Assembly: GCF_004564135.1 (NCBI RefSeq)
Contig: NZ_CP038255.1
Location: forward strand, 3,149,501 to 3,213,500
Direction of reading: 5' to 3'
Source of the DNA: Terasakiella sp. SH-1
GTDB taxonomy: Bacteria; Pseudomonadota; Alphaproteobacteria; Rhodospirillales; Terasakiellaceae
DNA length: 64,000 nt
In this document: positions 1 through 64,000 of the stretch, in pieces
Layout: every line of letters starts with the position of its first letter
How positions within the stretch are numbered: position 1 is the stretch's first letter
Made by a program: the position numbers and the translations under genes
The notes under the pieces: generated by a model
Database searches by the model: none
The model's input: only the letters and a program-made list of their open reading frames with translations
What the model was told of the DNA's origin: nothing

Positions 1-97
1 CAACAGGGGTCAACAACTGAAACAGAAAGGCAATCAACAGCAGCGCAGAAATATCCGCACGCATTGCCTTGATCATTCTGTTTACAGTGAAAGACAT
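1..97 (-). CDS. 5' end of an unrecognised membrane or secreted protein (partial)
   Basis: A reading frame begins with ATG at 97-95 on the minus strand and runs off the left edge, giving 32 codons. The visible N-terminus has several basic residues (around VNRMIKAMR) followed by a hydrophobic stretch (ISALLLIAFLFQLL), which is the pattern of a signal peptide or signal anchor. A GGA lies about seven bases upstream of the start. The product is not recognised. It is followed (in its upstream direction) by the fpr terminator, so it is a separate unit from fpr. Confidence 0.45.
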   Translation of the reverse strand, partial: MSFTVNRMIKAMRADISALLLIAFLFQLLTPV

Positions 98-160
98 TCA
101 ACATTCCAGCAAGAGTAACGTTAGAACTGCCTTATATAGGAAGCGGAGGAACTTATCAAG

Positions 161-199
161 AAAAACACCCCGCCAACTCAAAGAGTGACGGGGTGTTGT
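161..199 (-). terminator. Rho-independent terminator of fpr
   Basis: Stem ACACCCCG (165-172) pairs with CGGGGTGT (189-196) around a 16-base loop. Read on the minus strand the stem is followed by a run of T residues (161-165). It lies about 70 bases past the fpr stop codon. Confidence 0.75.
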
Positions 200-263
200 C
201 AAGAGTGACCTGAGGGGTATGAAGGGGGGAAGGGTTCAGGCCACCCTCTTTTTGAAATCTTGA

Positions 264-1037
264 TCAGCGTTCCACGAAAGCACGCTCTAAAACATACTCA
301 GCCGCATCACCGGTATGTTCCGAGGCACGAAAGCCCAGTTTATCCAGCAACGCACAGGTATCTTCATTCATCACCTGACTGCCACAAATCATGGCGCGGT
401 CTGTTTCTGGATTCAATTGCGGCAGACCGATGTCTTCACACAGCTTGCCGTTCTCAATCAAATGCGTCAAGCGACCCTGGTTCTTATAGGGTTCGCGTGT
501 CACAGTCGGGTAATAAATCAACTGGTTTGACACCATCTCGCCCAGATATTCATCGTTGGGCAGCTCGTTCATAATATAATCCTGATAGGCCAGTTCATTC
601 ACATAACGCACACCATGACACAGGATTACTTTTTCAAAGCGCTCATATGTGTTGAAATCACGAATGATGCTCAGGAACGGTGCCAGGCCCGTCCCTGTTG
701 CCAGTAGATAGAGGTTCTTGGCCGGTGTCAGATCATCAATCACCAATGTACCGACGGGCTTTTTACTGACCAGAAGCTTGTCATCTTTTTTCAGATGCTG
801 CAAACGCGATGTCAGCGGGCCATCCTGGACTTTAATGGAGAAGAATTCAAGATGTTCGGCGTAGTTCGGGCTGGCGATACTATAGGCACGCATTAACGGC
901 TTTCCTTCAACTTCCAGGCCGATCATAACAAAGTGACCGTTCTCGAATTTCAGTGCATCCGGACGTGTGGTTTTGAAGCTGAACAAGGTATCGTTCCAGT
1001 GTTTAACTTCTAAGACGTCCTCTTGATAAAAAGCCAT
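264..1037 (-). CDS. fpr: Ferredoxin/flavodoxin--NADP(+) reductase
   Basis: A 257-residue FAD-dependent reductase that moves electrons between NADPH and ferredoxin or flavodoxin in the cytoplasm. The FAD-binding motif RAYSIASP is at residues 50-57, the NADP-binding glycine motif is in LLATGTGLAPFLSI, and CGSQVM follows near the C-terminus. The tail ends in FVER, as in the bacterial subclass of Fpr. The ATG at 1037 is preferred over a longer frame reaching 1118 because it begins the conserved domain (MAFYQEDV) and has an AAGAGAAT stretch just upstream. It is a single-gene unit with its own terminator; its 5' region (1038-1304) holds only the hpf terminator and AT-rich promoter DNA. Confidence 0.92.
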   Translation of the reverse strand: MAFYQEDVLEVKHWNDTLFSFKTTRPDALKFENGHFVMIGLEVEGKPLMRAYSIASPNYAEHLEFFSIKVQDGPLTSRLQHLKKDDKLLVSKKPVGTLVIDDLTPAKNLYLLATGTGLAPFLSIIRDFNTYERFEKVILCHGVRYVNELAYQDYIMNELPNDEYLGEMVSNQLIYYPTVTREPYKNQGRLTHLIENGKLCEDIGLPQLNPETDRAMICGSQVMNEDTCALLDKLGFRASEHTGDAAEYVLERAFVER

Positions 1038-1243
1038 TTCTATTCTCTTAAAGTTTGCAAGTCTGCGGTTATACCAAAGCAGGCTCAATCGAATCGCCTG
1101 CTGCAAATCTATATTCACAATAATACGTGTTAATTAAAAGTCAATTACAAATATTTTGTGTTTTATATTTTATTTCGAAACAGAATATTCCTACCGCCTT
1201 CCTTATTTTATGTAAAGTTAATATAAGGCATGTTGCAGGAAAG

Positions 1244-1280
1244 AAAAAAGCCTGCATCCCTATCGGACACAGGCTTTTTA
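1244..1280 (-). terminator. Rho-independent terminator of hpf
   Basis: AAAAGCCTG (1246-1254) pairs with CAGGCTTTT (1270-1278). There is a T-rich tail on the minus strand, and it sits just past the hpf stop codon. The flanking A and T runs could allow it to work on both strands. Confidence 0.75.
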
Positions 1281-1304
1281 ATTCTTTGATCAGCGCAAGG
1301 GCAC

Positions 1305-1664
1305 TTAGCCGACGGCAGCTTCGCCGTGGTTTTTCACTTCGCCACGGTTGCGTTGAACCCATTCTTTGATCTGACGACGCGCCGCATCAAATGCGTCGCG
1401 GATTGTCACGTATACATCTTCGTGAGAGTGATCGTCATTATGTGTTTTGTTCACAACGATCTCTTCACCCGGCAATGTAATGTCGAGGCGGATATCGTAG
1501 AAGTTACCTTTTGTCTTGCTTTTGTGCGGCGCGCTGACTGTTACGCGGCAAGCAACGATCTTGTCGGAGTGTTTTTCCAACATTTCAACTTTTTCGCGGA
1601 TGCGTGATTCAACCGCATCAGAGTGATCTACGTCGCGGAAAACAATTTGCAAAGGAGACTGCAT
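1305..1664 (-). CDS. hpf: Ribosome hibernation promoting factor (HPF/RaiA family)
   Basis: A 119-residue ribosome-associated protein of the HPF/YfiA family. Such proteins bind the 30S decoding region and inactivate ribosomes in stationary phase or stress. The N-terminus (MQSPLQIVFRDVDHSDAVESRI) and the central VSAPHKSKTKGNFYDIRLDITLPG fit the beta-alpha-beta fold of this family. It is short: the C-terminal dimerisation domain of long HPF, common in alphaproteobacteria, is absent, and the protein ends soon after the helix DAFDAARRQIKEW. The SD upstream of the ATG is weak. It is a single gene, divergent from htpG, so the 224-base AT-rich gap 1665-1888 must carry both promoters. Confidence 0.85.
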   Translation of the reverse strand: MQSPLQIVFRDVDHSDAVESRIREKVEMLEKHSDKIVACRVTVSAPHKSKTKGNFYDIRLDITLPGEEIVVNKTHNDDHSHEDVYVTIRDAFDAARRQIKEWVQRNRGEVKNHGEAAVG

Positions 1665-1888
1665 TTAACTCGAGCCCTATTTATTTTGTCAAGATGGCGA
1701 TCTGATTCGCCCCCTTATGGTGCGAAGATCAATGAAAACTTTTCTTCTCATACCTTCTTCTTCATCGAAGTGCAACATAAGAGATCAATGTTTTGCAGAT
1801 TCTTTACAAGAAGGTCTTGCATGATCGGTGATTTTCTAACATATCCTCTTCCATCCATTTTAAAACTAGGGACATTTATATTAGAGCC

Positions 1889-3754
1889 ATGACTGAAGAA
1901 AAACTTTCGTTTCAGGCAGAAGTCAGCAAGCTTCTGCATATCGTTACTCATTCACTTTACAGTAACAAAGAGATCTTCCTGCGCGAATTGATCTCCAACG
2001 CCTCTGATGCGTGCGACAAGTTGCGTTATGAGTCTCAAACCGATTCTTCCCTGCTGGATGGGGATTCGGAATTCAAGATCTCACTGGCTGTTGATAAAGA
2101 GGCCAAGACCCTGACCATTACTGATAACGGCATCGGTATGAATCACGAAGACCTGATTAATAACCTGGGCACCATTGCCAAATCAGGGACAGAGGCTTTC
2201 TTAAAAGCGGCTGAAGAATCCGGCAATTCCGATGTCAACCTGATCGGCCAGTTCGGTGTAGGTTTCTATTCCTCCTTCATGGTTGCCAGCGAAGTGACTG
2301 TGACCACGCGCAAGGCTGGTGAAGATAAAGCCTGGGTCTGGGTCAGCAATGGCGAAGGCAATTACACCATTTCCGATGGTCAGCGCGAAGGTCGCGGCAC
2401 AACCATCACCATGAAAATGCGCGAAGATCAGGAAGAGTTCCTGGAAGACACGCGCATTCGCACCATCGTGCGCACCTATTCTGATCATATTGATATTCCT
2501 GTCACCCTTAAGGGTGAAGAAGAGGAAGAAACGCTTAATTCCGCCTCTGCCATTTGGGCACGTTCCAAAAGCGATATTTCCGAAGAACAATATAAAGAAT
2601 TCTATCACCATGTGGCCCATGCCTTTGATGATCCGTGGCTGACCATGCACAACCGCGTGGAAGGGGTGATTGAATATACCAACTTGTTGTTCATTCCGGG
2701 TTCACGCCCCATGGACCTGTTCACACCGGAACGCAAAAACCACCTGAAACTTTACGTCAACCGCGTGTTCATTACAGATGATTGCGATGAAGTCATCCCG
2801 CAATATCTGCGTTTTGTACGCGGCGTGGTGGACAGTGGCGATCTGCCGCTCAACGTGTCGCGTGAAATGCTGCAACACAATCCGGTGCTGGCCAAGATCA
2901 AAGCTGGCCTGACCAAGAAGGTTCTGGGCGAGCTGAAGAAAAAGGCTGAAAAAGATGCCGAAGGCTATGCATCTTTCTGGGAAAACTTCGGTGCGGTGAT
3001 GAAAGAAGGCATCTACGAAGATTTCGCCCATCAAAAAGACTGTCTGGCCCTTGCCCGTTTCAAATCCACTAATGGGGATGACTGGGTATCCTTGGCTGAT
3101 TATGTGGAGCGCATGAAAGAAGGTCAGGACCAGATTTACTATATTTCCGGTGATGATCTCGATGCGCTGAAACGTTCCCCACAGCTGGAAGGCTTTAAAG
3201 CCAAAGGTGTGGAAGTTCTGTTGATGACCGACCCTATTGATGAATTCTGGATTCCGGCCGTTGGTCAGTTTGAAGAGAAAAACTTCCAATCCATCACCAA
3301 AGGTGGGGCCGACCTGTCCAAAATCAAAAAGGATGGCGAGAGCGAAGACGAAACCAAAGAAGACAGCGCAGATAAAGACGGCGTGGACCGCCTGTGCGCA
3401 GCCTTCAAGGTGGCCCTTGGCGAATCGGTTCAGGAAGTCCGTTCCACAGACCGCCTGACAGATAGTGCAGTTTGTATCGTGGCTTCTGACAGTGCCATGG
3501 ATCGTAACTTACAACGTATGCTCAAACAACATGGTCAGGCCGTGCCGGATGAAGCACCGATTTTGGAAGTCAACCCGACCCACAGCCTGATCAAAAAGCT
3601 GGTCGACCTGTCTGCTGAGGGCACAAATGCCACATTGGACGATGCTGCCCATTTGTTGCTGGATCAAGCGCGCATCATTGAAGGCGAAACCATCCCGGAC
3701 ATGACCGCCTTTGCCCGTCGCATGACAAGTGCGATGGAAAAAGGACTGGTGTAA
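1889..3754 (+). CDS. htpG: Molecular chaperone HtpG (Hsp90)
   Basis: A 621-residue bacterial Hsp90, a cytosolic ATP-dependent chaperone dimer. GHKL ATPase motifs are visible in order: NASDACDKLRYES (about residues 37-50), DNGIGM, and GQFGVGFYSSFMVA. The middle domain contains the conserved LPLNVSREMLQ, and an acidic linker (ESEDETKEDSADKD) precedes the C-terminal dimerisation domain. Length is normal for HtpG. The start is the first ATG of the conserved N-terminus (MTEEKLSFQAEV); the SD is poor. It is monocistronic, ending in a strong terminator. Confidence 0.97.
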   Translation: MTEEKLSFQAEVSKLLHIVTHSLYSNKEIFLRELISNASDACDKLRYESQTDSSLLDGDSEFKISLAVDKEAKTLTITDNGIGMNHEDLINNLGTIAKSGTEAFLKAAEESGNSDVNLIGQFGVGFYSSFMVASEVTVTTRKAGEDKAWVWVSNGEGNYTISDGQREGRGTTITMKMREDQEEFLEDTRIRTIVRTYSDHIDIPVTLKGEEEEETLNSASAIWARSKSDISEEQYKEFYHHVAHAFDDPWLTMHNRVEGVIEYTNLLFIPGSRPMDLFTPERKNHLKLYVNRVFITDDCDEVIPQYLRFVRGVVDSGDLPLNVSREMLQHNPVLAKIKAGLTKKVLGELKKKAEKDAEGYASFWENFGAVMKEGIYEDFAHQKDCLALARFKSTNGDDWVSLADYVERMKEGQDQIYYISGDDLDALKRSPQLEGFKAKGVEVLLMTDPIDEFWIPAVGQFEEKNFQSITKGGADLSKIKKDGESEDETKEDSADKDGVDRLCAAFKVALGESVQEVRSTDRLTDSAVCIVASDSAMDRNLQRMLKQHGQAVPDEAPILEVNPTHSLIKKLVDLSAEGTNATLDDAAHLLLDQARIIEGETIPDMTAFARRMTSAMEKGLV

Positions 3755-3773
3755 GGAACCCATCTACCTTTTT

Positions 3774-3814
3774 AAAAGCGCCATTCCCAGACAAGTTGGG
3801 AATGGCGCTTTTTT
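3774..3814. terminator. Strong bidirectional terminator between htpG and the DUF1223 gene
   Basis: A 16-bp inverted repeat: 3774-3789 pairs with 3797-3812 around a 7-base loop, with A residues on one flank and a T run on the other. It serves the two convergent genes; the last T residues abut the stop codon of the minus-strand gene. Confidence 0.9.
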
Positions 3815-4488
3815 TATAGCTTCAACACCGCAATGATTTTCATATCTGAGGTACGTTGTAAAAAGATGGCATGGCCTTGGTTTTCTTTCAGTCTTCTATT
3901 TGTTAAGTCAAATTGCGCAGGTCCACCTGACCATTTCCCAATAGGCACCAAATCAGTCACAATGTGATAATCGGTCAAAGTTTTCCCCCTGTTTTCACCT
4001 CGGCGCACCTTGGTTTCTGTCTCTTTCAGGTAACGTACATAAAAAACTTCTGCATGATCATTATGATTGCTTTTGATATGCAGGCTTCCGTCTCGAACAA
4101 CGAGGGAAACGTCAACGCCCGGTGTGTTACCCTGCCCAATTGCCCGCACAATATTGCGACGACGATTACCGCTGTCTTGATAGGTTCCATCCACAATCAT
4201 TTGCGGCGTATAGACATAACGCAACTCAAACTGGCGGGCATATTGACGCTGGCGATCAGAAAATTCTGATTTCGCATAAATATCTTTCCAGCCAATATAG
4301 TCCCAATAATCCACATGATAGGCCAAAGCCAAAACATCTGGGCGCAGCGCTAGTTCCCCCAAAAAAGCATCAGCCGGTGGACAGCTGGAACAGCCTTGGG
4401 ACGTAAACAGTTCCACCACATGAACACGCGAATTAGCCTGAACATGAAAAGACCATAATAAGGCAAAAAGAATAAGAACAATGCGCAT
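3814..4488 (-). CDS. Secreted DUF1223 thioredoxin-like protein
   Basis: A 224-residue exported protein of the DUF1223 family. Residues 1-19 form a signal peptide ending in VQANS, so the mature protein is periplasmic. The family motif ELFTSQGCSSCPPAD (residues 26-40) carries a CxxC pair (C33, C36) like a thioredoxin-fold redox site; the region YTPQMIVDG is also typical. Its biochemical role is not established. The start was placed at 4488 because GGAAG lies six bases upstream and the signal peptide begins there; a longer frame to 4539 exists but adds a charged, non-signal extension. It is monocistronic and convergent with htpG. Confidence 0.85.
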   Translation of the reverse strand: MRIVLILFALLWSFHVQANSRVHVVELFTSQGCSSCPPADAFLGELALRPDVLALAYHVDYWDYIGWKDIYAKSEFSDRQRQYARQFELRYVYTPQMIVDGTYQDSGNRRRNIVRAIGQGNTPGVDVSLVVRDGSLHIKSNHNDHAEVFYVRYLKETETKVRRGENRGKTLTDYHIVTDLVPIGKWSGGPAQFDLTNRRLKENQGHAIFLQRTSDMKIIAVLKL

Positions 4489-4583
4489 CTTAACTTCCAT
4501 TTTAGGTGATGGTTCCGTTAAGATTACGCGTTTGATCAATCACAGACCAATCACATCATGGTGATTTAGGGCCTAAGCTCAGA

Positions 4584-5621
4584 ATGAACGACCATTACGC
4601 ATTTATTTGTACATCATGGGACCAACTGTCCCCGCAAGCCTGTGCTTTCTTTCAAAGCGAACCAGACTATGCCAAACAGAAGCTTGAGCAATGTACATAT
4701 GGCTATCGCATCAAATGGGGCGAGGTTTTTACAAAATCCATCCACCTTGAAGGACTGGATGACCAGCCCCTATCCGTTTTAGGCACCGACTTAAAAATTG
4801 TAAAAGCCATGCTGACCTTTGGACGCGATAAGGCAGATGATCCCAATAGTACGCCGGACCTGTTTTTAAGCCTGATTGTACACTCACCAACCCCTATTGA
4901 GATTAATCACACCAGCGGTACAAAGATGGCGCTTGAGTTTCGAAACCAGATCAACGCCATATCCAGTGATCAATGGGGGCTTGGCAGTTTAGAACATAGT
5001 CGCAAAAAACAAGGCTGGAAGATTTATACATTAAATGACAGTGCTGCCCATTTAGAGACAGACCCAACCCCGTGGCTCTTTGCCTATACATTGATGTATC
5101 AGGGAAAGCTGACCTACTGGCGGATCAACCGCCAAATCTCCGTTGTTGAAGCCCATGAAACGGTGAAAGGATATCGTGAGGCAGCCCGTGCACAAAACCG
5201 TATCCGCCAGAAACTCATTGATATTCACCGATTACACCTCAGCGGCAATATATCGAATTTTGACGCCTGGAAAACCGCCAACCAGCAGGCAATTGAACAA
5301 ACAAACCTGAGGAATGTCGCTGAACAAGCCGCATCCGTCATGCAAATGCTGGATCAGCATATTGACCGGGTGGAAAAGTTACGGGCCGACATTGCTCAAA
5401 GCCAAACCAATCGAATTTTACAAATCATGACGATTGTCGGCGTGCCTGTTGCCTTGCTGACATTGGCCTTCACAATCTCAGACAGCGCCTTAATCTGGGA
5501 CAAAACACCCGCAAAAAATATGACGCTTAAGGAATTAATCGAATATGTGATTCTTCTCGGCTTTATTCCTTTTATCCTTTTGCTGGGGCTTTACGGTTTC
5601 TTTCAAGCCCGACGCGATTAA
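4584..5621 (+). CDS. Unrecognised protein with coiled coil and two C-terminal membrane segments
   Basis: A 345-residue protein I do not recognise. Residues 1 to about 170 look globular and soluble. Residues about 180-280 are rich in A, Q, E, R and L and read as a long helical or coiled-coil region. Two hydrophobic segments follow (about 282-308 and 316-340), with a short basic tail. The layout recalls CorA-type two-TM channels, but the GMN loop motif that defines CorA is absent. No signal peptide. It stands alone on the plus strand between two minus-strand units and its stop codon overlaps the end of the convergent FolC-like gene by four bases. Confidence 0.7.
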   Translation: MNDHYAFICTSWDQLSPQACAFFQSEPDYAKQKLEQCTYGYRIKWGEVFTKSIHLEGLDDQPLSVLGTDLKIVKAMLTFGRDKADDPNSTPDLFLSLIVHSPTPIEINHTSGTKMALEFRNQINAISSDQWGLGSLEHSRKKQGWKIYTLNDSAAHLETDPTPWLFAYTLMYQGKLTYWRINRQISVVEAHETVKGYREAARAQNRIRQKLIDIHRLHLSGNISNFDAWKTANQQAIEQTNLRNVAEQAASVMQMLDQHIDRVEKLRADIAQSQTNRILQIMTIVGVPVALLTLAFTISDSALIWDKTPAKNMTLKELIEYVILLGFIPFILLLGLYGFFQARRD

Positions 5622-6922
5622 AGATAAACAGCATCATCAGGTGAAATCCCCTTAAGAATACGGGTTACATCAGCACTGAAAAACAGACTTCCCAAAACAA
5701 AAACTGTTTTTTGCTCACGCTGTGCAATGTCTTTGACCTGTTGCACCGCTGAATAAATATCAGGGATCAGGCTTGTCTCCTTGCCCTGTTCCCTAAAATA
5801 TCCCGCAATGATTTCTCCTTGCTCGCCCCCACGTAGAGACGTGGTGACATAAAAATCAACAGGAAGCTCAGATAGTTCCTGTACAATTTCAACAACCGCT
5901 TTTGGTTTTGAAATGCCACATAAAACAATAAACTCATCGGGTTGATAGGTGGCGTTAATATAGCTGACCACTTCTTTCATCGCACAAGGCGTATGGGCCG
6001 ATTCCACAATGAATTTTGGGCTGTCATGTACCACTTCCCCCCGTCCGGGAATCTGGGTTTGAGACAAGGCACAATCAATTTCATTTTGGCTCAGCCGTGT
6101 CATTTGTCTTTGTTGAAGGAGATGATCACAAGCCGTGACTGCCAGCGCACTGTTCTCAATCTGCCATTGACCAATTGGGGCCGGGCGCAGATGCACCTCT
6201 TGACCATCATACAGACCACGGGCCTCATTCTTAGCCAAATCAAAAGACAGTTCTGTCCAGCGTGTCTTTAACAGCTGCCAGTCAAAGCCGCCCATCTTCG
6301 CAATATGGCCTCCGGTTTGGACGAGCCTTGTCTCTGGGGGCAGATTGGCAAGGCAGCACCCTTTCGGGGCTGTAATGGCGATTTTCTCCACCAAAATTTG
6401 ATCAAGGCTTGTTCCCAAAACAGAGGTATGTTCCAGCTCAAGAGAAGGCAAAACGGTCAATCTCGGCATCGCAATTCGGGTTGTATCCAAACGCCCCCCG
6501 ATCCCGGCTTCAATGATTTGGCAGGAAACATCATGGCGTTGAAAACAAAGCCAGGCCGCTGCTGTTAAAATTTCAAAGCGGACAAAGGTATATCCCTTTT
6601 CCTTTGCGATCACCTGACTGGCCTGCATGACCTCTCCAATCAGGTCATTCAATTGCGTCAAGGCAATAGGCGTACCATTAATCCGAATACGCTCATTTGG
6701 CTCCAGAAAATGGGGGGAGGTATAGGTACCAACCGTTAAATTCTTTTGTTTCAGTAGCTCTGTACAATAAAGGGCGGTTGACCCTTTCCCATTTGTACCA
6801 ATCAAGGAAATATCGCACTTGGGGGTAATGTTCAAACGGTCCAAAAGCGCCTGCATGCGCACAAAACCAATGCCATCGCCATATTGGGGAAGGTTTGCAA
6901 GTTGTTCTATGTGGGTCTTCAT
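5618..6922 (-). CDS. Divergent FolC-like Mur ligase (second folC paralogue)
   Basis: A 434-residue ligase of the folylpolyglutamate/dihydrofolate synthase branch of the Mur ligase superfamily. It has the P-loop GTNGKGS (residues 42-48), TSPHFLEPNERI, and EAGIGGRLDTT. Several usually conserved positions differ from the canonical FolC encoded 2.3 kb upstream: LEHTSVLG replaces the usual DH-type motif, EKIAITAPKG replaces EKAGI-K-type sequence around the carbamylated lysine, and ESAHTP replaces DGAHNP. It probably ligates an amino acid to an acid substrate using ATP, but the substrate is unlikely to be folate alone. Its ATG overlaps the stop of the ATP-grasp gene (ATGA), so the two are translationally coupled; it is the last gene of the operon. 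Confidence 0.8.
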   Translation of the reverse strand: MKTHIEQLANLPQYGDGIGFVRMQALLDRLNITPKCDISLIGTNGKGSTALYCTELLKQKNLTVGTYTSPHFLEPNERIRINGTPIALTQLNDLIGEVMQASQVIAKEKGYTFVRFEILTAAAWLCFQRHDVSCQIIEAGIGGRLDTTRIAMPRLTVLPSLELEHTSVLGTSLDQILVEKIAITAPKGCCLANLPPETRLVQTGGHIAKMGGFDWQLLKTRWTELSFDLAKNEARGLYDGQEVHLRPAPIGQWQIENSALAVTACDHLLQQRQMTRLSQNEIDCALSQTQIPGRGEVVHDSPKFIVESAHTPCAMKEVVSYINATYQPDEFIVLCGISKPKAVVEIVQELSELPVDFYVTTSLRGGEQGEIIAGYFREQGKETSLIPDIYSAVQQVKDIAQREQKTVFVLGSLFFSADVTRILKGISPDDAVYL

Positions 6923-7917
6923 TCTTCTAATGCTTTTTGCAACGCCTCTTTATAAAGGGACACAATCAAGTCCAGATGTCCGGCCTTTTCCAAAGCAGTA
7001 ACAGCTGGATTGCCATTTATTTCCAAAACAAATAAGTGTCCTGTTTGATGGCATTGAATTATATCAACACCGGCAATACGCAAGCCCAATGCCTGCGCAG
7101 CCTGTTTGGCAACACAAGCCAGCGCATCCTCAACCTCAAAGGACAAATTGTCATAATCCCCCCCGGCACTGAGATTGGCCCGTGAACTCAGCGTCACCAC
7201 TGTTCCGTGCGCCAAGACAGTTTCAAGCGTTGCCCCCATCTGGGTAAGATCAGCCACAAGCTGTTCAGATTGCAGATTAACAGGATCAAGACCATAGCCC
7301 CACATCCTGTCATTATAAGCATTCAGAAGTTCTGAAACCGTTTGCTTGCCATCCGCCGTAATTGTTGGGAATTTTTTACTGACACTATATTTAATGTCAT
7401 CATCCAAAACGAAAACCCGATATTCCGTTCCCTCAACATACTCTTGCAACAAGGCAATTTCAAACCTGGCTGCCATAGCTTTCAGAAAACGTCGTACCTC
7501 GTCATTGTTATAGGCAACATTCACATGGGCACCCAAGGCCCCATTCAATGGCTTGACGATAATTTTCTCCGCCCCTTGGGAGAACCTATCGAAATAAGGG
7601 GTCTCATCCAGATCAAAGCCTTGGTTGCGAATGGCTTTATAGCGTGAAGACAAAAAAACTTTTTGATAGCGCGGTGTCGCGATACCAGCACGTTCTAAAA
7701 GATCGGCACAAAATGCCTTGTCTGTTGCCAGCCCCGCCGCCACAGCTCCATTTAACGGCCAGCCGTGGGCACTGCCCCCACCAATATATGTTTTGCGATC
7801 CCCGTTTGATATTTCACACAGATAGCCACTATGTTCATCAATTAAGTCAAACTGATAGGAAAGAGCCTCTGCGGCGAGTTGTGCATAACGCACCGCAGGG
7901 CAATATATATTAGTCAT
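6919..7917 (-). CDS. ATP-grasp ligase similar to the cyanophycin synthetase central domain
   Basis: A 332-residue ATP-grasp enzyme. The order of motifs matches the ATP-grasp domain of cyanophycin synthetase and of the bifunctional glutathione synthetases: a dK...LLERAGIATP helix, IIVKPLNGALGAHV (glycine-rich ATP loop), LLQEYVEGTEYRVFVLDD, RANLSAGG, LGLRIAGVDII, and EINGNPAV for metal binding. It lacks the Mur-ligase half of cyanophycin synthetase, but a separate Mur-type ligase follows immediately. The ATG at 7917 has GGA seven bases upstream and overlaps the stop of folC by eight bases; an upstream extension to 7959 has no support. It likely forms an amide bond via an acyl phosphate; the substrate is unknown. 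Confidence 0.82.
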   Translation of the reverse strand: MTNIYCPAVRYAQLAAEALSYQFDLIDEHSGYLCEISNGDRKTYIGGGSAHGWPLNGAVAAGLATDKAFCADLLERAGIATPRYQKVFLSSRYKAIRNQGFDLDETPYFDRFSQGAEKIIVKPLNGALGAHVNVAYNNDEVRRFLKAMAARFEIALLQEYVEGTEYRVFVLDDDIKYSVSKKFPTITADGKQTVSELLNAYNDRMWGYGLDPVNLQSEQLVADLTQMGATLETVLAHGTVVTLSSRANLSAGGDYDNLSFEVEDALACVAKQAAQALGLRIAGVDIIQCHQTGHLFVLEINGNPAVTALEKAGHLDLIVSLYKEALQKALEE

Positions 7918-9187
7918 AAAATGTTCCGAGAAGATAAAGCGACCCACACACCAGCACACGCCCCGGCTTGTCGCATTCAGCCTTAATCAATTCAAAGGCC
8001 AAAGACAAGTCTTCACATGCTGTGGCATTTCCCCCTGCATCCAAAACCTGATTGGCAAGCTTTTCCGGTTTTTTAGAGGGCTGGTTATCAATGGGCACGG
8101 TATAAACATGATCGGCCAACCCGGCAATATGGGACAGGAATGCCTTGCTATCTTTGCGTTTCATCATCCCCATCACCAGATAAAGCGGCTTGTCATTCCA
8201 TTTTTTAATTTGGCTTCTCAAAGCTTGGGCCGCCGATTCATTATGACCGCCATCCAGCCACAGCTCCCACCCTTCAGCCAGCAACTGGGCCGTTTCAACC
8301 TGTTCCAAACGCCCCGGCCAGTGAACCGACTGCAAGCCGTTCAAAATCACTTCATTGGGAAAATGATACGTTGCTTTCAAAGCTTCAAGGCAAGCCAGTG
8401 CCAGTCCAGCATTGCTGATTTGATGATCCCCGCTTAACCCTGGGCGCGGCCAAGCGCTATCACCGTCCCAGCCTTCAAAAATCATCTGCTTGCCTGCTTT
8501 CTTGACAAACCATTCCCGGCCCTCACGATACCAGGCAATATCTAACTCTTTGGCTTTTTCTCGGATAGACTGATATGCTTCTTCATCCTGTTTTGCCATC
8601 ACGCAGGGCACATCGGGTTTCAGGATCCCCGCCTTATGGGCTGCAATTTCGCCCAAAGACTTCCCTAAGAATTCCATGTGATCATAAGAAATCGGCGTCA
8701 GCACCGTCAGGAGCGGTTTTGCCACCACATTGGTGGTATCGCCCAAACCGCCCAAGCCTGTCTCCAGCAACACGATATGGCCTCGGCTACGTGAAAAGGC
8801 AAGAAAGGCTGCTGCTGTAATGGCTTCAAAAACCGTCAGAGCCGCACCGTCATTGGCATTGATGGTTTCTTCCAAAAGCTCTTTGAAGAACTCTTCTGAA
8901 ATATCTTCGCCATCCAGATTGATACATTCATGGGGGCGAATAAGATGCGGGGAGGTAAAACTGTGGACACGATAGCCTGCGGTTTCAAACAGGCTACGCA
9001 AAAAAGCAATGGTGGAGCCTTTGCCATTGGTCCCTGCGACATGAATGATCGGTGGAATTTTATCCTGTGGGTTATCCAGACGCGACAAAAGGGCCTGAAA
9101 ACGATCCAGGCCCAAATCAATGTCCTTGGTGTGGAGTTTCTCCACATCCTTGAGGAGCTGACTGCTACTCAGCGGGAGTCTCCTCAT
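7910..9187 (-). CDS. folC: Bifunctional dihydrofolate synthase / folylpolyglutamate synthase
   Basis: A 425-residue canonical FolC, which adds glutamate to dihydropteroate and then extends the tetrahydrofolate polyglutamate tail in the cytoplasm. Motifs seen are AGTNGKGST (P-loop), TSPHLIRPHECI, LLETGLGGLGDTTN, SYDHMEFLG, KAGILK and LDGGHNESAA. The frame is open to 9331, but that part lies inside accD, so I place the start at the ATG 9187, which overlaps the accD stop by 23 bases and is followed directly by conserved sequence. The accD-folC pairing is usual in alphaproteobacteria and implies co-transcription. Confidence 0.92.
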   Translation of the reverse strand: MRRLPLSSSQLLKDVEKLHTKDIDLGLDRFQALLSRLDNPQDKIPPIIHVAGTNGKGSTIAFLRSLFETAGYRVHSFTSPHLIRPHECINLDGEDISEEFFKELLEETINANDGAALTVFEAITAAAFLAFSRSRGHIVLLETGLGGLGDTTNVVAKPLLTVLTPISYDHMEFLGKSLGEIAAHKAGILKPDVPCVMAKQDEEAYQSIREKAKELDIAWYREGREWFVKKAGKQMIFEGWDGDSAWPRPGLSGDHQISNAGLALACLEALKATYHFPNEVILNGLQSVHWPGRLEQVETAQLLAEGWELWLDGGHNESAAQALRSQIKKWNDKPLYLVMGMMKRKDSKAFLSHIAGLADHVYTVPIDNQPSKKPEKLANQVLDAGGNATACEDLSLAFELIKAECDKPGRVLVCGSLYLLGTFYD

Positions 9188-10190
9188 CTTTCTTGGGTTT
9201 ATCCGCGGGTGTCTCTTCACTAATCGGGGCACCATCAGGGCGGCGGATGTCTGGCGGTGGCGGGATATCATTGATGTTATCAACCACTTCGCTCTCAACC
9301 GGGCTATCTTCGCTAGATAGTTCAACCACATCGGCAGCAGGCTTGGTATTGCGCAACAAACTCAAGACATTAATCAAGGTCGGGCGCAGCTCATGACGGC
9401 GCACCACCATATCAACCATGCCATGCTCATAGAGATATTCCGCCGTCTGGAAATCATCAGGCAGCTGCTCACGAATGGTTTGTTCAATCACGCGACGCCC
9501 GGCAAAACCGATGACCGCCCCGCTTTCTGCAATCGCCACATCACCAAGCATGGCAAAAGAGGCAGATACCCCACCTGTTGTCGGGTCTGTCAAAACAACG
9601 ATATACGGCAGGCCCGCTTCTTTAACACGTTCTACACCAATGGTCGTGCGCGCCATTTGCATCAAAGATAAAATCCCTTCCTGCATGCGCGCCCCACCAG
9701 AAGCCGGAACCACAATCAAGGCTGCATCCTGAACGATGGCAAGCTTAGAGGCCGCAACCAGACCTTCCCCCACGGCTGTCCCCATGGATCCGCCCATATA
9801 GGCAAAGTTAAAGGCCGCAATCACCACATTTTGCCCCCCCATCTTACCATGGGCCACGATCAAGGCATCTTCTTCCTTGGTCTTGGCATTGGCTTCTTTG
9901 ATGCGGTCCTTATATTTGCGACGGTCTGTAAATTTCAGCGGGTCACTGGGAACATCCGGCAGTTCTGCACGGGTGTATTCCCCCTCATCAAACAGCAGCT
10001 CCAAACGTTTTGTCACGCTCAGGCGCATGTGATGGCCGCAATGTTGACAGACCTGATGGTTCTTATCCAGATCACGATGGAAGATCATCTGACCGCATTT
10101 GGTACATTTATGCCAAAGGTTATCCGGGATTTCCTTTTGGCGGACCAAATCACGCAGTTTCGGTTTGACGTAGTTTGTTAACCAGTTCAT
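9165..10190 (-). CDS. accD: Acetyl-CoA carboxylase carboxyltransferase subunit beta
   Basis: A 341-residue beta subunit of the carboxyltransferase that with AccA makes malonyl-CoA for fatty acid synthesis. The N-terminal zinc ribbon is visible (CTKCG and CQHCG, about residues 29-52), followed by the crotonase-fold domain with PASGGARMQEGI and TTGGVSASFAMLGD. The C-terminus carries a charged, proline- and glutamate-rich tail of about 45 residues beyond the catalytic core. It lies ten bases downstream of trpA and overlaps folC. Confidence 0.97.
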   Translation of the reverse strand: MNWLTNYVKPKLRDLVRQKEIPDNLWHKCTKCGQMIFHRDLDKNHQVCQHCGHHMRLSVTKRLELLFDEGEYTRAELPDVPSDPLKFTDRRKYKDRIKEANAKTKEEDALIVAHGKMGGQNVVIAAFNFAYMGGSMGTAVGEGLVAASKLAIVQDAALIVVPASGGARMQEGILSLMQMARTTIGVERVKEAGLPYIVVLTDPTTGGVSASFAMLGDVAIAESGAVIGFAGRRVIEQTIREQLPDDFQTAEYLYEHGMVDMVVRRHELRPTLINVLSLLRNTKPAADVVELSSEDSPVESEVVDNINDIPPPPDIRRPDGAPISEETPADKPKKDEETPAE

Positions 10191-10200
10191 TTCATCTTCC

Positions 10201-11028
10201 TTATTTAGCGGCGCGAACGCCTTGGGCTAAATCATTCACATAAGACAGTACAGCATCCACCAAACCGTCTTTGGCCTTACCGTTTTCATCCAGATTATCC
10301 GCAATGCGCTTTACAATCGCAGACCCAACAACAGCGGCATCACTGATGCCAGCCATGGTTTTGGCCTGATCCGGTGTGTTAATGCCAAAACCGATGGCAA
10401 CGGGCAAGTCTGTATGTTTGCGAATAGTGTTTACAGCAGCATCCACATCAGATGTCTGTGCCGATGCCGTGCCTGTCACCCCGGTGATGGACACATAATA
10501 AATGAAACCGCTGGCTTTGGATGTAATCTTTTGTAAACGGGCATCATCTGCTGTCGGTGTGGTCAGATAGATAAAGTCCAACCCTGCCTCTTGAGCCGGA
10601 ACGGCAAATTCGCGTTCTTCTTCTGGCGGCAGGTCCACAATGATAAAGCCATCGACACCTGCCTCTTTGGCATCAGCCAAAAACGGCTCCACCCCATAAG
10701 AATAAACCGGGTTGAAATAGCCCATCAACACGATCGGTGTATCATTATCGCCTTCGCGAAATTCACGCACCATGGCAAGTACGCCCTTAAGCGTCATACC
10801 CCCAGCCAGTGCGCGTTGGGACCCGAGCTGGATCGCGGGGCCATCGGCCATAGGATCAGAAAAAGGCATGCCCAGTTCAATCACATCAGCACCCGCATTG
10901 GCCATACCGCCGAGCAGTTTTTTTGATGTTTCCAGATCCGGATCACCCGCAGAAATAAAGGTCACCAGTGCAGAACGACCTTCTGCTTTCAAATCAGCAA
11001 AGCGTTTTCCAAGACGTGTCTGGCTCAT
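10201..11028 (-). CDS. trpA: Tryptophan synthase alpha subunit
   Basis: A 275-residue TIM-barrel subunit that cleaves indole-3-glycerol phosphate and passes indole to TrpB. The catalytic region [14 protein letters not shown] holds the conserved Glu and Asp, and [11 protein letters not shown] and [10 protein letters not shown] (phosphate-binding) follow. Its ATG overlaps the trpB stop by four bases (ATGA), the usual coupling that gives equal amounts of the two subunits. Confidence 0.97.
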
Positions 11029-12236
11029 AGTTCTGTCCCCATCGCTTTGGCAATTGTGTTGACGTCTTTATCACCACGACCGGACATATTGACCACAAGG
11101 ATTTCATCCTTGCCCATTTGCTTCGCCATTTTCTCAGCCTCAGCCAAGGCATGGGAAGATTCCAGCGCCGGGATAATACCTTCTAACTTAGTGCAAAGCT
11201 GGAACGCCGCCACCGCTTCATCGTCGGTGATCGGGTGATATTCCACCCGGCCCTGTTCATAAAGCCAGCTGTGTTCCGGCCCGATGCCCGGATAATCCAA
11301 CCCAGCAGAAATGGAATGAGCCTCATTAATCTGACCATCATCATCTTGCAGCAAATAAGTGCGGTTGCCATGCAACACACCCGGGCGCCCCCCGGCCAGT
11401 GAACAGGCATGTTCATCGGTATCAACGCCATGACCGGCTGCTTCTACACCAATGATGCGCACATCCTTATCATCCAAAAACGGATAGAACAGCCCCATGG
11501 CGTTAGAGCCGCCACCAACACAAGCCACCAAAGCATCCGGCAAGCGGCCTTCTTGTTCCATGATCTGTTCGCGAACTTCTTCGCCAATAATTTTTTGGAA
11601 TTCGCGCACCATCACCGGATAAGGGTGTGGGCCAGCCACCGTCCCGATCAGATAAAAAGTATCATGAACATTTGCCACCCAATCACGCAGGGCTTCGTTC
11701 ATCGCATCTTTCAGTGTGCCAGAACCAGCTGTCACCGGGCGAACTTCTGCACCCAGCAGTTTCATGCGAAAGACGTTGGGCTGTTGGCGTTCAATATCGG
11801 TTGCACCCATGAAAATGGTACAGTCCAGACCGAACAGCGCACAAACCGTCGCCGTTGCCACCCCATGCTGGCCCGCACCTGTTTCGGCAATAATGCGTTT
11901 TTTGCCCATGCGTCGTGCCAGCAAAATCTGCGCAATACAGCTGTTGATCTTGTGCGCACCGGTATGGTTCAAATCTTCACGTTTGAAATAAACCTTGGCC
12001 CCACCGCAATGTTCAGTGAAACGTTCGGCAAAATACAGCGGGCTTGGGCGACCAACATATTGTTTCAGATAGCCTTGAACCTCGGCCTGAAAATCCGGGT
12101 CATCCTTGACTTCATTAAAATGTTTTTCAACATCCAGAATCAAAGGCATCAGGGTTTCAGCCACAAAACGGCCCCCGAAAATGCCAAAACGACCATCTTC
12201 GTCCGGGCCGCTCATAAATGTATTGGGTGTATTCAT
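11025..12236 (-). CDS. trpB: Tryptophan synthase beta subunit
   Basis: A 403-residue PLP enzyme that joins indole and serine to give tryptophan. The PLP lysine is in HTGAHKINS, and [19 protein letters not shown] and the phosphate-binding [10 protein letters not shown] are intact. This is a TrpB1-type protein with a TrpA partner downstream. The frame is open to 12302, but the family N-terminus ([18 protein letters not shown]) begins at the ATG 12236. The gap to trpF holds one copy of a dispersed repeat. A second, TrpB2-type gene lies at 40398. Confidence 0.96.
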
Positions 12237-12326
12237 CAGATCATTCACTTCAAACGGTGAGAATTTGCATGTCTTATAGCCCATGAACAAAAGGGCTGGC
12301 AAAGGAAAAAGACGTTTTCAAACGGT

Positions 12327-12386
12327 GTCATTCCTGTGCAGGCAGGAATCTATTGGAAAGAGGTCCCCGCATTCGCGAGGACGACG
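12327..12386. repeat. Dispersed intergenic repeat, copy 1
   Basis: A 60-base element in the gap between trpF and trpB. It starts GTCATTCCTG, has an inner complementary segment (AGGAAT), a TTGGAAAGAG block, CCCCGC and ends GCGAGGACGAC. Four related elements lie at 17222, 22822, 39176 and 62964. Because it lies inside the operon it would be transcribed and could fold. Confidence 0.75.
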
Positions 12387-12392
12387 ATAATA

Positions 12393-13034
12393 TCAGCCCT
12401 TGGCCGCCTGAATAAACTTTTCAATCAGCTCGGGACTTTTCACCCCTTTTTCAGCCTCAACCCCACTGGATACATCCACACCCGCTGCCCCGCTTTGTTC
12501 CAACGCATCCGCCACATTATCCACCGTTAATCCACCGGCAAGCAACCATGGCACGTTCCATTTTGTATCGGTCAACAAGTTCCAGTCAAAAGCAATGGCA
12601 TTGCCGCCGGGGCGCGTCGCACCCTTGGGCGGTTTGGCATCAAAGAGTAAACGGTCCGCCACACTGTCATAAGCACGTGCGGCTTCTACATCTTCCTGGG
12701 TTTCAATGGGCAGGGCCTTCATCACAGGCAGGCCAAAATTCAGACGAACCTCTTCCACACGCTCTGGCGTTTCATGACCATGAAGCTGGATAATGTCCAG
12801 ACGGGCATGTTGGATCACGTTCATTAGCTCCTCATCTGTCGGATCAACAAACAGGCCAACCCGTTCCACATCCGCATCGCCAATCATATCGAAGACTTCA
12901 GCTGCGGTGTGCGGGTCCACATGGCGAGGACTTGGCGGGAAAAACACACAGCCCAGCAGGTCAGCACCCGCCTGAATAGCCACATGGGCATCTTCCGGCG
13001 TTTTAAGACCACAAATTTTAACTAAAACAGACAT
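12393..13034 (-). CDS. trpF: Phosphoribosylanthranilate isomerase
   Basis: A 213-residue TIM-barrel isomerase of tryptophan biosynthesis that converts phosphoribosylanthranilate to the ribulose form. The N-terminal VKICGLKTPEDA motif, LGCVFFPPSPRHV, IIQLHGHETPE and LAGGLTVDNV are diagnostic. The start at 13034 has GGAG eight bases upstream; the start overlaps the end of the upstream membrane protein gene by 17 bases, so the genes are co-translated. A longer frame to 13115 lies wholly inside that upstream gene. Confidence 0.95.
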   Translation of the reverse strand: MSVLVKICGLKTPEDAHVAIQAGADLLGCVFFPPSPRHVDPHTAAEVFDMIGDADVERVGLFVDPTDEELMNVIQHARLDIIQLHGHETPERVEEVRLNFGLPVMKALPIETQEDVEAARAYDSVADRLLFDAKPPKGATRPGGNAIAFDWNLLTDTKWNVPWLLAGGLTVDNVADALEQSGAAGVDVSSGVEAEKGVKSPELIEKFIQAAKG

Positions 13035-13845
13035 CGCGTTTTCTCCAACGACCATAAGCCAAGGCCCATAATACGGCCAACAATCCACCACCCACAAAAA
13101 CCTTAAGGGTTTCAAGGGCTAAGAACATCAAATTCCACGCCAGTGCCGAAGCCTCATCCCCCATTGCCATTTGGGTGAAAAACGGCATATGCAGCATCAA
13201 ACGCAAGATAAAGACCAGCCCCCACAGCGGCAACACAACCAAGATGGAAGCCGCAAACAAGCGGGAAAAATCCTTGCGTAATCCACTAAAGGAAGCTGCC
13301 AGCAAACTTTTGATCGAACGCGGATCATCTTCGGCAATCGCAGGCAGGCTATAGGCCATCAATTGGGTGAACCACCCCAGGAACAAACTGGCATACAAAT
13401 GCCCGCTGATCCCATCAAGCGCCGTAATCCCGCCCATGACCAATAAGTCTGGCTGATGGAAAAACAAAGGCTGGTCAAACCAAAAGGCAAAACCTGTTAA
13501 AGGAAGGAACACAAGGCTTGAAGTCAGAGCATATTTCCATTCCCGGCCATTCAGCTTTGGTAAAAAAGAAACCTGCGCTGCCATTGCCCCTTTTAAGACA
13601 AAGCGCTGTAATTGCCCGGCATAAAACGTCCACAAACCAATGATCAGCAACCATTCAACAACACGCAAACCATAATAGCCCGACTGTCCCCATTCCTGCG
13701 GTGTTTGCCAAAGGCTGAGCAAAAAAACCAGCGCAAAAGGGAAAAGCCCGGCACGTACCATGACCATGGGATTGCGCATCAAAACGGCATACACCCCGTT
13801 GACCGTTGCCAAAATCGGCAATTTATCCTCTATTTTAATATCCAT
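13018..13845 (-). CDS. Unrecognised integral membrane protein in the pyrF-trpF gap
   Basis: A 275-residue protein with about six hydrophobic segments (for example around residues 27-45, 60-78, 108-124, 160-175, 195-215 and 240-262), no signal peptide and a basic C-terminus. I do not recognise a family. It resembles its upstream neighbour in size, topology and its soluble N-terminal start. It overlaps trpF by 17 bases and lies six bases from the neighbour, so it is part of the operon. It does not resemble LapA, the small membrane protein often seen near pyrF. Confidence 0.75.
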   Translation of the reverse strand: MDIKIEDKLPILATVNGVYAVLMRNPMVMVRAGLFPFALVFLLSLWQTPQEWGQSGYYGLRVVEWLLIIGLWTFYAGQLQRFVLKGAMAAQVSFLPKLNGREWKYALTSSLVFLPLTGFAFWFDQPLFFHQPDLLVMGGITALDGISGHLYASLFLGWFTQLMAYSLPAIAEDDPRSIKSLLAASFSGLRKDFSRLFAASILVVLPLWGLVFILRLMLHMPFFTQMAMGDEASALAWNLMFLALETLKVFVGGGLLAVLWALAYGRWRKRDVCFS

Positions 13846-13851
13846 GAGGTT

Positions 13852-14559
13852 CTATTTAGACGCCGGGCGCCCCAATACAATGGTTTCATACAGTTTTGCC
13901 AACACCACCGACGACCACATCATGGAAAAGACAATCAAAATATCAGAAAAGACCATCTGCGGCAGACTTGCCCAGAAATCGTCGGGGTCCGGCATCATGC
14001 CCGGCACCTGCATCAACATCATGGTAAAAAAGATGACAGGACAGTAACACACCAGGAAAGCAGCCACGATGCGAAAGCCATGACCACGGGTCCATTCAAA
14101 AGAGGCGATGACATTATCCCAGACAGAACCGGGATGGCCCAAGGCAATGGCAGGAAAAGCCAAACAGATTTTCAGATTGATCCAGATACCTAAAATCATC
14201 CAGACCATCATCCCGCCTTGGTATTCCTTGGGCAACAGCGTGAAAACTTCGGCCATATGGCCCAAAAAAGTCATACAGAATGTCAGAAAAAAGAACCGGG
14301 CAAAGGGGCGATTGGCCCCATCAGCCACTGTTTCGGGATTACGCAATAAATAAAACCGCGTCGCCGACACCCCTAACAAAGCCATCGCCAAAGAATTGGA
14401 CACCGTTGCCAAAGCCAGCCCGAGGCCGGGGGTTTCCACCAAAAACAGCGACGCCAATGAAAAAACAATCGGCAAGAACAGATATTTGCGAAAAACCTTG
14501 GCATTTTCACGGATAAAGGCCAGCGCATCAAACACCAGCGTGTGAACAGGAACGTCCAT
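13852..14559 (-). CDS. Unrecognised integral membrane protein downstream of pyrF
   Basis: A 235-residue protein with a soluble N-terminus of about 25 residues and about six hydrophobic segments, including a Phe/Met-rich one near FARFFFLTFCMTFLG and one near IVAAFLVCYCPVIFF. No family was recognised. Its ATG overlaps the pyrF stop codon by one base (TAATG), which indicates translational coupling to pyrF. With the next gene it forms a pair of similar membrane proteins between pyrF and trpF. Confidence 0.75.
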   Translation of the reverse strand: MDVPVHTLVFDALAFIRENAKVFRKYLFLPIVFSLASLFLVETPGLGLALATVSNSLAMALLGVSATRFYLLRNPETVADGANRPFARFFFLTFCMTFLGHMAEVFTLLPKEYQGGMMVWMILGIWINLKICLAFPAIALGHPGSVWDNVIASFEWTRGHGFRIVAAFLVCYCPVIFFTMMLMQVPGMMPDPDDFWASLPQMVFSDILIVFSMMWSSVVLAKLYETIVLGRPASK

Positions 14560-15257
14560 TATAACCCTTCCAGTTCCGCAGCAATTTTGCGTGCTGCGTC
14601 CACCGGGTCCTCAGCCTGTGTGATCGGGCGACCAATCACCAGAATATCGGCCCCTTCACGCACGGCATCTGCCGGTGTCATAATGCGTTTTTGATCCCCC
14701 TTGGCCGCCCAGGCCGGACGGATACCCGGCACAATCAGCTTGAAATCCGCCCCGCAAGCCTCACGGATTGGTTTAATTTCCTTGGCGGAACAAACCACCC
14801 CGTCCAAGCCATTTTCCTGTGTCAGCTTGGCAAGACGGACCACCTGGTCTTCAACACTATTGTTAATCCCCACTGCTGTTAAATCATCTTGATCCAGTGC
14901 CGTCAAAATCGTCACCGCAATGGTCAGATTAATACCTGCCTCACGTCCCGCTAGGGCTGCTTGTTTCAACATTTCTGGCCCGCCTTGGGCATGAACGTTG
15001 ATAATTTCCGGCTGAATCGGGCCTGCCGCACGAATGGCAGAGGCCACCGTGTTGGGGATATCATGAAATTTCAGATCCAGAAAAACAGGCATGCCGACAT
15101 CACGAATGGCACTGACGCCTTGCGGGCCATTGGCAGTGAAAAATTCTTTCCCCACCTTCATCCCACCAACGAGCCCCTTAAGCTTTTCTGCCAATTTAAC
15201 GGCATATTCCACATCGGTGGTATCAAGGGCGACATAAATACGTTCATACGCTTTCAT
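14559..15257 (-). CDS. pyrF: Orotidine 5'-phosphate decarboxylase
   Basis: A 232-residue decarboxylase that makes UMP in the last step of pyrimidine synthesis. The catalytic motif FLDLKFHDIPNTV, the N-terminal YVALDTTD and the C-terminal LVIGRPIT are intact. I chose the ATG at 15257 (MKAYERIYVALD) because it fits the family length; the frame stays open to 15326 with other ATGs but none has a better SD. It is the first gene of the operon that continues to the FolC-like ligase. The promoter must lie in the 138-base gap shared with the divergent SulP gene. Confidence 0.94.
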   Translation of the reverse strand: MKAYERIYVALDTTDVEYAVKLAEKLKGLVGGMKVGKEFFTANGPQGVSAIRDVGMPVFLDLKFHDIPNTVASAIRAAGPIQPEIINVHAQGGPEMLKQAALAGREAGINLTIAVTILTALDQDDLTAVGINNSVEDQVVRLAKLTQENGLDGVVCSAKEIKPIREACGADFKLIVPGIRPAWAAKGDQKRIMTPADAVREGADILVIGRPITQAEDPVDAARKIAAELEGL

Positions 15258-15464
15258 CTTAAAAGACTCGCTTTTCATATAAGAGATCATTGATTTTGGA
15301 TTAGGGGATTTAAGGGGGGATGTCAAATCCCTCTTTTGTCCCCTTTATGAAAAGCAAAAATGATAATTGGCCTTTAGAAGCAAATTTCATAATTCTCATC
15401 TCCCGGAAAATCGCCAAATATGGCATAATCGAACAGGCTGTTTTGTTGGATATGGAGCGATGCA

Positions 15465-17105
15465 ATGCTGGCAACGTTTCGCTTTGACAATATTCGTGGG
15501 GATATTTATGGCGGTGTAACTGCGGCTGTTGTTGCACTTCCTTTAGCTTTGGCTTTTGGGGTTGCCAGTGGGGCCGGAGCCATGGCCGGGCTTTATGGGG
15601 CCATCATCGTTGGCTTTTTTGCCTCCCTTTTTGGAGGAACACCTGCTCAAGTCTCTGGCCCAACCGGTCCTATGACAGTCGTTATGAGCGCAGTGGTCAT
15701 GCAATATATTGATCAACCTGCCGTAGCCTTTAGCATTGTCATGATGGGGGGCCTGTTTCAAATCGGTTTTGGACTGGCGAAAATCGGAAAATATATCAGC
15801 TTTGTACCATTTTCTGTGATTTCCGGCTTCATGAGTGGCATTGGGATCATCATCATTTTAATCCAGCTCGCCCCCCTATTGGGCCATTCAGTTGCAACAG
15901 GGGGCACGGTCGGGGCCTTGGCCTATCTGCCGACATTACTGGGCAATATTCACATAAATTCAGCCATCATTGGAGTGCTAAGCCTTACCATTATGATTTT
16001 TTGCCCCAAAGCGGTGGCAAATTTGATCCCCCCTGCCCTTGTCGCGCTGATCAGCTGCACCATTTTGGTCTTTATACTGGATAATGGCGTGCCGATTATC
16101 GGGGATATCCCCACGGGTCTGCCCAGCCTTATCCTCCCAACCTTTATCGGTTCCCAGTTTATCGAGATGGTAACAGCCGCCTTGATGCTGGCCTTGCTTG
16201 GCACGGTGGATAGCCTGCTGACCTCACTGATTGCCGATAATATGACCAAGACCAAACATAAAGCCAATCAAGAACTCATCGCCCAAGGCATCGGCAATAC
16301 ACTGGCCGGCCTGTTCGGTGCCATCCCCGGTGCAGGGGCCACCATGCGCACAGTGGTCAATATCCGCGCCGGTGGTAAAACACCCCTGTCAGGTTTGCTC
16401 CATTCTGCCATTTTATTCGCCATCGTGCTGGGGTTAGGCGGCTTTGCCAGCCATATCCCCCATGCGGTTTTGGCGGGCATTCTCATTAAGGTCGGCTGGG
16501 ATATTATCGACTGGCCATTCCTTAAGGTCATGAAAAAAGCACCGGGCACCACGGTCTTCCTGACTTGTTCCGTCCTCACCCTCACCGTCTTTGTCGATTT
16601 GGTCATTGCTGTGGGCTTTGGTGTAGTGGCGGCCAGCCTGATCACCTTGCAACATCTCACCAGTTTTCAGCTTGATAGTATGCGCGAACAAAATGGTAAA
16701 GGTCATCTCAGTGATCAAGAAAGTGACGAGCTGGAAGCCTTGGGTGATCGCGTCTTTTATTGCCATTTTGGCGGGCATGTCACCTTTGGTGCCGCCCATG
16801 GCATTATGGAACGCCTCGTGCCTGAAGATAAATGCGATGCCGTGATTTTAGATTTAAGTGATATCAAAAATCTCGACATCACCGCTGCTTACGCCCTTCA
16901 GGAAATCATTGATGCAGCACGCGATCATGACGTGCTGGTCATGATGGTCGGCATGCAGGCCCATGTGGCACAAAAATTGGAAAAGATCGGTGTCTTGGAA
17001 CAAGTCGATGATGTGCATATTCATCTGGCGCGATCTGACTGTTTTGTCTGCGCCAATGATATTTTATCCATTCAGAATAATGGCAATAAAAACCCCCGGC
17101 CTTAG
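15465..17105 (+). CDS. SulP family inorganic anion transporter
   Basis: A 546-residue inner-membrane transporter of the SulP (SLC26) family, with about 14 hydrophobic segments and a C-terminal cytoplasmic STAS domain (about residues 435-530, containing AVILDLSDIKNLDITAAYALQEI). The motif around SGPTGPMTVVMSA is typical of the substrate-site region. Members carry sulfate, bicarbonate or C4-dicarboxylates; the substrate cannot be read from the sequence, and no carbonic anhydrase or sulfur gene is adjacent. GGAG precedes the ATG. The stop codon lies inside the terminator. Confidence 0.9.
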   Translation: MLATFRFDNIRGDIYGGVTAAVVALPLALAFGVASGAGAMAGLYGAIIVGFFASLFGGTPAQVSGPTGPMTVVMSAVVMQYIDQPAVAFSIVMMGGLFQIGFGLAKIGKYISFVPFSVISGFMSGIGIIIILIQLAPLLGHSVATGGTVGALAYLPTLLGNIHINSAIIGVLSLTIMIFCPKAVANLIPPALVALISCTILVFILDNGVPIIGDIPTGLPSLILPTFIGSQFIEMVTAALMLALLGTVDSLLTSLIADNMTKTKHKANQELIAQGIGNTLAGLFGAIPGAGATMRTVVNIRAGGKTPLSGLLHSAILFAIVLGLGGFASHIPHAVLAGILIKVGWDIIDWPFLKVMKKAPGTTVFLTCSVLTLTVFVDLVIAVGFGVVAASLITLQHLTSFQLDSMREQNGKGHLSDQESDELEALGDRVFYCHFGGHVTFGAAHGIMERLVPEDKCDAVILDLSDIKNLDITAAYALQEIIDAARDHDVLVMMVGMQAHVAQKLEKIGVLEQVDDVHIHLARSDCFVCANDILSIQNNGNKNPRP

Positions 17106-17130
17106 TGCGCACAAGCGGCCGGGGGGTTTT
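17088..17130 (+). terminator. Rho-independent terminator of the SulP gene
   Basis: CCCCCGGCC (17093-17101) pairs with GGCCGGGGG (17117-17125), flanked by AAAA and TTTT. The stem overlaps the stop codon. A second, weaker hairpin (TGCCCTGT 17134-17141 with ACAGGGCA 17160-17167) follows without a T run. Confidence 0.85.
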
Positions 17131-17221
17131 CAATGCCCTGTTATGATGAAAACGCTGTTACAGGGCATCAAAACAATCCAAACATTTATCCAGCGTTATA
17201 AATGTTCTTCTATCAATCTGT

Positions 17222-17287
17222 CGTCCTCGCGAAAACGGGGACCTTTCTCTTTATTGGAAAGAGATCCCCGATCGAGCCAGGGATGAC
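17222..17287. repeat. Dispersed intergenic repeat, copy 2
   Basis: A 66-base element between the SulP gene and ccrM. It starts GTCCTCGCGAA and ends CCAGGGATGAC, with GGGGACC and GATCCCC segments that can pair around a TTGGAAAGAG block. It is more nearly symmetrical than the other copies, as if built from two right-hand ends in opposite directions. Confidence 0.7.
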
Positions 17288-17288
17288 A

Positions 17289-18417
<1,129 letters not shown>

Positions 18418-18493
18418 TCATTGAAAATAAATAAAAATTTACCTTTTGTTAACTTTTAGAAACACACCTCAAAAGCGCTCAAACCCAAGGGAT

Positions 18494-21400
18494 TTAAAGC
18501 TCTTGAATCATCTCTTCGATCATAAATCGGGCCGAATTTGACCGTGGATTCCACAAGCCCCGCTCTTGTGCCTCTTGAAAACGTTCCAGCATTTCTTTTA
18601 ATGCCGCTGGATTATTCTCTTTAAGGAAGTGATAATTTTCCTCCTCCATCACATAAGCCTCAAACACAGCATCAAAATGATGGTGCTTTACACAATTGGC
18701 TGTGGCCGCAAAGGCAAACATGTAATCCACAGTCGCCACCATTTCAAAGGCACCCTTATAACCATGACGTTTTACGCCCTCAATCCATTTTGGGTTCACT
18801 ACACGGGCACGAACCACACGGGCGATTTCTTCTTCCAATGTGCGAATACGCGGGCTTTCCGGGCGGGAATGGTCATTGTGATAGACTGTGGGGGCTTCGC
18901 CGCCTTTCAGGCTGCGGATGGCGGCGCTCATGCCGCCTTCAAACTGGTAATAATCATCACTATCGAGCAAATCATGTTCCCGGTTATCCTGATTTTGCAC
19001 CACGGCTTCCACGTTGGATAAACGTTCTTCAAACAAACCATGAGCAGTTTCCCCGCCACTGCCCTGACCATAGGCATATCCGCCCCAGGCCACATAGGCA
19101 CGCGCCAGATCATCTGCTGTGTCCCAACCTTTTTCATCAATCAATGCCTGCAAGCCAGCACCATATGCGCCGGGTTTGGAGCCAAAGACACGATAGCCTG
19201 CCCGTTTCACCGCCTCTTCTTCACTGACCCCTTGCGCCATCATCTGGGCTTTTTCTGCACGCACACGTGCAGCCAACGGGTTCACATCATCTGCTTCATC
19301 CAGCTCAGCCACTGCCCGTGCGGCACTGTCAAAGAGATCAATCAGCCCTGCAAAAGCATCACGGAAGAAACCGGACACGCGCAAGGTCACATCCACACGT
19401 GGGCGCCCCAGCGATGTTTGCGGCATAATTTCAAACCCGGTAATGCGACGCGAGACACTATCCCATGTGGGCTGCACCCCCATAAGCGCGAGGCCCTGTG
19501 CAATATCATCCCCGCCTGTACGCATATTAGACGTGCCCCAAGCGGTTAAAGCCATGGTACGCGGCCAGTCCCCATGATCCTGCATATAGCGTTCAATCAT
19601 CAAGCTGGCCGATTTCCAACCCAAGGTCCAGGCCGCAGGCGTCGGGACCGTGCGGGTATCAACGGAATAAAAGTTTTTCCCTGTGGGCAGGATTTCCGGG
19701 CGCCCCCGTGTCGGCGCCCCACTGGCACCGGGCAGAACAAATCCACCGTCCAGCCCTTTTAAGATCGCTGCAATTTCTTCATCACCACAAGATTGCACAT
19801 TGGGTCGAACGACCTCGTCCACATAAGACAGCACCTCTTTTGTGCGTGTCATATAAGGGGAAACATCAATATCATTACTGATTATTTTTGCAGCCAAAAT
19901 TTCAAGACGTTCCACCGTATCGCCATTGGTGCGCCATGCCCCATCGCCTTGCAGGATTTCAGGTTTCAACCCCGCCCAAGGGCCTGCCATATCACACTCG
20001 AGCGGATCAAAATTCAAATCCAGATCATCGGCTAAGGCGCGAATAAGGGAGGCATCACGCCCTTCCCCTTTGTTGCGCGGCACACGTACAAGGGCGACTA
20101 GCAGGTCATTGAGTTGACGATCAAGTGGGCTTTCCCCAAAGATATGTAACCCGTCACGAATTTGCAGCTCTTTTAGCTCACACAGGTGATTATCCAGCTT
20201 GGCCAGTGCCTCTTCTTCATCATCATCGCGAGCAATGCCGCAATCTTCATCCAGACCCGTTGTGCGCGATAGGGCGAGGATTTCTTTTTTCAACACTTTC
20301 AGGCGACGTGGATCAACCCCGGCAGCCTCGTAATATTCATCCACCAACTGTTCCAAATCCTTTAAGGGACCGTAGCTTTCTGCACGCGTTAGCGGTGGGG
20401 TGAGATGGTCGATAATCACAGCTTGGGATCGACGCTTGGCCTGCGTACCTTCGCCCGGATCATTGATAATGAAGGGATAAAGATGAACCAGCGGACCAAA
20501 AATGGCTTCGGGGAAACACTCTTCTGAAAGCGCAATGGACTTACCGGGCAACCATTCCAAATTGCCATGCTTGCCCATATGGATCAGCGCATGGGCGTTA
20601 AACTGCGTGCGCACCCAGGCATAAAAGGCGAGGTAGTTATGCGGCGGGACAAGATCCGGGCTGTGATAGCTTTCCACCGGATCAATATTATAACCCCGCG
20701 CCGGCTGCAAACAAACCGCCACATTGCCACAGCGATAAGCAGGCAAAACAAAACTGTCGTCACGATAAAATGGATCATTCGCCGGTTCACCCCAGCGCGC
20801 GCTCACCGCATCCTGTACCGATTGCGGCAAGCTATTGAAAAATGACACATAATCATCCACGGATAAACGCTCAATCACATCGCGTTCATCCAGCTTGGTG
20901 AAATCGTTAGTCACGCCCGCTTGTAAGCGTTCAATCAGCTCATTGCCATCAGCTGGAATATTGTCCAGATGATAGCCCGCACCCGCCATGGCATTCAGCA
21001 CATTGACCGAACCTGCAGGCGTATCCAGTCCCACCCCATTGCCCATGCGCCCATCCTTGTTGGGATAGTTCGCCAGCACAAGAGCCACGCGTCTTTTTGC
21101 TGCATCCATGTTGCGCAGCAAAGCCCAGTTTGCCGCCAGTTTGGCCGTAAACTCAAGACGATCAGAAACAGGTTGGTACGTGACAATATCACATTGGGTG
21201 AGTTCGTCTTTTTGTGCCAAACCTTTAAAGGACACCGCACGTGATAAAATCCGGCCATCAACTTCGGGCAAGGCCACATTCATGGCAATATCGCGTGCAG
21301 ACAACCCATTGGTGCCGTCTCGCCAGACGTCTTCATTTGAACCGGCAAAGACCACTTGCAGCACCGGGCAATCCACCACATCGAACGGTGTCTTGGTACG

Positions 21401-22228
21401 TTCTGCATTGGGTTTGGAAAGGGCAAAACCTGTCCCGTTCAAAATCACCGATGTCTTGCTTTGGGCAAGCAGTTCTTCAATCGTACTCGCTGCCACTTCA
21501 TCTTTTAAACTGGCCGCATAAAGAGGTAAGGGATTAATGCCTTGTTTTTTCAACGCCTCAAGCAACCCATCAATCACCGCCGTGTTGCCTGCCTGCATCA
21601 AGGCCCGATAAAAAGTGATGGCCGCAACAGGCTGACCGTCGATCCAATGGGCCTTTCGCAATTCGTCCAGACTGCTGGCCCCATAAATCCCGGCACGCAG
21701 TAAAGGGGCAGGCTCTGCCCATTGTGCCTTGCGGCCCAACAGATGGTGGGCAAAATTCAAAAATTCAACGCCATTTTCTGTGCCGCCATGCACACAATAT
21801 TGCCACAGGCGATGGGTGTCTTCGGCACTGAGAGAAGACAGATTGGTCAGTTCCGCATCCGGTTGATCATCACCGGGTAGCAAGGCCAGTGGAATATTTT
21901 TCTCCACACAGGTCCGGGCAATTTCATCAACGCCATATTCCCAATAGCTTTTCCCGCCAAGCAGGCGCACGACCACCAGTTTAGCATGCTGGATAATATC
22001 ATCAACATACAGGTCCACCGACATATTGTGGCCCATATGAAGAAGGGAGGCGAGCCGCAAGGTCGGGATGGAACGGTCTTGTTCATATAAACGTTTATGA
22101 GCCAAGGCTAGACAGGCGAGTTCAGTATCCGCAGCTGATAAAACAACAATATCAGCAGGGTCCTGACCCAGGTCAATCGCCTCAGACCCATCAGAAATCG
22201 CACCGGGGGTTGCTGCCAGAAGATGCAT
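18494..22228 (-). CDS. cobN: Cobaltochelatase subunit CobN
   Basis: A 1244-residue large subunit of the ATP-dependent cobaltochelatase that inserts cobalt into hydrogenobyrinic diamide in aerobic cobalamin synthesis, working with CobS and CobT. The family hallmark MGKHGNLEWLPGKS is present, as are NYPNKDGRMGNGVGLDTPAS-like sequence and GWNPRSNSARFM-like sequence at the C-terminus. Length is normal. GGAA lies seven bases before the ATG. No other cob gene is adjacent, and the 62-base gap to the divergent GNAT gene is too short for a cobalamin riboswitch. MgChlH is a relative, but there is no photosynthesis context. Confidence 0.94.
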   Translation of the reverse strand: MHLLAATPGAISDGSEAIDLGQDPADIVVLSAADTELACLALAHKRLYEQDRSIPTLRLASLLHMGHNMSVDLYVDDIIQHAKLVVVRLLGGKSYWEYGVDEIARTCVEKNIPLALLPGDDQPDAELTNLSSLSAEDTHRLWQYCVHGGTENGVEFLNFAHHLLGRKAQWAEPAPLLRAGIYGASSLDELRKAHWIDGQPVAAITFYRALMQAGNTAVIDGLLEALKKQGINPLPLYAASLKDEVAASTIEELLAQSKTSVILNGTGFALSKPNAERTKTPFDVVDCPVLQVVFAGSNEDVWRDGTNGLSARDIAMNVALPEVDGRILSRAVSFKGLAQKDELTQCDIVTYQPVSDRLEFTAKLAANWALLRNMDAAKRRVALVLANYPNKDGRMGNGVGLDTPAGSVNVLNAMAGAGYHLDNIPADGNELIERLQAGVTNDFTKLDERDVIERLSVDDYVSFFNSLPQSVQDAVSARWGEPANDPFYRDDSFVLPAYRCGNVAVCLQPARGYNIDPVESYHSPDLVPPHNYLAFYAWVRTQFNAHALIHMGKHGNLEWLPGKSIALSEECFPEAIFGPLVHLYPFIINDPGEGTQAKRRSQAVIIDHLTPPLTRAESYGPLKDLEQLVDEYYEAAGVDPRRLKVLKKEILALSRTTGLDEDCGIARDDDEEEALAKLDNHLCELKELQIRDGLHIFGESPLDRQLNDLLVALVRVPRNKGEGRDASLIRALADDLDLNFDPLECDMAGPWAGLKPEILQGDGAWRTNGDTVERLEILAAKIISNDIDVSPYMTRTKEVLSYVDEVVRPNVQSCGDEEIAAILKGLDGGFVLPGASGAPTRGRPEILPTGKNFYSVDTRTVPTPAAWTLGWKSASLMIERYMQDHGDWPRTMALTAWGTSNMRTGGDDIAQGLALMGVQPTWDSVSRRITGFEIMPQTSLGRPRVDVTLRVSGFFRDAFAGLIDLFDSAARAVAELDEADDVNPLAARVRAEKAQMMAQGVSEEEAVKRAGYRVFGSKPGAYGAGLQALIDEKGWDTADDLARAYVAWGGYAYGQGSGGETAHGLFEERLSNVEAVVQNQDNREHDLLDSDDYYQFEGGMSAAIRSLKGGEAPTVYHNDHSRPESPRIRTLEEEIARVVRARVVNPKWIEGVKRHGYKGAFEMVATVDYMFAFAATANCVKHHHFDAVFEAYVMEEENYHFLKENNPAALKEMLERFQEAQERGLWNPRSNSARFMIEEMIQEL

Positions 22229-22290
22229 TTTTACGTTCCATTTTCCTGAATTTCCTGTTTTATAGAGCAGGCATTAAAGGAAGACAAATC

Positions 22291-22812
22291 ATGATCCGCA
22301 AAGCAATTGAAAAAGATCTTAAAGACATTCTTGAAATTCATCGCCTTGCCTTTGGCGAAGAAGATGAAGCCAAACTGGTGGATAACCTGCTCAAAGATGA
22401 CAGCGCCCAGCCGTGCCTGTCCATGGTCGCAGAACAAGACGGCCAAATCATCGGCCATATTCTTTTCACCAAAGCTGGCATTAAAGGCACAAAGCTGAAC
22501 GCCTCCCTACTGGCCCCGCTGGCCGTTCATCCTGATTTTCATTTTAAAGGGACCGGGCGACGCCTGATTAAAGCGGGGTTTAAGGAACTGGCTGACCAAC
22601 ACGTCGATCTCGTCTTCGTCCTTGGCGATCCGAATTACTACACAAAATCCGGCTTTAGCCTGAATGCAGGCGCACAAGGCTACCCTACTCCTGTTCCCAT
22701 CCCACCAAAATGGGCTGATGCCTGGATGGTCAGGAAACTGTCAGACTGCGAAGAGAGCGGCCAAGTCCAGGTCGCCAAAGAAATCAGTGCACCAGAATTT
22801 TGGAGCGATTGA
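22291..22812 (+). CDS. GNAT family N-acetyltransferase (YhbS-like)
   Basis: A 173-residue acetyltransferase. The acetyl-CoA binding region is LAPLAVHPDFHFKGTGRRLI (the Q/RxxGxG/A site is FKGTGR), followed by VFVLGDPNYYTKSGF, which is typical of the YhbS type. The acceptor is unknown. The ATG at 22291 is chosen for its AAAGGAAG SD; an upstream extension to 22210 overlaps cobN. It is divergent from cobN and followed by a dispersed repeat copy. Confidence 0.85.
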   Translation: MIRKAIEKDLKDILEIHRLAFGEEDEAKLVDNLLKDDSAQPCLSMVAEQDGQIIGHILFTKAGIKGTKLNASLLAPLAVHPDFHFKGTGRRLIKAGFKELADQHVDLVFVLGDPNYYTKSGFSLNAGAQGYPTPVPIPPKWADAWMVRKLSDCEESGQVQVAKEISAPEFWSD

Positions 22813-22821
22813 GCACAAATA

Positions 22822-22888
22822 GTCATTCCGCACTTGATGCGGAATCTTTTTCCCCTTGGAACAAGATCCCCGCATGCGCGAGGATGAC
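22822..22888. repeat. Dispersed intergenic repeat, copy 3
   Basis: A 67-base element after the GNAT gene. GTCATTCCGCACTTGATGCGGAAT forms a short hairpin (TTCCGCA with TGCGGAA), then CCTTGGAACAAGATCCCCGC and GCGCGAGGATGAC follow. It sits between the GNAT gene and the TIR-domain gene. Confidence 0.75.
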
Positions 22889-22962
22889 GACTATTGACTA
22901 CTTTAACGTCGAAAAATAAAATCAGTAAAATCTTAATAAATCAGACTTGAAGAAGCCCAAGA

Positions 22963-23742
22963 ATGCCTCAAACTCCCCCAAAAGTCTTTATCTCATATTC
23001 TCATGATTCAGCCGCCCACAAGCGTTGGGTCGCTTGGTTTGCCGAAACCCTTTGCACAAATGGCATCGACACGACACTTGATCAATGGGACTTGACTGCC
23101 GGGGGCGACGTACCAGCTTTTATGGAAAAACAGCTTAAAGAGTCCGATTTTATCCTTCTAATCTGCACAGAAAACTATGTCACCAAAGCTAACGAAGGTC
23201 TTGGGGGTGTGGGTTATGAGAAAATGATCGTTACATCTGAATTAATATCCAATATTAATCAGAAAAAATTCATACCCATTGTCAGACAACAAAGTGCGAC
23301 AAATGTACCAACGTTTATTTCAAGCAAACTATATGTCGACTTTTCCGATGATGAGCACATTGAAAACAGCCTGTCTGAACTTCTTCAAGCAATCCATCAC
23401 GATAAAGTTGAACGAAAACCCCACATCGGCTCTTTTGCCGGAATATCAAATATTAAAATTCCACACCAAAATTCAAATAGTTCAGTTCCAGTAAAAACGC
23501 AGAATAACCTCACAAATGAAGAAATGAAAATTTTCTCTTATATTGTTGTAAGATATGATCAGCATAGAGAAAATTATTGGGATGAGGGCAAGGCCCTTCA
23601 AGCCTCCGGCACAGGAAAAATAAGGGCTGAAGTAGCCATAAAATCCTTAATTCAAAAAGATCTACTTACATATGGTTACAATAACAACTTACTACTAACT
23701 GACAACGGAAAAGCCTATGCAATCGAACATTCGATTATTTAG
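22963..23742 (+). CDS. Stand-alone TIR/SEFIR-domain protein
   Basis: A 259-residue protein. Residues about 6-140 form a TIR/SEFIR-type domain: VFISYSHDS (8-16), DQWDL (40-44), SDFILLICTENY (61-72) and GVGYEKMIVTSEL (82-94), in which E86 is a candidate catalytic glutamate. Residues about 185-259 look like a small winged-helix-like or wHTH domain (a GKIRAEVAIKSLIQKDLL stretch, then a NNNLLLTDNGKAYA wing-like stretch). Bacterial proteins with such domains often degrade NAD in antiviral defence or are toxins or signalling parts; no partner gene is adjacent. It is visibly richer in A+T than its neighbours, which suggests transfer. Confidence 0.75.
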   Translation: MPQTPPKVFISYSHDSAAHKRWVAWFAETLCTNGIDTTLDQWDLTAGGDVPAFMEKQLKESDFILLICTENYVTKANEGLGGVGYEKMIVTSELISNINQKKFIPIVRQQSATNVPTFISSKLYVDFSDDEHIENSLSELLQAIHHDKVERKPHIGSFAGISNIKIPHQNSNSSVPVKTQNNLTNEEMKIFSYIVVRYDQHRENYWDEGKALQASGTGKIRAEVAIKSLIQKDLLTYGYNNNLLLTDNGKAYAIEHSII

Positions 23743-23894
23743 TTAGTAATACCACTGTTATTATCTCTTTGAAGTTCCTATGCCTAAATGCTTGAGCGAT
23801 TGACGCTACATTAGATTTTAATAATTTTATATAGACAAGGCAAGTTCAATACATTAGAAACAACTAAACTTAAATAACAATGAGGATAGTTGTG

Positions 23895-24482
23895 ATGAAA
23901 AAACTCGCCCTTTTAGCATTTGGCGCGGCCTGTCTTTCCCTGTCATTTCAAGCCAACGCAGCCCCGGAACCGAAAAAAGCAACGGCACAAGTTGAATCCA
24001 AGCTCTATGTCACCGCTTCTGAAGCCTGGGAGATGATGCAAAAAGATGCGTCCGTTATCCTGATTGATGTGCGCGATCCCATCGAAGTGATGTTCACAGG
24101 TTTCACAGATGAAGCCGATATGCATGTCCCGTTTCTGTTAAGTGATCGCAGCAAAAAGCACCCAAAGAAACCTGTCTATAATATGGTGAAAAACCCCAAG
24201 TTTCTGGAACAGGTTGAAGCAAAACTCACTGAAATGAAAGTCAGCAAAGATACAGCCATTATCATGATGTGTCGTTCCGGCAGCACACGCAGTGCGCCTG
24301 CGGCTAACATGCTTTATAAAAAAGGCTGGAAAAACACCTATACAATGGTTGATGGCTTTGAAGGGGGTAAATCCAAGGAAGGTAACTCTAAAGGCGTGCG
24401 TGCTGTAAATGGCTGGCGCAACTCCGGCCTGCCTTGGGGCTATAAGCTGAACATGGACAAAATGTATTTTGCCCAACAGTAA
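23895..24482 (+). CDS. Periplasmic rhodanese-domain protein
   Basis: A 195-residue exported protein. A signal peptide (residues 1 to about 22, ending QANAA) precedes a single rhodanese domain: VILIDVRDPIEV and the active-site loop CRSGSTRS with its cysteine. It ends with VNGWRNSGLPWGY, a tail motif also seen in the cytoplasmic rhodanese at 55271. Its role is unknown; periplasmic rhodaneses may handle sulfane sulfur. The ATG at 23895 follows GAGGATAG; an ATG 15 bases upstream is less likely. Confidence 0.85.
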   Translation: MKKLALLAFGAACLSLSFQANAAPEPKKATAQVESKLYVTASEAWEMMQKDASVILIDVRDPIEVMFTGFTDEADMHVPFLLSDRSKKHPKKPVYNMVKNPKFLEQVEAKLTEMKVSKDTAIIMMCRSGSTRSAPAANMLYKKGWKNTYTMVDGFEGGKSKEGNSKGVRAVNGWRNSGLPWGYKLNMDKMYFAQQ

Positions 24483-24503
24483 AGCCTGCATTGCAAAGAC
24501 GTG

Positions 24504-24534
24504 AAAAAAGGCTGGCCTTGTGCTGGCCTTTTTT
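24504..24534. terminator. Bidirectional terminator between the rhodanese gene and yejF
   Basis: AAAAAAGGC (24504-24512) pairs with GCCTTTTTT (24526-24534). It serves the convergent rhodanese and yejF genes; inner pairing is imperfect. Confidence 0.7.
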
Positions 24535-26146
24535 ATGGATGGACCACATCCATCTCATCTGCCTGAATATCAAAGGCAGCAGCCATCAGCGCCTTGGTAT
24601 AGGCCGTTTGCGGCGCATCAAAAATATCGTCACACCCGCCCTGTTCGACCACGGCCCCATTTTGCATAACCATGACCTTATGACTCATAGCGCGCACAAC
24701 TTTCAGATCATGACTAATGAAAATATAGGCGAGATTATGTTTGGTTTGTAGATCGCGCAACAGCTCAACAATTTGCGCCTGCACGGACATATCGAGCGCA
24801 CTGGTGGGTTCATCCAGAATGATCAAGCGGGGCTTTAAAACAACAGCACGCGCAATGGCAATACGTTGGCGTTGCCCACCGGAAAATTCATGAGGATAAC
24901 GGTCCTGAGCCTGACGCGGTAGTCCAACCTCTTCCAGCACATCCCCAATCAATTGACGGCGTTCTTCGTAAGTGCCACCCATTTTATGAACGAGCAAACC
25001 TTCTTCGACAATCTGATGAACAGACATACGTGGAGACATGGAGCCAAAGGGGTCTTGGAACACCATCTGCATTTCTTTGCGCAAAGGGCGTAGCTCTTTC
25101 TGGCTCAAGACTTGAAGATCCGCCCCATCAAACACCAAGCCACCATTACTATCTTCCAACCGCAAAATAGCACGACCCAGAGTGGATTTTCCCGACCCGG
25201 ATTCTCCAACTACTCCCAAGGTCTCACCTTGGCGCACGGTTAAGGAAATGCCATTTACCGCCTTGACATGACCAACGGTGCGCTTAATCACCCCACGTTT
25301 AATCGGATACCAAACCTTAAAATCTTCCACACGCAAAATCTCTTTTGCAATCTGATCATAATCCGGCTCCCCACTGGGTTCTGCGGCCAAAAGCTTTTGG
25401 GTATAGGCATGCTGGGGACGTTCAAATATCTCCACACAGTGTCCGCTTTCCACAATCTGTCCCGCATTCATGACACAGACCCGATCGGCCATATGACGCA
25501 CAATGCCCAGATCATGAGTAATCATTAAAATTGCCATGCCAAGCTTTTCTTGCAGCTCTTTCAGCAACTTCAAAATTTGCGCCTGAACCGTTACATCCAA
25601 GGCTGTTGTGGGCTCATCTGCGATCAGGATATCCGGTTCATTGGCCAATGCCATCGCGATCATAATGCGCTGCTGCTGTCCCCCGCTAAATTGATGGGGT
25701 AAGGCTTTCAGGCGATCTTCTGTTGTGGCCTCTTCCAACCCAACCAGTTTGAGTAGCTCAATCACCCGTTCACGCGCCTGACGTTTGGTCATTAATTTGT
25801 GCACAAACAGCACTTCGGAAATCTGGCGCTCAATAGAGTGCAGCGGATTAAGCGAGGTCAGCGGTTCCTGAAAAATCATGGCAATACGATTGCCACGGAT
25901 AGAGCGGATTTTACGTTCCTCACGATCAAGTAACTCTTCACCATCAAAGATGATGGAACCACGCGGATGATGGGCACGCGGATAGGGCAGCAGTTTCAAA
26001 ATAGAAAGGGCACTGACCGATTTACCGGAACCTGACTCTCCCACCAAGGCCAACGTCTCACCTTTCTCCACAGAAAAAGACACACCGCGCACCGCTGGGG
26101 CATCACCGAAAGACACATGCAAATCTTTGATCTCTAACAGGCTCAT
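24533..26146 (-). CDS. yejF: Peptide ABC transporter ATP-binding protein YejF (two fused ATPase domains)
   Basis: A 537-residue protein with two ABC ATPase domains in one chain. Domain one has Walker A GESGSGKSVSAL, signature FSGGQQQR and Walker B ILIADEPTTALD; domain two repeats GESGSGKSTLGR, FSGGQRQR and LIILDEPTSALD. This fused DppD-DppF form is typical of YejF, which powers import of oligopeptides such as microcin C. Its ATG overlaps the yejE stop by four bases. Confidence 0.93.
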   Translation of the reverse strand: MSLLEIKDLHVSFGDAPAVRGVSFSVEKGETLALVGESGSGKSVSALSILKLLPYPRAHHPRGSIIFDGEELLDREERKIRSIRGNRIAMIFQEPLTSLNPLHSIERQISEVLFVHKLMTKRQARERVIELLKLVGLEEATTEDRLKALPHQFSGGQQQRIMIAMALANEPDILIADEPTTALDVTVQAQILKLLKELQEKLGMAILMITHDLGIVRHMADRVCVMNAGQIVESGHCVEIFERPQHAYTQKLLAAEPSGEPDYDQIAKEILRVEDFKVWYPIKRGVIKRTVGHVKAVNGISLTVRQGETLGVVGESGSGKSTLGRAILRLEDSNGGLVFDGADLQVLSQKELRPLRKEMQMVFQDPFGSMSPRMSVHQIVEEGLLVHKMGGTYEERRQLIGDVLEEVGLPRQAQDRYPHEFSGGQRQRIAIARAVVLKPRLIILDEPTSALDMSVQAQIVELLRDLQTKHNLAYIFISHDLKVVRAMSHKVMVMQNGAVVEQGGCDDIFDAPQTAYTKALMAAAFDIQADEMDVVHP

Positions 26147-27165
26147 TGCAGGGTCTTCCTTGGATCAAAGGCATCACGCACGGCTTCCCCGATAAAGATC
26201 AGTAAAGACAACATCACAGACAGCACAAAAAAGGCCGTCAGCCCCAGCCAGGGCGCTTGCAGATTATTCTTGCCCTGGTTCAACATTTCCCCCAGTGACG
26301 GGCTTCCCGGTGGCAAGCCAAAGCCAAGAAAATCCAGCGCTGTCAGCGTGGTGATGGACCCATTCAGAATGAAAGGCAAGAAGGTAAAAGTCGCCACCAT
26401 CGCATTGGGCAACACATGGCGGATAATAATGGTTTTATCATCCACACCCAACGCCTTGGCAGCACGCACAAAATCAAAGTTACGTGCGCGCAAAAATTCT
26501 GCCCGCACCACACTGACCAAAGAGACCCAGCTAAACAGTAACATCAAGCCCAGCAACCACCAGAAATTCGGTTCCACCAGTGAGGCCAAAATAATCAGTA
26601 AGAATAACGTGGGCAGGCCGGACCAAATTTCGATAAAACGCTGCCCGACCAGATCAATCACCCCGCCAAAATAGCCCTGCACAGCCCCTGCGGCCACGCC
26701 GATAATAGAACTGGCAATCGTCAAGATTAGACCAAACAGGACAGAAATGCGAAAACCATATATAAGGCGAGCCACCACATCGCGGCCCTGATCATCGGTA
26801 CCCAGCCAGTTTTCCTCACTGGGCGGGGCAGGTGTGGGGACATTTAGATCATAATTGATACTATCATAGCTATAACGCACCATAGGCCAGACAATCCAGC
26901 CCCCTGCATCGGTAATCAGGCTTTGGACTTCCGGGTCGCGATACTCCGCCTCGGTCTCAAAAAAACCGCCAAAGGTGGTTTCAGGGTATTCGGTCATAAA
27001 GGGCGTATAAAGACTGCCCTCATAAGAAATCAACAAAGGCTTGTCATTGGCGATCAGTTCTGCAAACAGCGACACCCCAAACAAAATTAAGAACAGCCAC
27101 AGGGACCAAAAGCCCCGTCTGTTCTTTTTAAAATTTTCCCAGCGGCGTTGATTAAGCGGTGTCAT
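26143..27165 (-). CDS. yejE: Peptide ABC transporter permease YejE
   Basis: A 340-residue inner-membrane permease of the DppC type. An N-terminal TM (residues about 20-40) is followed by a long periplasmic insert and then five TMs; NWLGTDDQGRDV and the EAA-like loop FVRAAKALGVDDKTIIIRHVLPNA are diagnostic. It is longer than DppC because of the insert, as in YejE. The start at 27165 has a GTAGAG-type SD; a frame to 27201 overlaps yejB. Confidence 0.92.
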   Translation of the reverse strand: MTPLNQRRWENFKKNRRGFWSLWLFLILFGVSLFAELIANDKPLLISYEGSLYTPFMTEYPETTFGGFFETEAEYRDPEVQSLITDAGGWIVWPMVRYSYDSINYDLNVPTPAPPSEENWLGTDDQGRDVVARLIYGFRISVLFGLILTIASSIIGVAAGAVQGYFGGVIDLVGQRFIEIWSGLPTLFLLIILASLVEPNFWWLLGLMLLFSWVSLVSVVRAEFLRARNFDFVRAAKALGVDDKTIIIRHVLPNAMVATFTFLPFILNGSITTLTALDFLGFGLPPGSPSLGEMLNQGKNNLQAPWLGLTAFFVLSVMLSLLIFIGEAVRDAFDPRKTLQ

Positions 27166-27169
27166 GGCT

Positions 27170-28258
27170 CTACCTCGACTCAAAATCAACGCGCGGGTCA
27201 ATAATGTGATACATCACATCACCGATCAAATTCATAATCAACCCGAGCAAGGTAAAGAAATAGAGCGTACCAAACAGCACCGGATAATCCCGGTTGATCG
27301 CCGCTTCAAACCCCAGCAAACCCAACCCGTCAAGGGAGAAAATAATCTCCGTCAGCATGGAGCCTGTGAAAAACACCCCGATAAAAGTGGCCGGAAAACC
27401 TGCGATGACAATCAACATGGCATTGCGAAACACATGACCATAAAGCACCCGATTTTCATGCAAGCCCTTGGCACGTGCGGTAATGACATATTGCTTGTTA
27501 ATCTCTTCTAAAAAAGAATTCTTGGTCAACATGGTCAGACTGGCAAAACCGCCGATGACCATGGACAAGACCGGCAAGGCCATATGCCAGAAATAATCCA
27601 GGACTTTATCCAGTGTATTGAGTTCCGCCCAGTTATCGGACACAAGCCCACGAAGGGGGAACCAGTCGAGATAACGCCCGCCGGCAAAAACAACAATCAA
27701 TAAAATGGCAAAAAGAAAACTCGGGATCGCATTGCCCAAAATCACCAGACCACTGGACCAGACATCAAACTTTGATCCATCGCGCACCGCCTTTTTAATG
27801 CCCAAGGGTATGGAGATGAGATAGACCAGCAAGGTCGTCCAGATCCCCAGTGAAATGGACACAGGCATTTTATCCAGCACCAGATCGACCACACTGTCAT
27901 CACGATAGAAACTATTACCGAAATCAAAGCGGATATAGTTGCCCATCATGATGAAAAAGCGCTCGTACGCAGGCTTATCAAAACCAAACTGCTGTTCAAT
28001 CTCTTCAATCAATTCCGGTGGTACACCTTGGGCACCGCGATATTTGGAACTTTGCGCACCAGAGCCACTGCTTTGAACTTCCGATCCCCCCGTGCCAGAA
28101 ACACGGGCTGTCGCATCAACGGCTTCACCCTGAATTTTTGCCAGCATCTGTTCGACCGGGCCACCGGGGGCTGCCTGAATAATCACAAAATTCAACACCA
28201 TAATGCCCAGCAAAGTTGGCACAATCAGAAGCAGGCGTCGAATAATATAAGCAAGCAT
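27170..28258 (-). CDS. yejB: Peptide ABC transporter permease YejB
   Basis: A 362-residue permease of the DppB type. The N-terminal [19 protein letters not shown] helix is typical, a hydrophilic insert (about residues 40-90) is YejB-like, and the EAA-like loop [24 protein letters not shown] is present. It is the first gene of the yejBEF unit; the SD is weak. The usual first gene of this cluster, the periplasmic binding protein yejA, is not present upstream, where a divergent alkylation repair gene lies. Confidence 0.92.
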
Positions 28259-28401
28259 GAAAAACAAAAACCTTGGTTTCGATCCAAACAGTTGTATGAA
28301 AGCTCACCTCTAACGTCAAGCTGCGTCTCCCTGTCCAGTGGAAAACACATCCATGTCCGAAAATGGCGAGTGTTTGCCCAAAGATCATGTAGACTACTTC
28401 C

Positions 28402-29808
28402 ATGACACATCTTGACCATGACATATGCTATCAGGCGCTCAAAACCCGTGATGTCCGTTTTGACGGACGTTTCTTCACAGGGGTGACATCCACCGGGATT
28501 TTCTGCCGACCGGTCTGCCCAGCCAATACACCAAAGCCTGAAAATTGTACGTTTTTCCCTTCTGCCAGTGCAGCTCTTAATGCCGGGTTTCGCCCATGCT
28601 TGCGCTGTCGCCCGGAAAGCGCACCGGCCAGTGCGGCTTGGCGGGGGACAGAAACAACAGTGCGTCGTGCCTTGCGCCTGATTGAAAACGGTGTTCTGGA
28701 TGAAGGCAATAAACTGGAAACCTTATGTGAGCGCTTAGGCATTGGTGAACGTCACCTGCGTCGCCTGTTTCAACAACATCTGGGGGCTTCGCCCAAACAA
28801 ATTGCCCAGACCCGGCGTTTAATGTTTGCCAAGAAATTACTGGTTCAAACCGATATCTCCATTACAGAGGTCGCACTGGCTTCCGGTTTTAATAGCCAGC
28901 GTCGTTTTAATGATGCCTACCAGAAAACATTCGGCTTTCCCCCCAGTCACGAACGTAAAACCTTACAATCAAGACCCCAGACAACAAAAGAAACCATTCT
29001 TTATTTCAGTTATCGCCCCCCCTATGACTGGCAGGGCCTACTGGCTTTTTTCAAAGAACGGGCAATTGACGGGATTGAACAGGTTACAGATCACGCCTAC
29101 AGCCGTCATATTTCCATTGATGGTCATCACGGTGACATCACCCTGACATGTGAGGCAGATAAACATCGCCTTAAAGCCAGCATCCGTCATATCCCCGTGC
29201 AATATTTGCGAGATCTTTCGCTTAAAATTCGTCGCATGTTTGATATTGATGCAGACCCTGATGCCATTGCCCATGATCTCAGCCATGATGAAGCACTTGC
29301 CCCGCTTATTGCGCAAACCCCTGGTCTGCGCCTGCCCGGTGCCTGGGACAGTTTTGAAATTGCGGTTCGTGCGATCATCGGTCAACAGATCAGTGTAAAA
29401 GGGGCACGCACCATTTGTTCGCGTCTGGTTGGCCGCATCAACACGGGCCTTTTCCCCACGCCTCAAGATATTTCAGAGGCAAATCTTGATGGACTGGGGT
29501 TAACCGGGCGACGGATCACCACCTTGAAAACACTGGCGCAAAATTGGCAAGAACTGGATGGGGCCGCCCCTTTGGAAAAAACCCTACAAGATTTATGCAG
29601 CCTGCCCGGTATTGGCCCGTGGACAGCCCATTACATTATCATGCGCAGTTTTTGCGAACCAGATATTTACCCGCTAGACGATCTCGCCCTGTTGCGCGGA
29701 CTAGAAAAGCTTGGCCTGCCTGCAACAAAAAAAGATTTACACATGCGTGCAGAAAACTGGCGCCCGTGGCGGGCTTATGGTGCGCTTTATCTGTGGAAGG
29801 CTTCTTAA
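28402..29808 (+). CDS. alkA: Ada/AlkA fusion: alkylation-responsive regulator and 3-methyladenine glycosylase
   Basis: A 468-residue protein with three parts. Residues 1-75 are the Ada zinc domain, with C35, C39, C66 and C69 (FCRPVCPA and CLRCRPE) that accepts methyl groups from phosphotriesters. Residues about 85-180 are an AraC-type helix-turn-helix. Residues about 195-468 are the AlkA glycosylase with helix-hairpin-helix LCSLPGIGPWTAHYI and catalytic Asp in YPLDDLALLRGL. It thus senses and repairs alkylated DNA. The O6-methyltransferase gene follows with no gap. Confidence 0.93.
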   Translation: MTHLDHDICYQALKTRDVRFDGRFFTGVTSTGIFCRPVCPANTPKPENCTFFPSASAALNAGFRPCLRCRPESAPASAAWRGTETTVRRALRLIENGVLDEGNKLETLCERLGIGERHLRRLFQQHLGASPKQIAQTRRLMFAKKLLVQTDISITEVALASGFNSQRRFNDAYQKTFGFPPSHERKTLQSRPQTTKETILYFSYRPPYDWQGLLAFFKERAIDGIEQVTDHAYSRHISIDGHHGDITLTCEADKHRLKASIRHIPVQYLRDLSLKIRRMFDIDADPDAIAHDLSHDEALAPLIAQTPGLRLPGAWDSFEIAVRAIIGQQISVKGARTICSRLVGRINTGLFPTPQDISEANLDGLGLTGRRITTLKTLAQNWQELDGAAPLEKTLQDLCSLPGIGPWTAHYIIMRSFCEPDIYPLDDLALLRGLEKLGLPATKKDLHMRAENWRPWRAYGALYLWKAS

Positions 29809-30312
29809 ATGATACAGCTTTATAGTGAAACGTTCCCAAGTCCGTGCGGGGAACTGTCCATTGTTTTTAATGAACAGGAAACCCTTCTTCATCTTGATTT
29901 TCCTGACCAAGGAACGCGACAGGAAAAATTGCTGACAAAACGGTTTGGTCGCTTTGAGATGAGCAAAGGGGAAAGCCATCTAATCAAAACACAGATTTTG
30001 GCCTATCTGACAGGTGATCTGACAGCCCTGGACGAAATTCCCTGTCAAACAGAGGGCACAGATTTTCAAAAACAGGTTTGGCATGCCTTAAAGGCTATCC
30101 CTTGTGGCCAAACATGGAGCTATAAACAACTGGCCCAGCACATTAACAACCCCAAAGCCATCCGCGCCGTTGCCCGTGCCAATGCACTCAACCCCATTTC
30201 TCTGATCTATCCCTGTCATCGCGTCATTGGATCAAACGGCACCTTAACCGGATATGCAGGAGGTCTCAAACGCAAAGAGTGGCTGTTGCGCCACGAAGGG
30301 GCCTACCCATAA
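29809..30312 (+). CDS. ogt: Methylated-DNA--protein-cysteine methyltransferase
   Basis: A 167-residue suicide repair protein that takes methyl groups from O6-methylguanine. The acceptor motif PCHRVIG is intact, preceded by the recognition helix AIRAVARANALNPISLI and followed by TGYAGGLKRKEWLL. Its ATG directly abuts the TAA of the Ada-AlkA gene, so the two form an adaptive-response operon likely induced by the Ada domain. Confidence 0.94.
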   Translation: MIQLYSETFPSPCGELSIVFNEQETLLHLDFPDQGTRQEKLLTKRFGRFEMSKGESHLIKTQILAYLTGDLTALDEIPCQTEGTDFQKQVWHALKAIPCGQTWSYKQLAQHINNPKAIRAVARANALNPISLIYPCHRVIGSNGTLTGYAGGLKRKEWLLRHEGAYP

Positions 30313-30357
30313 ATACGCAATTGCAAAATCTGTCGCCTTTATAGATGATGCCGCCCT

Positions 30358-31149
30358 ATGACGCTGATTCTGATTAAAATATTTGTGACTGTTTCCATTG
30401 TCCTGGGGTTGTCCTTTGTGGCTGAACGGATCAGTCCGCGTTGGGCGGGGCTATTAGGCGGCTATCCATTGGGAACAGCCATTGTGCTGATCTTCATCAC
30501 CTATCAGGAAGGCGAAATCTTTGGAGCACAAAGTGCCGTTCATACAATAGCAGGTCTCACAGCCAATCTGGCGGTGTTTGTTGCTTATGGGCTTACGCTG
30601 ACCCTGCGCCCTCAGGCCAGCTTTCTTCTGCCCAGTCTAAGTGCCATTGCTGCTTTTTTTGCCGTTGGCCTGCCCCTGAGCCTCATTGATTTTAGCCTGT
30701 GGACAGCGACAGGGTTTCTTCTGGTTATCATCACCCTGTGCCTGTTTGGCTTCAAGAAGTTTGAAGAAATCAAAATCAAAAATGCCGTCCGTTTGGGCCT
30801 GTGGGTCACAGGTGTACGCGCTGCCACGGCTTGTTTTGTCGTGCTGTCCATTACCGGACTCGCTCATATCATGGGGCCAAAAATGGCAGGCGTCATGGCA
30901 AGCTTCCCCTCCACCGTATTTCCCATGATCGTTATTATGCATTTCACCTATGGGCGTGGTCCGGTGCTGACCATTATCAAACATTTCCCCAAGGGTCTGG
31001 GCGCGATGATCTGTTTTGCCCTGAGTTATGCCCTTTATCTGGAAGAAACCGGCCTGTTGTGGGGAACCCTTTTCGCATTTGGGATCGCGACCCTCTATCT
31101 TTTAGCCTATTCCATCCTGCAACAAAAAATACGCCCGACTGAACTGTAA
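30358..31149 (+). CDS. Integral membrane protein with an internal duplication
   Basis: A 263-residue protein with about eight hydrophobic segments. The two halves share a motif: WAGLLGGYPLGTAIVLIFI (about residues 29-47) and MAGVMASFPSTVFPMIVIM (about 178-196), both followed by a charged or aromatic turn (TYQEG and TYGRG), so the protein is probably built from two repeated units. No family name can be assigned from reading alone; GlpM-like or DUF3147-like proteins are possible. It follows ogt by 45 bases. Confidence 0.75.
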   Translation: MTLILIKIFVTVSIVLGLSFVAERISPRWAGLLGGYPLGTAIVLIFITYQEGEIFGAQSAVHTIAGLTANLAVFVAYGLTLTLRPQASFLLPSLSAIAAFFAVGLPLSLIDFSLWTATGFLLVIITLCLFGFKKFEEIKIKNAVRLGLWVTGVRAATACFVVLSITGLAHIMGPKMAGVMASFPSTVFPMIVIMHFTYGRGPVLTIIKHFPKGLGAMICFALSYALYLEETGLLWGTLFAFGIATLYLLAYSILQQKIRPTEL

Positions 31150-31206
31150 GCCAGCGGGCGCAAAAAAACATCAGATCTGAATTTTTTGATTTAAAAGGTC
31201 CTGACC

Positions 31207-31593
31207 CTAAGCAACCGCTCGTAAATCAGCGAGTACTTCCTCAACCGGTTTGCGTTTTTTCAGCAGTTTCAACAGTGGCCGCGGCGTCAATTTTGCCACC
31301 ACATCGGCCTTTGGGGCCACAGACAGCTGTTCATAAGTCAGCTCCCCTTCCACATGGGCGCCTTTTTCAACAATGACCTGGCGAGCTTGAATATTGCCTT
31401 TGACAAAACCTAAAATCCGGACTGTTTCAGCGACAACAGTTCCCTTAACACAGCCTTTGCGACCGATCACAAGGTTATCAACTTCGATATTTCCTTCAAC
31501 ATTACCGCGCAGGTCCAATTCCCCCTGCCCTTTAATGTCAGCATGAATAATGCGATTGCGTTTTACGATCGCTTTTCTTGGTTTTAAAAACAT
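31207..31593 (-). CDS. Bactofilin family protein
   Basis: A 128-residue polymer-forming protein of the bactofilin (DUF583) family. The core (about residues 15-100) is a run of short beta-helix turns with hydrophobic i, i+2 spacing and glycine turns, such as GNVEGNIEVDNLVIGRKG. The unstructured flanks are short, and the C-terminus is basic (LLKLLKKRKP). Bactofilins form membrane-associated filaments and help place cell-wall enzymes. GAAAGG precedes the ATG. No adjacent peptidase (M23) gene. Confidence 0.88.
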   Translation of the reverse strand: MFLKPRKAIVKRNRIIHADIKGQGELDLRGNVEGNIEVDNLVIGRKGCVKGTVVAETVRILGFVKGNIQARQVIVEKGAHVEGELTYEQLSVAPKADVVAKLTPRPLLKLLKKRKPVEEVLADLRAVA

Positions 31594-31675
31594 GGCTTCA
31601 GACCTTTCTATTCCAATTCTTTTTTAGGTTCTCGCCATAGTATCTGAAGGACGTAAACAAGCGGTTAACAGCATG

Positions 31676-31710
31676 AAAAAAAAGACATATCAATTGATAT
31701 GTCTTTTTGA
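31676..31710 (-). terminator. Terminator of the first CZB chemoreceptor gene
   Basis: A nearly perfect palindrome, AAAAGACATATCAA (31680-31693) followed directly by its complement (31694-31707), with a T run on the minus strand. It lies 25 bases past the chemoreceptor stop. Confidence 0.8.
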
Positions 31711-31732
31711 AGATTTTTATTTTGTCAGGCTT

Positions 31733-33133
31733 TTAGCCGTTATCGCCTACAAAAGCAATCAATTCATCAAGATATTTTTGTACTTCTTTTGACGGCTCTT
31801 CAACTTGCTCGACTAAAGAAATTGCCTCATCCAAGTCATGGTTGTTATATGCCCGTGCAGCGGCAATCCCCAACGCATGTACACGCTCATGCGGCGGATC
31901 AATGGCAGCAAAGGCTGGGTGAGATTTCACCACTTCATCCTGATCGCCGAAATACCATTTACCCAAACGACAATGCTGATGATCAGCCAACTCGTTGGGA
32001 TCAAGCTTGGCACGGCCCACCAACATATCGGCCAATTTTTTGCGCCAAACCATATGGTCGGCCTTGGCACGGATCAAATCACGGGCACTGAACTTATTGC
32101 GCATCAACGCGTCCATCTGTTCGGTCAACAGCGTTTCTGTATGATCCATCTGATCCAGAACATTGGTATTGGCCTCAACATTTTCACCGGCCATCTCAGC
32201 AATGAGAGAAGCATGACGTGATGTTTCACCAATAACGGCCTGTTGCTGTTCAAGAACATTGGCAACTTCCTGCATGTCACAGGTTACACTATCCACACCC
32301 TGGTCAATCTCTTCCATATTTTTCAGGGTCGAGGTGATAATCTGCTGACCATTTTCAACGGCTTCTGCCCCTTCTGACATGGAAGTTGTGATTTCCTCCA
32401 TCTCATAGCGCAACCGTTCAATACGATCATTGATATCCCCTGTGGCACGCTCCGTCTGATTGGCAAGATTTTTCACCTCAGAGGCCACAACCGCAAAACC
32501 TTTACCGGCTTCGCCTGCGCGTGCAGCCTCAATTGTTGCGTTCAGGGCCAACAGGTTGGTTTGGGATGCAATATTATTGATCAGGCCAACCACTTCACCA
32601 ATTTGGCTGGAAGCTTCTGCCAGATCTTTCAATTTATCGACACCGTGGCTTACAGACTGGGAAATCGCATTAATCGCATTGATGGCTTCCTGCGACCCTT
32701 CCATACTTTGTTGCACAATGCCCTGCAAGGTGGTGGCTTCTTCAGAACTGTGATGGGTATTGCCTGCAATTTCACGAATGGAGGCTGTCATCTCTTCCAT
32801 TGCCGTTGCCAGGCTTTCTGAAACTTCATTGAGCTGTTTGAGGCTTCGTGCAGAATGGGCAACGGAAATAACCGTACTGTTATTGGAAATAGACAGACTG
32901 ACTGAACGTTTCAACTGACCTTCAGAACGTTGTGCATTTTCATTGGCCAGAATTTTCAATTTTTGTGTCAGCTCGTCACGACCTTCCGGGACTTTGGTAA
33001 AGTCACGATCCAACATGGCATTAACTTGCTGCAATGCCAATGTCAGTTCACAATGTTCAGCCTCAGCCACTGATACATCAATATTTGTCTGCTCAACAGC
33101 AGGTTCCGTCTTCCTGTTCCCAAAGATCGACAT
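31733..33133 (-). CDS. Cytosolic methyl-accepting chemotaxis protein with CZB domain (paralogue 1)
   Basis: A 466-residue chemoreceptor without TM segments or signal peptide. The signalling tip is in the region of [26 protein letters not shown] (hairpin). A C-terminal zinc-binding CZB domain follows (about residues 345-460): [21 protein letters not shown] and [11 protein letters not shown] supply the His, Cys, His and His ligands. CZB receptors respond to zinc-linked redox signals such as HOCl. The N-terminal about 80 residues are not a recognised sensor. The ATG follows GAGGG. It is paralogous to the next gene and each has its own terminator. Confidence 0.9.
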
Positions 33134-33252
33134 TGCACCCTCACTACCCAGAATTTTCACTTTCTACAAAATTTTGTGTGAAAAATTGCATACTCCTGAA
33201 GGCTATACAATAAGATTAGGCATCTGTAAGTGACAATACGTAAGTATAAAGA

Positions 33253-33284
33253 GTAAAAAGGGGACCAAACCCAGCCCCCTTTTC
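33253..33284 (-). terminator. Terminator of the second CZB chemoreceptor gene
   Basis: AAAAAGGGG (33255-33263) pairs with CCCCCTTTT (33275-33283). It lies about 35 bases past the stop of the chemoreceptor gene at 33317; the T tract is short. Confidence 0.65.
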
Positions 33285-33316
33285 AATGTTAGATTTCAGA
33301 TAAAGAAAAAATTCAA

Positions 33317-34714
33317 TTAAGAATACAGGGTCGAAACATATTCGATCAGCTCATCGAGATATTTTTGCACCTGTTCAGACGGGCCTGTAATGGCCTCCAC
33401 CAATTGGATCGCCCCGGCCATATCCCCTTCGTTATACGCTTTAGCCGCCGCAATCCCTTTGGCATGAACTTCTTCGTGGGGTGCATCAATCGCAGCAAAA
33501 GACGGATGGCTTTTGACACGTTCGTCATGTTCCCCAAAGTACCATTTGCCCAAACGGCAATGTTGGTGGCTGGCCAACTCGTCCGGGTTCAGGCTGACAC
33601 GGCCAAACAGCATATCGGCCAGTTTACGACGCCAGATCATATGGTCGGATTTTGCCCGGATCAAATCACGTTCAGGGAAATCATGACGCATCAAGGCTTC
33701 CATCTGTTCGGTCAACATGGTTTCAGCATGGTCAATTTCTTCCATGATCTCCACGTTGGCCTGAACGTTTTCATCCGTCATCAACGCCATACGATTGGCG
33801 TTCTCAGCCGTGCGTTCGCTGATATTCTTCTGTTCGTTCAGAGCATTGGCGATTTGTTGCATATCGGTTGTGACACGGTTCACACCAGAATCAATTTCTT
33901 CCATCCCTTTCAGGGTTGAAGTAATAATCTGCTGGCCTGTTTCAACCGCTTCCACCCCACGCGACATGGAACTGGTGATAATGTCCATTTCCTGACTTAA
34001 ACGGTCAATACGTTCATTAATATCGCTGGTGGCCCGTTCTGTTTGATTGGCAAGGTTCTTCACCTCAGAGGCCACAACGGCAAAACCTTTACCAGCTTCA
34101 CCTGCACGTGCCGCCTCAATAGTCGCATTCAAGGCCAGCATATTGGTTTGGGCTGCAATATCATTGATTAGCCCAACAACTTCACTGATTTGACGAGAAG
34201 CTTCGGCCAGGTCTTTTAATTGTGCGACTGCCTGATGGACAGACTCAGAGATATTATTGATCGCGCTGATCGCCTGTTGTGATTCCTGCATGCTCTGATG
34301 CACAATGGTTCGAACATGTTCGGCTTCTTCTGTGCTGTGCTGCGTATCCTGTGTAATCACGCTGACCTGTTGAGACGCCTGTCCCATAGAACCGGCCATT
34401 TCTTGCGAGATACCATTAAGTTCACGCAACGAGCGGGCTGATTTGGCAACCGCAATAACGGTATGGTTATTGTAAATCGACAAATCCACAGAACGCTGCA
34501 ACTGGGTTTTGGCCCGGCGTTGGTTTTCCTGTGCGATCTTTTTCAGGTCATCCGTCAACTCATCATTGCCGTTTGGAACACCGCTGTAATCACGTTCCAG
34601 AATGGCACTAACTTGTTGACGCATCAGATTCATATCCGAGGCCACATCCTGTGCCACTGTCGTCAGAACTTCAGAAACTTTAACTTCTGTTTGTTTTTTA
34701 CCAAACCAGGTCAT
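33317..34714 (-). CDS. Cytosolic methyl-accepting chemotaxis protein with CZB domain (paralogue 2)
   Basis: A 465-residue cytosolic chemoreceptor with the same layout as its neighbour: no TM, a receptor tip ([26 protein letters not shown] region), and a C-terminal CZB domain ([32 protein letters not shown]). The start at 34714 (MTWFGKKQ) aligns with MSIFGNRK of the neighbour and has GGTGG close upstream; a frame to 34780 is open, with a poorly supported ATG at 34741. The two genes are tandem paralogues from a local duplication that has since diverged, mainly in the N-terminal about 60 residues. Confidence 0.88.
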
Positions 34715-34908
34715 ATTCCACCAATGATTGCTATTTGACATGTTTTTTTTGGAAATTATCACACGAGATATGAATATCAATACATTATTCTTTGCTCATA
34801 AGTATTATAAACAAAAGACTTATAAGCATTGCACTAAAGTATAATGATTATCACTCTTAATTTCAATATCTAAATAGTTGAATTATATTATTCTAATACA
34901 ATGCGTAT

Positions 34909-34949
34909 AAAAAAAGAGCTAGAAAGATATGCCCTTCCAGCTCTTTTTA
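34909..34949 (-). terminator. Terminator of the sdhCDAB operon
   Basis: AAAAAGAGCT (34911-34920) pairs with AGCTCTTTTT (34939-34948), with an A/T-rich flank on both sides. It lies about 20 bases past the sdhB stop. Confidence 0.8.
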
Positions 34950-34967
34950 TAGAATATGCAAGAAAGC

Positions 34968-35747
34968 CTATTGGCGTTCAAACTGCAATTTCTTGATCTC
35001 TGCAATCGCTTTACCCGGATTCAAACCTTTCGGGCAAGTGTTGGTACAGTTCATGATCGTATGACAACGGTACACTTTGAACGGATCATTCAGATCGTCC
35101 AGACGTTTACCAGTTGCTTCGTCACGCGAATCTGCAATCCAGCGATATGCTTGCAGCAGAACAGCCGGGCCGAGGTAACGGTCGCCGTTCCACCAGTAAG
35201 ACGGACAAGACGTCTGACAAGAGAAACACAGGATACATTCCCACAGACCATCAAGCTTTTCACGCTCTTCGATAGACTGAAGACGCTCTTGGTTGGCAGG
35301 GGCCGGTGTATCGGCTTGCATCCAAGGTTCAACAGAACGAAGCTGCGCATACGGCAGGTTCAGGTCAGGAACAAGGTCCTTGATCACTGGCATGTGCGGC
35401 AGTGGATAGATAGCACAATCGCCAGCAACCTCAGCAATCGGCTTCAAACACGCCAATGTGTTTGTGCCGTCGATGTTCATCGCACAAGAACCACAGATCC
35501 CTTCACGACAAGAGCGACGGAATGTCAGTGTCGCATCCACTTCGTTTTTGATCTTGATCAGCGCGTCCAGAATCATCGGGCCGCAATCATCCAGATCAAT
35601 CTCAAACGTATCCAGACGCGGGTTTTCACCAGAATCCGGGTCGTAACGGTAGATCTTGAACTTTTTAACGTTCTTCGCCCCAGAAGGAGCTTTGAAGATC
35701 TTGCCTTCTTTAACCACCGAATTGGCGGGTAGAGAAAATTCAGCCAT
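34968..35747 (-). CDS. sdhB: Succinate dehydrogenase iron-sulfur subunit
   Basis: A 259-residue subunit of respiratory complex II that relays electrons from SdhA FAD to ubiquinone. Ligands for the three clusters are visible: [13 protein letters not shown] for the 2Fe-2S cluster, [16 protein letters not shown] for the 4Fe-4S cluster, and [17 protein letters not shown] for the 3Fe-4S cluster. It is the last gene of the operon, 15 bases after sdhA. Confidence 0.97.
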
Positions 35748-35761
35748 TTTCCAAGCTCCTC

Positions 35762-37552
35762 TTAGTAGACACGTTCTTTAGGTTCGATGTACTCAACTTC
35801 GTCCGTCAGCGTCCATGTGTGGACCGGGCGGTAGTCAAGTTCAACGGAACCGTCAGCTTTAACGTAAGCCAAAGAGTGTTTCATCCACTCTTCATCATCA
35901 CGCTTCGGATAATCTTCGTGTGCGTGTGCACCGCGTGACTCTTTACGTGCTTCGGCAGAAACGATTGTCGCTTTCGCACAAGTCATGAGGTTTTCAAGCT
36001 CAAGGGTCTCAACCAGATCAGAGTTCCAAACCAGTGAACGGTCAGAAACATGCAGGCTGTCCAATTTCTTCGCCGTTTCGAAGACCTTGTCGACACCTTC
36101 TTTAAGGCTTGCACCTTCACGGAAGACTGCCGCGTGAGCCTGCATTGTTTTTTGCAGCTCAAGACGAACGTCAGCTGTTTTATGCTCACCATTGGCATTA
36201 CGAAGCGCATCAAAGCGTTCCATAATTTTATCAGTGACGCTTTCATCCAGCTTCTTGTGCGTTTGACCAGCTTCCATTGTTTCAGAACAACGGATCGCAG
36301 CCGCACGACCGAAGACAACGATATCCAGCAAGGAGTTTGTACCCAGACGGTTCGCACCGTGTACGGAAGCAGAGGCACATTCACCGATCGCCATCAGACC
36401 TTCACAAACCGCATCCGGGTCGTCTTTGGTCGGACGAATTACTTCGCCGTGATGGTTTGTCGGAATGCCACCCATGTTGTAGTGAACTGTCGGCAGAACC
36501 GGAATCGGCTCTTTAGACGCATCCACGCCAGCAAAGATTTTCGCCGTTTCTGTAATACCTGGCAGACGCTTAAGAAGTTCTTCTTTCGGCAGGTGCTCAA
36601 GGTGCAGATAGATATGGTCGTTTTCTTTACCAACACCGCGGCCTTCACGAATTTCCATCGCCATGGAACGTGACACAACGTCACGAGAGGCAAGGTCTTT
36701 CGCCGTCGGCGCGTAGTTCGGCATGAAACGTTCGCCTTCAGAGTTGGTCAGGTAACCACCTTCACCACGTGCACCCTCTGTAATCAAACAGCCAGAGCCG
36801 TAGATACCAGTTGGGTGGAACTGAACGAATTCATGATCTTGCAGCGGAATGCCTGCACGCGCAGCCATACCGTTACCGTCACCTGTACATGTGTGTGCAG
36901 ATGTACAGGAGAACCAGGCACGACCATACCCACCAGAAGCCAGAACGACTTTATGGGCACGGAAGCGGTGCATCGTCCCTGTATCGAGATCCCATGCGAT
37001 CAGACCGCGACAAACGCCATCGTCGTCCATGAGCAGGTCGATACCGATATATTCAACAAAGAAAGTCGCATCATGCTTCAGACACTGGGAATAGAGTGTG
37101 TGCAAAATCGCATGACCTGTACGGTCAGCTGCGGCACAAGCGCGTTGTACAGTTTTCTCACCGAAGTTGGCCATGTGACCACCGAACGGACGCTGGTAGA
37201 TTTTACCTTCTTCCGTACGAGAGAACGGTACACCGAAATGTTCCAGTTCCTGAATAGCCGGAATAGCGTTACGACACATATATTCGATGGCGTCCTGGTC
37301 ACCGAGCCAGTCGGAACCTTTCACCGTATCATACATGTGCCATTCCCATTTATCCTCAGCCATGTTGCCAAGAGCAGCGCCAACGCCGCCCTGTGCCGCA
37401 ACCGTATGAGAACGGGTTGGGAATACTTTTGTGATACAGGCTGTTTTCAAGCCTGTCGCAGCCATACCAAGTGTCGCGCGCAGACCTGCACCACCAGCAC
37501 CCAATACGACTACGTCATATTCGTGTTCTTTAATTTCGTAGGCGTTTGCCAT
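35762..37552 (-). CDS. sdhA: Succinate dehydrogenase flavoprotein subunit
   Basis: A 596-residue catalytic subunit that oxidises succinate to fumarate in the TCA cycle. The FAD-binding [16 protein letters not shown] and the flavinylation region [11 protein letters not shown] (His for covalent FAD) are present. [19 protein letters not shown] and the active-site REGRGVG...LHLEHLP are conserved. It lies six bases downstream of sdhD. Confidence 0.97.
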
Positions 37553-37558
37553 GGTTCA

Positions 37559-37939
37559 TTAGCCTCCAAAGGCGACGCGCAGAACGGCTGTAATGGATGC
37601 GAAACCCATCAGCGCTGCGATCAGTTTGACAAAGACAAGAAGGAAAACCTTCTTTGCTTCACAGGACACATAGTCTTCAATCACGACCTGCAGGCCGAGA
37701 ACGGCGTGGTAGAACATCACAAAGATGAACAGACACGTGAAGACCATATTGCCGTGCTCACCAATCCATGCTTTGTAAGCATCATAGTCAGCACCAGCGA
37801 GGCCAATGATAGAGAATACGAACCAAAGAGCCAGCGGCACAAGGGCAATCGCGGTCAAACGCTGATGCCACCAGTGGTGTACGCCGTTCTTTGTAGAGCC
37901 CAGTGCGCGAGCCTGGCCCAAATAGCTTTGCATCTTCAT
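37559..37939 (-). CDS. sdhD: Succinate dehydrogenase membrane anchor SdhD
   Basis: A 126-residue, three-TM anchor. HHWWHQRLTAIALVPLALW is the first TM with the quinone-site Arg; FYHAVLGLQVVIEDYV carries the heme-ligand-type His and the DY motif. It works with SdhC to bind heme b and ubiquinone. It lies ten bases after sdhC. Confidence 0.93.
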   Translation of the reverse strand: MKMQSYLGQARALGSTKNGVHHWWHQRLTAIALVPLALWFVFSIIGLAGADYDAYKAWIGEHGNMVFTCLFIFVMFYHAVLGLQVVIEDYVSCEAKKVFLLVFVKLIAALMGFASITAVLRVAFGG

Positions 37940-37949
37940 TCGCTTATCC

Positions 37950-38330
37950 TCAAATCAACGCAAAAATCCAGAAAGCGACTGTCAGGATAACAGCCAGACC
38001 GATCGTGACACGACCGGATGCGATAAGGTCTTCTTTTTCAAGACCGTTGACTGTATCCCAGCGCATGTGACGGATCCCGTTCACGAGGTGATAGAACAGG
38101 CTAGCTGTCCAGCCGAAAATAATCAGCAGGCCAAACCATGAATGCATGACGGCTTGTGCTGTTTCGAACGCCTCAGGACCGTAAGCGGCTGAGCAAATCC
38201 AATATGTGAAAAACACCAGACCCAGGGACATAATAATCCCGGTCATCCGGTGGGTGATAGACATTTTACCTGCCATAGGCAGTTTATAAATCTGTAGGTG
38301 CGGCGATAACGGCCGATTTCCCGTTGTCAT
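37950..38330 (-). CDS. sdhC: Succinate dehydrogenase cytochrome b556 subunit SdhC
   Basis: A 126-residue, three-TM subunit. RPLSPHLQIYKLP and SITHRMTGIIMS (quinone-site Ser and Arg) are the family signature, and FYHLVNGIRHMRWD holds the heme-ligand His. It is the first gene of sdhCDAB; a hairpin lies 65 bases upstream in its leader. Confidence 0.95.
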   Translation of the reverse strand: MTTGNRPLSPHLQIYKLPMAGKMSITHRMTGIIMSLGLVFFTYWICSAAYGPEAFETAQAVMHSWFGLLIIFGWTASLFYHLVNGIRHMRWDTVNGLEKEDLIASGRVTIGLAVILTVAFWIFALI

Positions 38331-38394
38331 GGAGCGGTTCCTTTAACCATGATTAAGAGGGATTATGAAAAACATTTCGGGTTTACCTTCCCCT

Positions 38395-38424
38395 CGCGCC
38401 GAAGTCAATCTTCAGGCGCGTTTT
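38395..38424 (-). other. Hairpin in the sdhC upstream region
   Basis: CGCGCCGAAG (38395-38404) pairs with CTTC-A-GGCGCG (38410-38420), leaving a five-base loop and one bulged A. On the minus strand it is not followed by T residues, so it is not an obvious terminator of the upstream trmH-family gene; a structure in the sdh leader, or a protein site, is possible. Confidence 0.4.
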
Positions 38425-38568
38425 CCCCCTAAATTCCCTAAAATAAAGGTGATTTACCCCTAGTGGTATGACCGATACAGGCAATTTTCATACGATTTTT
38501 GCTTGTTTGGCGAACAAAATCGGTACTGCGATGCGGATTTACGGTTCGATTCGCACTTTGGAACGATT

Positions 38569-39144
38569 TTATTCGTCCCATTTCTGCGCAACAGAGGGCG
38601 GGGCTTCTTCAAAAGGAGAGCCTTTTCTGAAAATCGGGCTACCATGGGAATGAGCTGCCAATTCTTCTGTCGGCCCACCGGCACGTACCGGACGCGGGGC
38701 AAAACGGCCCATGGATTGCACCCGGTCATACATAACCAAGGCGCCAGCCACCCCGACATTCACACAAAACTTCATCGGGATCTTAATCACATGATCACAG
38801 CGCTCTAACGTTGTATGAGGCAGGCTGGAACGTTCTGGCCCTAGAATATAGGCCGCATTGGTAGGGTGGCGAAAACTCGGCAGTTCAATGGAATCTTCGG
38901 TCAGTTCTACACCAACCAGTTGACACCCCTGAGGCAGAACCATCTCATCTAAAGAAGGAAATGCATAAAAAGGCGTATGTTCCAGCGCCTTGGACGTATC
39001 GGTTTTATGGCCTTTGTTTTTGGAATATTTCGCATCCACCGTATAGACAAAGCTCGCGCCAAAGGCATGGGCGGTGCGATAGAGGTTACCAATATTAAAC
39101 GGTTTATTCACCCCATGAATACCAATTCCGAAATATCCCCGCAT
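38569..39144 (-). CDS. TrmH/SpoU-family RNA 2'-O-methyltransferase
   Basis: A 191-residue SPOUT methyltransferase. The family motifs are KPFNIGNLYRTAHAFGA (motif 1), AYILGPERSSLP (motif 2) and IPMKFCVNVGVAGALVMYDR (motif 3, in the SAM knot). The RNA target is not certain; the short form without an N-terminal domain is like TrmL or TrmH. About 30 residues follow the knot. The start at 39144 follows GGAG; a frame to 39159 is less likely. It is monocistronic. Confidence 0.85.
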   Translation of the reverse strand: MRGYFGIGIHGVNKPFNIGNLYRTAHAFGASFVYTVDAKYSKNKGHKTDTSKALEHTPFYAFPSLDEMVLPQGCQLVGVELTEDSIELPSFRHPTNAAYILGPERSSLPHTTLERCDHVIKIPMKFCVNVGVAGALVMYDRVQSMGRFAPRPVRAGGPTEELAAHSHGSPIFRKGSPFEEAPPSVAQKWDE

Positions 39145-39175
39145 GGTTTCTTTCTCCATATATTAAAGCCATTTC

Positions 39176-39241
39176 GTCATTCCCGACTTGATCGGGAATC
39201 TCTTTCCATGTCAAAAAGATTCCACCTTCACCAAAGATGAC
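39176..39241. repeat. Dispersed intergenic repeat, copy 4
   Basis: A 66-base element between the divergent trmH-family and quinone oxidoreductase genes. GTCATTCCCGACTTGATCGGGAAT forms a hairpin (TTCCCGA with TCGGGAA); the right part (GATTCCACC to AAGATGACG) is diverged. Confidence 0.7.
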
Positions 39242-39277
39242 GGACGTTAACGGCTATATAGCAAATGGAGTTCTGAG

Positions 39278-40252
39278 ATGAAAGCGGCAGTTTGTACCTC
39301 CCTAGACGGATATGAATCCCTTGAAATCATGGATGTGGACATCCCAACGCCCAAGGCAAATCAAGTCTTGATCCGCGTGCAGGCCAGTGCCTTGAATTTT
39401 GCCGACAGCCTGATCGTGAAAGGTAAATATCAGGTCAAGCCACCCCTGCCCTTTTCCCCCGGTCTGGAATGCGCAGGCGTGATTGAACAAGTCGGAAGTG
39501 ACGTCACGAACTTCAAAGTCGGTGATCGGGTCATGGCCATTCTGGATTGGGGTGGCTTTGCCGAATATGCCGTGGCCGCAGAACATGATGTGTTCCCCAT
39601 TGCCGATAATCTGGATTTCACCACAGCCGCTGCCATTCCGGTGGCATATGGTACATCCCACCATGGCTTGCGCATGAAAGCCGGTTTGAAGAAAGGCGAA
39701 ACTCTGGTCGTGCACGGAGCGGCTGGGGGCGTGGGTCTGACCGCTGTTGAAATCGGCAAACGCGTGGGCGCAACCGTCATTGCCACAGCGGGCGGGGCTG
39801 AAAAACTTGCCATTTGTAAAGAACATGGCGCAGATCATCTGATTGATTATCGCGACGGCGGTGTGCGTGAAAAAATCAAGGAACTGACCGATGGGCTCGG
39901 TGCGCATGTGGCCTACGATCCAGTTGGCGGCGATCTCTTTACCGAGACCCTGCGCTCCACCCGCCAAGATGGGCGCATTCTGGTTGTGGGATTTGCCAGT
40001 GGCGATATCCCGCAAATTCCGGCCAATATCATGATGGTCAAAAACATCACCTGCATTGGCTATCACTGGGGGGCCTATCGCACGCTTGATCCAGATTCTT
40101 TACGCACTTCGTTTGCAGAACTGATGGGCTGGATTGAAGACGGCAGTCTCAAGCCCCATGTGTCCATGACTTTTGGTTTGGACAACATCAAAGAAGCCTA
40201 TGCGGCCTTGGTCGGGCGCAAATCAACTGGCAAGGTTGTTGTAACCCTGTAG
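39278..40252 (+). CDS. Quinone oxidoreductase-like NADPH-dependent alcohol dehydrogenase family protein
   Basis: A 324-residue zinc-independent member of the medium-chain dehydrogenase family. LEFSPGLECAG-like sequence near residue 63, and VHGAAGGVGLTAVEIGKRVGA, the NADPH Rossmann loop, are present; zinc-site cysteines are absent. Family members reduce quinones or alkenals. Substrate unknown. The start ATG follows GAGATG. Confidence 0.88.
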   Translation: MKAAVCTSLDGYESLEIMDVDIPTPKANQVLIRVQASALNFADSLIVKGKYQVKPPLPFSPGLECAGVIEQVGSDVTNFKVGDRVMAILDWGGFAEYAVAAEHDVFPIADNLDFTTAAAIPVAYGTSHHGLRMKAGLKKGETLVVHGAAGGVGLTAVEIGKRVGATVIATAGGAEKLAICKEHGADHLIDYRDGGVREKIKELTDGLGAHVAYDPVGGDLFTETLRSTRQDGRILVVGFASGDIPQIPANIMMVKNITCIGYHWGAYRTLDPDSLRTSFAELMGWIEDGSLKPHVSMTFGLDNIKEAYAALVGRKSTGKVVVTL

Positions 40253-40290
40253 CCTGCACATATTACAAGAGGCTTTCTTTATCAAAACAC

Positions 40291-40397
40291 AAGTGGCAAC
40301 GGCACTTGATTGCCTTCCCAACAGTTTCTCTAGAAACCATATTGCTCAGTGAGCGAACAATTGATACTCTCCTGCCAAATATTGGGAAGGAGACATT
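40291..40397 (+). promoter_or_regulatory. Structured trpB2 leader with Shine-Dalgarno-hiding pairings
   Basis: CCTTCCCAA (40313-40321) is the exact complement of TTGGGAAGG (40382-40390), which contains the trpB2 SD. A local hairpin can also hide it: TCTCCT (40368-40373) with AGGAGA (40388-40393), with inner CCAA (40375-40378) with TTGG (40382-40385). Two small hairpins lie between (GTTTC/GAAAC at 40324-40337 and GCTC/GAGC at 40344-40354). Upstream, AAGTG/CACTT (40291-40307) and GGCAA/TTGCC (40295-40314) compete. This suggests translational control. Confidence 0.5.
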
Positions 40398-41762
40398 ATG
40401 TCTGATGAAACTGTAAAATATCTTTTGCCGGAAAACCGGATTCCAAAAGCTTGGTACAACATCGTGGCTGATCTGCCGCAGATGCCGGAACCTGTGCTTC
40501 ACCCGGGTACAAAAGAACCTGTCGGTCCGTCTGATCTGGAACCGTTGTTCCCCATGTCAATTATCGAGCAGGAAGTCTCAGCTGAGCGCGATATCGAAAT
40601 TCCTGAGCCTGTTCGCGAGGTTTATAAACAATGGCGTCCGGCCCCGCTTTATCGTGCTCGCCGTCTGGAAAAGGCACTGGGGACTACGGCGAAGATTTTT
40701 TATAAATATGAAGGTGTCAGCCCCTCAGGTTCGCACAAGCCAAATACATCGGTTGCTCAAGCCTTCTATAATAAAGAAGCCGGTATCAAAAAACTGACAA
40801 CCGAGACAGGCGCAGGCCAGTGGGGCTGTTCCCTGGCCTTTGCCGCATCCTTGTTCGGTCTGGATGTGGATGTCTATATGGTGAAAGTCTCTTACGGCCA
40901 AAAACCATACCGTCGTGCCTTGATGGAAACTTATGGAGCACGCTGTGTCGCCTCCCCATCGACAGAGACAAATGCCGGGCGTACCATCCTGGAACAGGAC
41001 CCCGATAGCCGGGGCTCCCTTGGTATTGCGATTTCCGAGGCTGTCGAATTGGCCGCACAACGCGATGACACCAAATATGCACTGGGGTCTGTGTTGAACC
41101 ACGTCTTGCTGCATCAAACCGTCATCGGTATTGAGGCCATGGAACAGATGGAAATGGCCGATGCGGACCCAGATGTGGTCATTGGTTGTGCTGGTGGCGG
41201 TTCCAACTTCGGCGGTATTGCCTTCCCCTATATCGGGCGTAACTTGCGCGAAGGTAAAAACACCCGCATTGTGGCAGTGGAACCTGCGGCCTGTCCGACA
41301 CTGACACGTGGCACATATGCCTATGATTTTGGTGATACGGCGTCACTGACCCCCCTGACCAAAATGCATACCCTTGGCGCATCCTTCATGCCACCAGGTT
41401 TCCATGCAGGCGGTTTGCGCTATCACGGTATGAGCCCACTGGTCAGCCAATGTAAAGAATTAGGTCTGATGGATGCGGTTGCTTACAATCAGGTAGAATG
41501 TTTTACAGCCGCGACTGAATTTGCCCGCGCTGAAGGTATTGTTCCCGCCCCGGAATCCAGCCATGCGGTAAAAGCAGCAATTGCAGAAGCATTGGATGCC
41601 AAGGAAAAAGGGGAAGAGCGCACCATCCTCTTCTGTCTCTCCGGTCACGGCCATTTTGATATGCAAGCCTATACGGACTTCTTTGATGGCAAGCTTGAAG
41701 ACAAAACATATGACGAAGCCTTGCTTCAGGAAGCCTTGTCCAAACTTCCAGACGTTGGTTGA
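40398..41762 (+). CDS. trpB2: TrpB2-type tryptophan synthase beta chain-like protein
   Basis: A 454-residue PLP enzyme of the TrpB2 group. It is longer than TrpB1 at the N-terminus and lacks the residues that contact TrpA. The PLP lysine is in SGSHKPNTS, and TTETGAGQWGCSLAFAASLFG and CAGGGSNFGG are intact. TrpB2 makes tryptophan from indole, or salvages indole, without a TrpA. It is separate from the trp operon at 11-13 kb. The SD GGAAGGAG is strong but can be sequestered. Confidence 0.92.
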   Translation: MSDETVKYLLPENRIPKAWYNIVADLPQMPEPVLHPGTKEPVGPSDLEPLFPMSIIEQEVSAERDIEIPEPVREVYKQWRPAPLYRARRLEKALGTTAKIFYKYEGVSPSGSHKPNTSVAQAFYNKEAGIKKLTTETGAGQWGCSLAFAASLFGLDVDVYMVKVSYGQKPYRRALMETYGARCVASPSTETNAGRTILEQDPDSRGSLGIAISEAVELAAQRDDTKYALGSVLNHVLLHQTVIGIEAMEQMEMADADPDVVIGCAGGGSNFGGIAFPYIGRNLREGKNTRIVAVEPAACPTLTRGTYAYDFGDTASLTPLTKMHTLGASFMPPGFHAGGLRYHGMSPLVSQCKELGLMDAVAYNQVECFTAATEFARAEGIVPAPESSHAVKAAIAEALDAKEKGEERTILFCLSGHGHFDMQAYTDFFDGKLEDKTYDEALLQEALSKLPDVG

Positions 41763-41768
41763 TAACAG

Positions 41769-41804
41769 AAAAAAGGGTGCCCTATGTTTGGCACCCTTTT
41801 TTTT
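41769..41804. terminator. Bidirectional terminator between trpB2 and arsC
   Basis: AAAAAAGGGTGCC (41769-41781) pairs with GGCACCCTTTTTT (41790-41802), with T residues beyond. It serves both convergent genes. Confidence 0.9.
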
Positions 41805-41806
41805 AT

Positions 41807-42148
41807 TTAAAGCAAATCCAGCACATTTTCTGGTGGGCGACCCAGAACGGCTTTTTCCTCTTTCACCACAATCGGGCGTTCAATTGTACGCGGATTCGCG
41901 ATCATTCCCTTGATAAGCTCATCATCACTAAGGCTATCATCATTTAGCCCTGCTTCTTTGGCTTCTTTTTTGCGCAGCAATTCACGCGGTGAAATGCCCA
42001 GCTTGGCAATAATGTCTTTTAGTTCCTCAACAGCAGGGGGCGTCTCCAGATACAGGATAACCTCAGGCTCAACACCTTTTTCTTCAATGAGTTGAAGAGT
42101 TTGACGCGATTTACTGCAACGTGGATTATGATAGATAACAACAGACAT
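41807..42148 (-). CDS. arsC: Glutaredoxin-dependent arsenate reductase (ArsC family)
   Basis: A 113-residue ArsC of the glutaredoxin-coupled type. The catalytic Cys is C11 in NPRCSKSR, and the arginine triad is represented by NPRTIERPIVV. It could reduce arsenate, though some ArsC-fold proteins (such as YffB or Spx) have other roles; no ars operon is adjacent. AAGGATC precedes the ATG. Confidence 0.85.
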   Translation of the reverse strand: MSVVIYHNPRCSKSRQTLQLIEEKGVEPEVILYLETPPAVEELKDIIAKLGISPRELLRKKEAKEAGLNDDSLSDDELIKGMIANPRTIERPIVVKEEKAVLGRPPENVLDLL

Positions 42149-42473
42149 GCTGATCCTTATTCTTACTTTGAGTCGTGATTCTATTTATATGAGGCCCTGA
42201 CCCTAACATCCTTTCCCATAGATTGGAACTATTCAAGAATCCCTGTTTCAAAAAATTGAAGACCCTGGCCTTATTTTAAATTTTCACGACTATTGCGGGC
42301 AAATATCACGGAAGTTTGATGTTTTTTTTATGAATTTCGTAAATAAATCGGGACAATAGAAAATAATTTTTATAAATTTCTCACACTGGGTTTAATCTTT
42401 GTATATTATCTGTCGAGATAAGCACATCTGGAATTAGAAACCTTATTTAAGGTCATATCAGGAGAGTATAAGT
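42149..42473. other. Non-coding gap between arsC and cheZ
   Basis: A 325-base AT-rich region with no credible ORF or RNA gene. It holds the promoter of arsC (left) and cheZ (right). A small palindrome CCTTATTTAAGG (42441-42452) lies upstream of the cheZ SD, and the phrase CCCTGACCCTAA near 42193 resembles one near 31200. Neither has a clear meaning. Confidence 0.5.
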
Positions 42474-43298
42474 ATGACATCGGGAGCTCCAAAACGCCTT
42501 TTTAGCGCTGAGCGAAAATTACAAGAACGCTTGGCTGCAAAAAATGGTGCACCAGTTGCCGCTGCAATTGCTGCTGATACATCAGGCATTACCAACGAAG
42601 ACCTGATGACAGCGATCAAGGCTTTACAGTCTGAAGTGATGATGCGTGCAGCCCAGGCGATGGAAGTAAGCCATCAGCAACAGGAGCAAGTCCTTGGCCA
42701 TAGCGGTGCTCAACGGGCCACCCAAACCGAAATTGATGAAGCTCAGGAAGAGTTGGACACCAAACTGGATGAAGTTAACCTGCTTCGTACAGAAGTTCGC
42801 GCCCTGTCTCGCAGTATTCATGATACTAAACGCGAAATTAAAGCGTTAAGCATGAGCGAAGAAGACAAGTTTTCTATCGTCACCAATGAACTGGACCAAA
42901 TTGTTGGGGCGACAGAACGCGCAACAGTACAGATTTTGAATTCTGCAGAACGAATTGATGATTTGGCACAACAGTTACGCCAACATTCTCCTGACCAGTT
43001 TGTTACCCAGTTAACCGATGAAATTCTGGAAAATACCATTGGTATGTTTGAAGCCTGTAACTTCCAGGATTTGTGTGGTCAGCGCACAACCAAAGTGGTC
43101 AATGCCCTGAAATTTATCGAAGAACGTGTGGAACGTATGATGGAAATCTGGGGTGAAGATAACTTTGATACGGTTGATCAACCCGATGAAGTTCTGGCTG
43201 CAGAAGCTGATCGTGCCCCTATGGGGGAAGAATTGCACGGTCCGGCCAGCCATGGCGGCGGGATTTCACAGGCCGACATCGACGCCCTGTTCGATTAA
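42474..43298 (+). CDS. cheZ: Chemotaxis protein phosphatase CheZ
   Basis: A 274-residue CheZ family protein, which dephosphorylates CheY-P and resets the flagellar motor. The helix motif ENTIGMFEACNFQDLCGQRTTKVVNAL contains the catalytic Gln (in FQDLCGQR). The C-terminal tail ends ISQADIDALFD, a CheY-binding or docking motif. The N-terminal half is a coiled-coil-like helix. GGAGAG precedes the ATG. It is alone here; the two CZB receptors lie about 8 kb away. Confidence 0.88.
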   Translation: MTSGAPKRLFSAERKLQERLAAKNGAPVAAAIAADTSGITNEDLMTAIKALQSEVMMRAAQAMEVSHQQQEQVLGHSGAQRATQTEIDEAQEELDTKLDEVNLLRTEVRALSRSIHDTKREIKALSMSEEDKFSIVTNELDQIVGATERATVQILNSAERIDDLAQQLRQHSPDQFVTQLTDEILENTIGMFEACNFQDLCGQRTTKVVNALKFIEERVERMMEIWGEDNFDTVDQPDEVLAAEADRAPMGEELHGPASHGGGISQADIDALFD

Positions 43299-43325
43299 TC
43301 AGCCTTGTGCAAAACAACTTACAAA

Positions 43326-43356
43326 GAACCATCGGCTTTGGTCGGTGGTTTTTTTG
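43326..43356 (+). terminator. Terminator of cheZ
   Basis: AACCATCG (43327-43334) pairs with CGGTGGTT (43343-43350), including one T-G pair, followed by a run of T residues (43349-43355). Confidence 0.8.
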
Positions 43357-43444
43357 TCTGTAAAAGGGCCTTTTGCTTTACAGCCCCCCGGCAAAGCGCA
43401 TAAATTGGGGCAAATTTATTTCTTTTCGTTTTTGATGGTTCGTT

Positions 43445-44839
43445 ATGACTAAATCTTCTGACACAAACGCAATGTGGGGCGGACGCTTTTCCGGTGGTCC
43501 CAGTGCAATCATGGAAAAAATCAATGCCTCGATTGATTTTGACAAGCGCTTTTATGCGCAAGATATCGCAGGTTCCAAAGCCCATTGCGCCATGTTGGTT
43601 AAACAGGGGATTTTAACGGCTGATGATGGCACAGCCATCACCGAAGGACTTGATAAAGTTCTGGCTGAGATCGAAGCGGGCGATTTTGTTTTTTCTGCCG
43701 CCCTTGAAGATATCCATATGAATGTGGAAAATCGTCTGCGTGAATTAATTGGCGATGCCGCCGGGCGTTTGCATACCGCACGTTCGCGTAACGATCAGGT
43801 GGCAACCGATTTCCGCCTGTGGGTGCGCGATGCCATGGACCGCCTTGACGAAGGGTTGAAAGTATTACAGCAAGCCCTCATTGAACGGGCTGAAGAACAA
43901 GTTGATACCATCCTGCCGGGCTTTACTCATTTGCAAGCCGCCCAGCCTGTGTCTCTGGGCCATCACCTGTTGGCCTATGTAGAAATGGTGGGCCGTGATC
44001 GCTCCCGTATTCGTGATGCGCGTGCCCGCTTAAATGAATCTCCCTTGGGGTCAGCAGCATTGGCGGGCACACCTTATCCCATTGATCGCCACCACACAGC
44101 TGAATTGTTGGGCTTTGATGGGCCTATGCGCAATTCGCTGGATGGGGTGTCTGATCGTGACTTTGCGTTGGAATATCTCTCTGCGGCGTCCATCTGTGCC
44201 GTACACCTGTCACGTATGGCCGAAGAGCTGGTGATCTGGTCCTCAGCGCAATTTGGTTTTGTGCGTATGTCTGATAGCTTCTCCACAGGTTCCTCCATCA
44301 TGCCGCAAAAGAAAAATCCAGATGCGGCTGAATTGATCCGTTCCAAGATCGGTCGTGTGGTTGGGGACCTCAATAGCCTGATGATCTCTATGAAAGGGTT
44401 GCCGCTGGCTTATTCCAAAGATATGCAGGAAGATAAAGAACCTGTCTTTGATGCGGCGGATACCATTGAACTGAGTGTGGCCGTCATGACGGGCATGATT
44501 GCAGAAATGAAGGTCAATAAAGAGAAAATGCGCGAAAGTGCAGGTTGGGGTTTTACCACCGCAACGGATTTGGCCGACTGGCTGGTGCGTGAGCTTGGCA
44601 TGCCGTTTCGCAATGCCCACCATGTGACAGGTGCAATTGTGAAAATGGCCGAAGATAAAGGCTGTGATCTGGCCGACCTGTCACTGGAAGAAATGCAAAC
44701 TGTAGATGACGGCATTACCGAAGCGGTCTTTGATGTGCTGACCTTGGAAGCTTCTGTGGGATCGCGTACCTCTTATGGTGGGACAGCGCCTGTGAATGTG
44801 CGTGAACAAATTGTCGAAGCACGTAAGCGCTTTCTGTAA
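43445..44839 (+). CDS. argH: Argininosuccinate lyase
   Basis: A 464-residue lyase that splits argininosuccinate into arginine and fumarate. The fumarase-family signature [11 protein letters not shown] is intact, with [15 protein letters not shown] and [16 protein letters not shown] also conserved. It starts a small operon: argH, lptM, lysA, an order common in proteobacteria. Confidence 0.97.
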
Positions 44840-44851
44840 AGGATCAGGGTG

Positions 44852-45016
44852 ATGATGGGACGTAAACTTCTTTTGGTGTTATTATTCGTGGCTTTCAGTG
44901 CAAGCCTGAGTGCCTGTGGCCGTAAAAATGCAATTGTCGCCCCAGAAGGGGTCGACCCGCAATATCCCCGCACTTACCCGGCCCCAACGCCTGTTCCCGG
45001 TGAAAAGAAAAATTAA
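44852..45016 (+). CDS. lptM: LptM-type small lipoprotein
   Basis: A 54-residue protein missed by length limits. A basic start (MMGRK) and hydrophobic helix lead to the lipobox LSAC with the acceptor Cys at residue 22; the mature part is short and proline-rich (YPAPTPVPG). LptM (YifL) stabilises the LptDE translocon in the outer membrane. Its place between argH and lysA is the conserved position of this family. AAGGA lies upstream; the second ATG at 44855 is an alternative start. Confidence 0.85.
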   Translation: MMGRKLLLVLLFVAFSASLSACGRKNAIVAPEGVDPQYPRTYPAPTPVPGEKKN

Positions 45017-45027
45017 AGAAGAAAATC

Positions 45028-46290
45028 ATGGATCATTTTAATTATAAAAACGGCGAACTTTTTGCCGAAGATGTTGCAATTAACGAAATTGCTAAAGAAG
45101 TCGGCACCCCGTTTTATGTCTATTCCCAAGCGACACTGGAGCGCCACTATCAAGTCTTTGCCGAAGCGGTAAAAGATATTGATGCAACCATCTGTTTTGC
45201 AGTGAAGGCCAATTCAAATGTGGCTGTGATCAAAACCTTGTCTGATCTGGGTGCAGGCGCTGATGTGGTTTCTGTTGGGGAATTAAAGCGCGCTCTTAGA
45301 GCAGGCGTTCCAGCAGAAAAGATCGTATATTCCGGTGTGGGCAAAAGTCGCAGTGATCTTGATTTTGCCGTTGAAACAGGCATTCGCCAGATCAATGTGG
45401 AATCGGAAGAAGAACTGGAAGTCTTAAGCGAAGTCGCTGCGGCACGAGGTAAACGCATGCCGATCGTGCTGCGCGTTAATCCCGATGTGGACGCCAAAAC
45501 CCATGCCAAAATTTCCACAGGCAAAAGCGATAACAAGTTTGGAATCGACTGGACACGCGCCATTGAAGTCTATCAACGTGCCAGTAATATGGCAGGTGTC
45601 GCCCCAAAAGGGCTGGCCTGTCACATCGGCTCACAACTTACAGACCTTGAACCCTTTCGTGCAGCCTTTCGCCGTATGAAAGAAATGGTTGGCGAATTGC
45701 GCGGCCTTGGTTTGGAAGTCACCCGCGTTGATCTGGGCGGTGGCTTGGGTATTCCTTATGATGAGCGTGAAACACCGCTTCCTGTTGAATATGGCAAGCT
45801 GGTGGTGGAAGAATTGGGCGATCTCGGTGTTGAATTTGAGTTTGAACCAGGCCGTATGATTGCGGGGAACGCCGGATTACTGGTAAGTGAAGTGGTCTAT
45901 GTCAAACGTGGGCCGAGCAAGACATTTGCCATTATTGATTCAGCCATGAATGACCTGATGCGCCCCTCTTTGTATGATGCCTATCACGCTATTGTCCCCG
46001 TGATTGAGCCCGAACATGTAGATGATATGGAATCTTATGACATTGTTGGCCCGATCTGTGAAACGGGTGATACCTTTGCCAAAGACCGCCAGCTGACCAA
46101 GCTTGCCAGCGGGGATTTAATCGCCTTTCGAACTGCGGGTGCTTACGGTGCAACCATGTCCAACACTTATAACTCACGTGCGTTGGTGCCAGAGGTGATG
46201 GTCAACGGAAATAAATTTGCCGTCATCCGCCGCCGGATTGATATTGAAGAACAAATGGATATGGAAAGTCTGGCAGACTGGCAGGGGTAA
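45028..46290 (+). CDS. lysA: Diaminopimelate decarboxylase
   Basis: A 420-residue fold-III PLP enzyme that makes lysine from meso-diaminopimelate. The PLP lysine is in CFAVKANSN, HIGSQ and GGGLGIPY bind the cofactor phosphate, EPGRMI and GPICETGD (catalytic Cys) follow, and TAGAYG is at the end. It lies 11 bases after lptM. Confidence 0.97.
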   Translation: MDHFNYKNGELFAEDVAINEIAKEVGTPFYVYSQATLERHYQVFAEAVKDIDATICFAVKANSNVAVIKTLSDLGAGADVVSVGELKRALRAGVPAEKIVYSGVGKSRSDLDFAVETGIRQINVESEEELEVLSEVAAARGKRMPIVLRVNPDVDAKTHAKISTGKSDNKFGIDWTRAIEVYQRASNMAGVAPKGLACHIGSQLTDLEPFRAAFRRMKEMVGELRGLGLEVTRVDLGGGLGIPYDERETPLPVEYGKLVVEELGDLGVEFEFEPGRMIAGNAGLLVSEVVYVKRGPSKTFAIIDSAMNDLMRPSLYDAYHAIVPVIEPEHVDDMESYDIVGPICETGDTFAKDRQLTKLASGDLIAFRTAGAYGATMSNTYNSRALVPEVMVNGNKFAVIRRRIDIEEQMDMESLADWQG

Positions 46291-46354
46291 AGGAGGCACA
46301 GGGAATAGAATTTGGTTCTTGACCTTTTTGCTCAACTATCCACTTATAGAACAT

Positions 46355-48303
<1,949 letters not shown>

Positions 48304-48330
48304 TCCCCGATTCTGTTTTCAAGACATGAT

Positions 48331-48358
48331 AAAAGGCCCCCTTAGTGGGGTCTTTTTT
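48331..48358 (+). terminator. Terminator of thiC
   Basis: AAAAGGCCCC (48331-48340) pairs with GGGGTCTTTT (48347-48356), followed by T residues. Confidence 0.8.
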
Positions 48359-48593
48359 CATATATGGCTTGAAATACACAAAAAATAGTGTATCGACGTG
48401 TATCTTAGACGAGTATTTTAAAATATTTTTCAACCTGTATTTTCGTGACTTTTTAAGGGGTTAGTCCTTGATAAAGGGCTTGCGGCTTGTGCATTGCACA
48501 AAAATAGCTTGCCCTTTACTTAAATTTATAGTTGTATCGCGATGGTAAGTAAATTTTCTCCTATGAACATCTATAAATTGTGAGGATCGGGGC

Positions 48594-49748
48594 ATGAAAG
48601 AAATTAAACGTGCGATTACATTTGCTGGTGGTGGACCAGCTGTTGGCTTGAGCATTGGTTTGCTTAAGCGTTTGGAAGAAAACCCAGAAATCAAATTTGA
48701 CGTTTGGTCGTCTGCTTGTATCGGGGCATGGTTGACCGTTGCCTATCAACAGGCTGACGAAGGTAAGGAACTGGAACAGACAATTGATTTCTTTAAACAA
48801 TTGTTCCGCCCGGATGCAACTTATGAACGCTTCCCGGTTGCCAGCTGTTTTGCACCAAACTTCCTGGAAGATATGAATAATCTGGTTGGCTATATGACCA
48901 ACCCGGCAAGCTATCAGGGTCTGATTGTACCAGAAGCCATTCAGGATGCCGCTGAATTTGCCATGGGATATCTGACAGATCCAAAACAGTGGAATGTGGC
49001 AAACTTTAACAGCTTCTTGCTCAACGGTTTGATGGCAGCAAACCCGTTTGCACGTTTCATGATGGGTGCCCTTTATCAAACACCGACAAAAGGCATGGCG
49101 ACGATCTATTATCCGGACAGCAAGTTCCTGAATGATCTGAAATTTGAACGTCTGTATGACGAAGGCAAGCCTGCAATTTATCATAATGCCTATAACCTGA
49201 CACGCCAGCGTCTGGAATTGTTCACAAACCGCCCGTTGCAGTTTAACCTGCCGAAAATGACACGTGAGACATTATGTGCCTGTTCTGCACTGCCTTATAT
49301 CGAAACACCTGTTAAAATCGGTGGCGATACTTATTGTGAAGGTGCAACTGTTGATACGGTGAACTTCGAAGACCTGATGCGTTATCACCCGGATCTGGAT
49401 GAAGTCTGGGTCAGCCGTATTCTGGACTTGCACCAAATTCGTCGCCCGGAAAACCTGTATGATGCCCTGAACAATCTGGTCATGTTGTTTGCAGCCAGCA
49501 CCAGTGAAGATGATGTGCGCCTGTTCAAACATCATATCAAGGATAAAGGCTATGATGTAAAAGTGATCGAAGTACCGGTTGCCGCCAACATCAACTATGA
49601 CTGGAACTATTCAAATCTGGAACGTTCCATCAATGATGGCTACGCTGCTGCGGATTACACCATTAAGCAATACCTTAAAGGTGAATACGTAACCCTGAAT
49701 GACGTAAAGGACGCTTCACCCAAAAGCGCTGCAAATGCTGCTGAATAA
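48594..49748 (+). CDS. Patatin-like protein with substituted active-site residues
   Basis: A 384-residue cytoplasmic protein of the patatin-like phospholipase fold. The oxyanion motif GGGPAVG is at residues 12-18. The nucleophile elbow, normally GTSAG, reads SACIG, with Cys at position 42 where Ser is usual (codon TGT at 48717). The partner motif, normally DGG or DGA, reads EGA, with Glu249. The Ser/Asp dyad thus appears replaced by Cys/Glu, and lipase activity cannot be assumed. No signal peptide. It is monocistronic with a strong terminator; the gap upstream (48304-48593) holds the thiC terminator and an AT-rich promoter region. Confidence 0.8.
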   Translation: MKEIKRAITFAGGGPAVGLSIGLLKRLEENPEIKFDVWSSACIGAWLTVAYQQADEGKELEQTIDFFKQLFRPDATYERFPVASCFAPNFLEDMNNLVGYMTNPASYQGLIVPEAIQDAAEFAMGYLTDPKQWNVANFNSFLLNGLMAANPFARFMMGALYQTPTKGMATIYYPDSKFLNDLKFERLYDEGKPAIYHNAYNLTRQRLELFTNRPLQFNLPKMTRETLCACSALPYIETPVKIGGDTYCEGATVDTVNFEDLMRYHPDLDEVWVSRILDLHQIRRPENLYDALNNLVMLFAASTSEDDVRLFKHHIKDKGYDVKVIEVPVAANINYDWNYSNLERSINDGYAAADYTIKQYLKGEYVTLNDVKDASPKSAANAAE

Positions 49749-49773
49749 GCTTTTGCTCTTCTCAGGTAAGTAA

Positions 49774-49810
49774 AAAAGGAAGGGTCGTGTTGTCACGGCC
49801 CTTTCTTTTA
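49774..49810 (+). terminator. Terminator of the patatin-like gene
   Basis: A long imperfect stem: AAAAGGAAGGGTCGTG (49774-49789) pairs with CACGGCCCTTTCTTTT (49794-49809), with a four-base loop. Confidence 0.85.
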
Positions 49811-49866
49811 TCCAGTTCCTTCATGTATAATAAGTCGCAATATAAAAAACATAATGGCGCGTTGAA

Positions 49867-50601
49867 ATGAATGGTCGGTTCGGAATCTTCCTGACGGTGG
49901 TGATGGGTATCCTGTTTCATGGTCCCTTCGTTTCCCTTGCCTATGGGGAACAATGGGTGATGTCGGTGCAACATGCAGACCTCAGCCCATTTAAACATCG
50001 CAATGGCCACGGCCCCGGCGGGATTAATGTGGATATTCTGGATGCCATTGCAAACGAGGTTGGTGCCGATCTTATCTTTCGTGACTTCACGATTGCACAG
50101 GGGCGTGAAAAATTCCAACAAGGCCAAGTCACCGTTGATTGCTGTCTCAATAAAATCTGGTTTCCCGACCAAGATAATATCCAGCTGTTCAGTGATCCCA
50201 TTTACCGTTTGATTGAAGTGTTTGTTTTCCCCAAAGACAAAGCCTTCCCTGTCCCTGACACCACCGTGTTGCGCGATAAAAAAGTTGCCGGGATCAAAGG
50301 ATTTACCTATCCCGGACAAGAAAACTACGGCACCCGAATTGATGGAGATAACCCCTTGGAGGTGCTGAAAATGGTCGAACAAGGGCTTGTGGATGTGGCC
50401 GTACTGGAACGCCATGCGGCTTCTTTCTACATCAATCACAATGAGATGAAGGTCCAGTTTGGTGATCTTTATTATTCTGTCGATGTCTCGGTGCGTTTAC
50501 ATAAATCATTATCTCATCGCCTTGATGAGGTGAATAAAGCCATTGCAAAGCTGAAGAAAACGGGCCGGATATCAGCCATTATTCAACGCAATATCAGATA
50601 G
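49867..50601 (+). CDS. Periplasmic solute-binding protein (SBP family 3 type)
   Basis: A 244-residue exported protein. A signal peptide (1 to about 27, ending SLAYG) precedes a type-II binding fold like amino-acid binding proteins: HGPGGINVDILDAIANEVGADLIF, TVDCCLNKIWFPDQ, and VKGFTYPGQ-like sequence (here IKGFTYPGQ). No transporter genes are adjacent, so it may be an orphan receptor or sensor part. The ligand is unknown. It lies upstream of putA in the same direction. Confidence 0.85.
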   Translation: MNGRFGIFLTVVMGILFHGPFVSLAYGEQWVMSVQHADLSPFKHRNGHGPGGINVDILDAIANEVGADLIFRDFTIAQGREKFQQGQVTVDCCLNKIWFPDQDNIQLFSDPIYRLIEVFVFPKDKAFPVPDTTVLRDKKVAGIKGFTYPGQENYGTRIDGDNPLEVLKMVEQGLVDVAVLERHAASFYINHNEMKVQFGDLYYSVDVSVRLHKSLSHRLDEVNKAIAKLKKTGRISAIIQRNIR

Positions 50602-50656
50602 TTAGCCCTTGAAATCAGAGGGTAATTCCCCACATCTCCATAAGAAGGGGGATGTG

Positions 50657-53641
50657 ATGATTTTCCATAAAAACTACCCACCATTTCCTGTTTGGGCCAA
50701 AGACCTGAACCAAAATTATCGCTGCGATGAAGAAGGGCTTATCCACGATTTGATGGATCAAGCCCGTTTACCTACAAGGCGATTAGCCAAGATTCGCAGG
50801 CAAGCCCACCAGTATGTTGAGGTCATTCGCCAGAACAGACGCAATCAAGGCGGTATTGATTCTTTTATGCAGCAATATGACCTGTCCACACAGGAAGGGC
50901 TTGTGTTGATGTGTCTGGCCGAAGCGTTGTTGCGCATTCCCGACACAAAAACGGTTGATGATTTTATCGAAGACAAATTAAGCGACGCCCATTGGGAGAA
51001 CTATTTGGGCAAAAGCGATTCCCTGTTTGTAAATGCCTCAACTTTCGGCCTAATGATTTCCGGTAAAATTATCGCTGAAACAAATCATCACAGTATTTTC
51101 CACGATCTTTTAAAACGCTCTGGCGAACCTTTAATCCGTCAGGCGTTGCGCCAAGCGATGAAAATCATGGGATCGCAATTTGTGTTTGGACGCACCATTG
51201 AAGAAGCTCTCGCCCGCACGGGAAATGAATATCGCTATTCCTTTGATATGTTAGGTGAGGCTGCGCGCACCCGTGACGATGCCGACCGATATTTCAATGC
51301 CTATAAAAGTGCAATTCAGGCTTTAACACGTCAGCAACGCGGACGTGGCCCCATAGAAGAAAACGGGATTTCCATCAAGCTCTCGGCCTTACACCCCCGT
51401 TATGAAATGGCCAAGCGCGAACGGGTGCTTGAAGAACTTGTGCCGCTGGTGCTGGATTTGGCACGCGATGCGGCCGCTGCTCATCTTAATTTCACCATTG
51501 ATGCAGAAGAATCCTATCGTTTGGAGCTGTCTTTGGAAGTCATTGAGCAGGTTTTCTCAGATCCCTGTTTAGCAGGCTGGAATGGCTTTGGTCTCGCGGT
51601 TCAAGCCTATCAAAAACGTGCTTTGGATGTGATTGACCTGCTGGCTTCTTTTGCACAAAAAACCGGACGTAAAATAATGGTCCGTCTGGTTAAGGGGGCC
51701 TATTGGGACAGCGAGATTAAATGGGCACAGGAACAAGGGCAATCTGACTACCCTGTCTTTACCCGCAAGGCAGCTACAGATGTATCTTATATGGCCTGCA
51801 TGAAAAAATTACTGGCCTGTCACGAATATCTCTTTGCCCAGTTTGCAAGCCATAATGCGTACACGGTCGCCTGTGTTCAAGAAATAGCTGGAGACATCCC
51901 CTTTGAATTTCAACGCCTGCACGGCATGGGAGATGGTTTGTTTGATCAGATCAAGGCCCATCACCCGGTGCGGGTCTATGCGCCAGTTGGATCGCACGAA
52001 GACCTGTTGTCTTATCTGGTGCGCCGACTGTTGGAAAATGGGGCCAATTCGTCTTTTGTAAACCGCTTGGTCGATGATGCCACCTCGATTGAAGAGATCA
52101 CCCAAAACCCCGTGGAGATTATGGAAAGGGAGGAGCCAAAACGTCATCCCCATATCCCTCTCCCCATTGATTTATTTGGGAAAGAAAGACGCAACTCAAC
52201 CGGGCTGGATTTAAGTGAGAGTCAGACCTTATTGCGCCTGCAACAACAACTTGAAAAAAATATCTCCCCAAAAACTATTTCAATAGATGTGGAAGACGCC
52301 ATCATTCGCGCACAAAAGGTCCAGCCTGAGTGGAATAACTGTGGCGTGGCAAAGCGGGCTGATTTGTTGCGCAAAACAGCAGACCTGATGGAAGAAAACC
52401 GTGAACAATTTCTCACCTTATCTATGACTGAAGCGAAAAAGACAGTGGCTGACAGCCTGGGTGAATTTCGCGAGGCTGTGGATTTTCTGCATTATTATGC
52501 GGCCCAAGGCGAAAAGCTAATGAGCACGCCCACTGTTATGGCCGGGCCAACGGGGGAATATAATGAATTACAACTTCATGGGCGGGGGGTCTTTGCCTGT
52601 ATCAGCCCCTGGAATTTTCCCTTAGCCATTTTTCTGGGCCAAGTCAGTGCTGCGCTTATTACGGGCAATACAGTCTTAGCCAAACCTGCCGATCAAACAC
52701 CAAAGATTGCCCAATTGGCTATAGAATGTCTACACCACGCAGGCGTACCTGATGATGTGGTCCAGCTTATTTGTGGCAAAGGATCAGTGGTCGGTCAGCA
52801 GATGGTCGCGGATGAACGTATCAATGGCGTATGTTTTACCGGGTCAAACGAAACAGCCAAACGGATTAACCGGACTTTGGCCGCCCGCACAGGGGCAATA
52901 GTCCCCTTAATTGCAGAAACTGGCGGGCAAAATGCCATGATTATAGATTCCACTGCCTTGTTGGAAGCCAGCGTTCAGGATGTGTTGACCTCTGCATTTG
53001 GGGCGGCAGGGCAGCGGTGTTCAGCCTTGCGTGTTCTTTATCTTCAACATGATATCGCAGATGGTTTTATCAGCTTGTTAAAAGGGGCTATGGCAGAACT
53101 GATCATCGGTGATCCAACCAATTTGACAACAGATATCGGACCACTCATTGATCAAGCTGCCTGTGATAATATTCAATCCCATATTAATCGCATGAACACA
53201 GAGGCCCGATTGCTGGCAAAATGCCAAGCAAAGGCCCAAGGAACATTCATTGCCCCCCATGTTTTTGAAATTGACCATATTTCAGACATTCAACGCGAAG
53301 TCTTTGGTCCTGTGCTGCATATCATTCGCTATGATGCCCATAAACTAGATCAGGTGATTGAAGAGATTAACTCCACAGGTTTTGGCCTGACCTGTTCGCT
53401 CCATTCACGTATTGATCATAAGGCCCGAAATGTCCAGTCTCGCATCAAGGCGGGAAACTGTTACATCAATCGCAACATGATCGGCGCTGTAGTCGGGGTA
53501 AACCCCTTTGGCGGGGAAGGTTTGTCAGGAACCGGTCCCAAAGCTGGCGGGCCGCATTATTTGCTGCGTTTTGTGACAGAACGCACGTTGACCATTAATG
53601 TGACGGCTTCAGGTGGCAATGCCTCGTTACTCAGCCTTTAA
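50657..53641 (+). CDS. putA: Bifunctional proline dehydrogenase / P5C dehydrogenase PutA
   Basis: A 994-residue enzyme that converts proline to glutamate. The N-terminal FAD-dependent PRODH barrel (to about residue 480; SIKLSALHPRYE, MVRLVKGAYWD, HNAYTVA) is followed by the P5C aldehyde dehydrogenase (CISPWNFPLAIF, AETGGQNAMI, FGAAGQRCSALRV with the catalytic Cys). It lacks the N-terminal ribbon-helix-helix domain of trifunctional PutA, so it is unlikely to repress its own gene. The start follows AAGGGGGATGTG; a frame from 50609 is less likely. Confidence 0.95.
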   Translation: MIFHKNYPPFPVWAKDLNQNYRCDEEGLIHDLMDQARLPTRRLAKIRRQAHQYVEVIRQNRRNQGGIDSFMQQYDLSTQEGLVLMCLAEALLRIPDTKTVDDFIEDKLSDAHWENYLGKSDSLFVNASTFGLMISGKIIAETNHHSIFHDLLKRSGEPLIRQALRQAMKIMGSQFVFGRTIEEALARTGNEYRYSFDMLGEAARTRDDADRYFNAYKSAIQALTRQQRGRGPIEENGISIKLSALHPRYEMAKRERVLEELVPLVLDLARDAAAAHLNFTIDAEESYRLELSLEVIEQVFSDPCLAGWNGFGLAVQAYQKRALDVIDLLASFAQKTGRKIMVRLVKGAYWDSEIKWAQEQGQSDYPVFTRKAATDVSYMACMKKLLACHEYLFAQFASHNAYTVACVQEIAGDIPFEFQRLHGMGDGLFDQIKAHHPVRVYAPVGSHEDLLSYLVRRLLENGANSSFVNRLVDDATSIEEITQNPVEIMEREEPKRHPHIPLPIDLFGKERRNSTGLDLSESQTLLRLQQQLEKNISPKTISIDVEDAIIRAQKVQPEWNNCGVAKRADLLRKTADLMEENREQFLTLSMTEAKKTVADSLGEFREAVDFLHYYAAQGEKLMSTPTVMAGPTGEYNELQLHGRGVFACISPWNFPLAIFLGQVSAALITGNTVLAKPADQTPKIAQLAIECLHHAGVPDDVVQLICGKGSVVGQQMVADERINGVCFTGSNETAKRINRTLAARTGAIVPLIAETGGQNAMIIDSTALLEASVQDVLTSAFGAAGQRCSALRVLYLQHDIADGFISLLKGAMAELIIGDPTNLTTDIGPLIDQAACDNIQSHINRMNTEARLLAKCQAKAQGTFIAPHVFEIDHISDIQREVFGPVLHIIRYDAHKLDQVIEEINSTGFGLTCSLHSRIDHKARNVQSRIKAGNCYINRNMIGAVVGVNPFGGEGLSGTGPKAGGPHYLLRFVTERTLTINVTASGGNASLLSL

Positions 53642-53735
53642 TTACAATTTTATCTAATTAAGGCAAAAAAAGGCAAAAAGGGCGCATAATCCTGCCCAAA
53701 TTAGGGTGCTTAATAACAAACATGGAAGGGACGAT

Positions 53736-53903
53736 GTGGTGAAGAGCATTCCCCCTCTCGATTACCCCAAGTGTCGAGATACCTCCTTGGTTCATGTTTT
53801 ACCCGCTCTTCTTCGTTTCGACCCGATCCAAATTGAATCGATCATGCTAGAATTCTTATCATCCTCGGACTTGCCCCCCGAGGATGATTTGTTTTATCAA
53901 TAG
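53736..53903 (+). CDS. Small hypothetical protein upstream of ccmA
   Basis: A 55-residue frame starting with GTG at 53736, seven bases after GGAAGG, and ending 25 bases before ccmA. Sequence includes SLVHVLPALLRFDPIQIES and an acidic end (PPEDDLFYQ). No family recognised and no signal peptide. It may be a real small gene or chance; support is the SD and the open frame in the ccm direction. Confidence 0.35.
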   Translation: MVKSIPPLDYPKCRDTSLVHVLPALLRFDPIQIESIMLEFLSSSDLPPEDDLFYQ

Positions 53904-53927
53904 GGCACATAGGTAAGGGGGAACCAG

Positions 53928-54599
53928 ATGGCTATTTTTGCAGGACAGGACCTGCTTTGCATTCGCGGCGAACGCCTTGTGTTTGCCCAGCTGAATTTTT
54001 CCATGAAAAGTGGTGGTTGCCTTACTCTGATCGGCCATAATGGTGCGGGGAAATCCTCCCTATTACGCATGATGGCCGGCTTGCTCTCCCCAGCCGCAGG
54101 TCAGATGTTCTGGGATGAACAACCCGTTCAAGACGATATGGACGAACACCGCGAACGATTGCATTATGTGGGCCACCATGATGCGATTAAGCCTGTCTTG
54201 AGTGTGGAAGAAAATCTGAAGTTCTGGGCGGGCCTGCGCAGTGACCCATCAGAAGCTCAGGCCAATTTTAAAGAAGCCCTGGATATTTTTTCCATCGGTC
54301 ATCTCATTGATGTCCCAGGGCGTTTTTTATCCGCCGGACAAAAACGCCGGGCCAATCTGGCACGCATCATTGCCTCAAAATCCCCGCTATGGCTGTTGGA
54401 TGAGCCTACCACCGCGTTGGATAAAGACTCCATTAAAAAGCTGGAAGCCGTAATTGAAAGCCACCGTGAAAATGGGGGTATGGTAGTTCTTTCCACCCAT
54501 TCCGACATGAATTTGAAAAATCAGCAGGTGCTGGATGTCAGCACATTCGCCGCCAAGCGCGGTCAGGAAAGTGCCTCCTTACTGGCAGAAGGGATATAA
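53928..54599 (+). CDS. ccmA: Heme exporter ATP-binding protein CcmA
   Basis: A 223-residue ABC ATPase of cytochrome c maturation system I, which with CcmB releases holo-CcmE. Walker A GHNGAGKSSLLRM, signature SAGQKRRANLAR and Walker B LWLLDEPTTALD are present. Sequence LEWAGL-like (LKFWAGLRSD) follows the Q loop region. It is followed after five bases by ccmB. Confidence 0.92.
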   Translation: MAIFAGQDLLCIRGERLVFAQLNFSMKSGGCLTLIGHNGAGKSSLLRMMAGLLSPAAGQMFWDEQPVQDDMDEHRERLHYVGHHDAIKPVLSVEENLKFWAGLRSDPSEAQANFKEALDIFSIGHLIDVPGRFLSAGQKRRANLARIIASKSPLWLLDEPTTALDKDSIKKLEAVIESHRENGGMVVLSTHSDMNLKNQQVLDVSTFAAKRGQESASLLAEGI

Positions 54600-54604
54600 G
54601 GCTT

Positions 54605-55270
54605 ATGGGACGTTTTCTTTCAATCGTGCGTCGTGACCTGCGCCTTGCGCTTCGCCAAGGCAGTGACAGTGTGATGGTGGTGATGTTCTTTGTTCTGACC
54701 GTCGTGCTGTTTCCTTTCGGGATCGGACCGGAAGGCAATATTTTGGCCCGTGTCGCCAGCGGGGTCATTTTTGTGGCAGCCCTTTTGGCCTCCATGCTGT
54801 CGTTGGAGCGACTGTTTCAAACCGATTATGAGGATGGATCGCTGGAACTGCTCACGCTTTCACCCATGCCGCTGGAAATCATTGTGCTGGCAAAAGTGAT
54901 CGCACACTGGCTGACTACAGGTTTGCCTTTGATGATTGCCTCGCCCTTGCTTGCCATTCTCATGAATATGGATGGCAATGGCTTTTCCATGCTCATGCTC
55001 GCCCTTTTGCTGGGCACCCCAGCACTGAGTCTCATTGGAGCGATTGGGGCAGCACTGGTTTTAGGATCGCGCCGGGGCGGTGTGCTGATCTCGCTTTTGG
55101 TTTTACCCCTGTTTGTCCCGATCCTAATCTTTGGGGTGGGACTGATCGAAGCCGCTATTGGAGGTTTTGCGGTGAAATCACAAATCCTGATCCTGTCCGG
55201 GATTCTATTTGCCTGTTTGGCGCTATGCCCCTTTGCCGCAGCAGCCGCTGTACGCCAATCGGTGGAATAA
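54605..55270 (+). CDS. ccmB: Heme exporter membrane protein CcmB
   Basis: A 221-residue protein with six TMs. The N-terminal RRDLRLALRQGSD and ERLFQTDYEDGSLELLTLSP are diagnostic. ccmC and ccmD, which usually follow, are not here: the stop abuts the stop of a convergent rhodanese gene. Confidence 0.93.
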   Translation: MGRFLSIVRRDLRLALRQGSDSVMVVMFFVLTVVLFPFGIGPEGNILARVASGVIFVAALLASMLSLERLFQTDYEDGSLELLTLSPMPLEIIVLAKVIAHWLTTGLPLMIASPLLAILMNMDGNGFSMLMLALLLGTPALSLIGAIGAALVLGSRRGGVLISLLVLPLFVPILIFGVGLIEAAIGGFAVKSQILILSGILFACLALCPFAAAAAVRQSVE

Positions 55271-55693
55271 TTATCCCTGCACCCAAGGTAAGCCAGCAAC
55301 TTTCCAGCCATTGACGGTTCCGCGATGGTGATCACCGTTCTTATCGCCTTCAAACCCGCCTGAAATGTTATAGCAGGTCTTAAACCCGGCAGCGGTTAGG
55401 GCAATGGCCGCATGTTTGGAACGTACACCGGATCGACATAGCATCAGCAGCTCGGCTTCTTTGTCAGCCACCAGTTTTTCCACCTCGCTGACAAAATATT
55501 CATTCTGCACACCACCGGGAAAGCGGTTCCATTCCACACAGAAATGTTGCTTGGAAAGGGAAGACAGATCCACTTGCCCCACCCATGCCCATTCAGCAGC
55601 TGTGCGCACGTCAATTAAGACAGCAGATGGTTTTTCTGTAAGAATATCCCAGGTTTCTTGTGCGGTGATATCGCCAGCATATTGTTCAGACAT
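55271..55693 (-). CDS. Cytoplasmic single-domain rhodanese
   Basis: A 140-residue rhodanese-like protein without signal peptide. LIDVRTAAEWAWVG and the active-site loop CRSGVRSKHA carry the catalytic Cys. It ends NGWKVAGLPW, like the periplasmic rhodanese at 23895. Function unknown; sulfur transfer is likely. Its stop codon is directly next to the ccmB stop, with no terminator between. Confidence 0.88.
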   Translation of the reverse strand: MSEQYAGDITAQETWDILTEKPSAVLIDVRTAAEWAWVGQVDLSSLSKQHFCVEWNRFPGGVQNEYFVSEVEKLVADKEAELLMLCRSGVRSKHAAIALTAAGFKTCYNISGGFEGDKNGDHHRGTVNGWKVAGLPWVQG

Positions 55694-55742
55694 GGCCTTT
55701 GCCCCTTTTACGAAAGACGTCAGTTCAACGCTGTTTTACCAT

Positions 55743-57365
55743 CTATTTCCCTGAACTCAAGCGCTTTACGGCATTCACAAACCGATTCAACGTTTGTGAA
55801 ATTTCACCACGTTCCAGCATAATTTCAATCAGATGGAATTTCGAGGTGTCTTTCTGCGCCACTTCAAGAGCCGTGATCAGTTCTTTATGTGTCGTCACGC
55901 GTGTGCCGTTGCCGCCCATAGGTCCTGCCATTTTCGCAAAGCCCCAGTCATCAAGGTCGTGATAATCTGGTCCCGGCTGAAAGGTACGCAACATTTCCCA
56001 ACTTCTGTTATTGAATAAAAGAACAATGGGATTCCAGCCGTATGTTCGACAATTGCCAAGTTCCCAACCTGTCATTTGAAAAGCACCATCCCCCACCATG
56101 ATCAAGGGACGTTCCCCCGATGTGGCCTGAATCGCCAACCCCGCAGGCACACCCGGCCCCATAGAGGCATAATAGCCCGGTGCGATCAGGGCCGTGTTTT
56201 CAATATCCATGGCGGTAAAGAGACAATCCCCCATATCCGAGGCAATCGGCATGCGACCATGCTGGGCAAACATATCATTGATGGCACAAGCCACATCTGT
56301 GGGCGCAATGGGACGGTCATCCCCCTTAAGCCCATGGGGGTAGGTCGGTGCGGGCAATTTCTGGGCATCCCCAATGGGCTGGGCAATCTCAATCAAGGCT
56401 TCAATCAAAGCTTCAAGGGAGATATGGGGATAGGTATGATGGGCAAAATTGACTTCACGATCAAAGGCATGCACAACCCGGCGCATGTCGATTTCCCGTT
56501 TGGAGACGCCGAAATTGGTATCAGACAAAATCACCCCAAGCATAAGCAAACCATCTGATCGTTCAACGGTTTTGCGCACTTCTTCTGTACCGGCCAGCCC
56601 CAGATAAGTCCCGATCAGAGGGGCATCGGCATGGGCTAAAATGCCACGTGCCATAAAAGAGGTGACGACAGGAATACCTAAAATCGTGGTCAGTTCAGCC
56701 AGTTTATCTTCCAGACCAAAACGGCGCACTTCAACCCCGGCCATAATGCAGGGCTGTTTGGCAGTTTCTAAATGGCGAAACACTTCTTTCGCACAGGCAC
56801 GTGCGCCCTCCATATCGGTGCAGCTGGGGTGAAAAGCAGGCACAGGGTCCACATCAACACCCACCATGTCACGGGGAAATTCAATATAGACGGGACGGGA
56901 TTGTTCAATACAACGGTCCAAAGCCTGTGCAATCAATTGAGGGCCTGTTTTGGCATCATCAAGGATAATTTGTGCACAGGTGATTTCTTCAAAAATCTTA
57001 TATTGGGAATCAATCCGCTTCACCTGATGATGCAAACCAAGGCCCCGCTGACTTTCCAGTTTGCCCGGTGCCCCGGAAATCACCACCAACGGGGACTTTT
57101 CCACATAGGCTTGGGCCACCGGATTAACCATATTCAACGCCCCAGCCCCATATGTCACCGCCGCCACACCCAGACGGGAATTGAACCGCCCGGCTGCATC
57201 TGCTGCAAAACCCACACCGGGTTCATGACTGAGGGTATGAAGCGGCAGGATTTTACTGTCTTCCAAAATTTTAAAATAAGGAAGGGCGAAATCACCAGGA
57301 ATACCGAAAACTTCACGTGCACCACGATCTTTTAAGGCGTGGAAAAGCGCTTCTGCCAATTGCAT
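55743..57365 (-). CDS. ipdC: Phenylpyruvate / indolepyruvate decarboxylase (TPP enzyme)
   Basis: A 540-residue ThDP-dependent decarboxylase. The catalytic Glu is in HEPGVGFAADAAGR, and the ThDP motif runs from GDGAFQMTGWELGN to NNRSWEM. Closest recognisable relatives are the Azospirillum-type phenylpyruvate/indolepyruvate decarboxylases, which make aldehydes in the Ehrlich pathway or lead to indole-3-acetic acid. Substrate is inferred only. A disrupted LysR gene lies upstream in the same direction. Confidence 0.85.
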   Translation of the reverse strand: MQLAEALFHALKDRGAREVFGIPGDFALPYFKILEDSKILPLHTLSHEPGVGFAADAAGRFNSRLGVAAVTYGAGALNMVNPVAQAYVEKSPLVVISGAPGKLESQRGLGLHHQVKRIDSQYKIFEEITCAQIILDDAKTGPQLIAQALDRCIEQSRPVYIEFPRDMVGVDVDPVPAFHPSCTDMEGARACAKEVFRHLETAKQPCIMAGVEVRRFGLEDKLAELTTILGIPVVTSFMARGILAHADAPLIGTYLGLAGTEEVRKTVERSDGLLMLGVILSDTNFGVSKREIDMRRVVHAFDREVNFAHHTYPHISLEALIEALIEIAQPIGDAQKLPAPTYPHGLKGDDRPIAPTDVACAINDMFAQHGRMPIASDMGDCLFTAMDIENTALIAPGYYASMGPGVPAGLAIQATSGERPLIMVGDGAFQMTGWELGNCRTYGWNPIVLLFNNRSWEMLRTFQPGPDYHDLDDWGFAKMAGPMGGNGTRVTTHKELITALEVAQKDTSKFHLIEIMLERGEISQTLNRFVNAVKRLSSGK

Positions 57366-57450
57366 TTTAGGGCCTCTCTGTTCATTTGCTTTCTTTTATA
57401 TATATGTTTCATTTGAAACAATTCTAGCAAAGAAGAAGAGAAATTTTCGC

Positions 57451-58370
57451 TTAAACTTCTTCAATTTCGGATAATAACCAATCACGAAATGCCCTAATCT
57501 TGAACCTTTCAACCGATTCTGGCGGACAGACGAAACAAACCTGAATGCCTGTGGGTACACTGATATTAAATAACCGCAACAACCGCCCAGCTTGCAGTTC
57601 TGAAGAAATCATCGAAGAATGGCCAAGCGCAATCCCTTCACCGGAAAGGCAAGCCTGCATGGCCATATGGGTATGGGAAAATTTGGGACCTCGGGTATGA
57701 TCAACTCCTTCGATTTTGGCGTGTTTTAGCCAATATTCCCAGGTTTCAGCCTCTGACAAGACGGCATAATCATGCAACAAGGTATGATGTTTTAATCCTT
57801 CCGGGGTGATAATGGACGGATGACGTTCCAGATAATGCGGTGCGCAAACCGGGAACATCTCATCATCCATAATATGTTCCACATGTAGATTGCCCCAGCT
57901 GCCCCGGCCATAACGAATGGCACAATCCACATCATCACGATCAAAATCAGCCAAGGTATCATAGGCCGCAATCCGGATATCAATATCGGGATGCTGATCG
58001 GTAAATTGTTGCAAGTGGGGCACCAGCCACAAGGAAGCAAAAGATGGCATGACCGATACCGTCAACACACCGCTACTATCTGCCTTCAATAGATTATTTG
58101 TGGCGATGTCGAGCTGATCCAATGCATCACGTACATCAGGGAAATAGCGCTGTCCCTCATCAGTGAGGAGAAGAGCGCGATTAAGACGCTTAAAAAGCTC
58201 TTTAACCCCAGATATTCTTCCAACCCCTTAACCTGGTGGGAAACTGCGGCTTGGGTGACAAAAAGCTCATCTGCTGCACGGGTAAAACTGAGATGACGTG
58301 CCGCTGCTTCAAAGGCACGCAAAGCATTTAGCGGAGGAAGCTTTCGGGGCATTGTGTCGATACAATCCAT
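57451..58370 (-). pseudogene. LysR-family regulator interrupted by a frameshift
   Basis: Two overlapping frames make up one GcvA-like LysR protein: the N-terminal HTH ([42 protein letters not shown]) from 58370 or 58352, and the C-terminal effector domain ([32 protein letters not shown] onward) ending at 57451. The break is at about 58198-58201, where a CT dinucleotide appears twice; removing one copy restores [18 protein letters not shown] in one frame. It could be a true pseudogene, a sequencing error, or phase-variable. The intact gene would likely control ipdC just downstream. Confidence 0.8.
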
Positions 58371-58501
58371 CTATTCAGATTAGAAAAACTAATTTATACT
58401 AACAAAAAACCTCGTTTGTGCATAGGCGAAAAGCCACGTATAAAAGACACCATAAGAGGCGCGCCTCTATTGGTATGAACTTTAACGTGATGAGGTTGGT
58501 T

Positions 58502-58735
58502 ATGTCAGTAGAGACTCTTAACATCGACAATTGTTGTTCAGTAGAAACAACTCATAAACTTGAGACACGTTTGGTTAACATGCCGAAAATGGTGTCTGAA
58601 ACAATCGGCCAGTGGCTGCAACGCCAGCGCAAGCGCCGTGAACTTGCCCAGCTTGATGACCGTATTCTTGAGGATATCGGGCTGACACAAAAAGAAATAG
58701 AAGCTGAAATTTCCAAACCATTTTGGGTTAAATAA
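58502..58735 (+). CDS. DUF1127 small protein
   Basis: A 77-residue protein. The C-terminal half is a DUF1127 (YjiS-like) domain: WLQRQRKRRELAQLDDRILEDIGLTQKEIEAEI. Short DUF1127 proteins in alphaproteobacteria affect RNA turnover and phosphate or nutrient balance; here it has an extra N-terminal 38 residues with a Cys pair. GAGG lies seven bases upstream of the ATG; a frame to 58418 is less likely. It is divergent from the LysR gene. Confidence 0.85.
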   Translation: MSVETLNIDNCCSVETTHKLETRLVNMPKMVSETIGQWLQRQRKRRELAQLDDRILEDIGLTQKEIEAEISKPFWVK

Positions 58736-58852
58736 TTTCATGCTTACGATTACGTCATTGCGGTGATCATTGATTTTTAAACGAAAATCTCCCGTGATCT
58801 AAATCCCTAACCAAGTGCCGCAATGACGTTCCCTTTGTGATAGGGTCAGGCT

Positions 58853-59767
58853 ATGCCTAACAGCTTTCTATATGTCGTGACGGTATTGATCTGGGGGTCA
58901 ACCTGGCTTGCGATTAAATATCAGCTTGGTGTGGTGGCGATAGAAGTATCCATCGCCTATCGCTTTGCCTTAGCCAGCCTTATCTTGCTGGCCTTTTGCC
59001 TTTTAACCGGAAAAAAATTAGCATTTGATCTAAAGGCTCATATAGGAATGGCGTCTTTAGGTGCCTTTCTTTTCTCCGGCAATTACGTTTTTATGTATTG
59101 GGCCACTGGCTATATCACGACAGGGCTGGTTTCTGTGGTGTTTTGCGCCATGGTTGTCATCAATATCAGTTTAAGCCGCCTGTTTTTCAAAACAGAAATC
59201 ACCCGGCGTGGATTGCTTGGCGCTACATTGGGAATGGCTGGAATTTGTCTGGTCTTTTGGCCAGAGGTCGAAACGTTTGATTTATCCGATCAAGGCTTCT
59301 TTGGCATGATGCTGGCTTTTATCGGTACGGTGTCGGCCTCTTTTGGAAATATCGTTTCAGCCCATAATCAAAAAAAGGGCCTTCCGGTTATACAAGCCAA
59401 TGCCTGGGGAATGGCCTATGGCACGCTTTTCATGACGCTGGCCGCATTGGGCCAAGGGCATGAATTTACCTTTGACAGTCGATTTGAATATCTTTGCTCC
59501 CTGTTGTACTTGTCGGTCTTTGGCTCGGTTCTTGGGTTTGGCTGCTATCTCACATTGCTGGGCAATATTGGGGCAGATAAGGCAGTTTACAGTGTTATTC
59601 TTTTCCCACTGGTTGCCCTTAGCCTTTCAACTTATTTTGAGGACTATCAATGGCCACTGGCAGCAGTTGTCGGGGTGCCACTGGTTTTATGGGGAAATAT
59701 TCTGGTCCTGAGCAAACCGGACAGAATGACCTTAATGTGGCAAAAGATCGCTTCTAAACGAGTCTGA
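58853..59767 (+). CDS. EamA-type (DMT) transporter
   Basis: A 304-residue protein with ten TMs arranged as two EamA repeats. WGSTWLAIKY in TM1 and the second-half GSVLGFGCYLTLLGNIGADKAVYSVILFPLVALSLS are typical of drug/metabolite exporters. Substrate unknown. A short, C-terminal basic tail follows the last TM. Confidence 0.88.
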   Translation: MPNSFLYVVTVLIWGSTWLAIKYQLGVVAIEVSIAYRFALASLILLAFCLLTGKKLAFDLKAHIGMASLGAFLFSGNYVFMYWATGYITTGLVSVVFCAMVVINISLSRLFFKTEITRRGLLGATLGMAGICLVFWPEVETFDLSDQGFFGMMLAFIGTVSASFGNIVSAHNQKKGLPVIQANAWGMAYGTLFMTLAALGQGHEFTFDSRFEYLCSLLYLSVFGSVLGFGCYLTLLGNIGADKAVYSVILFPLVALSLSTYFEDYQWPLAAVVGVPLVLWGNILVLSKPDRMTLMWQKIASKRV

Positions 59768-59852
59768 ATTGTCACGGTGACAATGTTTTAATTGTTCCCC
59801 TATCAAACATTATTTATTCTGGAATAACTTTAAATCTGTGAGGATGTTCACC

Positions 59853-61055
59853 ATGGGCAAACGAGCATGGACAATTATTATTTGTGGGGCATTGATTCTC
59901 GCCATCGGTATGGGCATGCGCCAGAACCACGGCCTGTTCATCGAACCCATGCGCATGGATCTGGGCTGGCAGCTTGGTGTATTTGCCATGGCACTAGCGG
60001 TCCAAAACCTCATGTGGGGGGTTGCCCAGCCTTTTGCCGGAGCCTTGGCTGATAAATATGGCTCACGCCCTGTCTTGCTGGGCGGTGTCTTTGTTTACGT
60101 CCTTGGTCTTTTGGGCATGGCCTTTCCTCAAGGCCCAATGATGCTGCATATGAGTGCCGGTGTTTTGGTTGGCCTCGGTGTGGCGGCAATGGGCTTGCCT
60201 GTGGTTTTGGGTGCCGTGGCCCGCATGGTGTCTGAAGAAAAGCGCAGTACAGCCTTGGGCATTGCTTCCATGGGGGGCTCTTTTGGACAGTTCTTATTCG
60301 CCCCTGTGTCTCAAGGGCTGATCAATGAATATGGCTGGTCCATTGCCTTGACCGCACTGGCTGCGATTGCCGCACTTGGTGTTTTTCTGGCCTTGCAGGT
60401 TAATGCGAAACCCAATGAAGAAGAGTTTCATCCCAATCAAGCCGCACAAACATTATCTCAAGCCATTCATGAAGCTTTTGGCACCAATAGCTATATTCTC
60501 TTGAACCTTGGCTTTTTTGTATGTGGGTTCCATATTGCCTTTATCGTCACCCACCTGCCCATGTTCCTGTCCACCTGTAATATCGCCCCGGAAGTCGGTG
60601 CAACCGCTTTGGCTGTAATCGGCGTATCTAATATGGCCGGGACTTATCTTGCGGGCGTTCTGGGCGGGAAATATTCCAAGAAATATCTTCTAAGCCTGAT
60701 TTATCTAAGCCGGGCACTGGCGATCCTTGTCTACATGCTGATGCCCGTCACGGTCTTTTCCACGCTGGCCTTTTCAGTTGCCATGGGTGCGTTATGGCTG
60801 TCCACCGTGCCCTTAACCAGCGGGTTGGTCGGCGTGATGTTTGGGACCCGATATATGGGAACACTGTTTGCCATTACCCTTTTCACCCATCAGGTCGGTG
60901 CCTTTTTCGGTGCATGGCTGGGTGGCTATTTCTTTGATCTGACAGGATCATTTGATGGCGCGTGGATTGCCTCAATTGCACTGGGCGTCTTTTCCGCAGT
61001 GGTCCATCTGCCCATTAAAGAAGTCGCCGTAGAACGCGCAACGCAGGCCGCCTAG
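59853..61055 (+). CDS. MFS transporter
   Basis: A 400-residue major facilitator protein with about 12 TMs. The loop 2-3 motif ADKYGSRPVLLGG and the helix GIASMGGSFGQF are visible, and the charged central loop is short. It resembles the monocarboxylate/oxalate-type MFS carriers (GMRQNHGLFIEPM near the N-terminus). Start chosen at 59853 after GAGG; GTG 59838 and ATG 59844 are alternatives. It shares a hairpin terminator with degP. Confidence 0.88.
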   Translation: MGKRAWTIIICGALILAIGMGMRQNHGLFIEPMRMDLGWQLGVFAMALAVQNLMWGVAQPFAGALADKYGSRPVLLGGVFVYVLGLLGMAFPQGPMMLHMSAGVLVGLGVAAMGLPVVLGAVARMVSEEKRSTALGIASMGGSFGQFLFAPVSQGLINEYGWSIALTALAAIAALGVFLALQVNAKPNEEEFHPNQAAQTLSQAIHEAFGTNSYILLNLGFFVCGFHIAFIVTHLPMFLSTCNIAPEVGATALAVIGVSNMAGTYLAGVLGGKYSKKYLLSLIYLSRALAILVYMLMPVTVFSTLAFSVAMGALWLSTVPLTSGLVGVMFGTRYMGTLFAITLFTHQVGAFFGAWLGGYFFDLTGSFDGAWIASIALGVFSAVVHLPIKEVAVERATQAA

Positions 61056-61061
61056 ATACAA

Positions 61062-61104
61062 AATGGGGTTATAGAGCACCTAAAAAGTGCCCTATAACCC
61101 CACA
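61062..61104 (-). terminator. Terminator between the MFS gene and degP
   Basis: TGGGGTTATAG (61064-61074) pairs with CTATAACCCCA (61092-61102), with inner GCAC/GTGC pairing. The T tract (TTTT) lies on the minus strand, so it mainly serves degP; the convergent MFS gene may also use it. Confidence 0.7.
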
Positions 61105-61119
61105 AGCATTACAAGGTCT

Positions 61120-62649
61120 TTATTTCTTCTTCAACTTCACCGCCACAAAACGCAAGCCCTCTTCTCCGTCGATAAGGAGCAACAGGGATTTGTTTTTACG
61201 TGTCTTGGCTTTCTTCACCGCCTGTTTGATCTCTTCCGGGCTGGTGACTTCTTTTTGGCTGACTTCAACGATCAGCTCACCTGGACGAATGCCTTTTTCC
61301 GCTGCTGGGCTTTCAGCAACCACATCAAGAACCACCACACCTGTGGCTTCTTCGGGCAGTTTGAACCGTTCACGAGCCGCATCATTCAAACGGCCCAAAG
61401 ACAGGCCAAGTTCTTCAATCGTCGCCGATGTTTTCGTGACCTTTGCCGGACCTGCGGAGCCATTCTTTTCTGCAACTTCCAGCTCACCAACTTTAACACT
61501 CAGTTTCTTGAGCTTCCCTTTGCGCCATACTTCCATGGGTACAGAATTACCGACTTCGGTTTCTGCCACAATGCGTGGCAGTTTGCGCATTTCGGAAACT
61601 TCCTTGCCGTTAAAGGTCAAAATCACATCACCTTTATTGACCTTGGCTTTTTCTGCCGGTCCCCCTTCGGCCACACTGGTGACTAAGGCACCACGTGGTC
61701 CATCAAGGCCAAGGCTTTCTGCAATTTCTTCAGACACATTCTGAATACGCACACCCAGCCAGCCCCGGCGGGTGCGGCCATATTCTTGCAAATCCGCAAT
61801 TACGGTTTTGGCAATATTGGCCGGAACGGAAAAACCAATGCCGACAGACCCGCCACTGGGAGAATAGATCGCTGTGTTAATCCCGATCACATCACCCTCC
61901 AGATTAAATAACGGTCCACCGGAATTCCCCTTGTTAATAGAGGCATCCGTCTGGATAAAATCATCATAGGGCCCCGCCTGAATGTTGCGACCACGCGCAG
62001 ATACGATCCCGGCAGTGACAGACCCGCCCAGACCGAACGGATTCCCGATAGCAACAACCCAGTCACCCACACGGATTTTATCAGAATTACCCAGACGGAC
62101 TTCTTTCAGCTTCACGCCTTTTTTGATGGTTACTTTCAACAAGGCAATATCGGTTTTGGGGTCTTTGCCCAGAAGTTCTGCATCAAGAGAGGTGTTATCC
62201 TGCAAGATAACTTTGATTTCTTCGGCATCCTGAATGACATGGTTGTTTGTCACCACCAGACCTTTTACCGCATCAATCACAAAGCCGGAGCCCAAAGAGG
62301 TCGCTTGACGAGAACGTGGCTGTGGCACCTGCCCCCCGCGACGTTCAAAAAATTCACGAAAAAAATCCGGCACACCTTGGGGCAATTGACCATGGGCAGA
62401 ATTCACCGTCTGGGTCGTGGAAATATTCACCACCGCAGGCAGAAGTTCTTCGGCCAAATCCGCAAAACTATCGGGTGCTGAACGGGCCTGACTTTGTGCA
62501 ATAAGCGCAATCATCAAGCCAAAAGCCATGAGGGCGAGGATCACCCATTGTGTGGAGTTGATCGCTTTTGTTTGTGTGTATGTTTGACGGTTTCTCGTGA
62601 TCTTGTTCATTTTTCTGTCATCACCTCTTTTAGGTCTGTCTATTGCCAT
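61120..62649 (-). CDS. degP: Do-family periplasmic serine protease (DegP/MucD-like)
   Basis: A 509-residue protease of envelope quality control. An N-terminal anchor or signal (QWVILALMAFGLMIALIAQSQA) precedes the trypsin-like domain with catalytic His (TNNHVI), Asp (PKTDIALL) and Ser (NKGNSGGPLF), and two PDZ domains. The ATG at 62649 has GAAG eight bases upstream; the ATG at 62610 (MNKITRNR) is an alternative and both keep the signal. Its place next to hflKC is usual in alphaproteobacteria. Confidence 0.93.
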   Translation of the reverse strand: MAIDRPKRGDDRKMNKITRNRQTYTQTKAINSTQWVILALMAFGLMIALIAQSQARSAPDSFADLAEELLPAVVNISTTQTVNSAHGQLPQGVPDFFREFFERRGGQVPQPRSRQATSLGSGFVIDAVKGLVVTNNHVIQDAEEIKVILQDNTSLDAELLGKDPKTDIALLKVTIKKGVKLKEVRLGNSDKIRVGDWVVAIGNPFGLGGSVTAGIVSARGRNIQAGPYDDFIQTDASINKGNSGGPLFNLEGDVIGINTAIYSPSGGSVGIGFSVPANIAKTVIADLQEYGRTRRGWLGVRIQNVSEEIAESLGLDGPRGALVTSVAEGGPAEKAKVNKGDVILTFNGKEVSEMRKLPRIVAETEVGNSVPMEVWRKGKLKKLSVKVGELEVAEKNGSAGPAKVTKTSATIEELGLSLGRLNDAARERFKLPEEATGVVVLDVVAESPAAEKGIRPGELIVEVSQKEVTSPEEIKQAVKKAKTRKNKSLLLLIDGEEGLRFVAVKLKKK

Positions 62650-62756
62650 TAATGTATCTTCTTGCGAGGATTTCGCAAGTTTCCCATAACGTTAACCATC
62701 ATTCGCGATAAATATGCCGCGAGAATGGCAAAATTGTAACCAACTGTTACCCCCTG

Positions 62757-62948
62757 TTACAGGGCGCCGCGCACCAACCAGACCAGTACCACCCCGATCA
62801 TGGCCGCTGTTAATCCAGCGGTGCGTACAGATTGGGTCGGCATCGCCAAAATCTGCATCATCATTTTTTTCATACCATCGGGAAACAGGGCATAAAGCAT
62901 CCCTTCAATAGCAATAGCGAGACCGATTGCGACAAAAAAATCTGACAT
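62757..62948 (-). CDS. DUF2065 small membrane protein
   Basis: A 63-residue protein with two TMs (FFVAIGLAIAIEGMLYALF and AAMIGVVLVWLV), matching DUF2065, which is usually found between hflC and degP. Function unknown. The ATG at 62948 is the family start; a GTG 15 bases upstream is less likely. Confidence 0.88.
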   Translation of the reverse strand: MSDFFVAIGLAIAIEGMLYALFPDGMKKMMMQILAMPTQSVRTAGLTAAMIGVVLVWLVRGAL

Positions 62949-62963
62949 CTTTTTAATACTCAC

Positions 62964-63028
62964 GTCATTCCCAACTTGATTGGGAATCTCTATCCAATTG
63001 AAAAGACCCCCGCATAGGCGAGGGTGAC
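62964..63028. repeat. Dispersed intergenic repeat, copy 5
   Basis: A 65-base element between hflC and the DUF2065 gene. GTCATTCCCAACTTGATTGGGAAT forms a hairpin (TTCCCAA with TTGGGAA); CCAATTGAAAAGACCCCCGC and GGCGAGGGTGAC follow. Confidence 0.75.
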
Positions 63029-63032
63029 AAAA

Positions 63033-63070
63033 AGAAAAGCCCCATCACGAAAATCGCAACGGGGCTTTTA
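63033..63070 (-). terminator. Terminator of hflC
   Basis: AAAAGCCCC (63035-63043) pairs with GGGGCTTTT (63061-63069), with T residues on the minus strand. Confidence 0.8.
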
Positions 63071-63081
63071 GACCTTACAGC

Positions 63082-63945
63082 TTACTTGCGTGTACCGAAG
63101 TAGCTGAAGAACTCGCTATCCGGGGACAGAACCATGGAGGTCCCTTCACCCAAAGCTTCGCGGTAGGCTTCCATGGAACGGTAGAAACGGAAGAATTCCG
63201 GGTCCTTGCCATAAGCGTCGCCCAAAACGTTATTTCGCTGGGCATCGCCTTCACCGCGCAGGATGTTGGACGAACGACGTGCTTCGGCGAGAATAACCGT
63301 CTTTTCACGTTCAGCTTCCGCTTCAATACGTTGTTTGATCTCATCACCTTCGGCGCGCAGACGGTTAGCCACCTGCACACGGTCGGTACGCATACGATCA
63401 AATACGTTGTTGGAAATCTGTGCCGGCAAATCGGCACGGCCGATACGTACATCCACAATCGTCACACCATAATCAGATTCGGCCTTGCGAACCGTGCCAA
63501 CGATCTCGTTCATGACTTCCACACGTTTGTCAGACAGCAGGTCACCCATGCCGACTTTCGCAATGGAGTTACGAACAGCAGTATTCAGGATACGACCAAA
63601 GGCATCGGCAAACTGACGCTCAGAGCCCTGAACCGCCTGGAAATATTTCAGCGGATCGGTAATGCGATAGCGTGCATAAGAATCCACGATGATACGCTTT
63701 TGGTCAGCCAACGGCAGTTCGGCAGGCTGCGGATCAAGGTTCAGGATACGTTTATCAAAATAACGCACTTCCTGAATGAAGGGGATTTTCCAGTTCAGAC
63801 CCGGTTCCTGGATCACACGACGCGGATCACCAAATTGGAAAACAATCGCCTGTACAGGTTCAGCTACCTTAAACAAAGTGCCAGAGGCCAGACCAGCGGC
63901 ACCGACGACCAACAAAATAAGAGCAATAAGTTTCTTCGGTATCAT
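63082..63945 (-). CDS. hflC: Protease modulator HflC
   Basis: A 287-residue band-7 (SPFH) protein with an N-terminal anchor (LIALILLVVGAAGLASG). With HflK it forms a ring around FtsH in the inner membrane and tunes proteolysis. VDVRIGRADLPAQISNNVFDRM and RRVIQEPGLNWKIPF are typical. Its ATG overlaps the hflK stop by one base (TAATG). Confidence 0.96.
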   Translation of the reverse strand: MIPKKLIALILLVVGAAGLASGTLFKVAEPVQAIVFQFGDPRRVIQEPGLNWKIPFIQEVRYFDKRILNLDPQPAELPLADQKRIIVDSYARYRITDPLKYFQAVQGSERQFADAFGRILNTAVRNSIAKVGMGDLLSDKRVEVMNEIVGTVRKAESDYGVTIVDVRIGRADLPAQISNNVFDRMRTDRVQVANRLRAEGDEIKQRIEAEAEREKTVILAEARRSSNILRGEGDAQRNNVLGDAYGKDPEFFRFYRSMEAYREALGEGTSMVLSPDSEFFSYFGTRK

Positions 63946-64000
63946 TAGTTTGCTCCTTTATTGCGTTTTTGCAGCTCAGGCAGGGGCAGGTACGGCACAA
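63945..64000 (-). CDS. hflK: 3' end of hflK (partial)
   Basis: The visible 18 codons read VPYLPLPELQKRNKGAN and stop. YLPLPEL is a common ending of alphaproteobacterial HflK, and the position just before hflC fits. Confidence 0.85.
   Translation of the reverse strand, partial: VPYLPLPELQKRNKGAN

Follow-up and report, generated by a model that had tools for sequence, protein, structure and literature searches.

What would two further ATP-dependent ligases be doing directly behind a canonical folC gene, and do they form one system with a product of its own? This question is raised by a locus of Terasakiella sp. SH-1, within a window (the whole 64,000-nucleotide stretch of DNA that was analysed) in which an ATP-grasp protein, P0001, and a FolC-like Mur-type ligase, P0002, are encoded one after the other. 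The features concerned are the following:

3814..4539, minus strand: thioredoxin-like/DUF1223 gene, named from its sequence and not by HMM
4584..5621, plus strand: CorA-like protein M, 345 aa, convergent with the P0002 gene; a possible but weakly evidenced accessory of the cassette
5618..6922, minus strand: P0002, FolC-like Mur-type ligase, 434 aa, in a clade sister to FolC
6919..7917, minus strand: P0001, ATP-grasp ligase, 332 aa, in a family of its own
7910..9187, minus strand: canonical folC, its presumed start at 9187 taken from the congener L117; the listed ORF extends to 9331

Both ligase reading frames were found where the original prediction had placed them, as were the two junctions that it described: P0001 and P0002 meet at an ATGA (4-base overlap), and the folC stop (7912-7910) and the ATG of P0001 (7917) overlap by eight bases. 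Its distance of 2.3 kb between P0002 and folC holds from start to start, but not as a gap, the two genes lying about 1 kb apart. Canonical folC is probably co-transcribed with the pair, near which genes recognised by eye from their sequence as trpF, trpB, trpA and accD appear to lie. The genes for M and P0002 overlap by four bases at their tails. At 46-47%, the GC content of the cassette falls inside the range of its neighbours (44-52%), and gives no sign of recent transfer.

To what extent is this arrangement conserved? The search yielded 80 loci, six of which (L234, L235, L237, L238, L239 and L241) were removed before counting as other ATP-grasp families, leaving 74 in named genomes and bins; L028/L035 and L084, considered as possible family members, fell outside the ATP-grasp family clade in the tree and were left out of the counts. 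The FolC-like gene lies directly downstream in 68/74 loci, and its start overlaps the end of the ATP-grasp gene in 62 of these 68, a count for which the nearest in-frame start was chosen and which is thus biased toward short distances. When genomes were selected the other way round, by the long FolC-like gene, the ATP-grasp gene was present in 22/22: it is upstream in 15/15 newly fetched genomes and in G631, G615 and G701, and it occurs in all four genomes (the window's own among them) that stand out in a class sample of 385. The overlap is conserved, and in every genome examined the long FolC-like gene depends on the presence of an ATP-grasp gene. The reverse does not apply, as loci with an ATP-grasp gene and no FolC-like partner (6/74, and also G063) indicate that the former can exist without the latter.

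Several alphaproteobacterial lineages carry the pair, and so does Pseudoalteromonas; in the first set of distant genomes the paired proteins are 27-38% identical to those of the window, and the recurrence of the pair argues against chance. It is thus a real two-gene unit, wider than first proposed and retained well beyond close relatives. As 48/68 paired loci are labelled Nitrobacteraceae, the independent lineages number about seven. Among the 22 largest neighbour clusters, the pair aside, none extends past Nitrobacteraceae-type loci. Distances among the ATP-grasp proteins and among the FolC-like proteins are correlated (11 pairs, r 0.84, 0/5000 permutations as high; with one pair per lineage, 8 pairs, r 0.57, 62/40320 permutations), which would be expected from shared descent alone too.

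With P0001 as a single query sequence, neither the named genomes nor the viral contigs yielded a relative; when an alignment led by a more central family member was used instead, relatives appeared in the named genomes, and again none in the viral contigs. Eight phage records matched P0001, all without annotation, and PHROGs matches comprised only one RimK-like and one unnamed FolC-like phage family. Of 105 plasmid records matched by P0001, the annotated ones among the 40 listed were CphA, NAGGN or GshAB. PADLOC returned no match for either ligase, and no description of the pair, also under FolC-like names, was found among the literature matches listed (open-licence papers).

The profile searches place P0001 among ATP-grasp enzymes (Pfam RimK, 56.8 bits, cutoff 21) and in none of the curated families compared: its best NCBIfam similarity, to CphA (TIGR02068), reaches 100.2 bits for a cutoff of 850, and the cutoffs of GshAB (NF002688, 86.8 bits for 425) and of the RimK family alpha-L-glutamate ligases (TIGR00768, 63.1 bits for 143.4) are missed too. 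In a tree of hand-picked rows, in which P0001 and members from 26 of the 74 loci (27 family rows) stand with 22 others, the family forms a separate clade outside CphA, NAGGN synthetase and Ddl. The structure model is confident, and the closest fold by Foldseek E-value is the GshAB/GshF ATP-grasp domain (PDB 3ln6). Residues K67, K122, R167, N248, D285 and E299 are kept in 27/27 aligned family rows, and may be equated by motif with those described for TeCphA1 in the excerpt of PMC9427784, TeCphA1 itself standing outside the alignment. At the site of the P-loop-G His (H267 in TeCphA1), P0001 has L and 22/27 rows have R, with His in none; the six CphA rows have Q (five) or H (one).

P0002 proved to be of the FolC/Mur type, passing the cutoffs of Pfam Mur_ligase_C (38.5 bits for 28.4) and of the curated FolC subfamily TIGR01499 (240.6 for 162.65), and scoring 21.1 bits against TIGR02068 (cutoff 850). 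It misses the bifunctional FolC equivalog cutoffs (125.9 vs 360, 124.5 vs 700), a test that separates little, the window's canonical FolC missing them too (201.2, 193.9). Its structure model is also confident, with E. coli FolC bound to DHPP as the best PDB match. Is it then simply a second FolC? In a tree of 34 hand-picked rows, also used for the AU test, the clade of P0002 is the sister of FolC (support 100/98), and not part of the FolC clade (95/85) that includes E. coli FolC; in a quick tree of 51 hand-picked rows, with 11 FolC rows dropped, FolC as one side is supported by only 66. The P-loop, E138, H165, K180 and R294 are invariant in the FolC-like proteins, while three positions (E. coli numbering) that do not vary among 21 FolC rows have changed in 14 long rows, N157 to R, D172 to E and T122 mostly to G; P0002 has R, E, T and V at N157, D172, N306 and T122, all four of them invariant in FolC. 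The motif differences previously listed (LEH, EKIAITAPKG, ESAHTP) are real, the EH and HT/HS changes being common to the whole clade, and the claim that P0002 is no plain folC duplicate stands. Its S412, at a position that is Gly in 13/14 long rows, is the counterpart of a residue that binds glutamate in a model of FPGS (PMC10861534), and the window's protein could therefore still take glutamate. Paired genomes have a second FolC-scoring protein in 7/7 and 9/9 cases (15 distinct genomes, UR115 being in both), and six of the seven fall inside FolC in a tree of 57 hand-picked rows.

The slot behind folC is itself variable. In 5/5 congeners it holds a different overlapping pair, made of two Mur-type ligases, and the congeners' short FolC-like proteins belong to the same clade as P0002, yet adjoin a Mur-type protein and not an ATP-grasp. 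The thioredoxin-like/DUF1223 gene bounds the exchanged segment, coming directly after the other ligase pair in the congeners. G181 has the order trp-accD-folC-ATPgrasp-FolC-like with a 15-base gap, and G074 resembles the congeners in having Mur-type ligases behind folC. Such an exchange at a single locus, of an ATP-grasp and a full-length FolC-like ligase against two of the Mur type, represents a natural experiment on interchangeable steps.

Taken together, we give about even odds (a probability of roughly 0.5) to P0001 and P0002 being a two-step ligase module that makes a non-folate, small peptide-type metabolite. The two would act as one functional unit of ATP-dependent, acyl-phosphate-type ligases, probably produced in step through translational coupling. 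The ATP-grasp enzyme would most likely activate a carboxylate and join an amino acid to it, and the FolC-like enzyme would then add a second amino acid to this molecule at a carboxylate that it activates in turn, for which a side-chain or gamma-carboxylate is most likely, given the chemistry of the related FolC and Mur enzymes; the common product, the order of these steps and the amino-acid substrates are what we infer.

Could the module instead serve folate itself, by modifying the pterin, or the tail of the neighbouring FolC's folates with alpha-linked or non-glutamate residues? This main rival, possible if doubtful, draws on position, the pair directly overlapping folC in the window and following it in G181, as Mur-type ligases do in the congeners and G074, and on the FolC fold of P0002 with its DHPP-bound match; an excerpt of PMC1971073 moreover mentions that the folate tails of E. 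coli contain alpha linkages. However, the pairs viewed in UR115, Nitrobacteraceae and Pseudoalteromonas lie away from folC. T122 and N157, invariant in FolC and presumably near the pterin, are also changed in the FolC-like proteins. That P0002 is a mere FolC isozyme beside an ATP-grasp gene with another job is unlikely: the TIGR01499 score would suit it, but neither the sister position, nor the missed equivalog cutoff of 360, nor the constant adjacency of the long form to an ATP-grasp would.

That the pair is a polymerase of the cyanophycin type split in two, with an Asp-Arg-like storage polymer as its product, appears improbable as well. Profile, sequence and fold comparisons put P0001 closest to CphA and GshAB, and its N248/S250 correspond by motif to N394/S396, which bind Asp in TeCphA1 (PMC9427784 excerpt), but at the equivalent of R458 P0001 has Thr (Arg in just 14/27 family rows), its 332 aa are too short to include the N domain, its clade is separate, and the AU test rejects a clade of P0002 and the Mur domain of CphA (p 0.0015; six CphA rows, one cut by position). 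What remains of the split two-ligase idea is a real conserved unit, with the catalytic residues of both enzymes kept in a CphA-like arrangement, and not descent from a split cyanophycin synthetase. Finally, the pair might make a small signal or ligand for the CorA-like membrane protein beside it, which we regard as very improbable. M weakly resembles CorA and, like the X proteins (346/347 aa) upstream of the pair in two Pseudoalteromonas loci, to which it is weakly similar, has a C-terminal membrane hairpin as read from sequence. Out of 3558 ORFs these two, close to M in length, are its best non-self matches (E 0.002 and 0.008), but the similarity is marginal (1/2000 shuffles scored higher; hhalign probability 5.8), and M has no other match at E 1 among the loci compared, nor any in 5/5 congeners.

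Returning to the two-ligase module, we tentatively suggest, at somewhat less than even odds, that it is an undescribed one, in which a FolC-sister family, taken for FolC by a curated model, works in its long form only with its own ATP-grasp family, giving a small metabolite of peptide type, or a cofactor, that would be new; the module would be swapped for two Mur-type ligases in five congeners, and sometimes be accompanied by a CorA-like membrane protein or, in Pseudoalteromonas, by a possible phytochelatin-synthase-like peptidase. The long FolC-like gene, where sampled, may mark a second ligase chemistry beside folate synthesis, which default annotation would hide because the protein passes the FolC cutoff. 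As the module occurs in culturable Bradyrhizobium, Rhodopseudomonas, Tardiphaga and Pseudoalteromonas, its product is open to a direct search by deletion and metabolomics.

How does the pair compare with known systems? FolC (TIGR01499; PDB 1w78) shares with P0002 its fold, P-loop and catalytic E, H, Lys and Arg, and differs from the FolC-like clade in N157 (R), D172 (E), T122 (mostly G, V in P0002) and HN (mostly HT/HS), as well as in context, the long form standing beside an ATP-grasp in 22/22 genomes, with a second FolC-scoring protein also present. CphA1 (TIGR02068; PDB 7wae, 7lg5) likewise unites an ATP-grasp, with the same catalytic residues, and a Mur-type ligase, whereas here two genes encode a FolC-sister Mur partner and an ATP-grasp outside the CphA clade, with no N domain. 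The GshAB/GshF ATP-grasp domain is the best structural match of P0001, which, in contrast, is without the gamma-glutamylcysteine ligase domain and far under the curated cutoff. RimK-type alpha-L-glutamate ligases (TIGR00768, MptN, CofF) also use an ATP-grasp on carboxylates, P0001 reaching the Pfam RimK cutoff but not that of TIGR00768. Lastly, the pseudomurein/peptidoglycan ligases, according to an excerpt of PMC11915815, resemble the pair in that Mur and ATP-grasp enzymes act on one peptide, but they belong to other clades, and the neighbourhoods of the pair that were viewed show no noticeable cell-wall genes.

The ATP-grasp gene P0001 and the FolC-like Mur-type ligase gene directly downstream of it (P0002) follow canonical folC on the minus strand, and a further gene, M, meets them from the opposite side:

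ending at 7910, minus strand: canonical folC, with genes recognisable as trpF, trpB, trpA and accD upstream
7917-6919, minus strand: P0001, ATP-grasp ORF (332 aa)
6922-5618, minus strand: P0002, FolC-like ORF (434 aa)
4584-5621, plus strand: M, ORF of 345 aa, tail to tail with P0002 (4-base overlap)

The tight coupling on which the original prediction was built, namely eight bases shared by folC and P0001 and an ATGA overlap between P0001 and P0002, is present in the window sequence at these coordinates. The family assignments proposed for the two proteins also hold with profile HMMs, as P0001 scores on ATP-grasp models, above the Pfam cutoffs for RimK, ATP-grasp_3 and GSH-S_ATP (best NCBIfam similarities CphA and GshAB, all far under cutoffs), and P0002 scores above the cutoff of the FolC model TIGR01499. 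P0002 is under every NCBIfam equivalog cutoff, which discriminates little, the window's canonical FolC failing the same equivalogs. Six members of the FolC-sister family reached 211.6 to 273.7 bits on TIGR01499, and because they pass its NCBIfam cutoff (162.65), this model would label such genes as FolC. The AlphaFold predictions have high confidence (pLDDT 91.1 for P0001, 89.5 for P0002), with GshAB 3ln6 and CphA 7wae as the closest Foldseek matches of P0001, and E. coli FolC 1w78 (E 1.7e-26) as that of P0002, ahead of MurE (best 6.6e-15) and CphA (8.0e-13). P0002 also matches, over its full length, the phage family phrog_16655 of PHROGs (198.6 bits, function not known), so that phages carry FolC-type ligases too.

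A long-branch warning applies to every tree (34-row, both quick trees and ATP-grasp tree), including the main one, built from 34 hand-picked rows, in which the FolC-like clade (13 rows including P0002) is the sister of FolC (11 rows including the E. coli enzyme), with supports of 100/98 and 95/85. This placement outside ordinary FolC agrees with the earlier claim that P0002 is no plain FolC duplicate. Grouping its clade with the CphA Mur domain was rejected in a constrained tree (p 0.0015). P0002 forms a long basal branch of its own clade, 25-29% identical to the rest, the remaining 12 rows joining at 83/92. Both quick trees likewise separate FolC from the P0002 side, with a support of 99 in one; in the other, with Mur outgroups, FolC reaches only 66, and the FolC-like proteins plus protein A, a Mur-type ligase of the congeners, 96. 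A starred branch (97) separates the P0001 family from CphA, NAGGN and Ddl.

Matches to P0001 at E 1e-20 or better were found in 8 of 385 class-sample genomes, the window's own among them; another, G304, falls outside the family in the ATP-grasp tree. The FolC-like gene is directly downstream in G099, G284 and G181, the last with the window's order (trp-accD-folC-ATPgrasp-FolC-like); G063 has no such neighbour, and the contig of G125 stops right behind the ATP-grasp gene. The phylum sample added three paired genomes (G631, G615, G701). The scan of named genomes gave at least 80 loci, six of them from other ATP-grasp families, and among the matches listed 68 of the remaining 74 are paired, 62 overlapping, five abutting and one with a 22-base gap, measured from the nearest in-frame FolC-like start. 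Their labels include Bradyrhizobium (34), Rhodopseudomonas (6), Tardiphaga (6) and Pseudoalteromonas (2). After allowing for heavy sampling of Nitrobacteraceae, the adjacency of the two genes, proposed as a check, extends to roughly seven lineages, namely the genus of the window, G181/G284, UR115, bog_933, BS301-5m, Nitrobacteraceae together with neighbours, and Pseudoalteromonas. Although L198 carries an Acetobacteraceae label, it falls within the Bradyrhizobium-type set and does not count as a separate lineage.

The unpaired loci among the 74 belong to a Rhodospirillaceae bacterium, Methylococcaceae (three loci), a Paceibacterota bin and an Oligoflexales bin; the sequence downstream of the ATP-grasp gene is short in L169 (661 bases) and L208 (1850 bases). 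The lone genes of the last two bins (L203 and L208) have similar neighbourhoods, and one of these contigs may be misbinned. Methylococcaceae bin GLR68 (L166, L168) holds two divergent lone ATP-grasp copies and two FolC-scoring proteins. Other ATP-grasp arrangements include an apparent fusion, read from sequence, of a hexapeptide-type acetyltransferase with two ATP-grasp domains in Pigmentiphaga (L237:5856-9098, 1080 aa), and a stand-alone gene on two Rhizobium plasmids (L246:7001-9216 and L247:6833-9049), annotated as hypothetical protein or cyanophycin synthetase and followed on both by two small hypothetical genes of equal lengths and spacing.

Choosing genomes by the FolC-like gene takes away selection by the ATP-grasp gene. 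Within one family, 18 of 149 genomes have the long form, with the ATP-grasp gene upstream in all 15 newly seen and in the other three; four of the 385 class-sample genomes stand out by FolC-like score (537-614 bits, next 237.6), and all four have it as well. The long FolC-like gene implies the ATP-grasp gene (22/22 genomes), and the converse does not hold. Distances within the two families correlate (r 0.84, 11 pairs; r 0.57 with one pair per lineage, 8 pairs, 62 of 40320 permutations being as high), a correlation that would also arise from common descent.

The congeners' short FolC-like proteins, of the same clade, are a different kind of exception, having a Mur-type partner. In all five (G001-G005), protein A (370-376 aa, motifs GSKGKGT and GRGVRFDEGGQ) and a 369-aa FolC-like protein without part of the central domain lie between folC and a DUF1223-like gene, with overlaps of 23 and 4 bases (L114-L118, for example L114:6196-8414, an overlapping pair of short Mur/FolC-type ligases behind folC). 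The P0001 family is absent from these genomes, which gave weaker matches only, to other ATP-grasp proteins, and M has no match in them. The window's species thus fills this slot with another ligase pair, and has an extra gene besides. A-type proteins are rare (5/372 genomes at E 1e-30); G074 also has one behind folC.

M is weakly CorA-like (Pfam E 0.0011, under cutoff; PADLOC CorA E 0.0025). Both Pseudoalteromonas loci read X, ATP-grasp, FolC-like, 221-aa protein, X being a protein of the size of M:

window 4584-5621: the CorA-like M
L167:6453-7493 and L173:6733-7776: X, perhaps homologous to M
L167:10314-10979 and L173:10314-10979: 221-aa protein that follows the pair directly

The similarity between M and X is marginal, and the possible third gene of the module is no more than a lead. 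The 221-aa protein gave no above-cutoff family match (Pfam among the models searched); its NFCGICSL stretch, which we take to be phytochelatin-synthase-like, scores at Pfam E 0.066 and 0.1, both under cutoff.

K67, K122, R167, N248, D285 and E299 are kept in all 27 aligned ATP-grasp rows, and would correspond to K220, K261, R309, N394, D431 and E450 described for the cyanophycin synthetase TeCphA1 (PMC9427784), equated by motif with TeCphA1 outside the alignment. R458, reported there to hold the aspartate alpha-carboxylate, is equated with a position where 14 of 27 rows have Arg and P0001 has Thr. The P-loop, E138, H165, K180 and R294 are invariant throughout the FolC-like clade. Four residues fixed in 21 FolC rows are altered there: N157 (Arg149), D172 (Glu164) and T122 (Gly, Val114 in P0002), these three in E. 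coli numbering, and N306 (mostly Thr or Ser). At the position of Ser473 of FPGS, modelled as glutamate-binding (PMC10861534) and equated by motif with E. coli S403, 13 of 14 long FolC-like rows have Gly, but P0002 has Ser. Both enzymes therefore look active, the acceptor side of the FolC-like one looks altered, and the incoming amino acid of P0002 may still be glutamate.

FolC and CphA-type enzymes are described as converting a carboxylate to an acyl phosphate, then attacked by an amino group (PMC10861534, PMC9427784). As both active sites are kept and the genes overlap, the simplest account would be two amide bonds formed in succession on one small molecule by the ATP-grasp and FolC-like enzymes. 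The pair might instead act on the folate tail, a reading kept alive by its position behind folC in some lineages. All nine paired genomes of one set have a single FolC-like protein scoring 445-680 bits and, at 130-180 bits, a second protein that scores as FolC; five unpaired genomes, of completeness not stated, gave a top score of 236 bits or no match. Each of the seven in another set has two FolC-scoring proteins, the second falling inside FolC by tree in six (the tree covering this set); UR115 is counted in both, leaving 15 distinct genomes. This second protein in 15/15 paired genomes searched, together with the altered acceptor side, argues against a folate housekeeping role for the FolC-like enzyme.

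No description of an ATP-grasp/FolC-like pair was found in titles, abstracts or passages of the open-licence literature, subscription papers being mostly outside this scope. The nearest published work is on CphA1 (PMC9427784, PMC9262961), on the pseudomurein ligases (PMC11915815) and on operons predicted to include ATP-grasp or Mur ligases (PMC2922099).
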